From positions 62,001 through 126,000 of the forward strand of contig WFMF01000299.1 in assembly GCA_011033025.1 (NCBI GenBank): a stretch of 64,000 nucleotides of DNA, read 5' to 3'. Of this stretch, positions 1 to 64,000 are shown piece by piece. The DNA comes from Beroe forskalii (lineage: Eukaryota > Ctenophora > Nuda > Beroida > Beroidae). Position 1 is the stretch's first letter; each line of letters opens with the position of its first letter. A program made the translations under genes and the position numbers. The notes below the pieces were generated by a model. The model was given only the letters and a program-made list of their open reading frames with translations. It was not told the origin of the DNA and made no database searches.

Positions 1-677
1 CCAACTTTCTAACTACTTACTTGTGTTACTGTGTTAGTTATGTTTGTCATAACTAACAGGTACTTAATTAATAGATTGACGTCATGATAAGTTCGGTGGG
101 GGCAGCAGGGGGCAGTAAAACCATTGAACTATAATCTTCCCTAGGTCATATAAATACGGAGACAGTCAATAGAATCGAGTGTTTCATACATGAACAGGGA
201 AATAGTTCCAGGTGTGTGGAACCTGGAAGGTAATCAGGGATAAAGCAATATGACTAGACTATTTTGAATTGATTTATGTGACTATAAAAGCTATAACTCA
301 GATAAGAGAAGAAAGTAAGGGATGGTCACCAATTGAACTTCCATGTCCTAGACCTTTAGAAACTTTAAAGTTCACTTTCTTTTGATTATATAAAAATGCA
401 TGGGAGCTTGAGCCTTCTTGAAGCATAAGGGGCAATTTCAACTGTTTCAACGACCTCAGTGACATTTGACACCCCACAATTAAATTAGTGGGAAAATGTT
501 GGTCATAGAGATTGCACAACTTTTCTCTCTCACAACTTTCAACTAAAAATGCTTCTGGCGAAACAGGGATAAAAATAGAAAAAAACGGCCAACCGGCCAA
601 CGGCCAATTGGCCGAAACGGCAAATTTTTTAGACGGTTGGCCGTTGGCCGGTGGACCCCCCCCAGGTCAATCAATCA
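1..677. other. intergenic, no gene recognised
   Basis: AT-rich sequence with no coding signal I can support. Positions 585-655 hold a patch of alternating GGCCAA, CCGGCC and TTGGCCG words that can fold on itself. Similar GGCTAGCCGG-type patches occur inside the arms of the foldback element at 46.86-46.94 and 48.91-49.03 kb. Confidence 0.5.
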
Positions 678-984
678 AAGACTAAAGTTGTTGTGTTTGG
701 GGGCTCCAGTAGCCCTAACTCAGAGCATAAATTCCATCTGCAGGGAAAAACGTTAGAAACTGTGGATTCTTACTGCTACTTAGGGATTGAACTTCATAAA
801 CAGGTGAACTGAGGTCGGCTCAGACAGTCTTAAATCAAAAGCAATGCGGGCCTTTTCATTTCTGAACCATCATACGGTCCAAAATTTCCCAAAGCCTCAT
901 CCAACATATTCTTTCTCTAATTAAACCAATAACTATATGGGTCTTTTTACTCCCTCCCTGCTATTTTGAAAAATCTTTTCAAAT
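678..984 (+). pseudogene. LINE reverse-transcriptase fragment, decayed
   Basis: Conceptual translation in shifting plus-strand frames gives the typical post-catalytic part of a non-LTR reverse transcriptase. A TKVVVFG start is followed by a SYCYLGIEL block (the YLG motif), then LKSKAMRAF, then LIKPITIW. In the family this is the thumb region just after the polymerase core. There is an in-frame stop after the ELHKQVN segment and at least one frame change, so the copy is dead. The fragment runs up to the assembly gap and neither end of the element is visible. Confidence 0.6.
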
Positions 985-1037
985 AAAAAAATAAACCATT
1001 CACAAAATTTTTTTTACCTAAGTAAGCAGATCACCCT

Positions 1038-1137
1038 NNNNNNNNNNNNNNNNNNNNNNNNNNNNNNNNNNNNNNNNNNNNNNNNNNNNNNNNNNNNNNN
1101 NNNNNNNNNNNNNNNNNNNNNNNNNNNNNNNNNNNNN
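1038..1137. other. assembly gap (100 N)
   Basis: One hundred consecutive N, the conventional placeholder for a gap of unknown size. Distances across it should not be trusted. Confidence 0.99.
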
Positions 1138-1247
1138 AAACACATGATTTGGCCTTAAATCCTCTAGCAGAGATCCTACTTTCATTTCAAAACCGCTTCT
1201 GCACATTTACTGGAAACAGTATTGACTTCCCCGCGTTTCCCTCGCAG

Positions 1248-1556
1248 GATTGTGCCTATCGTGCTCGAGGCAAGGTCTGCTGTTCACTAACCCGGTGTTC
1301 TGCTCCTCTGGGGCGTGGTTTGGGAGTGGGTGCCCTTCTATACAGTGTTCTTGGTCGTGTGCCTCAGCACTATCCGTACCTTCGGGCTGCTGAGGCCCCT
1401 GCAGCTCGCTGCTATTAGGAAGAAGGCGGTGGTGGGGGTCATGGTTACGCCCTCTTCCTGGCAGTCAGACAACTCTTCTGGCTGCGGATACAGTGACTCC
1501 ATTTTGGCCCAGACTCAGGATACTGCTGGAACCATATGAAGGATGCAAGCTATCAG
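1248..1556 (+). pseudogene. class A GPCR, exon with TM2 end to second extracellular loop
   Basis: A strong acceptor (pyrimidine tract, then CAG at 1245-1247) opens an exon reading IVPIVLEARSAVH, stop TAA at 1288-1290, then PGVLLLWGVVWEWVPFY and FLVVCLSTIRTFGLLRP. This is the layout of TM2 end, TM3 and second intracellular loop of a rhodopsin-family receptor, with TIRTF where DRY usually sits. After KKAVVGVMV the frame shifts by one base (about 1444) and continues YALFLAVRQLFWLRIQ (TM4), then stop TGA at 1494-1496, then a Cys-containing loop ending in a CAG|GT donor at 1556. Two stops and a frameshift in 300 bases make this a pseudogene or a very poor consensus. The ligand class cannot be told. 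Confidence 0.6.
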
Positions 1557-2882
1557 GTTTGAACTTTGTGGTATTTGTACCGCTCAGCATCGGTAACATT
1601 CAGGGATATATAAATATTTCATTGATAGCAGCAAGAATGTAAGGAACTGGTGACATTGGCTTATTTATACCTACATCATTTTTTCAGAATGGTTATAATG
1701 CCAATTTTTTCACATAAAAAGTTAGTTTAGACATCTGTTCTCTGTAGTGACCAAAAAATTTTTTGAATATGATATTCCCTTATTTGTGGCAACTGTGAGG
1801 TTAGGGGGGTGTTCACCAGGTCCAGTATTGCCCATGTGAGGCCTCAGAGCAAAAATGGCGTCCATAAATCAAAATTTTACCAGGAGATAGAGCTTAGTTA
1901 TTGATTGCATTCGATTCTTCTCGACAAGCTGATCATTTTAGTGTATTCATTTGTCAAAATCGGATGAAAATGGCCAAGATATGGCCTTGCGAAGCACAGG
2001 CCAAAGTGACGGTTGGCCTATATTTTGGGCCTATGAAGATGACCATTATGGCCACATTTTTGGAGATATGAGCTTCAAGCTTGTTTTGCGCATCATTTAG
2101 GTCAAAATCGATGAGTAAACTAATTTATAAAAAGAGAATTGGACCTTATTTGGCCATTTTGTATAGAATTAGAAAAAGCCTGCGAAATCCACTAAATCAC
2201 TTATATCTCAGTTTCCAATATTGCCCAAAATGGACTTTTTCGACTCTTTTCCACAATTTTTAATGTTTTTGCGAGAAATTTTCAGAATCGCTTCGAAACT
2301 AAATTTCGCATTTATGCTACCCAGCGAAATAAAATTTTGAGTTAGGCCCCTAAAAAATTTTATGGCCTTTGGAGCAAAAATCACCAGGGTTTTTTTGTTG
2401 TCTGATGGCAAATCTACGGGAGGAAGTCACTTAACCTCACCTGAGAGCCACCAATTTATCCCATTGTGCAAAATTTTTGGTTTAAGGTGATCCTAGATAG
2501 TTTCAGTTTTATCTTGGTATCAAAATATGTTTTCAATGGCTTGTGTTGCAGTCTTAAGTACAAATTTGTGTCACGACATCTTAAAAACCCGGTTTTCGGA
2601 AAACAGGCCAAAGATTAACCCTGAGGGACACCGAAAAGAGGTAGGACCTGTTTAATGCTACTATTTTGCTGCAAATGATAAATATCAATGATTGCTTTCA
2701 TACAAGATTGTCTCCAATCACCTGGGATGCCATTTTCACTGCAGAGAAGCCTCAAAATGTCAAAATGGCCAACTTACAAATCTGGCTGCCATCGATGATT
2801 TGGATTGGGCTTGAATCTTTATGCTTTCAAAATTTTCTTTCTTCCAATATTGTGTTGATATAACGGATAACACTCCCAACAG
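1557..2882 (+). other. intron of the GPCR pseudogene, filled with dispersed repeat
   Basis: Lies between the exon A donor and the CAG acceptor at 2880-2882. Positions about 1870-2230 match 58005-58330 in the same orientation (shared words include GAGATAGAGCTTAG and GATTGCATTCGATTCTT). Positions about 2265-2350 match 19600-19685 in reverse orientation (shared word AATTTTCAGAATCGCTT). So this is one dispersed repeat family with at least three copies in the window. No open coding sequence was seen. Confidence 0.55.
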
Positions 2883-3396
2883 ATCTCAGACGTGGTGTTC
2901 ACAGAGCTCCAGCTGTTGCTCCCCATCATCCCAGTGACAGTATCGTATCACCTCCTGTTGCTGTCTCATCTCCTCCAGACAGCGAACACAGGCCTCAGCG
3001 ACCACAGACAGACTCAAGACCCGGGCCACAGTGACCATCGTCATCTTCACAGCTGTCTACATCCTCTGCAACATCCCCTCTTCCTCAACTACAACCGCTA
3101 CCTCATCGCTGTCTACATCACCGGACAAGACTTCCTGGACAACGGCAACCCCAACCGCTTCCTCGCCTCCACATCTGGGTGCTCACCTACGTGGTTACTG
3201 TGGGGCTAAACTCCTTCATCAACCCCTCGTCTACCTGGCCCGGATGAAGGACTTCAGAGAGCGGCTAGCTGGCTGGGTGTGCAGGAAGCAGGGCCGCCTT
3301 GCACGCTCCACACAGAGCACCAGCACCACCTCGCACAACGAGGTCAGAGCTGCAGGAGGGAAGCAGAGATATGAAGTGGTAGAACAGGGAGTTTAG
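2883..3396 (+). pseudogene. class A GPCR, exon with TM5 to C-terminus
   Basis: After the acceptor at 2881-2882 the sequence reads ISDVVFTELQLLLPIIPVTV (TM5), shifts frame, then gives RLKTRATVTIVIFTAVYIL (TM6 and CNIP), shifts, LFLNYNRYLIAVYITGQDFL, shifts, LTYVVTVGLNSFINP (TM7), shifts, LVYLARMKDFRERL. Together these give NPLVY, the NPxxY signature, and a helix-8-like tail. The tail ends GGKQRYEVVEQGV and TAG at 3394-3396. Four one-base shifts are needed, and two (about 3066 and 3217) sit at CCCC runs one C short of restoring frame. They could be homopolymer errors, but with the two stops upstream a pseudogene is the simpler reading. The last codons seed the tandem array that follows. Confidence 0.7.
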
Positions 3397-6300
3397 TCAG
3401 AGGGGGAGGGAAGCAGAGATATGAAGTGGTAGAACAGGGAGTTTAGTCAGAGGGGAGGGAAGCAGAGATATGAAGTGGTAGAACAGGGAGTTTAGTCAGA
3501 GGGGAGGGAAGCAGAGATATGAAGTGGTAGAACAGGGAGTTTAGTCAGAGGGGAGGGAAGCAGATATGAAGTGGTAGAACAGGGAGTTTAGTCAGAGGGG
3601 AGGGAAGCAGAGATATGAAGTGGTAGAACAGGGAGTTTAGTCAGAGGGGAGGGAAGCAGAGATATGAACAGGGAGTTTAGTCAGAGGGGAGGGAAGCAGA
3701 GATATGAAGTGGTAGAACAGGGAGTTTAGTCAGAGGGGAGGGAAGCAGAGATGAAGTGGTAGAACAGGGAGTTTAGTCAGAGGGGGAGGGAAGCAGAGAT
3801 ATGAAGTGGTAGAACAGGAGTTTAGTCAGAGGGGAGGGAAGCAGAGAAGTGGGTAGAACAGGAGTTTAGTCAGGAGGGAGGGAGAGATATTTAAGTAGAA
3901 CAGGGAGTTTAGTCAGAGGGGAGGAAGGGAGATCAGAGCAGGGAGAGAGGAGGAGGCAGAGATATGAAGTGGTAGAACAGGGAGTTTAGTCAGAGGGGAG
4001 GGAAGCAGAGATATGAAGTGGTAGAACAGGGAGTTTAGTCAGAGGGGGAGGGAAGCAGAGATATGAAGTGGTAGAACAGGGAGTTTAGTCAGAGGGGAGG
4101 GAAGCAGAGATAGCGAAGTGGTAGAACAGGGAGTTTAGTCAGAGGGGAGGGAAGCAGAGATATGAAGTGGTAGAACAGGGAGTTTAGTCAGAGGGGAGGG
4201 AAGCAGAGATATGAAGTGGTAGAACAGGGAGTTTAGTCAGAGGGGGAGGGAAGCAGAGATATGAAGTGGTAGAACAGGGAGTTTAGTCAGAGGGGAGGGA
4301 AGCAGAGATATGAAGTGGTAGAACAGGGAGTTTAGTCAGAGGGGAGGGAAGCAGAGATATGAAGTGGGTAGAACAGGGAGTTTAGTCAGAGGGGGAGGGA
4401 AGCAGAGATATGAAGTGGTAGAACAGGGAGTTTAGTCAGAGGGGAGGGAAGCAGATATGAAGTGGTAGAACAGGGAGTTTAAGTCAGGGAGGGAGGGAAG
4501 CAGAGATATGAAGTGGTAGAACAGGGAGTTTAGTCAGAGGGGGAGGGAAGCAGAGATATGAAGTGGTAGAACAGGGAGTTTAGTCAGAGGGGGAGGGAAG
4601 CAGAGATATGAAGTGGTAGAACAGGGAGTTTAGTCAGAGGGGAGGGAAGCAGAGATATGAAGTGGTAGAACAGGAGTTTAGTCAGAGGGGGAGGGAAGCA
4701 GAGATATGAAGTGGTAGAACAGGGAGTTTAGTCAGAGGGGAGGGAAGCAGAGATATGAAGTGGTAGAACAGGGAGTTTAGTCAGAGGGGAGGGAAGCAGA
4801 GATATGAAGTGGTAGAACAGGGAGTTTAGTCAGAGGGGAGGGAAGCAGAGATATGAAGTGGTAGAACAGGGAGTTTAGTCAGAGGGGAGGGAAGCAGAGA
4901 TATGAAGTGGTAGAACAGGGAGTTTAGTCAGAGGGGGAGGGAAGCAGAGATATGAAGTGGTAGAACAGGGAGTTTAGTCAGAGGGGGAGGGAAGCAGAGA
5001 TATGAAGTGGTAGAACAGGGAGTTTAGTCAGAGGGGAGGGAAGCAGAGATATGAAGTGGTAGAACAGGAGTTTAGTCAGAGGGGAGGAAGCAGAGATATG
5101 AAGTGGTAGAACAGGGAGTTTAGTCAGAGGGGGAGGAAGCAGAGATATGAAGTGGTAGAACAGGGAGTTTAGTCAGAGGGGAGGGAAGCAGAGATATGAA
5201 GTGGTAGAACAGGGAGTTTAGTCAGAGGGGGAGGGAAGCAGAGATATGGCAGAAACAGGGAGTTTAGTCAGAACAGGGAAGAGATATGAGGGGAGGAAGT
5301 GAGGGGGAGGAATATATGAAGTGGTAGAACAGGGAGTTTAGTCAGAGGGGAGGGAAGCAGAGATATGAAGTGGTAGAACAGGGAGTTTAGTCAGAGGGGA
5401 GGGAAGCAGAGATATGAAGTGGTAGAACAGGAGTTTAGTCAGAGGGGGAGGGAAGCAGAGATATGAAGTGGTAGAACAGGGAGTTTAGTCAGAGGGGAGG
5501 GAAGCAGAGATATGAAGTGGTAGAACAGGGAGTTTAGTCAGAGGGGGAGGGAAGCAGAGATATGAAGTGGTAGAACAGGGAGTTTAGTCAGAGGGGAAGC
5601 AGAGATATGAAGTAGAACAGGGAGTAGGCAGAACAGGGAGTTTAGTCAGAGGGGGAGGGAAGCAGAGATATGAAGTGGTAGAACAGGGAGTTTAGTCAGA
5701 GGGGAGGGAAGCAGAGATATGAAGTGGTAGAACAGGGAGTTTAGTCAGAGGGGAGGGAAGCAGAGATATGAAGTGGTAGAACAGGGAGTTTAGTCAGAGG
5801 GGAGGAAGCAGAGATACGAACAGAAGTGGTAGAACAGGGAGTTTAGTCAGAGGGGGAGGGAAGCAGAGATATGAAGTGGTAGAACAGGGAGTTTAGTCAG
5901 AGGGGGAGGGAAGCAGAGAAGTGGTAGAACAGGGAGTTTAACAGAGGGGAGGGAAGCAGAGATATGAAGTGGTAGAACAGGGAGTTTACCAGAGGGGAGG
6001 GAAGCAGAGATATGAAGTGGTAGAACAGGGAGTTTAGTCAGAGGGGAGGGAAGCAGAGATATGAAGTGGTAGAACAGGGAGTTTAGAGGGGGAGGGAAGC
6101 AGAGATGAAGTGGTAGAACAGGGAGTTTAGTCAGAGGGGAGGGCAGAGATATGAAGTGGTAGAACAGGGAGTTTAGTCAGAGGGGGAGGAAGCAGAGATA
6201 CGAAGTGGTAGAACAGGGAGTTTAGTCAGAGGGGAGGGAAGCAGAGATGAAGTGGCAGAACAGGAGTTTAGTTAGAGGGGGAGGGAAGCAGAGATATGAA

Positions 6301-9107
6301 GTGGTAGAACAGGAGTTTAGTCAGAGGGAGGGAAGCAGAGATATGAAGTGGTAGAACAGGGAGTTTAGTCAGAGGGGGGAGGGAAGCAGAGATATGAAGT
6401 GGTAGAACAGGGAGTTTAGTCAGAGGGGGAGGGAAGCAGAGATATGAAGTGGTAGAACAGGAGTTTAGTCAGAGGGGAGGGAAGCAGAGATATGAAGTGG
6501 TAGAACAGGGAGTTTAATCAGGGAGGGAAACAGAGAGATGAAGTGGAACAGGAGTTTAGTCAGAGGGGAGGGAAGCAGAGATATGAAGTGTGGTAGAACA
6601 GGAGTTTAGTCAGAGGGGAGGGAAGCAGAGATATGAAGTGGTAGAACAGGGAGTTTAAGTCAGAGGGGAGGGAAGCAGAGATATGAATGGTAAACAGGAG
6701 TGAGGGAGGGAGAACAGGGGAGTTTAGTCAGAGGGGAGGGAAGCAGAGATATGAAGTGGTAGAACAGGGAGTTTAGTCAGAGGGGAGGGAAGCAGAGATA
6801 TGAAGTGGTAGAACAGGGAGTTTAGTCAGAGGGGAGGGAAGCAGAGATATATGAAGTGGTAGAACAGGGAGTTTAGTCAGAGGGGAGGGAAGCAGAGATA
6901 TGAAGTGGCAGAACAGGAGTTTACCGAGGGGGAGGGAAGCAGAGATATGAAGTGGTAGAACAGGGAGTTTAGTCAGAGGAGGGAAGCAGAGATATGAAGT
7001 GGTAGAACAGGGAGTTTAGTCAGAGGGGGAGGGAAGCAGAGATATGAAGTGGTAGAACAGGGAGTTTACCGAGGGGAGGGAAGCAGCAGAACAGGGAGTT
7101 TAGGAGGGGAGGGAAGCAGAGATATGAAGTGGTAGAACAGGGAGTTTAATGGCAGAACAGGGGAGGGGGAAGCAGATATGAAGTGGTAGAACAGGGAGTT
7201 TAGTCAGAGGGGAGGGAAGCAGAGATATGAAGTGGTAGAACAGGGAGTTTAGTCAGAGGGGAGGGAAGCAGAGATATGAAGTGGTAGAACAGGGAGTTTA
7301 GTCAGAGGGGAGGGAAGCAGAGATATGAAGTGGTAGAACAGGGAGTTTAGTCAGAGGGGAGGGAAGGAGATATGAAGTAGGGAGTTTAGTCAGAGGGGAG
7401 GGAAGCAGAGATATGAAGTGGTAGAACAGGGAGTTTAGTCAGAGGGGGAGGGAAGCAGAGATATGAAGTGGTAGAACAGGGAGTTTAGTCAGAGGGGGAG
7501 GGAAGCAGAGATATGAAGTGGTAGAACAGGGAGTTTAGTCAGAGGGGGAGGGAAGCAGAGATATGAAGTGGTAGAACAGGGAGTTTAGTCAGAGGGGGAG
7601 GGAAGCAGAGATAATATGAAGTGGTAGAACAGGGAGTTTAGTCAGAGGGGGAGGGAAGCAGAGATATGAAGTGGTAGAACAGGGAGTTTAGTCAGAGGGG
7701 AGGAAGCAGAGATATGAAGTGGTAGAACAGGGAGTTTAGAGTCAGAGGGGGAGGGAAGCAGAGATATGAAGTGGTAGAACAGGGAGTTTAGTCAGAGGGG
7801 GAGGGAAGCAGAGATATGAAGTGGTAGAACAGGGAGTTTAGTCAGAGGGGAGGGAAGCAGAGATATGAAGTGGTAGAACAGGGAGTTTAGTCAGAGAGAT
7901 AGGGGAGGGAAGCAGAGATATGAAGTGGTAGAACAGGGAGTTTAGTCAGAGGGGGAGGGAAGCAGAGATATGAAGTGGTAGAACAGGGAGTTTAGTCAGA
8001 GGGGGAGGGAAGCAGAGATATGAAGTGGTAGAACAGGGAGTTTAGTCAGAGGGGGAGGGAAGCAGAGATATGAAGTGGTAGAACAGGGAGTTTAGTCAGA
8101 GGGGGAGGGAAGCAGAGATATGAAGTGGTAGAACAGGGAGTTTAGTCAGAGGGGGAGGGAAGCAGAGATATGAAGTGGTAGAACAGGGAGTTTAGTGAGT
8201 CAGAGGGGAGGGAAGCAGAGATATGAAGTGGTAGAACAGGGAGTTTAGTCAGAGGGGAGGGAAGCAGAGATATGAAGTGGTAGAACAGGGAGTTTAGTCA
8301 GAGGGGAGGGAAGCAGAGATATGAAGTGGTAGAACAGGGAGTTTAGTCAGAGGGGAGGGAAGCAGAGATATGAAGTGGTAGAACAGGGAGTTTAGTCAGA
8401 GGGGAGGGAAGCAGAGATATGAAGTGGTAGAACAGGAGTTTAGTCAGAGGGGAGGGAAGCAGAGATATGAAGTGGTAGAACAGGGAGTTTAGTCAGAGGG
8501 GAGGGAAGCAGAGATATGAAGTGGTAGAACAGGGAGTTTAGTCAGAGGGGGAGGGAAGCAGAGATATGAAGTGGTAGAACAGGGAGTTTAGTCAGTCAGA
8601 GATATGAAGGGTAGAACAGGGAGTTTAGTCAGAGGGGGAGGGAAGCAGAGATATGAAGTGGTAGAACAGGGAGTTTAGTCAGAGGGGGAGGGAAGCAGAG
8701 ATATGAAGTGGTAGAACAGGGAGTTTAGTCAGAGGGGGAGGGAAGCAGAGAAGTGGTAGAACAGGGAGTTTAGTCAGAGGGGGAGGGAAGCAGAGATATG
8801 AAGTGGTAGAACAGGGAGTTTAGTCAGAGGGGGAGGGAAGCAGAGATATGAAGTGGTAGAACAGGGAGTTTAGTCAGAGGGGAGGGAAGCAGAGAGATAT
8901 GCAGAGGGAGTTTAGCAGAGAGAGAAGGGTAGAACAGGGAGTTTAGTCAGAGGGGAGGGAAGCAGAGATATGAAGTGGTAGAACAGGGAGTTTAGTCAGA
9001 GGGGAGGGAAGCAGAGATGAAGTGGTAGAACAGGGAGTTTAGTCAGAGGGGAGGAAGCAGAGATATGAAGTGGTAGAACAGGGAGTTTAGTCAGAGGGGA
9101 GGGAAGC
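3350..9107 (+). repeat. 49-50-bp minisatellite seeded by the GPCR stop-codon region
   Basis: About 115 head-to-tail copies of a unit containing AAGCAGAGATATGAAGTGG, TAGAACAGGGAGTTTAGTC and AGAGGGGAGGG. Units alternate between 49 and 50 bp through four or five G's. The first unit is the coding end of the GPCR pseudogene (KQRYEVVEQGV plus stop) with about ten bases of 3' flank. Many units carry small deletions (for example near 3870-3960, 5270-5320, 6530-6720 and 8880-8940), and clean blocks alternate with degraded ones. The array ends sharply at about 9107. Confidence 0.97.
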
Positions 9108-9196
9108 ATTAATATTTTTCGTTGACTGATAATTATAAGTTTTCTTTGATTACGATGACATCTTTCATTCGAAAAATGGTAATATACTGTATATAC

Positions 9197-9277
9197 TTTT
9201 GCTCGTTGGAACCCCATTCTTCCCAAGATCTCCTCCACCTTCAGACCGACTGACTCAGGAATCTTCTTCTCCAAATA
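9197..9277 (-). CDS. possible 27-codon exon, unknown gene
   Basis: On the minus strand a CAG acceptor (9280-9278) and a GT donor (9196-9195) bound an 81-base open segment reading YLEKKIPESVGLKVEEIL then GRMGFQRAK. It has phase 0 at both ends and a helical, charged composition. There is no similarity I recognise and no neighbouring exon, so this may be chance. Confidence 0.15.
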
Positions 9278-10088
9278 CTGACACCGTTTTTGTGCTTGTT
9301 TTCGTTATTTAGTGATATTGTAATTGATTATCCCGTCACCTGATCACTCACACCCATCTCCAATCCCCCACTCCCTGACACCACTCTTTTCATTTATAAG
9401 CACCCTCTCACCCTCCATCTTCAGCTGACGACGATAATCACATGATTTTCGAAAGCTCCTGATTTTTAAACTCTATCGTATCATTGAACGTTTTAACTTG
9501 CTCCCTAAACTACTATGCGTCGTTAGTATAATACAAACCTCTTGGAACATGAACTGTCAGCAATCAACAGCACATCAGGCACATAGAAATTGTGACCAGG
9601 GCCATCAAATGTATGTACAAAAGTGCCCTCAAGTACAAAAAGTGTCAACATCAAATAAGTGCATGCTAACATTCTCACTGACTAGTCCTACATTTTCATC
9701 TTAACCTCTCTTTATTCCTCTGGAGACAATGACGTCCAAGTGTCCCACTCAGTTTTGGATCCCAGATGGCTGAGTGGAGCGGAGGGGTGTTTCGACTTGC
9801 GCTGGTAGTGATCCAGCCACCTGCTACATATGTGTGGAAACGGGTGCCCTCTGATGCTCGCCTGGCTGCGTACCGTTGGGCTTGTGCCTCATGCGTGAGG
9901 CATGCGCAGGTCAGGGGATGTCATCTCTTCTTCTTCTCCTTCTTCTTCCCTCTTCCTGCAGTCCCCCCCTGTACCCTTCATCGTTTCCTCATAGAACTCC
10001 TCTGCATTATTCACAGCTTCATCGGCTTCTTCTGGTGCTCCATTGCTGCCCCTGCATTGTGTCTTATCCAGTCATCTTGTCCGAGTCA
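9278..10088. other. intergenic; possible SINE-like stretch
   Basis: No gene was recognised. A tRNA A-box-like word TGGCTGAGTGG occurs at about 9767, but no convincing B box follows, so a tRNA-derived SINE is only a guess. Positions about 10004-10095 (word GCTGCCCCTGCATTGTGT, then CGAGTCAGG) recur in the same orientation at about 15428-15502, just outside the far end of the large inverted repeat. Confidence 0.3.
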
Positions 10089-11090
10089 GGAACTCTTTAG
10101 TCCGGTAGGAAACATGCAAAATTTGACGAGTTAGGGAACTAACTCGGAACAATGACTTAGGGTGTTTTTTCGATTCATTATGGTCCCAGGAGTCACCAAA
10201 CCAGAATCCCGAAAAATCCGGTCGGCTACTACTAGAAGGGGGATGGGCCAGCGAGGGCCCAGGCGGCGCCCAGGAGAGGAAGCAACTGGCCGAGACAAGC
10301 GCTTCCGAGCTCCCATGCGCCCGGATGGGACGGGAGGCACTTTTCGAGATATGGCCACGCCCTTTTTTGACCGTGGGAATTTTTAGTGAAAATCACTAAA
10401 AATTCACAAAATGGCAAATAAGGCATGACTATACTCTAATCCCATGTTTTTTGACACGAGAAATCGATTAAAACCATTATCTAAGCTCTAGACCCAATAT
10501 TTGGGCCAGTAGGGCCACGCCCACTTTTGTCGTGGATAGTTTTACTAAAATCGGAATTCTCCATAACATTGGAACATAGGCATGATTATACTCTAGACCC
10601 ATGTTTTTTGACCCAAGAAATCGATTAAAACCATTATCTAAGCTCTAGACCCAATATTTTGGCCAGTAGGACCACCACTTTTTTTGTTGACATGGATATT
10701 TTGGCTGAAAATCGGAACTTTCCAAAACTTTGTAACATAGGCATGATTATACTCTAAACCCATGTTTTTTGACCCGAAAAATCGATTAAAACCACTATCT
10801 AAGCTCTAGGCCCAATATTTTGGCCATTAGGGGCCACGCTCACTTTTTTCAGATATTTTGGCCAAAAATCGGAACTTGCCAAAACGTTGCAACATAGGCA
10901 TAATTATACTGTAAACCCATGTTTTTCGATAATAGAAATCGCTTGAAAGTATCATAGTACTGTAGGCCCAAAAGTGTTTTGGCCAGTCGGGGTCACGTCC
11001 AATTTTATCATTTATGAATTTGTGAAAAATCGGAACTTTCCAAAAATTTATAACATGGACATGATTATACGCATGATTTTGGCAGACGTC
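10089..11090. repeat. left arm of a ~5.3-kb inverted repeat built from ~160-bp units
   Basis: This stretch is the reverse complement, with modest divergence, of about 14690-15408. Shared words include GGGAACTAACTCGGAACAAT, CGATTCATTATGGTCCCAGG and ATCGATTAAAACCATTATC. From about 10425 inward the arm is a run of about four ~160-bp units, each with ATGATTATACTCTA, CCATGTTTTTTGAC and GCTCTAGACCCAATATT. The left arm has about 115 bases (10223-10337) with no counterpart on the right, so it was modified after the inversion formed. Confidence 0.8.
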
Positions 11091-11559
11091 AATTGAAAGC
11101 ATTATCTACGGCCTAAAAGGAAAGGCCAATAGATTCCAGCCACTCTCACCTCCTTACTTCGCTTCTTTGATTATAGCATAGCCTATTTCACACGACAAAT
11201 CAATTGAAAGTGCTACTCCCTGACTTTTTAATCCTTAGATATAATATTTTGATTTACTCTTAACTCTAACCAGAGCCCTCTTTTTCCACTCCGTCCACTG
11301 CTTGCAAACGAAATTGCTTTAAATTATCATTGACATTTTACCAAATCTAATGTTTATTCTGTTCTGGTGACCACTGTCCAAAATACTCATGTTGGGTGGC
11401 TCTGCGTTCCATCATTTTGCCTCTTTACCTGTCAGGCATGGATCCAGCCCAGAATTTTTGGGGGCGTGCAAATTTGAGCTCACTCGGCGCCGCTTCGCGG
11501 CGCCTCATTCGCAGTAAGTGCGTTTTTCGGAAATACAGATAATTCAAGTATGTATTAGC

Positions 11560-12245
11560 ACTAGCCGGGGCCTGGGGCAGTAGCCCTCAGAAGCCAGAGG
11601 TCTGGGATTTAAAAAAATCCATTTCAATAGTGTTTTTGCATTGTTTTCATCTCAACAGCTTCATCGTTGAAGTCGTACTCAATTTCACTAAATATATTCC
11701 CAATCAAAAGAAACAAAGAATAGCAGGGGTCTGGGGGCGGCAGCCCCCAGAAGCCAGAGGTCTGGAATCTTAAGAAATGCCATTTCAATAGTGTTTTTGC
11801 ATTGTTTTCATCTCAACAACTTCATCGTTGAAGTCGTACTCAATTTCACTAAATATATTCACAATCAAAAGAAAGAAAGAACAGCAGGGGTCTGGGGGCG
11901 GCAGCCCCCAGAAGCCAGAGGTCTGGAATTTAAAGAAATGCCATTTCAATAGTGTTTTTGCATTGTTTTCATCTCAACAGCTTCATCGTTGTAGTCGTAC
12001 TCAATTTCACTAAATATATTCACAATCAAAAGAAACAAAGAACAGCAGGGGTCTGGGGGCGACAGCCCCCAGAAGCCAGAGGTCTGGAATTTAAAGAAAT
12101 GTCATTTCAATAGTGTTTTTGTGTTGTTTTTATCTCAACAGTTTTGACATCGTTGTAGTCGTACTCAATTTCACTAAATATATTCACAATCAAAAGAAAG
12201 AAAGAACAGCAGGGGTCTGGGGTGGCAGCCCCCAGAAGCCATATG
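11560..12245 (+). repeat. ~160-bp tandem units inside the hAT element
   Basis: About four and a half copies of a unit marked by AGCAGGGGTCTGGGGGCGG, CCCCCAGAAGCCAGAGGTC and ATTTCAATAGTGTTTTTGC. Copies of the first marker lie near 11722, 11883, 12043 and 12208, a spacing of 160-165 bp. The first copy, near 11565, is diverged. Confidence 0.85.
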
Positions 12246-12342
12246 TCTGGAGTAAGACATGTCTGTTGTCACCTCAGTAGCTCAATAGGGTTTTGCATTG
12301 TTTTCATTTCAACAGCTCGAGCGATTATGTCGCACTCAATTT

Positions 12343-13212
12343 GGTAAAAGTGTCACAAGAGTTGTGATTTTTGTCCAATGGATCCATTGGATCCATCATG
12401 TCCAATGGACATGTCCAATGGACGTCCATTGGACATCCATTGGACATCCATTGAACATGATGTCCATCGGTAAAAACGTCCAATGGTGTTCAATGGATCC
12501 AATGGATCCATTGGATCCATTTTTGATGTTCAATGGACATGTTCAATGGATCCAATGGACACAATCACCAAACATGGTTTGGTAGATGGACATCAGTCTG
12601 GTATTTTTGTTCAATGGATCCATTGTGTCCATTGGATCCAATGGATCCATTGTGTCCATTGAACACCATTGAACATGTCCATTGGATCCATTGGATCCAT
12701 TGTACATGGTGTCCATTGGATGCATTGTACATGGTGTCCATTGGATCCATTGTGTCCAATGGATCCATTGTGTCCAATGGACAAAATGGATCCATTGGAT
12801 CCAATGGACACAATGTTCAATGGATCCAATGGATCCAATGGACATGTCCAATGGTGTTCAATGGACACAATGGATCCATTGGATCCAATGGACGCAATGG
12901 ATCCAATGAACAAAAATACCAGTCTGATGTCCATCTACCAAACCATGTTTGGTGATTGGTGTCCATTGGATCCACTCAGATGGATCCATTGAACATCCAT
13001 TGGATCCATTGAACATGTCCATTGAACATCAAAAATGGATCCAATGGATCCATTGGATCCATTGAACACCATTGGACGTTTTTACCAATGGACATCATGT
13101 TCAATGGATGTCCAATGGATGTCCAATGGACGTCCATTGGACATGTCCATTGGACATGATGGATCCAATGGATCCATTGGACAAAAATCACAACTCTTGT
13201 GACACTTTTACC
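12343..13212. repeat. ~870-bp palindrome composed of TCCATTGGA words
   Basis: The outer ends GGTAAAAGTGTCACAAGAG (12343) and its complement (ending 13212) pair. Matching continues inward through the CAAACATGGTTTGGTAGATGG block (about 12570) and its partner (about 12935), leaving an imperfect centre of about 115 bp near 12778. Nearly all of it is made of TCCATTGGA and TCCAATGGA, which are each other's reverse complements, so it is palindromic at both the 9-bp and 870-bp scale. Open frames on both strands (WIHWIQ-type repeats) are artefacts of the 9-bp period. Confidence 0.92.
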
Positions 13213-13725
13213 CTCAATTTCAATAAATTTAATATTGTAAATCAAATGAACATCAGGGGCGAAAGCCCCAGAAAGCAAGAGTTTGGAAAGAAACAGTTTT
13301 GGAAGAAACAAGTGAAGAAGTGACAACAATACATATTCCCATTCAATTCATAAGTTTTTATGTTGCCTTCAAACCAATAATTCAGTTCATGTCATAAGGC
13401 TTGTGCGTGGAGACAATTACTGCAGCATCTGATGCTCTCAGTGGCATCCATCATTGAAGCATCCTTCAGGCCCACACTGAATGGAAGGCCATCGATTTCT
13501 GACGAATGCTATGAGATACTTGACAAATAAGACTATTCAAATTCATGGATCGAAATTGATAACCTTCTGTTAAGAACTATTAATTTTCAGTCCTTTTTCG
13601 GACTTTATTCTAAATTCCAATGATGATTTTAGTTTGAAATCTTTGAATTGCACGCCCAGAGCACGCCCCCAAATTTTCGTTTGGGGGCGTGCGCACGCCC
13701 CCGTGGATCCATGCCTGTTACCTGT

Positions 13726-14689
13726 AAAGCTGTAACATACTACCTAGGCATCATTTGGGCTGAGTATTTTGGCACCTACTTCTGTGCAGAAACTGAGATC
13801 TTTTACATATAAACTGAGCAGAATCATAAGCTAGACCTATAGGACTGGTCATCTTGAACTTAACAAGGCAAGCGACGGATCTGCCAACACTGACAGGATT
13901 GATTCTTAGTATCTCGGACTCAGGAGTCGACTTGACATGCCCGAAGACACAGGAGATGACTCCTTACGCAATGGAATACACTGCTGGAAACTGGGGAGGA
14001 GCAGAACTCGTTCTACCCACAGTCCTCCAGCACACTAAGACACTGCTCAAAAGCTTCACGGCTGCCCGAGCCTCTCGCAGGTCCGTCCCCTTTTATAGAA
14101 GTAGAATCTACCAGTTTCCACTGCCCATCAACAACTTATTGAACATTGTTTCATTTTGTAAGTTGAACTTTTAACAGCTTTACAACTTATGACAGGATTC
14201 TATGGATAAATAAATAAATAAATAAATATTGACAATTATGAAGCACTTCTTTTAAGCAAGCTTAAAAGATTAACCCTCCTACTTGCGTCTGCACTCTTCT
14301 GTACACTGGGTTGAATGAACGACCGAGCTGCGTGATTCCGCAGTCTGACAAACTGCCCGATTCTCTGACCAAGGTATTCAGAAGTTCAGGAATGGGAATC
14401 GAAACAGCAATCTCCTAATTGACATACATCTAATGCCTTGTTCATCTGAACTACCATGAGCTACATCTTCTGATTATTATCATCACATTCAATATGGGGG
14501 TATGAAGGAGTAACTATTATCATAAATTATGATAGTGGTGAATTACTAACTACTTTACTTGGTATTCTTTATTTCTGATATACAGTTGGAATCCATGACA
14601 GAATGTGGGTATTATCGCTATTAGCCAGATTATTCGCTTAAGGCCATAGATAATTAGATAATGCTTCAATAGATTTCTCGTACCAAAAA
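13726..14689. other. loop of the large inverted repeat, no gene recognised
   Basis: A plus-strand open stretch at 13854-14174 (106 codons) has no recognisable domain and ends just before a (TAAA)n run at about 14203-14229 with an AATAAA signal. That resembles the 3' tail of a short retroelement, but no diagnostic protein was seen. The remainder is AT-rich and unremarkable. Confidence 0.3.
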
Positions 14690-15408
14690 CGTGAACGTTG
14701 AGTATAATCATGTCCATGTTTCGTTTAAACGTTTTACATTTTGTCAACAAAAAACATGTTTCATTTTTTCCCAAAATATCCATGGCCCCTTAAAAATATT
14801 GGGTCTAGAACTTAGATAGTGGTTTTAATCGATTTTTCGGATCAAAAAACATGGGTCTAGAGTATAATCATGCCTATGTTCCAATGTTTTGGAAAGTTCC
14901 GATTTTTAGCCAAAATATCCACGACAAAAAGTGGGCGTGGCCCCTACTGGCCAAAATATTGGGTCTAGAGCTTAGATAATGGTTTTAATCGATTTTTCGG
15001 GTCAAAAAACATGGGTTTAGAGTATAATCATGCCTATGTTACAAAGTTTTGGAAAGTTCCGATTTTCAGCCAAAATATCCATGTCAACAAAAAGTGGGCG
15101 TGGTCCCTACTGGCCCAAATATTGGGTCTAGAGCTTAGATAATGGTTTTAATCGATTTCTCGTGCCAAAAAACATGGGATTAGAGTATAATCATGCCTAA
15201 TTTGCCATTTTGTGAATTTTTAGTGATTTTCACCAAAAATTCCCACGGTCAAAAAAGGGCGTGGCCATATCTCGAAAAGTGCCGACCGGATTTTTTGGGA
15301 TTCTGGTATGGTGACTCCTGGGACCATAATGAATCGAAAAAACACCCTAAGTCATTGTTCCGAGTTAGTTCCCTGACCGATCATATTTTCGACCGGACTA
15401 CTTAGAAT
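14690..15408. repeat. right arm of the ~5.3-kb inverted repeat
   Basis: Reverse complement of 10089-11090. Read on the plus strand it has three to four ~160-bp units containing AATATTGGGTCTAGAGCTTA, TTTTAATCGATTT and AGTATAATCATGCCTA. The arm ends at GACCGGACTA around 15400. No clear target duplication was found at the outer ends. Confidence 0.8.
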
Positions 15409-16130
15409 CTGCACCCTTCAACAGCTTCAGTAGCTTCATCTAGCACTCCAACGCTGCCCCTGCATTGTGTTCTGTGTCCTAACTCTGTTCGAGTCAGGGA
15501 TTCCTTGCTTCTGCACCCTTCACCCATCAACCCTTCCCCCCCCCCCTTTTTCAGTATTTTGCTCCTCCGTTTTTTGCTCCCCCTTGAGGCCGTACTGTTG
15601 GAAATCACACTGGTCGAGGTCCTGTCACTTGCTTCATCCCACTCCTGTATATATCATCTTATCACACGCTCATCATTATCACCACTTCATCCCCATTAAC
15701 ATACTGAGCCAGTGTGTGATATTTGTATAACAATGCCTTTGTTATAAATTATATTTGAAAATTCCTTGAAAATTCCTTGAAAATGAAAACATTTTAAAAT
15801 CTTGTCTCTCGGCGAGATTTCATTCCAAACTCATTAATTCCCACCCAAATTCGCCGTTTGATTTGTGAGATAGGGTTACAAAGAGTGGTTTGCCATACCA
15901 CCTCACGAGATAAGATAAGAAATAACTTGTAATACGTGTCCAATGCCAATTCGAGCAGAATGTTAGCCTGCAGTATATTTACCTTGCTTCGTCTCTTGTT
16001 ACATTGCTGTACATGCTGCATTTGGTCCATGTTGCAGGGCTCGTCGCATCAATTTGAAAGTCGTATTTCAATGTTATCATGATCGTATAGGTACGTTGTA
16101 CTCCAGTAGCTCTATCTAAAATGATAAATC
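15409..16130. other. intergenic, no gene recognised
   Basis: Begins with the second copy of the GCTGCCCCTGCATTGTGT flank repeat and a C-rich run near 15537-15547, then ordinary AT-rich sequence. Nothing else can be supported. Confidence 0.4.
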
Positions 16131-16158
16131 TGTGAAGATAAACCTCATCAAAGCTCGC

Positions 16159-16554
16159 ATGTCGCATAAAATGAATGTATATTTCCTGTTATCTCTATTT
16201 GGAGCTGCAGTGAGAATTTACATCTTACTCGTGATCAAAACCTCTCATGTTACCACTATAGTACACTACCCTTGCTACTCAGAATCCAATTCGAAGTTCA
16301 TGAAATATTCAGAATGCACATCAGAATGCAGACCACGTTATTTCATGAGAGCAAAAAGCAAACGTTATGATCTTTCTTTCATGCAAAGACATTTCCAATG
16401 TGTGTATGTCGCGTGTGTCAGATATCATGACATTAAGGCATTTCCTATTATCTTAGCGGGCCGAACTTTAGAACTTAGGCCCACTGATATTCAGATTGTA
16501 AAAACACTTGAGTTACTGTACGTAGATAACGCGAGTTCTGAGAACGCTTTCTGA
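16159..16554 (+). CDS. hypothetical small secreted or membrane protein
   Basis: An open frame of about 130 codons from ATG 16159 (alternative ATG at 16171). From the second Met the N-terminus reads MNVYFLLSLFGAAVRIYILL, a hydrophobic segment usable as a signal peptide or membrane anchor. Five cysteines follow, in YPC, SEC, SEC, FQC and VAC contexts, and no domain is recognised. No splice sites are needed, and no promoter or polyadenylation signal stands out. Neighbouring DNA is inverted-repeat debris. It may be a real intronless gene, a first exon or chance. Confidence 0.25.
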   Translation: MSHKMNVYFLLSLFGAAVRIYILLVIKTSHVTTIVHYPCYSESNSKFMKYSECTSECRPRYFMRAKSKRYDLSFMQRHFQCVYVACVRYHDIKAFPIILAGRTLELRPTDIQIVKTLELLYVDNASSENAF

Positions 16555-16592
16555 AATTTCCACATGACCACCATTTATACGTAATACGTACG

Positions 16593-17003
16593 GGTAAATT
16601 GAGCGATCCGTCTAGGCCAGTATCAAGCCAGTAGCACTCCAGTATCGCGCCACTATCACGCCAGTATCTCGACAGTCGAAACTAACTCAAAGCCAGCATC
16701 GCGCCAGTAGCACGCCATTAGCACGCCAGTAGCACGCCAGTACCACGCCAGTACCACGCCAGTAGCACGCCAGTAGCACGCCAGTAGCACGCCAGTAGCA
16801 CGCCAGTAGCACGCCAGTTGAAACTAACTTAAAGCCAGGACGCCAGTAGCACGCCAGTATCAGATCATATACTGGAGTGTTACACTTATAACTGGCGTCC
16901 TGGCTTTAAGTAAGTTTCGACTGGCGCGATACTGGCGTAATACTGGCGTAATACTGGCGTAATACTGGCGTAATACTGGCCTAAACGGATCGCTCAATTT
17001 ACC
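16593..17003. mobile_element. 411-bp MITE with 11-12-bp subterminal repeats
   Basis: The terminal inverted repeat GGTAAATTGAGCGATCCGT at 16593 is matched in reverse at the end (17003), with extension into TAGGCCAGTAT. The interior is a tandem of AGTAGCACGCC words on the left (about 16700-16820) and its inverted form, ACTGGCGTAAT, on the right (about 16920-16980). The whole element can therefore fold. There is no coding capacity and no clear target duplication. Confidence 0.7.
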
Positions 17004-17080
17004 GGGTATGAGGGATTTTGTGTACTGTTCCAGGGTAAAGAGGATGCAAGATTTTGTGTACTGTTAAAGTTAAGCTGTTA

Positions 17081-17553
17081 CCTTATCGGACATAATTATC
17101 ACGGACATTACATTCACGCTGAGCACCTCAGCGTGAATATTAATGTCCGTGAAAATTTTGTCCGTGATACTTATGTCCGTGATTTTCAGGTCCGTGAAAA
17201 TTAAGTCCTATCCTAGAAATTTAAAGAGGAAATACGTATTTCCTCTTTAAATTTCTAGGATAGAGACGCAAAATTTTTGACTTCATCTCCTTAAATGCAC
17301 TTTAAATGCACAAAATCATAATATTTATACTTCTTTTTCATGCTTTGTACCTGCAATAAAGAAATTTATCATATTAATCCATGAAAAATATTGAAAAAAT
17401 CTTCAATTCGAGTATTCAAATCGTGGAAGATCAAGAAAATGGGAACAATCGAGCCGAAAATTTCAAATTTTTGTTGAAATTTGATGTGGAAGGATCGAGC
17501 GTGAATATCAATGTCCGTGAACCTAAAGTCTGTGATAATTATGTCCGATAAGG
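17081..17553. mobile_element. 473-bp TA-flanked MITE
   Basis: Both ends begin CCTTATCGGACATAATTATC in inverted orientation (17081 and ending 17553) with a TA dinucleotide just outside each (17079-17080, 17554-17555). This suggests a Tc1/mariner-type target. Subterminal repeats of GTCCGTGA-type words follow. It contains a short hairpin around TTCACGCTGAG (17115-17139) and a perfect palindrome, listed separately. Confidence 0.7.
17208..17263. repeat. perfect 56-bp palindrome without spacer
   Basis: Each half is 28 bp. It starts CTATCCTAGAAATTTAAAG, has AATACGTATT as its exact centre (17231-17240), and the second half is the exact reverse complement. It lies in the left part of the TA-flanked MITE. 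Confidence 0.95.
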
Positions 17554-17730
17554 TATAACAGGGGTAAAGGGGATCCATCGTCCAAGATTTTGAAATCAAA
17601 CTAATACGCGAGGCCCTAGTTACCTATCAGCCCCATACTAATGCATAACGCCAGTGCTAATTACTTGTAATCCTTTTTTGTAATCCTTTTTTTAATCCCT
17701 TGTAATCCTATTGTAACACCACTGCTGAGC

Positions 17731-17902
17731 ATGATGATGCTGGTGGCCGCGTTAGCGGTGTTAGGTTTAGGGAGTTCCCTGACTGACGAGCCGAGGCATG
17801 TCTTAGGGGAGGAGATGGGAATGCTGGAAAAGTATGAGAAGGGCAGTAACATGGAGAAGTTACAAGATATTCTGGCGGCAGACCGAGACAGACTTATTGG
17901 AA
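17731..17902 (+). CDS. SOUL gene exon 1: signal peptide
   Basis: Starts at ATG 17731 with MMMLVAALAVLGLGSS, a classical signal peptide, then an acidic and helical stretch containing EEMGMLEKYEK and MEKLQDILAADRDRL. Ends GGAA|GTAAGT, a strong donor in phase 1. This phase joins exactly to exon 2. The first of three consecutive Met codons was taken as the start. Confidence 0.7.
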
Positions 17903-20900
17903 GTAAGTTGCTCCCAATAGAACTAGGCATGAATCTTATAGTTCCCCAAAATGACAAAATAAATTGAAAACCAGTCAACTCAGATTGGAATATAACCTGA
18001 TTGATCTAGATTTAATCAAAGAGTCCCTCCCCTCTGCCCTCTGGCTTTTTGTTCATGAAAAGGTATTAAGGAGGGTTATATTAACAGAGATCGTGGTTTG
18101 GGAAGGTGAGAAATAGGATACCTTAAACTCAAATATTTTCGTCGTGTAGAAATATTATATAGTCAGAATTATTATAGTCGTAAAATGTTAGTCACAGAGG
18201 GTCTGTGCATATGGTCGGCCGAAATTTTAATCGGCATTTTTGGTGACTTTTAGCCGATTATCGAAAATCATAAATTATTTAGTATGACTGACTGATTCAA
18301 TCCCTACAACCTTCTTAATTCTTACAAAATCATCTTAAATGCTAGAATGACGTCATGAAAATCCCTTTTCAGACCATGGGTTTGCACTCGCATAATATGC
18401 TGAGGTCTGAGGTCGATTTCCCGTTTTTTGTTGTTTCTGATAGAGGTGAAAACCAGCTACCAGTAGGTTTTTACCCCATGAAAAAATATTGTTCCTAGCC
18501 AAAGTTATGAATTTTTCAAATTGCGATTTTGCCTGTAATTACTGTAGTGCGCGGGCTTTCGACGCAATTTGCCGAAAATCAACTTTAAAATCTATCTCCT
18601 CCTACAGTTTTTGAGGAAAACCATTGAAACCTAGTAGTTATGTTCTAGGGCATAAAACAAAACTTTCATGCGAGCCGATTTTTGATTTAGGCCTCAGAAG
18701 TGAAAATATGAATTTTCAAAGTTGGCTACTGCCTCAAAAATGGTCAAAAAATGTCGATTTTAAAATTTCAAAAATTCATATGAGCCCTAAGGGCGAGTGG
18801 TTGATTAAGTGCTCAAGTGGGCAAGCCTCTTGGACGTTTAGCAGGTCGTTTTATGCTGAATCCCACACAAAGCAGGCTCTGTTATATTTTTCACAACATT
18901 ATTTGACTGGCATAGTATAGTTATACGATCAAACTTGAGGTAATAACCCGTTTTAGGTGCATAACTCGCATTTCTCGAATATGCATCATTATTGGTTCAA
19001 TTTTCTGAATTCTAAGTATTCTGAAATAGTATGATAATGTTATATTTGTTTTGTGACAAGGTACAATTATTCTTTCATAGGTATCTAAGGTGAGGTCTTA
19101 GGAGCCTGAGACTATAATTAAACAAAGCAACTTCCTACGGTTTATATTGAAGGAACATGGTTTCAATATCAAAAAATGGATGCAAAGCCCCGAAAACGGC
19201 ATTTTTCATGATTTTGCCTGTTAAAATTGGGCGTGGCCGAAAATGGGCTTGGGCGTGGTCTGTGAGATTCGAAAACCGAAATAAACAAAATGCCTTCCTA
19301 CGGTTTATATTAAAGGAACATGGTTTCAAAGTGGTAGAATAACTCCTTCAATGCTTAAAATGTGTTTTTCGACATTTTACCTGTATAAGGAATAGGCCAA
19401 AAAATGGGCGTGGCCGGAGCCACTGTTTCCCGACGGAGTTGGGCGATAAAATTTTTTGTGTGGTTTCAGTAGCCCCAAAGGCAAAATCGGGGAGGAGTCT
19501 CAGAACGATTGGGGACAAAAAGTGATTTCTGAACATACCTAGTATCTATTGGACCAAAAATCCCCGGGGATTTTTTGGTCCTTGAATAAAAAATTTGTTT
19601 GGGGGTCTAACTCAAAATTTCGATCAATAACATAAGTGCGAAATTAAGTTTCAAAGCGATTCTGAAAATTTCGTGCAAAAATATTAAAAAATGGCGGAGG
19701 AGTAGCGAAAAATGTAAAGTCGATTTTCGCAAAACCGCAAACCGAGAAAATGGCGATTTTGTGGTTTTTTAGAGGTTTTTTGGACCTCAAATGGCCATTT
19801 TAGTAGCAATCAACCCCATACTTGCAGAGAATACATAAACCAATGCTATCTATCGAATAAAGTTGGTTTCATTCAAAATATTGATATTTGGCCAAGTTAT
19901 GGGCCAAAATAAGCTGCGCGACGCGCGTATGCCCATATATGGGCATACATTTTTCGGCCATAACTCGGCCATTTTCGAGATGCTATCGACTTCAAATTTT
20001 TTATGGTAACTCAGGGGACCATTATCTATCGATTGCACACCTCAGATTTCGTCCAAGTCGCTTTTGAAAAAAATATGCCCATTTAGGCCCATATTTGGGC
20101 ATGGCGCCACGGCGGCGCCAGTGGGTCTGGGGGTACCAAACCCGGCCAAAAAGTTGGCCCACGTGGTGTACCTTTTGGGTCAACCATTATCTCAGAAACG
20201 TGTTTTCAAAAAAAATTTGGGTTGAACCCCCCCTTAAGTGCTTTAAAACTTTGCGTGTATAAATGGAATTTTAAGTATCGATGAACTGAAAGTATTCAGT
20301 ACCTAACAATATATTGAGGTTTAATAATTTTAGCGTTCTACACTAAGAATTCAATATGGGGGTGAAAATGAACACACTTTACCCTCATGATGTGAATGAT
20401 CGTTTGGAGAAGCCTGTATATAATATTGATGGAGAAGATATACCTGAAGGTTGCTTGTGTATGCAAGCTGTTCACTTAACGCTCATCCCGTGGTTCTGGA
20501 TCTAGTAAACCTCAACTAGCTAACTCTACTCAGGAGGGTGTAGATTGTAGAAATAACCCATCTAACCCATCTAATTCCTGCCAAGTGGCAGGAATGCAGG
20601 AATGTCGTACAATTATCTGTAGACTCAATTTGAACCAGGTCATTAATTCATTAAATAATGTAATCTTGCTTATGCTATGACGAATGATATTTTCATTGAA
20701 ATATCACAAGAGCACGACGTTTTAAATTTTACAATTGAAGTTGTTCGTAACCACTCTACTCGTCCTATGACGAGTCTCTAGCAGTCCGCTGTGGTCGCAC
20801 GCAGCTTCGGACCATACTTGACTAGGACAGTACTGTGCAGTGTGTTGTGTCATGACACTAAGTCAACATCAGCCACACGTGCGGGAGGGAAACTGAGCGT

Positions 20901-23900
20901 CAGTATACTAATACAGGAACATCAGTCGCACTAGAATTGTGCCGGCAGGCGCAATTCTAGTTGAATTGCGCATAAGTCACAGCCTTTGCAAATGAAATTT
21001 GGCAGTTAAAATCGATATTAAGTCTTATGGCAGATGGCTCAAGCCAAGACCTTTTCAAAGTGATCTGAATTTTCCAGCAATACTCTATTTAATTTCTCTA
21101 TTAAATTTCTACTTACCACGATTCAGATTCCAATTCAGTTTAAACACGTTCTTCCAGGTTGACTAATGCCTAAAATCATCTATTCTATCTTTCAGATTTA
21201 CAGCCCATCTATGACGAAGAATTGGTTGGTTTAGCTGTAGATCCAGATGATCCGGAGCCAGTATTTGGTGGTGATGAGGACCCTGACCATGATAGAGACT
21301 TCATTCTAGGAGGTGATGAGGATACAGACAATGATAGAGACTTCATTCTAGGAGGTGATGATGATACAGACAATGATAGAGACTTCATTCTAGGAGGTGA
21401 TGATGATACAGACAATGATAGAGACTTCATTCTAGGTGGTGATGATGATCCTGACAATGATAGAGACTTCATTCTAGGAGGTGATGGGGATACAGACAAT
21501 GATAGAGACTTCATTCTAGGAGGTGATGAGGATCCTGACAATGATAGAGACTTCATTCTAGGAGGTGATGAGGATCCTGACCATGATAGAGACTTCATTC
21601 TAGGAGGTGATGAGGATCCTGACCATGATAGAGACTTCATTCTAGGAGGTGATGATGGTGATACAATGATAGAGACTTCATTCTAGGTGGTGATGATGAT
21701 ACAGACAATGATAGAGACTTCATTCTAGACAATGAGGTGATGATGATACACCAGACAATGATAGAGACTTCATTCTAGGAGGTGATGGGGATACAGACAA
21801 TGATAGAGACTTCATTCTAGGAGGTGATGAGGATACAGACAATGATAGAGACTTCATTCTAGGAGGTGATGAGGATCCTGACCATGATAGAGACTTCATT
21901 CTAGGAGGTGATGATGATACAGACAATGATAGAGACTTCATTCTAGGAGGTGATGATGATACAGACAATGATAGAGACTTCATTCTAGGAGGTGATGAGG
22001 ATCCTGACAATGATAGAGACTTCATTCTAGGAGGTGATGATGATACAGACAATGATAGAGACTTCATTCTAGGAGGTGATGGGGATACAGACAATGATAG
22101 AGACTTCATTCTAGGAGGTGATGATGATACAGACAATGATAGAGACTTCATTCTAGGAGGTGATGATGATACAGACAATGATAGAGACTTCATTCTAGGA
22201 GGTGATGATGATACAGACAATGATAGAGACTTCATTCTAGGAGGTGATGATGATCCTGACAATGATAGAGACTTCATTCTAGGAGGTGATGATGATCCTG
22301 ACAATGATAGAGACTTCATTCTAGGAGGTGATGATGATCCTGACCATGATAGAGACTTCATTCTAGGAGGTGATGGGGACCCAGATCACAGATCAGAAGA
22401 TGGCCTTGATGGCGATGAAGAAGAAGAATTAAAACAAATAATGGCTGACTATCCCGGGAAATTCGGTAAGCAGTTGTATACTATATTTTTCCTTATAAGT
22501 TATTCGGTAAGCAGTTGTTTTGCCTTATTTGTAGTGTGTTATCATTCATGATCTCAAGAGCGGCAATGGATATTAAATAAATCAAATCCTTTTCTAATTC
22601 ATTGAAGCAATGAACCGAGTAATGTTTCGTCAGACAGGAGAGGACCGAAAGTTGGTGTCTTTAGACCCAAATTCGGGCTGAGCCCAGCAAAGCAGCAGAA
22701 GCACGATAAGACAGTGATCGTAGAGCCGTGTGAAACGTCTCACGAAGCCAAAGTGCAACCCTTCAATGAGATCTGCAGGAACCCCTCAGATGGAACAACA
22801 GCTCTGTTTGGAGCAAAGACTTTGGAGTGCCCGTCCTTCAAAGTCGTACAGCAGTCCTGCGACTTCCAACTCAGGGCTTACAATGAGTAAAAAACTGCAA
22901 AATTAGCTCGATTCAGTGTTTGAAAATGTGTCTACTACTGTATCTGTATCCAATGGGGTGAGTGCAGCCTCTCACTACTGTATCTGTATCCAATGGGGTG
23001 AGTGCAGCCTCTCACTACTGTATCTGTATCCAATGGGGTGATCTGTGCAGCCTCTCACTACTGTATCTGTATCCAATGGGGTGAGTGCAGCCTCTCACTA
23101 CTGTATCTGTATCCAATGGGGTGAGTGCAGCCTCTCACTACTGTATCTGTATCCAATGGGGTGAGTGCAGCCTCTCACTACTGTATCTGTATCCAATGGG
23201 GTGAGTGCAGCCTCTCACTACTGTATCTGTATCCAATGGGGTGAGTGCAGCCTCTCACTACTGTATCTGTATCCAATGGGGTGAGTGCAGCCTCTCTCTA
23301 CTGTATCTGTATCCAATGGGGTGAGTGCAGCCTCTCACTACTGTATCTGTATCCAATGGGGTGAGTGCAGCCTCTCACTACTGTATCTGTATCAATGGGG
23401 TGAGTGCAGCCTCTCACTACTGTATCTGTATCCAATGGGGTGAGTGCAGCCTCTCACTACTGTATCTGTATCCAATGGGGTGAGTGCAGCCTCTCACTAC
23501 TGTATCTGTATCCAATGGGGTGAGTGCAGCCTCTCTGTACTGTGTCATCTGTATCCAATGGGGTGAGTGCAGCCTCTCACTACTGTATCTGTATCCAATG
23601 GGGTGAGTGCAGCCTCTCACTACTGTATCTGTATCCAATGGGGTGAGTGCAGCCTCTCACTACTGTATCTGTATCCAATGGGGGGAGTGCAGCCTCTCAC
23701 TACTGTATCTGTATCCAATGGGGTGAGTGCAGCCTCTCACTACTGTATCTGTATCCAATGGGGTGAGTGCAGCCTCTCACTACTGTATCTGTATCCAATG
23801 GGGTGAGTGCAGCCTCTCACTACTGTATCTGTATCCAATGGGGTGAGTGCAGCCTCTCACTACTGTATCTGTATCCAATGGGGTGAGTGCAGCCTCTCAC

Positions 23901-26900
23901 TACTGTATCTGTATCCAATGGGGTGAGTGCAGCCTCTCACTACTGTATCTGTATCCAATGGGGTGAGTGCAGCCTCTCAACTGTATCTGTATCAATGGGG
24001 TGAGTGCAGCCTCTCACTACTGTATCTGTATCCAATGGGGTGGTAGCTCACTCTACCACACCAACACCTCAGCCTAACAACCCCAATGTGGTAAGCTCAC
24101 TCTACCACACCAACACACCTCAGCCTAACAACCCCAATGTGGTAAGCTCACTCTACCACACCAACACACCTCAGCCTAACAATCCCAATGTGGTAAGCTC
24201 ACTCTACCACACCAACACACCTTAGCCTAACAACCCCAATGTGGTAAGCTCACTCTACCACACCAACACACCTCAGTCTAACAAACCCAATGTGGTAAGC
24301 TCACTCTACCACACCAACACACCTCATTGTAACAACCCCAATGTGGTAAGCATACTCTACCACACCAACACACCTCAGCCTAACAACCCCAATGTGGTAA
24401 GCTCACTCTACCACACCAACACACCTCAGCCTAACAACCCCAATGTGGTAAGCTCACTCTACCACACCAACACACCTCAGTCTAACAACCCCAATGTGGT
24501 AAGCTCACTCTACCACACCAACACACCTTAGCCTAACAACCCCAATGTGGTAAGCTCACTCTACCACACCAACACACCTCAGTGTAACAACCCCAATGTG
24601 GTAAGCTCACTCTACCACACCAACACACCTCAGCCTAACAACCCCAATGTGGTAAGCTCACTCTACCACACCAACACACCTCAGCCTAACAACCCCAATG
24701 TGGTAAGCTCACTCTACCACACCAACACACCTCAGCCTAACAACCCCAATGTGGTAAGCTCACTCTACCACACCAACACACCTCAGCCTAACAACCCCAA
24801 TGTGGTAAGCTCACTCTACCACACCAACACACCTCAGCCTAACAACCCCAATGTGGTAAGCTCACTCTACCACACCAACACACCTCAGCCTAACAACCCC
24901 AATGTGGTAAGCTCACTCTACCACACCAACACACCTCAGCCTATACCAACCCCAATGTGGTAAGCTCACTCTACCACAACACACCTCAGCCTAACAACCC
25001 CAATGGTAAGCTCACTCTACCACACCAACACACCTCAGCCTAACAACCCCAATGTGGTAAGCTCACTCTACCACACCAACACACCTCAGCCTAACAACCC
25101 CAATGTGGTAACAACCCCAATGTAAAGCTCACTCTACCACACCAACACACCTCAGCCTAACAACCCCAATGTGGTAAGCTCACTCTACCACACCAACACA
25201 CCTCAGCCTAACAACCCCAATGTGGTAAGCTCACTCTACCACACCAACACACCTCAGCCTAACAACCCCAATGTGGTAAGCTCACTCTACCACACCAACA
25301 CACCTCAGCCTAACAACCCCAATGTGGTAAGCTCACTCTACCACACCAACACACCTCAGCCTAACAACCCCAATGTGGTAAGCTCACTCTACCACACCAA
25401 CACACACCTCAGCCTAACAACCCCAATGTGGTAAGCTCACTCTACCACACCAACACACCTCAGCCTAACAACCCCAATGTGGTAAGCTCACTCTACCACA
25501 CCAACACACCTCAGCCTAACAACCCCAATGTGGTAAGCTCACTCTACCACACCAACACACCTCAGCCTAACAACCCCAATGTGGTAAGCTCACTCTACCA
25601 CACCAACACACCTCAGCCTAACAACCCCAATGTGGTAAGCTCACTCTACCACACCAACACACCTCAGCCTAACAACCCCAATGTGGTAAGCTCACTCTAC
25701 CACCAACACACCTCAGCCTAACAACCCCAATGTGGTAAGCTCACTCTACCACACCAACACACCTCAGCCTAACAACCCCAATGTGGTAAGCTCACTCTAC
25801 CACACCAACACACCTCAGCCTAACACAACCCCAATGTGGTACCAACACACCTCACCACACCAACACACCTCAGCCTAACCTCAGCCTAACCCCCCAATGT
25901 GGTAAGCTCACTCTACCACACCAACACACCTCAGCCTAACAACCCCAATGTGGTAAGCTCACTCTACCACACCAACACACCTCAGCCTAACAACCCCAAT
26001 GTGGTAAGCTCACTCTACCACACCAACACACCCCAGCCTCAGCCTAACAACCCCAATGTGGTAAGCTCACTCTACCACACCAACACACCTCAGCCTAACA
26101 ACCCCAATGTGGTAAGCTCACTCTACCATACACCAACACACCTCAGTGTTAACAACCCCAATGTGGTAAGCTCACTCTACCACACCAACACACCTCAGCC
26201 TAACAACCCCAATGTGGTAAGCTCACTCTACCACACCAACACACCTCAGCCTAACAACCCCAATGTGGTAAGCTCACTCTACCACACCAACACACCTCAG
26301 CCTAACAACCCCAATGTGGTAAGCTCACTCTACCACACCAACACACCTCAGCTTAACAACCCCAATGTGGTAAGCTCACTCTACCACACCAACACACCTC
26401 AGCCTAACAACCCCAATGTGGTAAGCTCACTCTACCACACCAACACACCTCAGTCTAACAACCCCAATGTGGTAAGCTCACTCTACCACACCAATACACC
26501 TCAGTCTAATAACCCCAATGTGGTAAGCTCACTCTACCACACCAACACACCTCAGCCTAACAACCCCAATGTGGTAAGCTCACTCTACCACACCAACACA
26601 CCTCAGTGTAACAACCCCAATGTGGTAAGCTCACTCTACCACACCAACACACCTCAGCTCATTGACAGGTGATGACAGGTGATGACAGGGGGAAGGGGTT
26701 CTAAATGCTGACAGATGATGACAGGGGGAAGGGAGGGGGTTTGAACTACGCTGACAGATGATGACAGGGGGTTTGAACTACGCTGACGTCAGCAAGAATA
26801 ACTAATAATCAACTTCCATTCCAGGCTTTGCAGAAGGAAGGAATGAAGCTGTATTATGTCCATTCCTTCGGGGGACCAACACCTTCCTATGACAACTACA

Positions 26901-29900
26901 AACGGTAAGCAACTACAAACGGTAAGCAACTACAAATGGTAAGCAACTACAAACGGTTAGCAACTACAAACGGTAAGCAACTACAAACGGTAAGCAACTA
27001 CAAACGGTAAGCAACTGCAAACGGTAAGCAACTACAAACGGTAAGCAACTACAAACGGTAAGCAACTACAAACGGTAAGCAACTACAAACGGTTAGCAAC
27101 TACAAACGGTAAGCATCTACAAACGGTAAACAACTACAAACGGTAAGCAACTACAAACGGTAAGCAATTACAAACGGTAAGCAACTACAAACGGTAAGCA
27201 ACTACAAACGGTAACTACAAACGGTAACACAAACGGTAAGCAACTACAAACGGTAAGCAACTACAAACGGTAAGCAACTACAAACGGTAAGCAACTACAA
27301 ACGGTAAGCAACTACAAACGGTAAGCAACTACAAACGGTAAGCAACTACAAACGGTAAGCAACTTCTACAAACGGTAAGCAACTACAAACGGTAAGCCAA
27401 CTACAAACGGTAAGCAACTACAAACGGTAAGCAACTACAAACGGTAAGCAACTACAAACAGTAACTACAAACGGTAAGCAACTACAAACGGTAAGCAACT
27501 ACAAACGGTAAGCAACTACAAACGGTAAGCAACTACAAACGGTAAGCAACTACAAACGGTAAGCAACTACAAACGGTAAGCAACTACAAACGGTAAGCAA
27601 CTACAAACGGTAAGCAACTACAAACGGTAAGCAACTACAAACGGTAAGCAACTACAAACGGTAACTACAAACGGTAAGCAACTACAAACGGTAAGCAACT
27701 ACAAACGGTAAGCAACTACAAACGGTAAGCAACTACAAACGGTAAGCAACTACAAACGGTAAGCAACTACACAAACGGTAAGCAACTACAAACGGTAAGC
27801 AACTACAAACGGTAAGCAACTACAAACGGTAAGCAACTACAAACGGTAAGCAACTACAAACGGTAAGCAACTACAAACGGTAAGCAACCTAACGGTAAGC
27901 AACTACAAACGGTAAGCAACTACAAACGGTAAGCAACTACAAACGGTAAGCAACTACAAACGGTAAGCAACTACAAACGGTAAGCAACTACAAACGGTAA
28001 GCAACTACAAACGGTAAGCAACTACAAACGGTAAGCAACTACAAACGGTAAGCAACTACAAACGGTAAGCAACTACAAACGGTAAGCAACTACAAACGGT
28101 AAGCAACTACAAACAGTAACTACAAACGGTAAGCAACTACAAACGGTAAGCAACTACAAACGGTAAGCAACTACAAACGGTAAGCAACTACAAACGGTAA
28201 GCAACTACAAACGGTAAGCAACTACAAACGGTAAGCAACTACAAACGGTAAGCAACTACAAACGGTAAGCAACTACAAACGGTAAGCAACTACAAACGGT
28301 AAGCAACTACAAACGGTAAGCAACTACAAACGGTAAGCAACTACAAACGGTAAGCAACTACAAACGGTAAGCAACTACAAACGGTAAGCAACTACAAACG
28401 GTTAGCAACTACAAACGGTAAGCAACTACAAACGGTAAGCAACTACAAACGGTTAGCAACTACAAACGGTAAGCAACTACAAACGGTAAGCAACTACAAA
28501 CGGTAAGCAACTACAAACGGTAAGCAACTACAAACGGTAAGCAACTACAAACGGTAACTACAAACGGTAAGCAACTACAAACGGTAAGCAACTACAAACG
28601 GTAAGCAACTACAAACGGTAAGCAACTACAAACGGTAAGCAACTACAAACGGTAACTACAAACGGTAAGCAACTACAAACGGTAAGCAACTACAAACGGT
28701 AAGCAACTACAAACGGTAAGCAACTACAAACGGTAAGCAACTACAAACGGTAAGCAACTACAAACGGTAAGCAACTACAAACGGTAAGCAACTACAAACG
28801 GTAAACAAACGGTAAGCAACTACAAACGGTAAGCAACTACAAACGGTAAGCAACTACAAACGGTAAGCAACTACAAACGGTAAGCAACTACAAACGGTAA
28901 GCAACTACAAACGGTAAGCAACTACAAACGGTAAGCAACTACAAACGGTAAACGGTAAGCAACTACAAACGGTAAGCAACTACAAACGACGGTAAGCAAC
29001 TACAAACGGTAAGCAACTGCAAACGGTAAGCAACTACAAACGGTAAGCAACTACAAACGGTAAGCAACTACAAACGGTAAGCAACTACAAACGGTAAGCA
29101 ACTACAAACACAAACGGTAAGCAACTACAAACGGTAAGCAACTACAAACGGTAAGCAACTACAAACGGTAAGCAACTACAAACGGTAAGCAACTACAAAC
29201 GGTAAGCAACTACAAACGGTAAGCAACTACAAACGTACAACGGTAAGCAACTACAAACGGTAAGCAACTACAAACGGTAAGCAACTACAAACGGTAAGCA
29301 ACTACAAACGGTAAGCAACTACAAACGGTAAGCAACTACAAACGGTAAGCAACTACAAACGGTAAGCAACTACAAACGGTAAGCAACTACAAACGGTAAG
29401 CAACTACAAACGGTAAGCAACCTAACGGTAAGCAACTACAAACGGTTAGCAACTACAAACGGTAAGCAACTACAAACGGTAAGCAACTACAAACGGTAAG
29501 CAACTACAAACGGTAAGCAACTACAAACGGTAAGCAACTACAAACGGTAAGCAACTACAAACGGTAAGCAACTACAAACGGTAAGCAACTACAAACGGTT
29601 AGCAACTACAAACGGTAAGCAACTACAAACGGTAAGCAACTGCAAACGGTAAGCAACTGCAAACGGTAAGCAACTACAAACGGTAAGCAACTGCAAACGG
29701 TAAGCAGTTTTACAAAGCTTCTCCCTGGTCACTAAGCTCAGGAGGAAGTCTTTCAATTTTAAGATTTGAAGTTAATTGAAGCTTGTTAAACTGAACGAAC
29801 ATAAAACTAAATGAACATTAAACTAAATGAACATTAAACTAATAATGAATATAAAACTATAAAAGTTAAATACTATCAGGGAGTTTGCAAAGCTAGCCTC

Positions 29901-29970
29901 AGTCCTGGGACCACTCTCAAAGGAAATCATTTGGGACACCACCTACATTAACGAGTACATGCTGTTTTGA
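17731..29970 (+). CDS. secreted SOUL/heme-binding (HEBP-like) protein gene, multi-exon
   Basis: The exons join by GT/AG sites and phase: 17731-17902 (signal peptide), 21196-22465 (acidic repeats), 22634-about 22885, 22917-22957, an exon end inside the 51-bp array, 26825-26904 and 29880-29970. The C-terminal half matches the SOUL/HEBP family: LECPSFKVVQQSCDFQLRAY, then VSTTVSVSNG, then NTPQPNNPNV, then LYYVHSFGG, then KREFAKLASVLG. Family members bind heme or porphyrin. A signal peptide and extra cysteines indicate an extracellular variant. The family core (about 60 residues around the helix and MTAPV-type segment) is missing between 22957 and 24042. The acidic repeat exon carries a net +7 shift, and exon 3 to 4 lacks a clean donor. 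The gene may be functional but misassembled, or a recent pseudogene. Confidence 0.75.
17903..21195 (+). other. SOUL gene intron 1 with dispersed repeats
   Basis: A 3.3-kb intron. Near 19130 and 19290 the word CTTCCTACGGTTTATATT recurs about 160 bp apart beside GGGCGTGGCC-type words. Positions 19600-19685 match the GPCR intron repeat in reverse. A small hairpin built on ACTAGAATTG and CAATTCTAGT lies near 20930. No exon was recognised inside. Confidence 0.5.
21196..22465 (+). CDS. SOUL gene exon 2: acidic repeat domain
   Basis: The acceptor TTTCAG ends at 21195. The joined frame reads N, LQPIYDEELVGLAVDPDDPE, then about 26 copies of a 14-residue unit of the type GGDDDTDNDRDFIL, then EDGLDGDEEEELKQIMADYP and GKF, ending TTCG|GTAAGC in phase 1. 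The Asp/Asn spacing (DxDxDND) resembles acidic calcium-binding loops, which is inference only. One unit is 41 bp (about 21643-21683) and another 50 bp (about 21727-21775). The frame is therefore lost for two units and then stays one base off relative to the first part; the last part is the one in frame with exon 3. Confidence 0.7.
21267..22376 (+). repeat. 42-bp coding minisatellite
   Basis: About 26 units marked by AATGATAGAGACTTCATTCT and AGGAGGTGATGATGATAC. All are 42 bp except one of 41 and one of 50. Variants alternate between GATACAGACAAT, GATCCTGACAAT and GATCCTGACCAT, so subtypes are interspersed. This looks like repeated in-frame unequal exchange. Confidence 0.95.
22461..22518 (+). 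repeat. single duplication of the exon 2 splice donor
   Basis: The 17-mer ATTCGGTAAGCAGTTGT, which spans the exon 2/intron junction (22461-22477), recurs exactly at 22502-22518, 41 bp downstream. The second copy is a second complete 5' splice site. Confidence 0.9.
22634..22885 (+). CDS. SOUL gene exon 3: Cys-rich start of the SOUL domain
   Basis: After the acceptor CGTCAG (ending 22633), the phase-1 join gives DRRGPKVGVFRPKFGLSP, then IVEPCETSHEAKVQPFNEIC, then LFGAKTLECPSFKVV and QQSCDFQLRAYN. The segment from LECPSFKVV to FQLRAY aligns with the first strand of SOUL domains (CPxFxVV...YELREY in relatives). Four cysteines fit an extracellular form. The end is uncertain. The frame would stop at TAA 22888, and family spacing is best if AATG joins TG at 22917, but no GT sits there. 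An RR pair near the start could be a processing site. Confidence 0.6.
22917..22957 (+). CDS. SOUL gene exon 4 remnant ending at the first array
   Basis: After TTCAG (ending 22916) the sequence reads FENVSTTVSVSNG and ends AATGGG|GTGAGT. VSTTV is the conserved WVSTTV-like strand of SOUL domains, at the right distance after exon 3. The apparent intron before it is only about 30 bp, shorter than animal introns normally are, so sequence has probably been lost here. The last ~24 coding bases plus the donor are the start of the 40-bp array. Confidence 0.5.
22932..24041 (+). repeat. 40-bp minisatellite carrying exon end plus 5' splice site
   Basis: About 28 copies of a unit with CTACTGTATCTGTATCCAAT, then GGG|GTGAGTGCAGCCTCTCA. 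The first unit is the true exon 4 end and donor, so every unit carries a usable-looking GTGAGT site. Forty is not a multiple of three, yet all three plus-strand frames of the unit are open. Small deletions occur near 23392 and 23988. Confidence 0.95.
24042..26656 (+). repeat. 51-bp minisatellite carrying exon end plus 5' splice site
   Basis: About 51 copies of a unit reading AGCTCACTCTACCACACC, then AACACACCTCAGCCTAAC, then AACCCCAATGTG|GTA. It encodes SSLYHTNTPQPNNPNVV repeatedly. TPQPNNPNV is the SOUL segment just before the exon at 26825 and GTG|GTAAGC is its donor, in phase 0 as the next exon requires. At 51 bp (17 codons) the frame stays open across units, broken only by indels near 24945, 25010, 25110, 25400 and 25830. 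Which copy is the true exon end cannot be told. Confidence 0.95.
26657..26824 (+). other. intron remainder with short repeats
   Basis: Short repeats of GATGACAGG(GGG) and GGTTTGAACTACGCTGAC, then a TTCCATTCCAG acceptor ending at 26824. Confidence 0.6.
26825..26904 (+). CDS. SOUL gene exon: conserved FxxSFGG segment
   Basis: Begins in phase 0 after CCATTCCAG. It reads ALQKEGMKLYYVHSFGG and PTPSYDNYK, then CG in phase 2, ending ACAAACG|GTAAGC. LYYVHSFGG corresponds to the V(F/Y)VRSF(G/D)GF signature of SOUL/HEBP proteins. The other two frames contain stops. The last 11 exon bases plus the donor are the unit of the array that follows. Confidence 0.8.
26894..29704 (+). repeat. 17-bp minisatellite: about 165 tandem 5' splice sites
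   Basis: The unit AACTACAAACG|GTAAGC is exactly the 3' end of the preceding exon joined to its intron start. About 165 copies follow, nearly all identical; variants include GGTTAGC, AACTGCAAACG and occasional skipped or partial units. Use of any downstream donor would insert an in-frame TAA immediately (CGG TAA), so only the first copy gives a full-length protein. Confidence 0.97.
29880..29970 (+). CDS. SOUL gene last exon
   Basis: The acceptor TACTATCAG ends at 29879. The phase-2 join completes CGG and reads EFAKLASVLG, then PLSKEIIWDTTYINEYMLF and TGA at 29968-29970. Family members show a similar helix (EAAKLAxxLG) and a Y..GYN strand here. The usual final NxxNEVW strand is absent, so the protein is about a dozen residues short at the C-terminus. 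Confidence 0.75.
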
Positions 29971-30072
29971 ATTTACTTTTTTAGTTGCTTGTCTGTAAAT
30001 CGGGTTGTTCCTGATTTTATTATCAGCACTTGAAATAATTATAGTAGTCTCATTAATTATAGTAGTACCATT

Positions 30073-30078
30073 AATAAA
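30073..30078 (+). promoter_or_regulatory. candidate polyadenylation signal of the SOUL gene
   Basis: AATAAA about 100 bp after the stop codon. It coincides with the beginning of a dispersed repeat. Confidence 0.4.
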
Positions 30079-30237
30079 CGGTTACATGTCGAAGTGGTGA
30101 CCGTATACCGCAACTTACATGGTCGAGGCGACAGCCGAGACTGTGTAAGTTGGATAATGGACGAGGCGTGCCGAGTTCATTATCGAAGGTATACGGTCAC
30201 AGCTGAGATCATGGAACCGGATTATACCCTGACCGGA
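30075..30237. repeat. multi-arm hairpin repeat, copy 1
   Basis: Contains a perfect outer stem, GTGACCGTATACC (30097) with its complement ending 30200. It encloses two further hairpins, CAACTTACA/TGTAAGTTG and GATAATG/CATTATC, so single strands would form a three-way junction. Both hairpin tips carry CGAGGC-N(2-4)-GCCGAG. A near-identical direct copy lies at 30414-30575. The sequence right of copy 1 (about 30273-30312) matches 61215-61257 inverted. Confidence 0.8.
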
Positions 30238-30413
30238 AACAGCTAGGACCGACTATTCTCCGACCAAACAACAGTATTTCTTCTCACTCGGGTCTGACGA
30301 CCCTAGTCCGGATTCAAAGCTTAAGTGGATTTTTGAGTGCTCCTTTATAAAATCAAATTTCATTTTTAAGCGTATTTGCACTGTAAGTGTAATTTAGTGG
30401 AGACCGTATAATA

Positions 30414-30575
30414 AGCGGTTACATGTCAAAGTGGTGACCGTATACCGCAACTTACATGGTCGAGGCGACAGCCGAGACTGTGTAAGTTGGATAATGGACG
30501 AGGCGTGCCGAGTTCATTATCAAAGGTATACGGTCACAGCTGAGATCATGGAACCGGATTATACCCCGACCGGTT
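30414..30575. repeat. multi-arm hairpin repeat, copy 2
   Basis: Direct copy of 30075-30237 with few differences. The outer stem is at 30434-30446 and 30525-30537. The two copies are 176 bp apart, and the spacer has no recognised content. Confidence 0.8.
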
Positions 30576-31345
30576 AAACCATTTATATTACGTACGTACA
30601 CACGGAGAGGGAATTTCAGATGGCGTTCTCGCGGCATTCTCTTTGAGATAAGGCGCCTGCATCGTTCCGAATGGACTGATCAAATGAAAAAACACAAAAC
30701 TGCTCGGCTCGCGCTGTTTAATTTTTTGCGCGGACGTCATCGTGATGTGCGCGTTTAGTTTTACTTTATAATTTTCCATTTGATCAGTCAATTCGAATTT
30801 CGATGGACGCGGAACGAATAAGGATGATACCACCTGACAATCCTTACTTTAGAATAAGAAGGTTACTCACCGTCACAGTTCTTTTTCTTCAGAGTACATT
30901 GCTGCCGGGGGCAAAGAAGAGAGGCACGAGGTGGCTTTCCGAGTCATGGCTTCTTGATCTCACTCTCAGGGTGGCTTCTTGATCTCAGAGTGGCTTTGCA
31001 AAGGCTGCCACCGCATAGGAAACATGGAACCAATAACACCATATCCCTAGCAATTAGGACAGATGTAAGACTCAATGACTCATAATATAGTGGCAGACTG
31101 ATGCTGATCGCTAAATATTAAAAGTTTAATGCTGGCATTGTCAACTTTCAGTTTTTGCAAGGTTTGAGAAGTGACTCACAAGAATTCTATCATTATTAAT
31201 AATTACATTGATTTGACATCCAAACTACGATATTTTAATCACTTTGTTTATAAAAAGAATTTTACATTGCAATCAGCTCGATTTTAATAAGGTTAAAAGA
31301 TTAATCTCGAGCACATACTGAAAAGTAGCTCTATAAGAGTATATA
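30576..31345. other. intergenic, one weak exon candidate
   Basis: A minus-strand micro-exon at 30871-30901 is conceivable: pyrimidine tract and GGCAG acceptor, QCTLKKKNCD, then G|GTGAGT donor. It is too short to support alone. A repeat of TGGCTTCTTGATCTCA occurs twice at about 30945-30990. The rest shows nothing. Confidence 0.2.
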
Positions 31346-31832
31346 AGTAGTCTCACGACAAGTTTTGACCGATTTAAAGGGTAGTACTATATGCGTAGAG
31401 TCGTGTTCTACACGCGTTTTATATCATGTGTCTGTTATGACTTGCAACTTTATTAAATGTAAATCTATGCGACCTTTGTATTTTGCGTTACAAAAATGTG
31501 CATATCTCCGAGGTTTTTTGAGCAAACCCGATAAAACTTCCAGGATATTTAGAGCTAGATATAAGCAACATCTCAGTGAAGTTTAGATTCATTTTTGAGC
31601 CCCAAAAGCAGAGTTATGACCGAAAAGCCACTTATTAAGCGGTAACTTTAAAACAAAACACCAGTTTATTTGTCATATCTCAATTTCTGGAGGTCAAAAA
31701 TGTTAGCTACTCCAGGATTATATTGGTCATATCTTGCCCGTAATATCCTGAAGGTTTGATCAAAATTGCTCAAAAAACGGCTGAGTTATGCGCTTTTTTG
31801 TTTTGTGTTAACAAGCATTTCTATTATTACCA
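31346..31832 (+). mobile_element. TATAGTAGTC element, copy A (truncated)
   Basis: Starts AGTAGTCTCACGACAAGTTT and matches copies at 31833, 33774 and 60018. It lacks the right end and runs straight into copy B, forming a tandem dimer. No protein. Confidence 0.8.
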
Positions 31833-32315
31833 TATAGTAGTCTCACGACAAGTTTTGACCGATTTAAAGGGTAGTACTATATGCGTAGAGTCGTGTTCTA
31901 CACGCGTTTTTATATCATGTGTCTGTTATGACTTGCAACTTTATTAAATGTAAATCTATGCGACCTTTGTATTTGCGTTACAAAAATGTGCATATCTCCG
32001 AGGTTTTTGAGCAAACTTGATGAAACTTTCAGGATATTTAGAGCTAGATATAAGCAACATCTCAGTGAAGTTTAGATTCATTTTGAGCCCCAGAAGCGGA
32101 GTTATGACCGAAAAGCCACTTATTAAGCGGTAACTTTAAAACAAAACACCAGGTCATTTGTCATATCTCAATTTCTGGAGGTCAAAAATGTTAGCTACTC
32201 CAGGATTATATTGGTCATATCTTGCCCGTAATATCCTGAAAGTTTGATCAGAATTGCTCAAAAAACGGCTGAGTTATGCGCTTTTTGTTTTGTGTAAAGA
32301 AGCATTTTTTATTAT
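31833..32315 (+). mobile_element. TATAGTAGTC element, copy B (truncated)
   Basis: Begins with the terminal TATAGTAGTC and shares the whole body with copy A (words GTAGAGTCGTGTTCTACACG and GCCACTTATTAAGCGGTAAC). Interrupted at 32316 by a GC-rich element. Confidence 0.8.
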
Positions 32316-32609
32316 CAGGGGGCTGGCAAGCCCCCCGCGGCGGTTTGCGAGCCCGAGGGCCCGAAGGGCCCGAGGGCGAGCATTGGACGGCGGTCCTAAC
32401 AGTGCGAGGGCCGAAGGCCCGAGCCAGCCTGAGACCCGAAGGGTCCGAGGGCGAGCTTGGTCGCGGACCTAACAGTGCGAGGGCCGAAGGCCCGAGCACA
32501 GCCTGAGACCCGAAGGGTCCGAGGGCGAGCATTGAACGGCGATCCTTACAGTAAACGAGCTTCCGGACAACGGAAGTGAGTTTTGTTAACTTTGCTTGCC
32601 AGCCCCCAA
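32316..32609. mobile_element. GC-rich small inverted-repeat element
   Basis: The ends are CAGGGGGCTGGCAAGC and the complement of TTGGGGGCTGGCAAGC. The interior has repeated GCGAGGGCCGAAGGCCCGAG and GACCCGAAGGGTCCGAGGGC blocks (two to three units), far richer in G+C than its surroundings. The CAG start suggests a hAT-type MITE, but no 8-bp duplication is visible. Confidence 0.55.
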
Positions 32610-33485
32610 CTATATGTTTTCATGGATTGGCCATATTTCACGTTAAAATTTGAGTAAGTTCCCGTTGCCGAAATTGCACCAAAATTTGAACATCGCATGT
32701 TTAGAGGTCAAAGGTGCAACTGTCAAAATTTCAGATCGATTGGATTAAAAATGGCTGAGTTATTACAACTTGAATATTGCCAAAATCGAGGGTGTTCTTG
32801 TTAATTAGGGTTACGACCATATATATACACATAGACATATATAGAGATATATAGAGGTATATACATATTGAGAGACTTTTTTAGTGAAAGAAGTATACCC
32901 TATTTAGACGGCGATATCTCGGGAATCATAAAAGATACAGAGCTCATCGGCCCAGCGTTGGAAAGTAGAAAGATAAAACTTGCTAAAAGTGACCTTAAAA
33001 ACTATCTTACGTCATGCCAATGACGTCATAATGACGTCACAAAACTAAGAATTTCAAATGTCGATTTTCCCAAAAATAGGCGTTTTTCAACGCATTTTTT
33101 CGGTATGAAGCTTTCGAGATAGGAAAAAATGCTTCTCCTAGCGTAGAAAGGAAATTTAATGTACTTTTCAAAAATGTGGTCGAAAAGTTCTGAGCTCCCC
33201 GGCATCATTGAGATATATGCGATTGTTTGAAACACCTTGACACGAAAAAAATCTCAAAAAATGGCGAAACTTGTGAAGCTAGTGGAGAGAGAACGGGACC
33301 ACCCCAGAACTTCATCTTTGGATATGTTGTCGGTCATAGTCCCAACTGTGTAAATGAATGGGTCTCAGATTGCTTATCTAATTTTATGACGTAATTGTGA
33401 CGTCATCAGTAATGCTAGGTAACACGAATTTTTACGCGTGATTTGACGCCAAATTTCAATATCTCGGCACAGAAAAAGGGTGATA
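32610..33485. repeat. dispersed repeat with tandem TGACGTCA sites
   Basis: No gene. It contains GCCAATGACGTCATAATGACGTCAC-type sequence near 33015-33043 and another TGACGTCA near 33400. The same motif cluster and similar surroundings occur at about 62860-63440, indicating a shared family. A short run of TATATAGA-type words lies at about 32819-32870. Confidence 0.5.
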
Positions 33486-33767
33486 TTTTTCCCAAAACCA
33501 AAAAGGATTTGGTTGTGATGGTCCGCGGCGGTTTTAAGGCGTTCTTTACTGTAAAACCCATGATATGAGAAAGAACGCGACGGTTAAAACTGCCGCAACG
33601 GCACTTTTTTGATGCATTAAAGTTTTGTGAATGCTGTATATTTGATAAGTGACGTTGCAGCAGTTTTAACCGTCGCGTTCTTTCTCATATCATGGGTTTT
33701 ACAGTAAAGAACGCCTTAAAACCGCCGCGGACCATCACAACCAAATCCTTTTTGGTTTTGGGAAAAA
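33486..33767. mobile_element. foldback MITE with 115-bp near-identical arms
   Basis: The arms start TTTTTCCCAAAACCAAAAAG (33486-33600) and pair with 33653-33767. I see one mismatch in 115 bp, around a loop of about 52 bp. There is no coding sequence. A second copy at 63449-63643 has a complete left arm and a right arm cut at CTTTCTCATATC. Confidence 0.9.
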
Positions 33768-33773
33768 TTACCA

Positions 33774-34316
33774 TATAGTAGTCTCACGACAAGTTTTGAC
33801 CGATTTAAAGGGTAGTACTATATGCGTAGAGTCGTGTTCTACACGCGTTTTATATCATGTGTCTGTTATGACTTGCAACTTTATTAAATGTAAATCTATG
33901 CGACCTTTGTATTTGCGTTACAAAAATGTGCATATCTCCGAGGTTTTTTGAGCAAACTTGATGAAACTTTCAGGATATTTAGAGCTAGATATAAGCAACA
34001 TCTCAGTGAAGTTTAGATTCATTTTTGAGCCCCAGAAGCGGAGTTATGACCGAAAAGCCACTTATTAAGCGGTAACTTTAAAACAAAACACCAGGTCATT
34101 TGTCATATCTCAATTTCTGGAGGTCAAAAATGTTAGCTACTCCAGGATTATATTGGTCATATCTTGCCCGTAATATCCTGAAGGTTTGATCAAAATTGCT
34201 CAAAAAACGGCTGAGTTATGCGCTTTTTGTTTTGTGTAAAGAAGCATTTTTTTTATTATTACCATATAAGGTAATGTGTGCTTGTTGTGTACAGGGTACA
34301 TCGTTCGACTACTATA
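33774..34316 (+). mobile_element. TATAGTAGTC element, copy C (complete)
   Basis: The 543-bp element has a 10-bp terminal inverted repeat: TATAGTAGTC at 33774-33783 and GACTACTATA at 34307-34316. It carries no protein and is followed directly by the triple-hairpin element, as in copy D at 60018. Confidence 0.75.
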
Positions 34317-34502
34317 GTACTTTAGAGGCTCAAACTCACCGCAGAAATATGATTTAGAGCACTCGGCTCAGCTTCGCTTCGCCTCGCACTCTAAATTATT
34401 TAAATGTCTCCAGCTTCGCTGTCGACATTTAAATATTATATAGAGCCCTGCTCGCGCAGGGCTCTATATTGTCTGCGTGTTCGTCTTACGCCTCTAAAGT
34501 AC
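34317..34502. mobile_element. triple-hairpin element, copy 1
   Basis: The outer stem GTACTTTAGAGGC pairs with the end at 34502. Inside are three successive hairpins: ATTTAGAG/CTCTAAAT, ATTTAAATGTC/GACATTTAAAT and the perfect ATATAGAGCCCTGC/GCAGGGCTCTATAT with a 4-base loop. The first hairpin tip carries CTCGGC-N13-GCCTCG (34362-34386). The predicted fold is a four-way, cloverleaf-like structure. Confidence 0.85.
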
Positions 34503-36460
34503 ATATAAGTATACGTATTAGTACAATAAAAAAGGATGATTTGGCTCAATTATTCTAAATCTAATGACAAATACTTAGCCCAACTGATCATCACAAAATG
34601 AAAAATTAGCATATTAAACATGCCTTACCTCTCCTATAAAATCACATTCTTTGTATTATAATTATCATTATTATTATTTTGTTCGTCGTAACGTCTGTAG
34701 TATGGATACACTTACAGGTGCGCGCGTTGCAATGTTTACACATGCATATTATAATGAATTGCGTGCGCGCTTTCATTTCTGTTAAACGCTGTTTTGGTCT
34801 CGTTGCTCATCACTTTTGATCTGATTGAAATTTTTGACGCGGTAAAAATATTCAATCAATTTGAATCGTATTGTTTAAAATTTGCAAACGAGGTGCTGCG
34901 AGTGCGTAGCAACGCCGTGTGAGTTGTTTTTTAGAATTAATTTGCAGGCTCAACGGGCTTGCTATTCACTATTCTCAATGATAAAATCACAGTTCGTGTA
35001 TGTTTTCCGTCTGTTTGTCACGCCCAATGGCAACGCGCGCAGAGGGAAAAGTGCACGTGCAGTCGCAGATGAGTTGCGCGAGACCGTTGGACAGTTGTCG
35101 TAGTAATCTGATGCTAAATTGGGCGTGGTCAATCTATTTTGTCCCATTCATTTTTGAAATTTGAACCAACGTAACTAACGTAGTTATAAACCTCATGCAG
35201 TCCGTAACAACGTTATTTTAACTTGGAATAATCAAAATCGGCGTATTTTATTATTTCTACAACTCATTGACGTGAACTCACGTGCTGAAATACAGCAACC
35301 GGGTTCAATTTCACGTGCATTTATCGTATTTGAACTTGTTCCAATGTTATCAAGTAGAAATTGGCGTTTCAATATCAATTTCTTTAAATCGCCTAAATTC
35401 CACGTGAACTCACGTGCTAATTCACGAGTCTATTTTTGATTTCCCATCCCTATCATTATCAGCGAAACATAGAAACATGGAGAAACCATTCTCTTATCAA
35501 GTTGAAATTGGTACCAAAATTGAAGTCCAAGTTTCAGCTTGCATTCACTTTCAGCATTGTTCCTAAAATTTAAGACGATTAGGTGGAATTTAAAGGTCTA
35601 AAAATTAGAAACACAAAAGTTGTATAATCTCTAAACCATGTCAATTGCGCTTACCTTGGAAAGTATTCCCCCTCTTTAGTCTTTTGAAATCACGGCAGCT
35701 GGTGCATGTTGACTCCTACTTCATATCTGATGACGCGGTACGGTAATTCGATCCTTCATAAAAACAAATTTTCAGATCAGAAAACATTACCAGAATAATG
35801 ATAATTTTTAATTTTTAATTGTAAATGTAATCATGTCTTCAAATTCAATTTAATTGTTGGATTATTTTTAGGGGGCCATCCATAAAGGACGTCCGCAATG
35901 AGGGGGGAGGGGGAGTCTGGGCAATGCGGACGTTTGCGGACGTAGGGGGGCGTTTGGCATAATGCGCACGTCCGCAATTAATTCCAGGCTATAATTATAA
36001 ACTCTCACCTGCTACGTCACAGCATGTTGATGTTCATAAAATTAAATGGTTCATTTTCAGCAATACTGTCACGACATGCAAACTAAAAATATGCGGAATC
36101 TTCATGGGTATAGGATCAAATGAACGAAGTTATTACTTATTCCAAGCATTTATAGAAAAACTTGAAATGATCAGTTGGCCTTAAACAACCCGTTTTTACT
36201 ATTATTCGTGATTTCGTAATTGTATGTAAACTATCAGGCTGTTTCATGTGTTTTATTAATTCAAGTTTAAGTTTCGCTTCAAGATCAAAATACAATCGGG
36301 CATATATGAGACTCATTTCATGTCAAAATCACAAAAGTTGAGTATAATTACACATCAGACCGTATTCAATTTGCTAAATTAATTCATAATTTCCTTTTAA
36401 TTGACTAACATCAAACAAAAAGCTTTATAGGGATAGGATCAGCCCCGATAAAACGCGATT
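34503..36460. repeat. intergenic with decayed dispersed repeats
   Basis: Positions 34790-34930 match 59290-59440 inverted (words TTTTTACCGC and GCAGCACCTCGTT in the other copy). Positions 35160-35430 resemble 62330-62600 in the same orientation (GAACCAACGTAACTAA and CACGTGAACTCA). Near 35873-35980, GGGGGCCATCCATAAAGGAC followed by repeated GTCCGCAA words looks like the end of a small DNA transposon. No gene was recognised. Confidence 0.45.
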
Positions 36461-36462
36461 TT

Positions 36463-38340
36463 GTGCCAGGATAGTCAGAACATGTGCCAGGATAGTCAGA
36501 ACATGTGCCAGGATAGTCAGAACATGTGCCAGGATAGTCAGAACATGTGCCAGGATAGTCAGAACATGTGCCAGTATAGTCAGAACATGTGCCAGGATAG
36601 TCAGAACATGTGCCAGGATAGTCAGAACATGTGCCAGGATAGTCAGAACATGTGCCAGGATAGTCAGAACATGTGCCAGGATAGTCAGAACATGTGCCAG
36701 GATAGTCAGAACATGTGCCAGGATAGTCAGAACATGTGCCAGGATAGTCAGAACATGTGCCAGGATAGTCAGAACATGTGCCAGGATAGTCAGAACATGT
36801 GCCAGGATAGTCAGAACATGTGCCAGTATAGCCAGAACATGTGCCAGGATAGTCAGAACATGTGCCAGGATAGTCAGAACATGTGCCAGGATAGTCAGAA
36901 CATGTGCCAGGATAGTCAGAACATGTGCCAGGATAGTCAGAACATGTGCCAGGATAGTCAGAACATGTGCCAGGATAGTCAGAACATGTGCCAGGATAGT
37001 CAGAACATGTGCCAGGATAGTCAGAACATGTGCCAGGATAGTCAGAACATGTGCCAGGATAGTCAGAACATGTGCCAGGATAGTCAGAACATGTGCCAGG
37101 ATAGTCAGAACATGTGCCAGGATAGTCAGAACATGTGCCAGGATAGTCAGAACATGTGCCAGGATAGTCAGAACATGTGCCAGGATAGTCAGAACATGTG
37201 CCAGGATAGTCAGAACATGTGCCAGGATAGTCAGAACATGTGCCAGGATAGTCAGAACATGTGCCAGGATAGTCAGAACATGTGCCAGGATAGTCAGAAC
37301 ATGTGCCAGGATAGTCAGAACATGTGCCAGGATAGTCAGAACATGTGCCAGGATAGTCAGAACATGTGCCAGGATAGTCAGAACATGTGCCAGGATAGTC
37401 AGAACATGTGCCAGGATAGTCAGAACATGTGCCAGGATAGTCAGAACATGTGCCAGGATAGTCAGAACATCCAGAACATGTGCCAGGATAGTCAGAACAT
37501 GTGCCAGGATAGTCAGAACATGTGCCAGGATAGTCAGAACATGTGCCAGGATAGTCAGAACATGTGCCAGGATAGTCAGAACATGTGCCAGGATAGTCAG
37601 AACATGTGCCAGGATAGTCAGAACATGTGCCAGGATAGTCAGAACATGTGCCAGGATAGTCAGAACATGTGCCAGGATAGTCAGAACATGTGCCAGGATA
37701 GTCAGAACATGTGCCAGGATAGTCAGAACATGTGCCAGGATAGTCAGAACATGTGCCAGGATAGTCAGAACATGTGCCAGGATAGTCAGAACATGTGCCA
37801 GGATAGTCAGAACATGTGCCAGGATAGTCAGAACATGTGCCAGGATAGTCAGAACATGTGCCAGGATAGTCAGAACATGTGCCAGGATAGTCAGAACATG
37901 TGCCAGGATAGTCAGAACATGTGCCAGGATAGTCAGAACATGTGCCAGGATAGTCAGAACATGTGCCAGGATAGTCAGAACATGTGCCAGGATAGTCAGA
38001 ACATGTGCCAGGATAGTCAGAACATGTGCCAGGATAGTCAGAACATGTGCCAGGATAGTCAGAACATGTGCCAGGATAGTCAGAACATGTGCCAGGATAG
38101 TCAGAACATGTGCCAGGATAGTCAGAACATGTGCCAGGATAGTCAGAACATGTGCCAGGATAGTCAGAACATGTGCCAGGATAGTCAGAACATGTGCCAG
38201 GATAGTCAGAACATGTGCCAGGATAGTCAGAACATGTGCCAGGATAGTCAGAACATGTGCCAGGATAGTCAGAACATGTGCCAGGATAGTCAGAACATGT
38301 GCCAGTATAGTCAGAACATGTGCCAGTATAGCCAGAACAA
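36463..38340. repeat. 21-bp satellite, ~89 copies
   Basis: The unit ATGTGCCAGGATAGTCAGAA plus C is repeated with very high identity. Rare variants are GTATAG for GGATAG, and one odd 10-bp insertion sits near 37470. Being 21 bp with no stop in two frames, it is open as MCQDSQN on plus and HVLTILA on minus for over 600 codons. Both are consequences of the period and not evidence of a protein. Confidence 0.97.
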
Positions 38341-39294
38341 GATGAAGAGCTAGGATGGTCAGAACATAAGCCAGAACAAGAGCCCCTGATTGGCAGCTGG
38401 CCTGCATTGCCCCGCGTGGCACGAGCCGATCATGAGAAACTTTCTTCTTTTTGAGTCCCATTTTTGTTCCGCTGGCTTGGGTAACATTGGGGACATCAAC
38501 TCAAAACCACCCGTTAATCTTTGGTACAGCACAGCTCATACATCAAAATCGTGTATTCCAAAATACCGAGGATGATCCAAAGTCAGTATCAATATTTTAA
38601 TATTTTGTTTCTCATTACTGATAACATTTCAGAATTTTTAAAGATCAAAATTTTCAGTGATTCAATTCAATTTGAATTTAATGAAAATCATTCTCAATTT
38701 TAACTAAAAATAACACAAATGTTGCTTTGAATATTTTTGTCTTCGTAATTCTTTACTCAGTTAGAAAAAAATTTCCAAATTCTCAATTTTGATTTTTTTA
38801 AGCCCATTTACGCATATTTGCCAAATTTTTATTTATCAAAAAAGTTTTGGGGCCCAACCAAACATCTGGCTCCATTTGTTTCTGAATTCACTTCTAACAA
38901 TTGAACACTTTTATTAAAATCGGAAGTTGCAACCCATAATGTGCATAAACACACTAAATTAAAATCGGAAGTTGCCATAAGCGGTAAAATATGGGGTAAT
39001 AGCATCAAATAATTCACAACATGTATCGAAAGTACAACCCAGTAATAAGAATAAATGTTATCTAAATGTTACCAATTCCATACTCATATGATTTACAGTT
39101 CCAAATGTCTTGCTTATCGTACATGTGTCCCTTTTTAGAATGATTCTTGTGCAATGAAAACAGAAAAAAGCACTCACAGTTACAACTACAAGACGCGTGA
39201 GACGCGCGCTATCAAGCGCTAATTTCTAAATCTAATACGCTGAGCATAATAAGATAATACTGTACATGGCGACTTCACGGTGTCACTTCACCAG
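38341..39294. other. intergenic, nothing recognised
   Basis: AT-rich with a small internal repeat of AAAATCGGAAGTTGC at about 38915-38975. No exon, RNA gene or element ends were seen. Confidence 0.4.
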
Positions 39295-39297
39295 TAA

Positions 39298-39435
39298 ATG
39301 AGCTATCAACTACACTGGGCATTTGAATGCAGTGTCACCAACAAGTCCAAACTATACAAGATTACAAATGAAGCCTGTTCCTACTATAATTTAAAAACAA
39401 AATACAGTTTTAGCGTTTCCTTTGATGAAAACCCG
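39298..39435 (+). CDS. candidate exon, unknown extracellular-looking protein
   Basis: From ATG 39298 the frame reads MSYQLHWAFECSVTNKSK, then LYKITNEACSYYNLKTKYSF and SVSFDENP, ending AACCCG|GTGAGT in phase 0. Two cysteines and alternating hydrophobic residues resemble a beta-sandwich segment, but no family is recognised. A CAG precedes it at 39292-39294, yet the next codon in this frame would be TAA, so it must start at the Met or the exon is broken. No partner exon was found. Confidence 0.3.
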
Positions 39436-39539
39436 GTGAGTCACAAACAAACAAGCCAGCTCAAAGAAATAAAGCAGCAGCAACTCAGTTAGATTTTCAG
39501 AACGAAACTCGGAAACAGAAACCAGCACGTGAATTACCG

Positions 39540-40318
39540 GCAAATTGAAACTTAGTCACAACCCGGACTACGCAAATCCGGCAAATTGAAACTTAGTCAC
39601 AACCCGGACTAACGCAAATCCGGCAAATTGAAACTTAGTCACAACCCGGACTAACGCAAATCCGGCAAATTGAAACTTAGTCACAACCCGGACTAACGCA
39701 AATCCGGCAAATTGAAACTTAGTCACAGCCCGGACTAACGCAAATCCGGTAAATTGAAACTTAGTCACAACCCGGACTAACGCAAATCCGGTAAATTGAA
39801 ACTTAGTCACAACCCGGACTAACGCAAATCCGGTAAATTGAAACTTAGTCACAGCCCGGACTAACGCAAATCCGGTAAATTGAAACTAAGTCACAGCCCG
39901 GACTAACGCAAATCCGGTAAATTGAAACTTAGTCACAGCCCGGACTAACGCAAATCCGGCAAATTGAAGCAGTCACAACGGACCTACGCAAATACGGCAA
40001 ATTGAAACTAAGTCACAGCCCGGACTACGCAAATCCGGCAAATTGAAACTTAGTCACAACCCGGACTACGCAAATCCGGCAAACTGAAACTTAGTCACAA
40101 CCCGGACTAACGCAAATCCGGCAAATTGAAACTAAGTCTAGCGGACTAACGCAAATCCGTAAATTGAAACTTAATGTGGCGGACTAACACCAAGTCATGG
40201 CAAATTGAAACTAAGTCACAACCCGGACTACGCAAATCCGGCAAATTGAAACTAAGTCACAACCCGGACTAACGCAAATCCGGCAAATTGAAACTAAGTC
40301 ACAGCCCGGACTACGCAA
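39540..40318 (+). repeat. 42-bp minisatellite
   Basis: About 18 copies with AAATTGAAACTTAGTCACAA, then CCCGGACTAACGCAAATCCG and GC. Left units are clean. From about 39966 rightward units carry many indels and substitutions, merging into a noisy region. No splice-site-like core is seen. Confidence 0.93.
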
Positions 40319-41125
40319 CCCTTTTTTAAATTTTAAAAAAAGTTACCCTTGGGGCAAAAAACACTTTCCCCTTTTTGGGAAGTTTTAAATCAACTCAATT
40401 TTTTTACCGAAAAAAATTTAAACACAAAAGTTACCAAAATATCATTAAACAGAAATGAACGTTTTCACGAAAAGGGAACGCGCCGGGTTCCATTACGCAC
40501 GCCCCCTGAAATTTCCAAAAGGACTAAAAGGAAACCAAAAAGGCGAAAAACGCAAAGAATGGCAAATTATAAAAACCGGGTTGTATAGTCCCAAAATTAG
40601 TTTAGAAAATTTGGCCAAGGTGGGTTTTAAATCAACCCGGAGTGGCAGCCTAAGGGCATGGGATTTCCCCTTAATGGGCCAGGGTGAACCTGGGTTTTTT
40701 GGGCCCCCCGATCCTTATACCCGGGGCTGAGAGCAAAACCCCGTCCGGACCAGAAGATCTGATTTCGCCAACCCCCCTGGTTGCAAAGGACGCAAAGCGT
40801 CGGCTTTCCCTGCAGATTAGGTCAGTTTTTACCCGAAATTTTTAAATCTCCCTTCGGGGGGGGGGGGGGGGGGTGGTGACCAACCAAAACTGTGAAATCA
40901 TTCCATGATTGAGATTTTCCGGGCCGGCAAAGCCCAATTCCGGATCCCCGCCGGAAACGGGGAAATTGGTCTGTTAACATCTTATCTTTTTTGGGGATAT
41001 AGGTTTTGAACTGTGGATTTTTTGAAGAGTCTGTTTTAACAAAAAATTTTATGATATTGCGGAGGTCGTGGGGGGGTTTTTTGGTTTAAAAATTTTCTTT
41101 AGGAAACCCCAAAATTTTGGAAAAT
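40319..41125. other. probable low-quality sequence
   Basis: Letters are stretched into homopolymers (an 18-G run at about 40856-40873, CCCCCC, TTTTTTT, AAAAAA), GC content jumps and neither strand makes sense. This looks like the error-rich end of a sequencing read rather than biology. It fades into clean LINE sequence at about 41126. Confidence 0.6.
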
Positions 41126-41620
41126 GGTGGATTCTTTGTATAGCAAAAGCTGGGCAATCTTCAATTATATGCATTGCTGTTTCGTCTGGGCAGAAGATTG
41201 GATCTATCCCTGAATTTTGGAGGTCTCAGAATTCACAGAGAGGTTCTAGTGCCATGTTCATTCTGTGTAGATGGCTGTTGAGGTTGTTATGTCCTGTGAT
41301 TATTTTTAGCAGAATGCGCAGAGATTTTGTTGGCAGATTTAATATTATATAGCTTAGTTTCGGTAGGTTGAAATTGCATTTTTTAAGTAGACAGTTCATT
41401 GGAGTATTGGGTACGAACAGTCGTGATGGAGATTGTTGATTTGCCATCTATTTATGTGAGCTTCATTGTAATAGTCTTTCACTCTTTCAGCTTAGAAATG
41501 ATTGATTTGTGTGGTATTTTTATGTGTTTATGTTGGTTGTCAGAATGGCTTCCCATTTTTGCTAGTGAGTCTGCAATTTCATTCCCGTCATAGTCACTGT
41601 GTCCTGCTATGCACATATTA
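41126..41620 (-). pseudogene. LINE 3' fragment with RNase H end and C-terminal region
   Basis: The minus strand reads GHSDYDGNEIADSLAKMG, the end of an RNase H domain (GH...GNExAD.LAK). Then, after a frame change, it reads NCLLKKCNFNLPKLSYIIL, LRILLKIITGHNNLNSHLHR, MNMALEPLCEF and stop. RNase H downstream of reverse transcriptase is typical of the I-type group of non-LTR elements. The same family occurs at 58531-59090. Broken by stops. Confidence 0.65.
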
Positions 41621-43339
41621 TCCTATTTCTCATCTTCTCACCCACGATCTCGGCTAACCCTCTAACCCTATTCAATGCCTTTTTGTAAGACAACAAGAAT
41701 TGCGCCTGCACCGACATGATTATTGTTGTTCCCATATGCCGTAAGCAGGCGCTTGATTTCCCTCCACCGCGGTCCTTGATGTAAGCTTAGCATCATAATA
41801 AATTAATAAGATAATACAAAACGCAGTCGTTATAAAGTAATAAGAGTATAACCACCGAGAACATGAATTGGCACATGCCATTTCTTCTAAAATTCTTGCG
41901 CACGAGTTCGTTGTTGTACTCTGTTCGTTGTAGATTTCGCGCCATTTTGTTGAATTGGTTTACGTATCACATCAAATTGTGTCACTGTTATTCACACGAT
42001 GTATTTTCTTAATGTTTATAAATTTATACTAAGTTGATATCACTTTTTATCTGATTTTCAAATTTTGTGCTTTTGTTTTCTGTTTCAATGCTATCTCTTC
42101 TTCTCTTGTTCCAAAAAGCCATATTCGTCTTTCACAGCGAATAGTATTTCTCAAACTTAGTTGAATCCAGCAGAAAGTCTAATAGTTATGCAGTTTGGTA
42201 ATTAACCTTGTACAAAACCGAAGCCTTTTCTCGAATCCACCACCCAACTCAAACCTAACTTTTTAAGACACGAATTCTTCAACAGCATAATCAAATTTAG
42301 AACTTATCATAATTTAGGAGTTCGAGCATGCGGCACAGATGGGCCAGATCAACCTATAAGATTTATACTTTTGACAACCAACAGCTCCATGAATTAATAT
42401 ACCTATTCGTTATTTTGAAGATTTATGTGATATGGGGACAGACGGAGGGACGGGCGGAGGGACATTTTCACGACTGATATTATAAAGGAGCAATCCGGGC
42501 ACTTTCCAGAAATTACAGTAGTTGTATTGCAAAACTGGACCTGATATACACATATTCTATTTCTCACCTCCCAGACCACGATCTCTGCCAACCCTCTCAT
42601 TTGCCTTTTTGTATACACAAAAAGGCCAATGGGGAGGGAAAATGTGTTTGGGAGGGAAATATATAAGTTTCAGTGAAATATATCACGAGTTTACAAGGTG
42701 GGCACCTTGCAGAACACAGGCATGGGTACCTGCTCATGCTGTTGAGTGGGGCCAGGTAGTTGGACGGAATCCAGCCATTCTTCTCAAGTCGAGGGATATA
42801 TACATCACTCCAAACCTGAAAATATGCAAGTGCCTACCTTATCAAATAGACAGATATATAATAGTCGACTGATGGCTAGGGGAGGGGGTAAGGCAAACTT
42901 TGGCAAACTATGACAAACTTTGGCAAACACTTTTTTGGCAAACTCCAAAAAAAGTGGAAGCATTTGCCAAAGTTTGCCAAAAATAAAACACCTTTTTAGC
43001 CACTTTGGCTAAGATGCTGAATCGATTCCCAAGGTCTGTTTCACATTTTGACGTTATCCAGAAGCTGTAACAGCGACTACATCCACATTCCACATTGAAT
43101 AGAGTAGAGGGCTACAGTAACAAATACGATATTTCATTACCTCTTACTTTAAGTTATATGCATTCAAGTACTAAGTAATCCGATCAAACTGTTGTATAAA
43201 GCCCTAAAACCGAAGCATCCACGCTACATAAGTCTGATACTGCAGCAAAAAATCAATAGTAAGGCCCCACCGTGACCATTGGGCAGTTTCCATGGATTCC
43301 TGCAACATAACTCGACATGTTGAGAATGTTAATTGCCTA
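41621..43339. other. intergenic, decayed repeats
   Basis: Positions 41610-41690 and 42545-42615 share a CCACGATCTCGGCTAACCC-like word, which recurs inverted near 52880-52920. Positions 42890-42965 hold TTGGCAAAC tandem words with an inverted GCCAAAGTTTGCC, matching 54205-54330. No gene. Confidence 0.4.
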
Positions 43340-45307
43340 GTGAAGGTTAAGTGGAGCCTAGTGAGTAGTGGAGGCTCTGAGGAGCTTAGTGAAGGCTGAG
43401 TGGATCCCAGTGGGGGCTTTGTAGAGCCTAGTAGAAGCTGTGTTGAGCCTAGTGAAGGCTGAGCGGAGCCTAATGGAGAGTGATTAGAGCCTAGTGGAGG
43501 CTTTGTAGAGCCTAGTAGAAGCTGTGTGGAGCCTAGTGGTCCACAAAGCTCAACTCAGCCTCCACTCATCCTCCACTAGGCTGCACTCATGATCATTCTA
43601 CACTAGACTCCACTCAGCCTTCACAAGTAGTGGAGGCTGCTCGGAGCCCAGTGGAGGTTGAGTGGAGGCTGTGTAGAGCCATTAGGCTCCACTAGGCTCC
43701 ATTCAGCCTCTGACCACTCTACACTAGGCTCCAACCAGCCTTCACTTGTAGTGGAGGCTGTGTGGAGGTTTAGTTGAGGTTGAGTGGAGCCTGGTAAAGG
43801 CTGATTGGAGCCTGATTGGAGGCTGTGTGGAGCCTAGTGGAGGCTGGTTGGGGCCTAGTGGAGGATGTGTGGAGCCTAGTGGAGGCGGACTGGAGCCTAG
43901 TGGAGGTTGTGTAGAGCATAATGGAGGCTGTGTGAAGCCTATTGGAAGCTTTGTAGGGACTAGTGGTCCACTAGGCCACACTCAGCTTCCACTTGGCTCC
44001 ACACAGCCTCCACTAGGCCCCAATCACTCTCCACTAGGCTCCACCCAGCCTTCACTTTATAGTAGTGGAGGCTGTGTGGAGCCCAGTGGAGGCAGAGTAG
44101 AGCCTAGTAGAGGCTGAGTGGAGCATAGTGGAGGCTGGCCGGAGACTGGCAGAGACTAGTGGAGGCTGTGTGGAGCCTCTTGGAGGCTGAGTGGAGGCTG
44201 TGTGGAGCCTAGTGGCTTAGTGGAGATTGTGTGGAAGCTTTGTGGAGCCTAGTGTAGGCTGTGTGGAGCCTAGTGGAGGCTGTGTGGAGCCTAGTGGAGG
44301 CTATGTGGAGCCTATTGGCAGCTGTTTGGAGCCTAGTGGAGGCTGCCTAGAGTCAAGTGGAGGCTGTGTGGAGCATAGTGGATGCAGAGTGGCGCCTAGT
44401 AGAAGCTGAGTGGAGCCTAGTGGAGGCCGAGTGGAGCCCAGAGGCGGTGTGTGGAGCCTATTGGAGGCTGTGTGGAGCCTAGTGGAGGCTGTGTGGAGCC
44501 TAGAGGCGGCTGTGTGGAGCCTAGTGGAGGCTGTGTGGAGCCTAGAGGCGGCTGGCTGGAGCCTATTGGAGGCTGTGAGGAGCCTAGTGGAGGCTGTCTG
44601 GAGCAGTGGAGGCTGGCTGGAGCCTAGTGGAGGTTGTGTGTAGGCCTAGTGGGGCTGTGAAGCCTGAGCAGTGGAGGCTTGTGGAGACTAGTGGTCACTG
44701 GTTGTTTAGCCTCACTGAGGCTGTGTGAAGCCTACTAGGCTTTACACATTAGTTTCCCACTAGAGTTCACACAGCCTCCAATTAGGCTCTGGCTCTGCTA
44801 GCCTCCCTTGGGTCTTCACTTTATACTTTTATAGTACTGGAGGCTGTGTGGAGCCCAGTGGAGGCTGGCTGGAGACTGGCGGAGACTAGTGGAGGCTGTG
44901 TGGAGCCTCTTGGAGGCTGAGTGGAGGCTGTGTGTAGCCTAGTGACGATTGTGTGGAGGCTGTGTGGAGCCTAGTGTAGGCTGTGTGGAGGCTGTGTGGA
45001 GCCTATTGGAGGCTGTGTGGAGCCTATTGGAGGCTGTGTGGAGCCTAGTGGAGGCTGTCTGGCGCCAAGTGAAGGCTGTCTGGGGTCTAGTGAAGGCTGG
45101 GTGGAGCCTAGTGGAGGCCGAGTGGAGGCTGCCTGGAGCCAGTGAAAGATGTGTTGAGCCTAGTGGAGGCTGTGTGGAGCCTAGAGGCGGCTGTGTGGAG
45201 CCTATTGGAGGCTGTGTGGAGCCAAGTGGAGGCTGTCTGGAGACTGGCGGAGACTAGTGGAGCCAAGTGGAGGCTGTCTGGAGCCTAGTGGAGGCTGTCT
45301 GGAGTCT
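43340..45307. repeat. 21-bp minisatellite, left block
   Basis: Degenerate copies of AGTGGAGGCTGTGTGGAGCCT. Three patches are inverted (about 43537-43620, 43683-43740 and 43970-44050, reading CCTCCACTAGGCTCCA), so the block has rearranged internally. It continues beyond the foldback insertion at 50838. Confidence 0.9.
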
Positions 45308-47250
45308 TAGGGTGCGCCCTTTTTTCAAAGTTTTTTAGGCACTTTGACTCGATTGTAGATCTCAGTGAGCTGATCACGAGGATATCAAGTTTTTTGAAAT
45401 TGGACAATGTCTTCCTTTGCCTCTGGGCGTTTTTCTGTTTCGTGACGTCACATCACGTGACCTGTCACGTGATCCGCCTGCTAGTACTTTGTGCGCGCTC
45501 TGATTCCGCGCGCGCAATTGTAATTCTATGCGCGTTCGCGGATTTGAGTTGTATGTGTCAATTCTGTGCTATCTATGACATTGGCAAGACTTATTTTAGT
45601 TTATTGAATAATGGATTTTCTGATACCAATCTATGATAGACGCAGATAGCAAATAATTTAAGGATCAGCAAGTCTTGCCAGTGCCATTTTCAAGCTGATA
45701 ATTGCAATTTCTTGGAAAATGGAAGCTTAAGTTTATACATTGACAGCTGAGAAATACATTAGTACTATACAGGTTTAAAATTGTAAATTCCAATCAGGAT
45801 TCACGGTGCATGTGACTGCTGAGTGTCCCCAGCCAGATCACATGACAAAGCAGAGGACACTCTCAGTCTACCTCAACCAATGATCGAGCAGAACAAGGTT
45901 CACGTGACTGATTAAGGAGGAAACAAGCAGTATAGCTCTTTGACCATGAAGAAATGCTGTGAAAGGTGACCTAGTTTGTTATATTTTAACGAGTAAGCCC
46001 TCTAGCTAATTCTATTCCATCATTCGGCAGTCTTGATCCCTAGATTTGTGAAATGTGAAACTAGATCTGTGAAATGTGAAAAATCCGTTTTATTGTTTTG
46101 TACTTTTTAATCATGAGTTATGGAAGTATGCAGGTATTATTGTTCCCGCAGTTTCTAAAATTAGCAAGTATAACTCCATGCTCCTTGGGTAAAAGTAATA
46201 AGGTACCATGATTTGTGAAATATTTAGCCGGGGACTGGACCAACGATCTCTAACTCAATATCAAATCATCATTGCATAACGCTTACGTAAAATGGCCTTA
46301 TTAAAGTCAGGAAATTATGAATGCCGAAAGTATGGACAAGAACAGATGGGACCCGGTACCAGAAGGTACCATGATACCAGAATTGCAGAATGGCAAGAGC
46401 CAGCAATCAAAGGTGGTACTCACGGAACAGCTCGAAACACGCCACACAGAGCATGACAATTTCAGTCATGAAGGGACTATGTCCGGCGCTGCCAGACCCC
46501 CTGGGTCTGATAAAGTCGGACAAAGCGTATTCAAAACGACTAAATGTCGCTCAGAATCATGGGAATCGAGGTCCAATCCCATCGTAAGGGATTAGACCTG
46601 CCCTTCTGCTGTCCGAGATCGCGAATTCGTACTTTTCTGATGTAGATGATTGGGAAACGGCCAAGATAACGGTACGAAAGTTCCTCAGGATTGTGAACCG
46701 TCGCTCAAAATCTGGGCACCATGGAATTTCTGATACCAATCTACTAATCTACGATAGATGCAGATAACTGATAATTTTAGATTCAGCAAGACTTGTCAGC
46801 TCCATTTTCAAGCTGATAATTGCGATTACGGCAGTCTTGAACTTCCCCGACATCACCGGCTGGCCGACCGGCCAGGCGGCCGGCTAGCCGATGAGCTAGC
46901 CGGCTTGCAGGTCGGCTAGCCGACCGGCTTGCCAGTGCAACTGCGATTACTTTAAAAATGGAAGCTTAAGTTTATACATCGAGAGCCAAGAAATACATTA
47001 GTACTATACAAGGTTAAAATTGTACATCCCAATCAGGAGTCAGGGTGCATGTGAATGCCGAGTGTCCCCAGTCAGATCACATGACAAAGCGAGGGACACT
47101 CTCCATCAACCAATGATCGTGTAGACCAAGGTTCACGTGACTGATAGAGAAGGAGGAGGAGGAGGAAGCAAGCAGTATCTCTTTGACCATGAAAAGATCG
47201 GGGGACGGACATTTCATTTCGCGACACTTCATCTCACGACATTTCATCTC
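45308..47250 (+). repeat. left arm of the foldback element
   Basis: Contains two direct copies of a ~450-bp module (about 45630-45960 and 46735-47180; words AAATACATTAGTACTATACA and CAAGGTTCACGTGACTGAT). The second is interrupted by a GGCTAGCCGG-rich patch at 46856-46940. An open stretch at 46317-46595 (SQQSKVVLTEQLETR) is also open in the opposite arm, which follows from the DNA identity of the arms. Confidence 0.85.
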
Positions 47251-48569
47251 CGACACTTCATTTCAAAGTACGACATTTCATCTCGTACTGTAAATTGATT
47301 TTATCCTGAAGTACGAAACTTCATCCAGGGTACGACACTTCATCTCAGACTGCGACACTTCATCTCTGGCGGGTACGACACTTGATCTCAACGTACAAAA
47401 CTTCTTCTCAGACAGCGACACTTCATCTCAAGGAACGAGACTTCACCTTAGTGTACGACCCTTCATATCAGGGTACGATATTTTATCTCTAGGTACGACA
47501 CTTCATCTTAGACTGCGACATTTCATCTTAATTCGGAACAACACTTCATCTCAGGGTCGACACTTCATCTCGGGGTACGACACTTCATCTCAGACTGTGA
47601 CATTTGATCTCAGATTGGGACGTTTCATCTCTGGGAAGTGTCGTACCCTGAGATGAAGTGTCGCAGTCAAATATGATGTATTCTACCCGCCAGAGATGAA
47701 GTGTCGCAGTCTGATATGGAGTGTCGTACCAAGAGATGAAATTTCGTACCCTGAGATGAAGTGTCGTACCCTTAGATGAAATGTCGCAGCCTGAGATGAA
47801 GTTTCCTACCCTGTGTTGAAGGGTTGTACCAGCTGAGATTAGATGTCGTACCTTGAGATGAAGACGTGTCGTAATCTGAGATGAAGTGTCGTACCCTGAG
47901 ATGAAGTGTCGTACCCAGAAATGAAGTGTCGCAGTCAGAGATGAAGTGTCGTACCCTGAGATGAAATGTCGTAGTCTGAGATGAAGTGTCGTACCCAGAG
48001 ATGAGATGTCATACCTTGAGATGAAGACGTGTCGTAACCTGAGATGAAGTGTCGTACCCTGAGATGAAGTGTCGTACACAGAAATGAAGTGTCGCAATCA
48101 TAGATGAAGTTTCGTACCCTGAGAGTGAGATGAAATGTCGTAGTCTGAGATGAAGTGTCGTACCCAGAGATGAGATGTCGTACCTTGAGATGAAGGCGTG
48201 TCGTAACCTGAGATGAAGTGTCGTACCCTGAGATGAAGTGTTGTACCTTGAGATTAATTAAGTGTCGTACCCAGACATAAAGTGCCGTACCCAGAGATGA
48301 AGATTGAAGTGTCGCAGTCTGAGATGAAGTGTCGTATCCTAAGATGAAGTGTTGAACAATGAGATGAAATGTTGAACCCTGAGATGAAGTGTTGAACCCT
48401 GAGATGAAGTATCGTACCAAGAGATGAAGTGTCGTACATTGAGATAAAGTGTCGTAGTCTGAGACGATGTGTCGCAGTCTGAGACGATGTGTCGCAGTCT
48501 GAGATGAAGTGTCGTATCCAGAGATGACATGTCGTAGTCTGAGACGATGTGTCGTACCCAGACCCTGAG
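47251..48569. repeat. core of the foldback element: inverted ~20-bp repeats
   Basis: Tandem GTACGACACTTCATCTCAG units run forward to about 47636, then the same unit in reverse (CTGAGATGAAGTGTCGTAC) to the end of the core. The forward block continues a little into the left arm (from about 47215) and the reverse block into the right. The element is therefore inverted at repeat-unit scale as well as arm scale. Some units vary to TTGAAC or GACGATGTG. Confidence 0.88.
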
Positions 48570-50837
48570 ATGATGTGTCGTACCCTGAGATGAAGTGTCG
48601 CGAGATGAAATGTCCGTTCCCCGATCTTTTCATAATATGGTCAAAGAGATACTGCTTGCTTCCTCATCCTTCTCTATCAGTCACTTGAACCTTGTTCTGC
48701 TCGATCATTGGTTGAGAGAGAGTGTCCCTCGCTTTGTCATGTGATCTGACTGGGGACACTCGGCATTCACATGCACCCTGACTCTTGATTGGGATGTACA
48801 ATTTTAACCTTGTACAGTACTAATGTACTTCTTGGCTCTCGATGTATAAACTTAAGCTTCCATTTTTAAAAGTAATCGCAATTATGAGCTTGAAAATTGC
48901 ACTGGCAAGCCGGTCAGCTAGCCGACCAGCCGACTGACTAGCCGGTCGGCTAGCCGACCTGCTAGCCGGCTGGCTCACCGGCTAGCTGTCTGCCTGGCTG
49001 GTCGGCTAGCCGGACGGCCAGCCGGTGATGTCGGGGAAGTTCAAGACTGCCGTTATCGCAATTATCAGCTTGAAAATGGCACTTGCAAGACTTGCTGATT
49101 CTAAAATAATTTGTTATCTGCGTCTATCGTAGATAAGTAGATCGGTATCAGAAAATTCCATGGTGCCCAGATTTTGAGGTGACGGTTCACAATCCAGAGG
49201 AACTTTCATACCGTTATCTTGGCCGTTTCCCAATCATCTACATCAGAAGAATTTGCGATCTCGGACAACAGAAGTACTGGTCTAATCCCTGACAATGGGA
49301 TTAGACCTCGATTCCCATGATTCCGAGCGACATTCCGTCGGACGTTTTCACTTTCAGACCCAGGGGGTCTGGCAGCGCCAGACATAATCCCTTCATGACT
49401 GAAATTATCATACTCTGTTTGGCGTGTTTCCAGCTGTTCCGTGAGTACCACCTTTGATTGCTGGCTCTTGCCAGTCTGCATTCACCTACGGATACGTTCA
49501 CATGAGCCAATTGATCCGGAGGGATCAATCACCACGGCTCATGTTCTCTTCTCCTCGGAGAAACCCCTCACTGGCACCCTTATCGAGTATGCGACTTTTT
49601 ACCCCCCGACTTTTTATCCCCCGACCTTTTACCACCCTAAGGATCATGTGCGACTTTTTACCCCCCATCTTTTTATCCCCCATTGGTATAGAAATGGAAA
49701 GTGTTTAATATAAGCAATTCCAATTCCACGAAGTCTGTCAGCTTGAGGGAGAGTGTACTCTGAGACCAGCTTCTGGATCTGTTCGTTCTTCTTCTCTCTG
49801 GTAGAGTGGGCGAAGGAATTTCCTCCCTGGATGTCGTGTATGGTAGCTGTTGTGTGTCTACTGCCTCTCTAAGGACTCTAGAGAGTTTCCAGAATGAGGG
49901 ATGCTTTGGCGGCTTGGGTGAGGGGCATATTCTGGTATCATGGTATAACCTTATTACTTATACCCAAGGGGCATGGAGTTATACTTGTTAATTTTAGAAT
50001 CTGCGGGAACAATAATTCCTGCAAACTTCCATAACTCATGCAGATTAAAAAAGTACAAAACAATAAAACGGACTTTTTTGTGTTTCACATTTCACAGATC
50101 TAGGGATCAAGACTGCCGAATGATGGAATAGAATTAGCTAGAGGGCTTACTCGTTAAAATATAACAAACTAGGTCACCGTTCACTGGATTTCTTCATGGT
50201 CAAAGAGATACTGCTTGCTTACTCCTCAATCAGTCACGTGAACCTTTTTCTGCTCGATCATTGGTTAAGGTAGACTGAGAGTGTCCTCTGCTTTGTCATG
50301 TGATCTGGCTGGTCACACTCAGCTGCAGCAGTCACATGCACCGTGAATCCTGATTGGAATGTACAATTTTAACCCTGTATAGTACTAATGTATTTCTCAG
50401 CTGTCAATGTATAAACTTAAGCTTCCATTTTCCAAGAAATCGTAATTATCAGCTTGAAAATGGCACTGGCAAGACTTGCTGATTCTTAAATTATTTGCTA
50501 TCTGCGTCTATCATAGATTGGTATCAGAAAATCCATTATTCAATAAACTAAAGTAAGTCTTGCCAATGTCATAGATAGCACAGAATTGACACAGACAACT
50601 CAGATCCGCGAACGCGCATAGAATTACAATTGCGCGCGCGGAATCAGAGCGCGCACAAAGTACTAGCAGGCGGATCACGTGACAGGTCACGTGATGTGAC
50701 GTCACGAAACGAAAACGCCCAGAGGCAAAGGAAGACATTGTCCAATTTCAAAAAACTTGATATCCTCGTGATCAGCTCACTGAGATCTACAATCGAGTCA
50801 AAGTGCCTAAAAAACTTTGAAAAAAGGGCGCACCCTA
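48570..50837 (-). repeat. right arm of the foldback element
   Basis: Inverted copy of the left arm with the same modules in reverse order, including the GGCTAGCCGG patch at about 48910-49025. It is longer than the left arm by insertions, notably near 49480-49990 (with repeated GACTTTTTA(C/T)CCCCC words). Confidence 0.85.
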
Positions 50838-52520
50838 CTGGAGTCTAGTGGAGGCTGTGTGGAGCCTAGTGAGGGCTGTGTGGAGCCTAAAGGTGGCTGT
50901 GTGGAGCCTATTGGAGGCTGTGTGGAGCCTATTGGAGGCTGTGTGGAGCCTAGTGGAGGCTGTCTGTAGCCTAGTGGAGGCTGCTGGAGGCTGTGTGGAG
51001 CCTAGTGGAGGCTGTGTGGAGCCTAGAGGCGGCTGTGTGGAGCCTATTGGAGGCTGTGTGGAGCCAAGTGGAGGCTGTCTGGAGACTGGCGGAGACTAGT
51101 GGAGCCAAGTGGAGGCTGTCTGGAGCCTAGTGGAGGCTGTCTGGAGTCTAGTGGAGGCTGTGTGGAGCCTAGTGAGGGCTGTGTGGAGCCTAGAGGCGGC
51201 TGTGTGGAGCCTATTGGAGGCTGTGTGGAGCCTAGTGGAGGCTGTCTGGAGCAGTGGGGGCTGTCTGGAGCCTAGTGGAGGCTGTCTGGAGTCTAGTGGA
51301 GGCTGTGTGGAGCATAGTGGAGGCGGAGTGGCGCATAGTGGAGGCTGGCTGGAGACTGGCGGAGACTAGTGGAGGCTGTGTGGAGCCTAGTGAAGGCCGA
51401 GTGGAGGCTGCCTGGAGCCAGTGAAAGATGTGTTGAGCCTAGTGGAGGCTGTGTGGAGCCTAGAGGCGGCTGTGTGGAGCCTATTGGAGGCTGTGTGGAG
51501 CCAAGTGGAGGCTGTCTGGAGCCTATTGGAGGCTGTGTGGAGCCAAGTGGAGGCTGTCTGGAGCCTAGTGGAGGCTGTCTGGAGTCTAGTGGAGGCTGTG
51601 TGGAGCCTAGTGAGGGCTGTGTGGAGCCTAAAGGTGGCTGTGTGGAGCCTATTGGAGGCTGTGTGGAGCCTAGTGGAGGCTGTCTGTAGCCTAGTGGAGG
51701 CTGCTGGAGGCTGTGTGGAGCCTATTGGAGGCTGTGTGGAGCCTAGTGGAGGCTGTCTGGAGCAGTGGGGGCTGTCTGGAGCCTAGTGGAGGCTGTGTGG
51801 AGTCTATTGGAGGCTGTGGAGCATAGTGGAGGCTGTGGGAGCTAGTGGAGGCTGGCTGGAGACTGGCGGAGACTAGTGGAGGCTGTGTGGAGCCTAGTGA
51901 AGGCCGAGTGGCGCTGCCTGGAGCCAGTGAAAGATGTGTTGAGCCTAGTGGAGGCTGTGTGGAGCCTAGAGGCGGCTGTGTGGAGCCTATTGGAGGCTGT
52001 GTGAAGCCAAGTGGAGGCTGTCTGGAGCCTAGTGGAGGCTGTCTGGAGTCTAGTGGAGGCTGTCTGGAGCCTAGTGAGGGCTGCGTGGAGCCTAAAGGTG
52101 GCTGTGTGGAGCCTATTGGAGGCTGTGTGGAGCCTAGTGGAGGCTGTCTGTAGCCTAGTGGAGGCTGCTGGAGGCTGTGTGGAGCCTAGTGGAGGCTGTG
52201 TGGAGCCTAGAGGCGGCTGAGTGGAGCCTATTGGAGGCTGTGTGGAGCCTAGTGGAAACTGTCTGGAGCAGTGGGGGCTATCTGGACTCTGGAGCCTAGT
52301 GGAGGCTGTCTGGAGTCTAGTGGAGGCTGTGTGGAGCATAGTGGAGGCGGAGTGGCGCTTAGTGGAGGCTGAGTGGAGCCTAGTGGAGGCTGCTTGGAGC
52401 CTGGTAGAGGCTGGGTGGAGCCTAGTGGTGGCTGTGTGGAGCCTAGTGGAGGCTGAGTGGTGCCTAGTGGCGGCTGAGTGGTGCCCAGTGGAGGATTGTT
52501 GGAGCTATCTGAAAGTTTGA
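50838..52520. repeat. 21-bp minisatellite, right block
   Basis: Continuation of the left block in the same orientation. Higher-order blocks of about 250-350 bp recur (for example GAAAGATGTGTTGAGCC at about 51423 and 51929), so segments of many units were duplicated together. Confidence 0.9.
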
Positions 52521-53302
52521 ATCTATAAATTGTTTTTCAAATTACTAAATATTTGCACATTTTATCAGTTTCAGCTAATTGATTAAGGCTCCAGTGAGCC
52601 TCCGTATAGCCTCCACTAGCCTCCATTAGGCTCCATATGAAAGCTTTAGCCTCCACGAAAATGTTATGTTTCAGTGGAGGCTAAAGGAGGATTATTCTTC
52701 AGTGGAGGCTAAATCAAAATTTTAGCCTTCATGGAGGTCGAGTGGAGGCTAATGGAAGCTAGTGGGCGCTTATAAGCCACAAAAGTGGAGGCTTTTTTTG
52801 AAAATTAGACTATTGCAACCATTAGCCTCAATGGAGGCAAATTTTTTCCCTCTCCAATTTCGTTTTTGTTTTACAAAAAGGCAAATGAGAGGGTTAGCAG
52901 AGATCGTGTGTACTGTATTTTGAGAGGATTGGGTCGACAAAAGTTAGGACGATGTGTATACTACCTTTATCCGTACTGTTAATTCTGAAAAGGACCCGGA
53001 AAATTTGAGGGAGATATGTCCTCAAGTTTTGAGGGAGATGTCCACAAATTTGAGGGAGATGTCCACATATTGAGGGAGATTTCGTCAACAATGGTACCAT
53101 CAGGTGGAGTCGCATAGCAACCTTAATTGCACGCGCAGTTGCACGCAATTCACTCCCCAAGATCAAAATGGATGTATATATCGACCAGTTTTGTGCGCGG
53201 CGCTGCAGCTCAACATAATGCCGAATGTGTGGTGCGCGCAACTTACCCTTACTAGGGGCGCTTGCGCCACTTTCCGTGCACTCTGTGCGTGAAACCATGG
53301 TT
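52521..53302. other. intergenic, decayed repeats
   Basis: Diverged GTGGAGGCTAA relatives of the 21-bp repeat lie at 52590-52830. Four copies of a ~22-bp word TTGAGGGAGATGTCCACA lie at about 53005-53085. No gene was recognised. Confidence 0.5.
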
Positions 53303-53429
53303 CTGGTTAGGGCAACGCGGAGGTTAAGCTTTAGCTAGCTGATCAAATTGTTAGCTAAAATTTAACTTAAATTTTAGCGAACAATTTGATCGGGTAGCTA
53401 AAGCTTAACCTCTGAGTTGCCCTAACCAG
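53303..53429. mobile_element. 127-bp foldback MITE
   Basis: Ends CTGGTTAGGGCAAC in inverted orientation with arms of about 61 bp (a handful of mismatches) around a 4-base centre. No target duplication is obvious. Confidence 0.75.
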
Positions 53430-54330
53430 TAAAAGAATTGTTAAGTAAAAGAATTGTTTCATTAATCTCCATTTTCAATAAATACAATCACACTCGGACA
53501 CAAAAATACGAATGTAAACGCTAGGAAGCTACAGCATATGGCCTGTAGCTAGACAAGCTATTAACAGTAGGTAATAAGATCTCTGTCATTATATTATCAT
53601 AATTATAACCAAAACCATGGTTTCGCGCTCCAAGTGCACATTTTACCAATGTTTGAAAAACGAGAAATTTTAAACAATTTGTGGAGGAAAAACAAATTAA
53701 CACATTTTGAAAAAATGATGGAATTGAATCATCAATGCACGTGCAACCTTTATTTTTAAATGGGAGAGGGAAATTTAAGTGCTTGCCGAAGTTGGAGAAA
53801 ACGAGCGCAATTCTTGTTTACATTACCCTACACTCAGCTTCCGGCCCCATGGATACTAATGCAGGCTAATTTTGGTCATGTTCCTGTGGTACCATTATGC
53901 GGAAGACACGTTATCTGATGAACTGGTAAAAGATAAGTAGATAGTAGATACATGTACCCATTATAAACATCTCTTTTCTCGAACGAAAAGGTTCTCGAAA
54001 TTTCTAACCCTGGTCCTTCAGCCATAGGATACATTTTTGTAAACAGTATGGTGCTTGGAGAGGGAAGGTGCAGGCGTAAAGCCTCGAAGGGGAAGGTCTG
54101 AATGGAAATTAAGCATTGGATATCGATTAAGCTCCTTTGAAAACCATTATGCACACGTCCTGTATGTACTGTGGACAAGAAATCAGAAATTACAAAATTT
54201 TTGGGTTATTTTTGGCAAACTTTGGCAAATTTTGGCAAACTTAGGCAAACTATGGCAAACTTTGGCAAACACTTTTTTGGCAAACTCCAAAAAAAGTGGA
54301 ACCTTTTCCCTCCCCCCCCCCCCCCCCATA
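53430..54330. other. intergenic with TTGGCAAAC repeat
   Basis: Only AT-rich sequence, plus a (T)TTGGCAAA tandem at 54205-54290 shared with 42890-42950 and a C-run at about 54313-54327. Confidence 0.45.
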
Positions 54331-55063
54331 TTGGCAGAACATCAAGTTCACATGATTTGTCAGATAGTTCTTGGGCCAGTCCTAATAGTTCATCAATAGA
54401 GACTTCTCGAAAATTTGCAAACTTGACATTTTCCTGTTGACCTTTTCTATCCTTGCTAGGATCTGAACATTCAAAATCTGCTGCTTCTTTCTCTATATTA
54501 GAGTAGATGTCTTTGATCTTTTGGTCAAAATATGTTTTGAAATTTTCAGCTAAAAGCTCATCATTGCTGCAGTGTGGTAGCTTGTTTGTACCATATTCCT
54601 TGTCCAAGAGATGATTCAGAACTCTATATGTAGCTTTCTGGTCTCCTCTACTGGAGCTCAATTTTTCATTGAAGTAAAGGTTCCTTTCCTTATTTATTAT
54701 GATGGCCTTGTCTACACATTTTTCATTGTAAATTTCTCGGGCTTCTTGATCTTCCTTATTTTTGTAGAATTTTCTTTGGGCTTTTTTCATGTCTGTCCTG
54801 GCTCTTCTACATCTATTGTTCCACCAAGGAGATTGGTTGATTTTAAAATCCCGGGATGTGTATGGCACATGTTTATCCAAAGCATCCTTTACAGTTTTTT
54901 GGTATAAAACAACAGCTTCATCAACAGATTTAGGTTCTGCCATGCTTAAGGAACAAAACAGGTCATGCCTAAATTCATCAACATCCATTTTCTTGAACTC
55001 CCGTATTTGTCTTGTCTCGATGTTCTTGACATTATTGATTGGAGGAGAAACAAATCTCATCAT
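54331..55063 (-). pseudogene. CR1-like LINE, endonuclease-to-RT linker
   Basis: The minus-strand open frame carries INQSPWWNNRCRRARTDMKK, RNLYFNEKLSSSRGDQKATY, then LDKEYGTNKLPHCSNDELL and SDKSCELDVLP. This is the spacer between endonuclease and reverse transcriptase in CR1-type elements (PWWN...RRAR, then a KSCELDxLP block just before the polymerase). It breaks at LP where a C-run and the TTGGCAAAC repeat begin. No catalytic motif is present. Confidence 0.75.
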
Positions 55064-55064
55064 T

Positions 55065-55436
55065 TTAATCCCTAGAACATACCTGGAAAGTTTCAGGACA
55101 ATTCTCCCCCCCCCCTGCCCCCTTAACAGATTCCGACACCGACTCTTTCACTGCCTTGCTGATGGTATCTACTGACTGGTCCTTACTCTTCACGAGGTCT
55201 GCCTGCATCTTGATAACTTGATCTTGTAGGTTGATCATACTCCTAGACAGCTCTTCATTGGAAGGCCTGATCAACTCTTTCTGCATCACGATGTGACTCC
55301 ATGCATCAGTGACCATTTTCGCAAGCACACCCTTTCTTTCACGATTGATGTACGACTGCAACTTTGATTTCACGTAAGTCTCGTCAGGCTCGAAGCACAG
55401 ACTGTGCCAATCGTCCTCATCATTTTCCCGATCCAT
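55065..55436 (-). pseudogene. LINE ORF1-like N-terminus
   Basis: A 123-codon minus-strand frame from ATG 55436: MDRENDEDDWHSLCFEPDET, then a helical coiled-coil-like stretch with LQDQVIKMQADLVKSKDQ, then a G-rich break. It lies directly upstream of the linker fragment in the same orientation, with the whole endonuclease missing between. This suggests an internally deleted copy. ORF1 identity is inferred from position and composition. Confidence 0.5.
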
Positions 55437-55899
55437 AACGAGGAAGCTTCACCCGCATTACAGGGTGAGGGACTTCGAACGGTCATTATACATTAATTTA
55501 ATATGTTCACTTGTATATTTCTCAAACTGGCAAACTCAACAAGTCGCGATAAGCAGCTAATTTGCAACGTATAAGAAAAGAGATAAGTGCAAATGATAAG
55601 AGATTAGTGCGAGTGATTTGAGTTTTTACATTATATTATGACTTTACCAGATTTATTTATTACTGTAATTTTAAATAAATAAACTGCTATAGCTATAAAT
55701 ATTAATTATTTGTTTGACAGTTTGACTAATCATTTGTTTGACTACTAACTTGCTGGCTTCAACACAGTATATAGCAATATCAGTCTTGCAGTTATATTTC
55801 AACTGATTCAGTGATTCCATCTATCTGTAACTGCCTATTTCTCAATTGTGACAACAAGACTAAACAAAATAGCAAGAGATGCTTTAGAAGTTAATTAAC
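55437..55899. other. intergenic or intronic, nothing recognised
   Basis: AT-rich sequence with short repeats (GATAAGAGATTAGTGC-like words, and TTTGTTTGAC words). Probably an intron of the minus-strand SH3 gene. Confidence 0.4.
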
Positions 55900-55992
55900 C
55901 TCAACTTGGTTCCTAAGCTCGACTTTCTCATTCTTCTTCACAGATACAGTGTTATGGCCTATAGCATCAAAGTCATGTAACACCAAGTACAC
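55900..55992 (-). CDS. SH3-domain gene, exon with first half of SH3
   Basis: On the minus strand, CCCCTTCCAG is followed by VYLVLHDFDAIGHNTVSV and KKNEKVELRNQVE, then a GAG|GTTAAT donor. Both ends are phase 0. The pattern ALYDFxAxxxxELSVKKxDxVEL is the RT-loop half of an SH3 domain (peptide-binding adaptor module), with LHDFDA matching LYDFDA. It joins in phase to the exon at 60828-60967. The second half of the SH3 fold was not found downstream. Confidence 0.6.
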
Positions 55993-56091
55993 CTGGAAGG
56001 GGATAATCATTTCAAAGTTCGACAGTACAAAGGTACAATAACTCAATAAAAGTATACGACAGGAACAAAATATAATCTCAACCTACTCACC

Positions 56092-56735
56092 CGAGGGGGG
56101 GGGGATCAGGGACTATTAGTGCAAGACACGAGGCTGGGTGGCTGGTGTTTGGGCCTAGGCGAAATCACTTAGTCCCCTGTACTAACTTTAGTCCACTGTA
56201 CTAACCTTTTGATCACCTTATGGTAAAATCATACTCACTTAGTCCAAATGACATAATATGTCATTTGGACTAAGTGAGTATGATTTTACCATAAGGTGAT
56301 CAAAAGGTTAGTACAGTGGACTATTTGGGCACTTTTTTGCCAAATGACATCATAATTTTGGGATGGATCCCCACAAGTAGTATGAAATTTCAGTTACAGT
56401 AGTAGTACATGGGACAAACTGCTCATTTTGGGATGGGTCCCTACAAAACATGACAAATTTCAGTTAGTACATGGGACAATCTGCAGCGTTTCATGCTCCT
56501 CTAGGGGTGGGTCCCTTCAAAAAGTGGAAAGCATCAGTTAGTACAAGGGACAATCTGCCAATTGGATAGGTTTCTATGTTAATATTGGGGTGAGTCTCTA
56601 CAAAATGATGTCAAATATCACTTAGTGCATGCTTACATGGGACTATCTGAAGGGGTGGTAGGTGGTATTTCAAAATTGGGCAAAAAGTCACTTGGTACCC
56701 CTCGTGTCTTGCACTTAATCCATGACCCTCCCCCG
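56092..56735. mobile_element. 644-bp MITE with perfect internal palindrome
   Basis: The inverted ends share AGTGCAAGACACGAGG behind a G-rich tip, and ACTCACC flanks both sides (56085-56091 and 56736-56742), a 7-bp target duplication. The interior holds diverged ~60-bp units with AGTACATGGGACAATCTG. It sits in the intron between the two exons of the minus-strand SH3 gene. Confidence 0.75.
56189..56323. repeat. perfect inverted repeat, 66-bp arms, 3-nt spacer
   Basis: The left arm starts TAGTCCACTGTACTAACC and ends CAAATGACAT. After AAT, the right arm is its exact reverse complement ending at 56323. No mismatch was found on reading. Confidence 0.96.
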
Positions 56736-57053
56736 ACTCACCTTCAGATTAAGTGAGGTAGTGCCGCTGCTAGTACGTTGTGCACAGTTTTGAGAAATGC
56801 AGCAATTTTGCAATGATTTTTTATTCAAAACTTTAAGATTATAATAAAATATGAAAAAATAAAATTTTCAATTTCATAATAATTTAAGGGTTATCCAAAA
56901 CGAAGATATGCACAGCAAGCTGTGCCAACATACTTTGGTCCCAGAAAATATAAAGCAATCAAAATATATGTATATAGAAAATCATATGGGGTATCCCCCC
57001 CCCCAACCAGACCCTACCCTAAAATTTTCAAATTTCAAATTAAAAAAAAGATT
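56736..57053. other. intronic or intergenic, nothing recognised
   Basis: AT-rich, with a C-run at about 56996-57004 next to the presumed 3' end of the LINE fragment. Confidence 0.4.
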
Positions 57054-57759
57054 CTAACCACCATCATCAGATATCTGTGACCAGTCATCTTGCCAGGCAG
57101 CAATCTCTGACCTGACAAGTGACTTAAGATGTTCTTTCAATTTTATTTTGAATTGAGATTGTTCAGATGTATCTCGAATTTCAAAAGGCAATGCATTCCA
57201 AGTGCGATGCCCTCTATAAAAGAACGATTTGCGAAGATTGTTGCAGCTATTTGATCCAGGTGTTAGGCTAGAATTAATAAATGAAAGGTTATCTAGGTGT
57301 CTAGATCGTAGCCTGCTGTCAGTGCTGCTGTAATGCTCAAGATATTCTGGCATGGATATAGGGATCAGATCATAGAATATCTTATGGAACAGAGTCATTT
57401 CGGCAAGAATAAATCTTGCCGAAAAAATGTTCAAGTGGCAAGAAATTGAGTTCTAGGTATTTTCTTATGTATTCCTCATTTAATTACAATAAGACTGATT
57501 TTCTCATGTATTCCTCATTTAATTACAATAAGACTGATTTTCTTATGTATTCCTCATTTAATTACAATAAGACTGATTTTTTTTCCTCCTTAAGAATCCA
57601 TTTTACACATTTTTTCTGAAAGTTTTCAAATTTTTTGATGGCATTGGGAGCCCTTGGCCCCCAGACAGGCGAGCAGTGCTCGAACTGGCTTCTAACCAAA
57701 GTAAGAAACAAAATTCTTTTACGTTGTACATCACTTACAAAATAGCAAGTGCGTTTCAA
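57054..57759 (-). pseudogene. CR1-like LINE 3' end
   Basis: The minus strand reads TLVRSQFEHCSPVWGPRAP, NFQKKCVKWILKEE, then after a tandem insertion YLELNFLPLEHFF, DLIPISMPEYLEHYSS, and FYRGHRTWNALPFEIRD to FKIKLKEHLKSLV and a stop. This is the conserved C-terminus of CR1-type reverse transcriptases (RSxLEY.SxVW...RG...WNxLPxEIR). A ~39-bp segment is present three times at about 57460-57580 and each copy carries a stop codon. Confidence 0.75.
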
Positions 57760-58004
57760 TATTCCAAGTTAGTGCACAATTTCATAAACTAAACTTCAGA
57801 ATTGTTCTGAATATGACCATTCGATAGAGCACAGCATAGAGAATTCAGGGAGGAATAGATCATTGAAATATGGCTTATGATCAGAATTTATGATCAATAA
57901 CACCTCGCAGCAGAAAACGAGGTTTTCCAGTAGTGCCATGTTCAGCGATTTACAGTGAAGCTCAGGACCATTATATCGAAATTCTATGATCAACCTACAC
58001 TGCC
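57760..58004. other. no feature seen
   Basis: Short AT-rich stretch between the LINE end and a dispersed repeat. Confidence 0.4.
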
Positions 58005-58330
58005 AGAATTTTATGGAGATAGAGCTTAGCTTTTGATTGCATTCGATTCTTTTCAACGAGCTGATCATTAATTTAGTGTATTTGTTTGTGAAAATCGGAT
58101 GAAAAATGGCCAAGTTATGCCCATGCAAAGAGCGTGTGCCAAAGTGGCAGTTGGCCTATTTTGGGCCTAAAGATGGCCATTTTGGCCTCATTTTCGGAGA
58201 TTTGAGGCGTTAAACTTGTTTTGCCCATCATTTAGGTCAAAATTGATAGGCAAACCAATTTGGACCTTATCTGGCAATTTTATCCGATAAAAACCTTCAA
58301 AAATCCACTAAATCACTGATATCTTATAAT
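58005..58330 (+). repeat. dispersed repeat, second copy
   Basis: Matches 1870-2230 in the same orientation (GAGATAGAGCTTAG, TGCATTCGATTCTT and AAAATCGGATGAAAA), roughly 80 percent alike by eye. Confidence 0.7.
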
Positions 58331-58530
58331 TTTTCCCATTTTTGAATCAGAATCTCAAACATTGGTTTTGGTGACTTTCCAGTGCAGCAGAACCTTGCTC
58401 ATAAAGTCATAAACTGTACCTAACTGTATAATTACATTTTTACACCATCTCGCAGTTTTTCTTTGAAATCCACATTTTTGAAGATAGAGACTTGGGACCT
58501 ATAACATCAAAGTACCACACAAAACAATTA

Positions 58531-59090
58531 TATCCAAGCTGAAGAACTACTATACTGAAGCCCACCTAAATAGATGGCATATCAACAACCTTCATCACGA
58601 CTGATCCTACCCCATTAACTGTTTACTCAAAAAATGCAATTTCAACCTCCCTAAATTTAGCTACATAATACTTAAACTCTCAACCAAATCCCTGAGAATT
58701 CTACTCAAAATAATAACTGGCCACAACAACCTCAATGCTCATCTCTACAGAATGAACATGGCCCTAGAACCAATTTGTGAATACTGCGACCTCCACAACT
58801 CAGGGGTAGACCCAATTTTCTGCCCAGATGAAACAGCAATACACAATACACATAATAGAAGACTGCCCAGCCTTTTCCATACAAAGAATTCGGCACTTCC
58901 AAGACTTCAAAATCAAACTAGAGGATATCATAGGTAGCAACAAACCACTCTCCACAACACTCCGTAGCCTCATAAACTTTTGTAACAAATCTGAATGCTT
59001 TAACAAAATCCCACAATTCACTGAGCCTATATCACCAAGAAGATAAACCAACAACAACAACAGCAACACCAATAGCAACAGCAGCAACAA
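58531..59090 (+). pseudogene. RNase H-type LINE 3' end with (CAA)n tail
   Basis: Reads KLKNYYTEAHLNRWHINNLH, a stop, NCLLKKCNFNLPKFSYIIL, LRILLKIITGHNNLNAHLYR, then MNMALEPICEYCDLHNSG and VDPIFCPDET. After a frame change caused by a local ACACAATAC duplication (about 58838) it reads HIIEDCPAFSIQRIRHF to ISPRR and stop. Cysteines and His in CEYC...H...C form the C-terminal zinc knuckle of such elements. A CAACAACAA/CAGCAA tail follows at 59047-59098. Confidence 0.75.
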
Positions 59091-60017
59091 ATCATACCAA
59101 CATCAAACAATCTCCTACCTCTCTGCTCCAGGCAGTAACCTGGAACTGGGCCTTGCCCATTGAGCCCAGTTAAATCACAAAAAAATTGGGTTGAACCCCC
59201 CCCCCCCCTTAATTAGTTAATTGTATACTGCAGCACATACAAACATTATTCACGTGCTCTTACCAAATATTATATAAGACTAGCAGGCCCGTTGGGCCTG
59301 CAAACACACAGCTCACTCGGCGCTGCTACGCAGCACCTCGTTCACAAGTTTTAAACACTGCCATTCGAATTTCGAATTGATTGGATACTTTTTACCGCAT
59401 CAAAAATTCCAATTAGATCAAAAGTCAAAAGTTAAGTGGAAAAAATCAAATATTCAAAAAAATTTATGAAGGAGCAGAGTGGAAAATAGATCGAATTTGT
59501 CGGTTAGTCTTAGACGTGCTAAACCATGTGAGTTTCATTCCAGTGTTCCGTTTTGATTGCAACAGATTCTCATACTCACACTGACATTGGATAATTTTGT
59601 TTTGTTCACAGACCAGGAACTGTCTTCGAAATCTAAACCTACATTCGACTTGATTGAATTGTGCACACCTTGTAACATTAACGGTTAATTTCACAACTGC
59701 AGTTACTACTGTTTTCACTGTATCAACTTTGATTATCAACCAACCTCTGCCACAATGAAAGCAATCCATCTGGGATATCTTCCGTTATTCAAGTTATATC
59801 CTTTCTCCATCTTGAGATCTTAAATTTGAAGTTAAGGAAACGTCAAAAATTTTCAAAAAGCTACAGCACAGCATTAAACAGTCGTTGCGTAATAGAAAGC
59901 ACTCGCATAGAACTGATCATAATCTGCACGTGCACAAAAATCTGTTTCCATAGCAATGGTGCCATTATGCGCATCTTAGCCTTCGTTTCTCTTGTTTTAC
60001 TTTACCTTATATGTTTA
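59091..60017. other. intergenic with decayed repeats
   Basis: Positions 59280-59440 start with the hairpin GCAGGCCC/GGGCCTGC followed by CACTCGGC...GCACCTCG and match 34790-34930 inverted. An open minus-strand stretch at 59464-59769 has no recognisable domain. Confidence 0.4.
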
Positions 60018-60583
60018 TATAGTAGTCTCACGACAAGTTTTGACCGATTTAAAGGGTAGTACTATATGCGTAGAGTCGTGTTCTACACGCGTTTTATATC
60101 ATGTGTTTGTTATGACACACTGTAATTATTAAATACCAATTTAAATACACATCTACGCGACCTTTGCTTTTGCGTTACAAAAATGTGCATATCTCCGAGG
60201 TTTTTTGAGCAAACTTGATGAAACTTTCAGGATATTTAGAGCTAGATATGAGCAACATCTCAGTGAAGTTTAGATTCATTTTTGAGCCCCAGAAGCGGAG
60301 TTATGACCGAAAAGCCACTTATTAAGCGGTAACTTGAAAACAAAACACCAGTTTATTTGTCATAACTCAATTTGTGAAGGTCAAAAATGTTAGCTACTCC
60401 AGGATTATTTTGGTCATATCTTGCCCGTAATATCCTGAAAATTTGATCAAAATTGCTCAAAAAACGGCTGAGTTATGCGCTTTTTTATTTTGTGTAAACA
60501 AGCATTGTTTATTATTACCATATAAGGTAATGTGTGCTTGTTGTGTACAGGGTGTGTCTTGTGTACACCGTTCGACTACTATA
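60018..60583 (+). mobile_element. TATAGTAGTC element, copy D (complete)
   Basis: Same 10-bp inverted ends as copy C (TATAGTAGTC at 60018, GACTACTATA ending 60583). The body is slightly diverged and slightly longer. Confidence 0.75.
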
Positions 60584-60769
60584 GTACTTTAGAGGCTCAA
60601 ACTCACCGCAGAAATATGATTTAGAGCACTCGTCTCAGCTTCGCTTCGCCTCGCACTCTAAATTATTTAAATGTCTCCAGCTTCGCTGTCGACATTTAAA
60701 TATTATATAGAGCCCTGCTCTCGCAGGGCTCTATATTGTCTGCGTGTTCGTCTTACGCCTCTAAAGTAC
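60584..60769. mobile_element. triple-hairpin element, copy 2
   Basis: Same outer stem GTACTTTAGAGGC and three internal hairpins as 34317-34502. A few substitutions are visible, for example CTCGTC for CTCGGC in the first tip and TCTC for TCGC in the last loop. As in copy 1 it abuts a TATAGTAGTC element, so the two move as one composite of about 750 bp. Confidence 0.85.
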
Positions 60770-60827
60770 ATATAATATAAGATTTCATGAGTATGATAAT
60801 TTTAATGATATAACAGAATGGATATAC

Positions 60828-60967
60828 CTTGGCACCAACACTAAATTCATCTTTGGGATGAGAGTTCTCAGGATCTTGTATCTTGTCTCTTAATAATCCA
60901 TGTGGGATATCTTCATTGGTGTTTGGCAAGTCAGGTAAGGGTCCTTTCCTTGCATTTTTGCCACTTA
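60828..60967 (-). CDS. SH3-domain gene, upstream exon
   Basis: On the minus strand a pyrimidine tract and CGCAG precede SGKNARKGPLPDLPNTN, EDIPHGLLRDKIQDPENS and HPKDEFSVGAK, ending AAG|GTATAT. The exon is 140 bases, entering in phase 1 and leaving in phase 0. It joins without a frame break to the SH3 exon at 55900-55992, giving FSVGAK then VYLVLHDFDA. The proline-rich linker is unrecognised. The first exons lie beyond the window or are not detectable. Confidence 0.55.
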
Positions 60968-61559
60968 CTGCGAAAAGAAAGATTATCACCCTCCCGTGAT
61001 TATAATTCGGGTGTGATAATTATCGATATATCACCCCTTTAAAACTACTGTATAGTGGCGCGTGCAAAAATTTTCTAAAGGAGCAAATGAAGCCCAAATA
61101 TAAAACCAAATCTAGGCGGTAAACAGCCATCCCGAAAAAATGAGTGCAGAAAAAACTTGAAAAGAAATTTTGATAAAGGAGCACTTGCAAATCTATAAAG
61201 GCGTTCAATACGGACGAGGGTCGTCAGACCCGAGTGGAAGGAAATACTGTTGTATGGCTAGCCCCTGGCTGAATCCTGAAGAAAAGAGCTAGAATCCTGA
61301 TGTAGGCAGGGTAAATACCGAAATCAGAAGCAGCTAGGTCTAGCCAAGTAGGGTCGGGTGATAATACAATTAACTAACTCATGGATCGTGTTATATCGAA
61401 AATTGTCAAACTCGGCTGACGCCTCGTGTGATAGTTTTCGATATAACACTCCCATTCGTTTGTTAATCGTTCAATAACTAATAAGTGTATGGGTCTTTGT
61501 AGTTTGCGGATTTGGATGTTTGATATAAGTCGCATGATAATAGTATTTTAAACCGAGGT
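60968..61559. repeat. hairpin repeats related to the 30-kb cluster
   Basis: Positions 61215-61257 match 30273-30312 inverted (words GGGTCGTCAGACCCGAGTG and GAAATACTGTTGT here). Positions 61388-61446 form a long hairpin: GTGTTATATCGAAAA and its complement, with CTCGGCTGACGCCTCG at the tip (61411-61426). A smaller ATTATCAC/GTGATAAT hairpin lies at about 60982-61020. Confidence 0.6.
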
Positions 61560-62214
61560 TTCTTGAAATTTTGATTGACACTTTTGCGACAAGATAAACT
61601 GCTCTTTAAGAGAGTCTTAAAACGTTTTGATGTTACAGACATACATCATCTTCAGTTCTGAAAAATACTTGATTCAAAATTTAAATTAAATCAAATTCGA
61701 AACGAAATTAATTCAAAAACAACAAATATTCAATCAAAATTCATTGCTAAACGTACTAAGTCTACTAATCTGTTACTAAAATACCTAATAATCTAATTAG
61801 GCCGAGAGTATCAATTGACATATACACAAAAACATTAATTATGAATAATACTGCGTAATATCTAAGTACACGCTACACATTACATACAAAGTACCTAAAC
61901 GGGCCTAAACTGTAACAATTATCAAACATAACGAGTGAAGTGAGAGCATGCAGCATGTGTCAAAACATGTACTCCATAGTGGTGACGTAATTTTCTGTCC
62001 CCAGATCATATGGAATAATGGTTTGACCCAGGGTGCAATGTCAAGTGTTATTGATCAGGAACCGTTGTATAGTTTCCAATTCATCCTTAGTGTTGATTTC
62101 TGGTCTGTGTCTAATAATTAACATTGCCTCAAATATTTTACGTCTAACTGTATTACAATCAACTTTTAAAATTTCAAATTCTAAACTAGTGTCAGGGTGA
62201 ACCTGATATCTATT
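61560..62214 (-). pseudogene. Penelope-like element 3' end, GIY-YIG nuclease tail
   Basis: The minus strand reads RYQVHPDTSLEFEILKVDC, then NTVRRKIFEAMLIIRHRPE and INTKDELETIQRFLINNT, stop at 62041-62043. The RRKIFEAxxIxxxRPxINT pattern is the last part of the GIY-YIG nuclease domain carried by Penelope-like retroelements. Downstream, near 61625-61660, the strand reads ACTGAAGATGATGTATGTC then AAAACGTTTTAAG, the CTGAAGATG...AAACGTT tail typical of that group. Upstream is missing after a stop at about 62217. Confidence 0.55.
61743..61791 (+). repeat. direct repeat, copy 1
   Basis: A 49-bp segment starting ATTGCTAAACGTACTAAGTC is identical to the last 49 bases of the window (63952-64000). It lies just beyond the Penelope-like tail. 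Confidence 0.9.
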
Positions 62215-63448
62215 TTATGATAGATTAAGATTCCATTATTGAATCCTTCATTGATATAGGCTCTCCAAAACCGAGACGGTTGTCGTAGTAACCCCCTGTT
62301 GATTTGGTGACGTCAGTCCATTTCTTTCGGTTGGAACCAACGTAACTAAACCTCACACATTCCGAAACAACGTTATTCTAACTTGGAATTACTAGAATTG
62401 ACCATTCCCTAATTTCTACAAATCGTCCACGTGAACTCATCGTGCTGAAATGTAGCACCAGATCTAATTTCACGTGCATTAGTCGTATTTGAACTCATTT
62501 CAACGTAATCAAGTCGAAAATCGCGTGTAAATATCATTTTCAGTCCCCTAATTTCTACAAAACGTCCACGAACTCACGTGATTCACTATTTCATCGTATA
62601 TTTCCCACATTTAGTCACTGAGAGACATGAGGAAACCATTATTAGTTCGTCATTGTATCACAGAATAAGGCTTGAGCACAATTTTCATCATTAACGTAAT
62701 TTCAACCATTTGCGGCTCGATTTTTAGAGGCTTCGCATGACGACATATTTCAACCGATCACCTTGAAACTCGTTTTATAGCTAAATCTCTAGGTCTAAAA
62801 GCAAAATATCGAAGTAAAACATATTCCGATGAAAACTTTCTGAGTTAGGAGATGTTCAAAGTAGCAAATAGCGTTTTATCGCAAAATACGCTATTTTAGT
62901 GGTTTTACGCGATTTTGATGACGTCATCTGGCACCTGAATAGGCTCAAACCAACTATCCATATAGCCTATAAGACAATTCCGCCTTAGTACAACATACTT
63001 TGACCAGTCTCATCTCAAGATAAGTCGCAGTTCTTGACATCTCTTTCGTTTAAGTTTTGTCCTAAATTTTCGACATCGATTGTTTTACCGCACCTTAAAT
63101 CGCGTATATCTCGATGAAAAATCGAGATATACCAATAATCCATATGATTTTCTGAAAGCTCTTTAAATTCCCCCACTAACGATTTTTCAAAATTTTCGAG
63201 TTATCTCATTCCTTCTTGGTAGAAAAATGCGCTCGAAAACGACCTATTTTCGCTAAAAAAGTAAAATTTCTAAGTTGATGACGTCATAATGACGTCATAA
63301 TGACGTCACCAGAACTTCTCTAGCCTATTACATTTTCCTATCTTATATCTACAAAACCTGACCTCGATCATGTCTCTACCATTTGTGGAACTTGAGATCT
63401 CATCGATTTAAATTGGGTCCCAAATTATCATCATCTTATATGATATTA
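62215..63448. repeat. decayed dispersed repeats with TGACGTCA tandem
   Basis: Positions 62330-62600 resemble 35160-35430. At 63279-63309 GACGTCATAATGACGTCA-type sequence gives three TGACGTCA palindromes in tandem, as in the 33.0-kb repeat. No gene was recognised. Confidence 0.5.
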
Positions 63449-63643
63449 TTTTCCCAAAACCAAAAAGGATTTGGTTGTGATGGTCCGCGGCGGTTTTAAG
63501 GCGTTCTTTGCAAATTATGATATGAGAAAAGAACGCGACGGTTAAAACTGCTACAACGTCACAATATACAGCATTCACGTAACTTTAATGCATCGAAAAA
63601 GTGCCGTTGCGGCAGTTTTAACCGTCGCGTTCTTTCTCATATC
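63449..63643. mobile_element. foldback MITE, second copy (right arm truncated)
   Basis: Left arm as at 33486. The loop sequence (CATTCACGTAACTTTAATGC) is the reverse complement of the loop of the first copy, so loop and arms are in opposite relative orientation. The right arm stops after TTCTCATATC. Confidence 0.8.
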
Positions 63644-63951
63644 TAGGGTTTCCATTATCTACTTCAAATCATTTATCTAGATAAATAGATAATTTTTTCG
63701 CCATTATCTAGATTATCTAGATAGTCTAGATAATTTTTGAATCCAAAATTTGTCACAATTTTCGAAGTAAGAAATGCACAACTGTTGCAGTGGAATACCA
63801 TCCTATAAACAACTGTCGGTTATTGCTGGTTATTGAAATAAATGTTTAATGACCACCAAAAGTTCATTTGATATCGAACAAGTTCAGGACATCTACGTTT
63901 CATTCCGATTGAGTTGAAATCAATTTTTTCCCAAAAAAACAAATTCCCCAT

Positions 63952-64000
63952 ATTGCTAAACGTACTAAGTCTACTAATCTGTTACTAAAATACCTAATAA
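63952..64000 (+). repeat. direct repeat, copy 2, cut by window end
   Basis: Identical to 61743-61791 over all 49 bases available. Confidence 0.9.

What the first reader, a model, noticed from the sequence alone, without database searches (positions are those of the whole stretch)
22922..29970. Three exon ends of one SOUL gene have each become the unit of a long minisatellite that contains the 5' splice site
Seen directly: the 40-bp unit contains CCAATGGG|GTGAGT, the 51-bp unit CCCCAATGTG|GTAAGC, and the 17-bp unit CTACAAACG|GTAAGC. In each case the sequence left of the bar is the reading frame of a SOUL-domain exon (VSTTVSVSNG, TPQPNNPNV, PSYDNYK) and the next exon joins in the right phase for the two that can be tested. 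Three independent expansions at the same kind of site in one gene is unlikely by chance. It points to a mechanism acting at exon/intron junctions (replication slippage, R-loops, or selection for redundant donors). I recall a similar class in amphioxus called mirage minisatellites, so the phenomenon may be known. The scale here (up to ~165 donors) still looks exceptional.
Basis: partly seen in the sequence, partly recalled or inferred. Interest (0 to 1): 0.9.

Follow-up and report, generated by a model that had tools for sequence, protein, structure and literature searches.

The report
Minisatellites grown from exon ends
In a comb jelly, the ends of several exons, together with the signal that starts each intron, have been copied head to tail up to about 166 times, probably harmlessly because the first copy stays attached to its exon; the same kind of thing is known from amphioxus on a smaller scale.

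Summary
The three arrays are real: 40 bp x 27.7, 51 bp x about 51 and 17 bp x 166, each unit with a GT donor after SOUL-type coding sequence. Mitochondrial COX1 (100% identity) points to the comb jelly Beroe forskalii. Two unrelated genes show the same thing: a rhodopsin-type receptor (46 bp x 92) and a C392 gene (52 bp x 3). In the receptor gene only the first of 82 exact donors gives an open frame (450 residues, seven exons).

'Mirage' duplications of exon-intron boundaries are described in amphioxus, so this is a known kind in a new phylum, at higher copy number than the globin cases read.

A donor-directed mechanism is not supported: tandem GGTAAG triples are no commoner genome-wide (4,827) than their mirror image (5,976), and junction duplication was found at 5 of 20 donors, about the rate expected for random positions (3.5). 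Acceptors (0 of 21) and exon points (1 of 40) look spared, but the sample is small.

I favour random slippage in a repeat-rich genome, tolerated at donors because the first donor stays beside its exon. The SOUL gene itself looks damaged: about 54 residues are missing where two arrays abut. No RNA was available; splicing is inferred.

The parts
21196..22465 (+). Upstream exon of the SOUL-type gene; most of it is a 42-bp coding repeat (21270-22375, x 26.2) with a frame break near 21640-21740; donor AAATTCG|GTAAGCAG
   Evidence: TRF; frames. The 5' edge (acceptor at 21195) was placed by eye only.
22461..22518 (+). Two-copy donor duplication ATTCG|GTAAGCAGTTGT, 41 bp apart: possibly a nascent array
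22634..22886 (+). Next exon, ends ...SCDFQLRAYN; joins the upstream exon in phase 1
   Evidence: open join; profile positions 16 onward
22887..22916 (+). 30-nt GT...AG gap between exons; phase does not fit by one base
   Evidence: read
22917..22957 (+). Coding end FENVSTTVSVSNG| before the first donor of the 40-bp array
22934..24042 (+). 40-bp array x 27.7; unit = 24 coding bases + 16 intron bases, donor GGG|GTGAGT
24040..26658 (+). 51-bp array, about 51 copies, donor GTG|GTAAGC; unit is 17 codons (VSSLYHTNTPQPNNPNV) and aligns to SOUL coding sequence over nearly its full length
   Evidence: broken by stops and frame changes
26825..26904 (+). Exon ALQKEGMKLYYVHSFGGPTPSYDNYK(R)
26893..29706 (+). 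17-bp array x 166, donor ACG|GTAAGC; unit = about 12 exon + 5 intron bases
29880..29970 (+). Last exon (K)REFAKLASVLGPLSKEIIWDTTYINEYMLF*

Best explanation
These are 'mirage'-type minisatellites. In a genome where short tandem duplications arise everywhere, probably by microhomology slippage (inferred), some span an exon end and the first bases of its intron. Such a duplication leaves the original donor in front, still joined to its own exon and transcribed first. If the spliceosome commits to that first donor (inferred), the whole array is intron and is free to grow, and turnover keeps its copies alike. A duplication across an acceptor puts the new copies before the true site, and one inside an exon changes the protein, so both would be removed by selection (inferred). 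The donor in the unit is then a by-product of tolerance, neither the cause of growth nor a reserve. Shown: the arrays, the units, the open joins, and that copy 2 onward gives no open product in the receptor gene.
For: Tandem repeat is 27.7% of the contig, and 119 non-overlapping arrays lie in 274 kb. No excess of donor-hexamer arrays over the mirror image. 5 of 20 donors, 0 of 21 acceptors and 1 of 40 exon points have a nearby copy; donor v acceptor p = 0.02. In the intact-looking receptor gene the first donor gives 450 open residues with a full 7tm_1 match (E 3.8e-44); of 82 exact donors only the first is open. In the 17-bp array copy 1 reads to the last exon's stop and copies 2 and 3 meet TAA at once; in the C392 gene copy 2 gives a stop. 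Short shared bases at array edges (CA for 17 bp, AAAA for 46 bp; read).
Against: The sparing of acceptors and exons is weak: 13 of 40 intron points are duplicated, but 8 of those 13 lie behind donors that themselves have copies; with independent points (5 of 30) the tests give p = 0.07 and 0.08. Without the SOUL gene donors are 2 of 16 v acceptors 0 of 18, p = 0.21. One ABC-transporter acceptor has degenerate copies before it by eye (14 of 20), and amphioxus has acceptor mirages. The 17-bp donor GT is less variable than the rest in both arrays (0 of 336 v 0.75%; 1 of 208 v 3.3%). No RNA.
Confidence: 0.5

Rival explanations
1. Something at donors promotes duplication (for example R-loops at transcribed junctions), so that arrays are seeded there preferentially.
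For: Several arrays in one gene; 3 of 5 arrays have units with only 5-6 intron bases, ending about where the donor consensus ends; donors 5 of 20 v 3.5 expected from random positions.
Against: Mirror-image control exceeds the donor pattern; 7 of 119 array units score 8 or more for a donor v 9 of 119 mirrored units (matrix recalled); donors do not exceed intron points.
Confidence: 0.15
2. The SOUL gene is a decaying pseudogene or a misassembled locus, and its arrays grew or survived because nothing depends on it any more.
For: Profile positions 51-104 missing where the two arrays fuse inside their donors, block not found on the contig; frame break in the upstream exon; a 30-nt gap out of phase; a relative 53 kb upstream keeps a 104-copy 17-bp array and the last exon with a TAG, without the other exons.
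Against: The other joins are open; long-read errors in repeats could cause the frame breaks; the receptor gene has the same kind of array and an open frame. It explains this locus, not the phenomenon.
Confidence: 0.45
3. Intron gain: at least the 51-bp unit began as purely exonic sequence with a chance GTAAGC, was duplicated, and the array became an intron, as proposed for amphioxus globins.
For: The unit is 17 codons and aligns to SOUL coding sequence nearly end to end; C494 has no intron there and three other SOUL genes match in one open frame. Model described in PMC3087553 (passages).
Against: The join NPNV|ALQKEG has an ordinary acceptor and is gapless, as an old intron would be; intron loss in the relatives is equally possible; the original upstream exon is missing.
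Confidence: 0.2
4. Redundant donors are selected because they strengthen splicing.
For: Donor GT little changed in the 17-bp arrays.
Against: The array without an upstream exon keeps it too; the receptor array shows no such restraint (6 of 184 v 4.25%); later donors lead to stops.
Confidence: 0.05

Closest known systems
'Mirages' of amphioxus (globins BflGb6 and BflGb9, Adh3, PGBD5, troponin C)
   Same: Minisatellite-like tandem duplication of an exon-intron boundary carrying the splice signal, in several genes of one genome (passages of PMC3087553; PMC3902484).
   Different: Different phylum. Up to 166 copies here v 3-6 copies in BflGb6 and 108-bp x 3 in PGBD5; copy numbers for Adh3 were not seen. 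Amphioxus has both donor and acceptor cases and RNA evidence of normal splicing; here donors prevail in a small sample and there is no RNA.
Intron gain by tandem genomic duplication (Rogers model; potato RdRp case PMC4974935, seen in a search listing only)
   Same: Tandem duplication of a segment carrying a GT proto-splice site.
   Different: That model makes one new intron from one duplication; here long arrays sit in introns that may be old.
High tandem-repeat content of ctenophore genomes (Hormiphora: TRF 14 Mb, 13% of genome; passages of PMC8527503)
   Same: Background of abundant tandem repeats.
   Different: The passages seen do not speak of repeats at splice junctions.

Membership tests
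Mirage minisatellite | Tandem repeat spans an exon-intron boundary | tested here: met
   Receptor 46 bp, C392 52 bp and SOUL 17 bp. For the 40-bp and 51-bp SOUL arrays the boundary is likely but not secured.
Mirage minisatellite | Copies carry the splice signal | tested here: met
   25, 47, 150 and 79 exact donor motifs in the 40-, 51-, 17- and 46-bp arrays.
Mirage minisatellite | Regular splicing is not disturbed | not testable with these tools
   No RNA. Only indirect: in the receptor gene only donor 1 of 82 leaves an open frame.
Mirage minisatellite | Length instability | tested here: inconclusive
   17-bp array x 166 in the window v x 104 in the relative; two loci, not two alleles.
SOUL domain gene | Complete SOUL domain | tested here: not met
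   Pfam match in two stretches; profile positions 51-104 and the C-terminal end unmatched, block not found on C357. Derived from a SOUL gene, not shown to encode a whole domain.
Intron gain by tandem duplication | Intron position absent from relatives and intron made of duplicated exon | tested here: inconclusive
   NPNV| has no counterpart in C494; no outgroup gene structures available.

The most novel reading that the evidence does not exclude
Minisatellite growth at splice junctions is polar: donor-spanning duplications survive and expand to a hundred copies because the first-transcribed donor wins, while acceptor-spanning ones are purged. Exonic seeds such as the 51-bp unit can in this way turn exon sequence into new introns. 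The Beroe genome would then be a natural experiment on how the spliceosome chooses among many identical 5' splice sites.
Probability: 0.25. Interest if true: 0.75.

Novelty: new member of a known kind. Interest (0 to 1): 0.55.

Why it matters
It takes a curiosity known from amphioxus to an early-branching animal phylum and shows it in an otherwise open receptor gene with about 90 near-identical donors. That makes a basic question testable: when many identical 5' splice sites lie side by side, is the first one always used? It also gives material for intron gain by duplication, and warns that gene models and short-read assemblies can break or collapse at such junctions.

Tried and rejected
Donor-motif enrichment: expected, not found, neither locally (7 of 119 arrays at donor score 8 or more v 9 of 119 mirrored units; matrix recalled) nor genome-wide. 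Of the seven, the best scores of the 51-bp and receptor rows lie on the other strand and are not the donors discussed; the 40-bp array is not in that table because it overlaps the 51-bp row by 3 bp. Counts are matches, not arrays, and long arrays dominate them.

Genome-wide tests of AGGTAAGT triples and TTTCAG (acceptor) triples did not complete, so acceptors have no genome-wide test.

Junction test: junctions were placed by hand in six gene loci. The last-exon acceptor matched two places and the relative's copy (C357:38870) was scored. The 51-bp donor was not scored (its upstream exon is missing). The decayed series at receptor donor B3 (TRF C357:209037-209132) scored 12 of 20 and counts as negative. 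My first comparison with intron points (13 of 40; p = 0.77, 0.002 and 0.0007) used points inside the same arrays; one search replaces it (5 of 30; p = 0.49, 0.07 and 0.08), though two of those five still lie in the 40-bp array.

SOUL relatives: the joined window peptide found no protein. Scanning the contig for the missing block found nothing convincing (only the first 40 tblastn rows by position were printed, the profile scan covered the whole contig).

Print: 'mirage minisatellites' 0 papers; amphioxus + minisatellite + intron 3 papers; minisatellite + donor splice site + tandem duplication + intron 0; mirage + minisatellite 8; ctenophore + tandem repeat + intron 27, 15 listed; Beroe genome papers 16, 12 listed (passages of PMC11184263); intron gain 72, 15 listed; minisatellite + splice donor + intron + tandem 9; ctenophore + minisatellite 2, judged unrelated from the listing. 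The founding Adh paper (PMC117041) is not held and is cited only through PMC3087553.
Full report
What is there. TRF reports a 40-bp array x 27.7 (22934-24042), a 51-bp array from 24040 to 26658 and a 17-bp array x 166.1 (26893-29706). Each unit contains coding-like sequence followed by a donor: CCAATGGG|GTGAGT, CCCCAATGTG|GTAAGC, CTACAAACG|GTAAGC. Copies are nearly identical: 4, 24 and 19 substitutions (and 10, 53 and 74 inserted or deleted bases) in 27.7, 50.3 and 168.1 aligned copies. The same gene has an exon built largely of a 42-bp repeat and a two-copy donor duplication 41 bp apart.

Whose genome. The window is contig C357:62001-126000 of a 216-Mb assembly in 1,134 contigs. The COX1 gene of that assembly is 100% identical over the 500-residue query to a record named Beroe forskalii. 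It is a comb jelly.

The SOUL gene. Joined exon peptides match SOUL (E 1.7e-11, two stretches). Joins exon 1-2 (phase 1), NPNV|ALQKEG (phase 0) and NYKR|EFAK (phase 2, through to a stop) are open. The next gap, 30 nt, is out of phase by one (read). A profile from four other Beroe SOUL genes aligns at positions 16-50 and 105-157 of 194; positions 51-104 are missing where the 40- and 51-bp arrays fuse, and the block was not found elsewhere on the contig. The fused sequence shows the two units meeting inside their donors at GTG. A deletion by exchange between the arrays, or an assembly join, would both explain this; neither can be settled here. A relative 53 kb upstream keeps a 104-copy 17-bp array and the last exon (with TAG), has no other exon that the search found, and holds an inserted element.

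It is not only this gene. In the 274 kb examined two further genes carry donor arrays. A rhodopsin-type receptor gene has a 46-bp unit x 92 (40 exon bases + GTTGGT). Splicing at the first copy gives 450 residues without a stop over seven exons (starting inside the first; the start codon was not determined) and a match to all but the first position of 7tm_1 (E 3.8e-44). Of 82 exact donors only the first keeps the frame open. A gene on C392 has three 52-bp copies and a decayed fourth at an exon ending TATTTAG|GTGAGT; copy 2 would give a stop. In the 17-bp SOUL array copy 1 reads to the last exon's stop and the printed copies 2 and 3 meet TAA at once. By eye, a second receptor donor has a decayed 32-bp series, and one ABC-transporter acceptor has degenerate copies before it. 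Against these, a neighbouring receptor gene with three donors and three acceptors has no such array.

Is it more than chance at donors? The arrays are not chance. Their position at donors is less special than it looks. Tandem repeats cover 27.7% of C357 and 1.9 to 24.4% of eight other pieces. Genome-wide, GGTAAG triples spaced 8-38 bases number 4,827 against 5,976 for the mirror-image pattern. In a uniform self-similarity test around hand-placed junctions of six gene loci, 5 of 20 donors (three of them in the SOUL gene, one being the two-copy case), 0 of 21 acceptors and 1 of 40 exon points have a copy within 200 bp; random positions score 23% in C357 and 7.7% in three other loci; 0 of 600 shuffles do. 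From the random rates 3.5 of the 20 donors are expected. Intron points score 13 of 40, but 8 of those 13 lie behind donors that have copies themselves; with points of the other 15 donors the figure is 5 of 30, and the tests read: donors v introns p = 0.49, acceptors v introns p = 0.07, exons v introns p = 0.08. Donors v acceptors give p = 0.02, and without the SOUL gene 2 of 16 v 0 of 18, p = 0.21. So donors behave like non-coding sequence; the sparing of acceptors is a lead, not a result.

How it most likely works. Duplications arise throughout this genome. The 17-bp and 46-bp arrays show short shared bases (CA; AAAA) between the exon and the sequence after the last copy, as slippage would leave (read). 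When a duplication spans a donor, the old donor stays in front; if it is used, the array is intron and may expand. When a duplication spans an acceptor, the extra acceptors come before the true one; in an exon it changes the protein. This explains why donors look like introns and why later donors are useless. It does not explain why three units contain only 5-6 intron bases.

Selection for spare donors. In the receptor array donor GT changes (6 of 184) equal the rest (4.25%). In the two 17-bp arrays the GT changes less than the rest (0 of 336 v 0.75%; 1 of 208 v 3.3%), but the second of these has no upstream exon to serve. I do not think donors are kept for use.

Known class. Passages of PMC3087553 describe amphioxus globin 'mirages' (6 and 3 repeat units of 150-160 bp in the two BflGb6 haplotypes, at both kinds of boundary), Adh3 cases with 10-72-bp units and somatic instability, and an intron-gain model. 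In the searches listed under Tried and rejected I saw no report for ctenophores. The claim is a new phylum, larger arrays than those read about, and a tolerance explanation; not a new class.

Noticed in passing
L030 (C357:30001-40000), 5487-8815: An element with long inverted repeats (arms up to 368 nt, 97% complementary) lies in the relative's intron; one reading frame (GKSYTMNTIIDRCQAEG...) looks like a helicase by eye.
   Followed up: partly
window 21270-22375: Coding 42-bp repeat (GDDDTDNDRDFILG x 26) in the exon upstream of the arrays, with a frame break near 21640-21740.
   Followed up: partly
window 29706-29760: Sequence after the 17-bp array (TTTTACAAAGCTTCTCCCTGG...) resembles the start of the last exon (GAGTTTGCAAAGCTAGCC...) by eye: perhaps a decayed exon copy.
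   Followed up: no
L050, minus strand, about 2180-2370: In the second of two tandem ABC-transporter gene copies the acceptor before AAAACGGACCAG is preceded by degenerate copies of itself; the first copy lacks them. Possible acceptor mirage.
   Followed up: partly
C357:210559-211232: An intron array of 33/69-bp units runs up to a receptor acceptor (CCCGGCAG|GTTCGAG) without including exon sequence.
   Followed up: no
G000:C2:294389-294964: 30-bp array GGTAAGCCAGACAACATCTACACTTACTGC from the pattern search; a multiple of three that could be read as a coding repeat (GKPDNIYTYC).
   Followed up: no
window 54206-57452: Reading frames on the minus strand that look like remains of a LINE-type retrotransposon by eye; Pfam gave nothing above cut-off for the first.
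   Followed up: no
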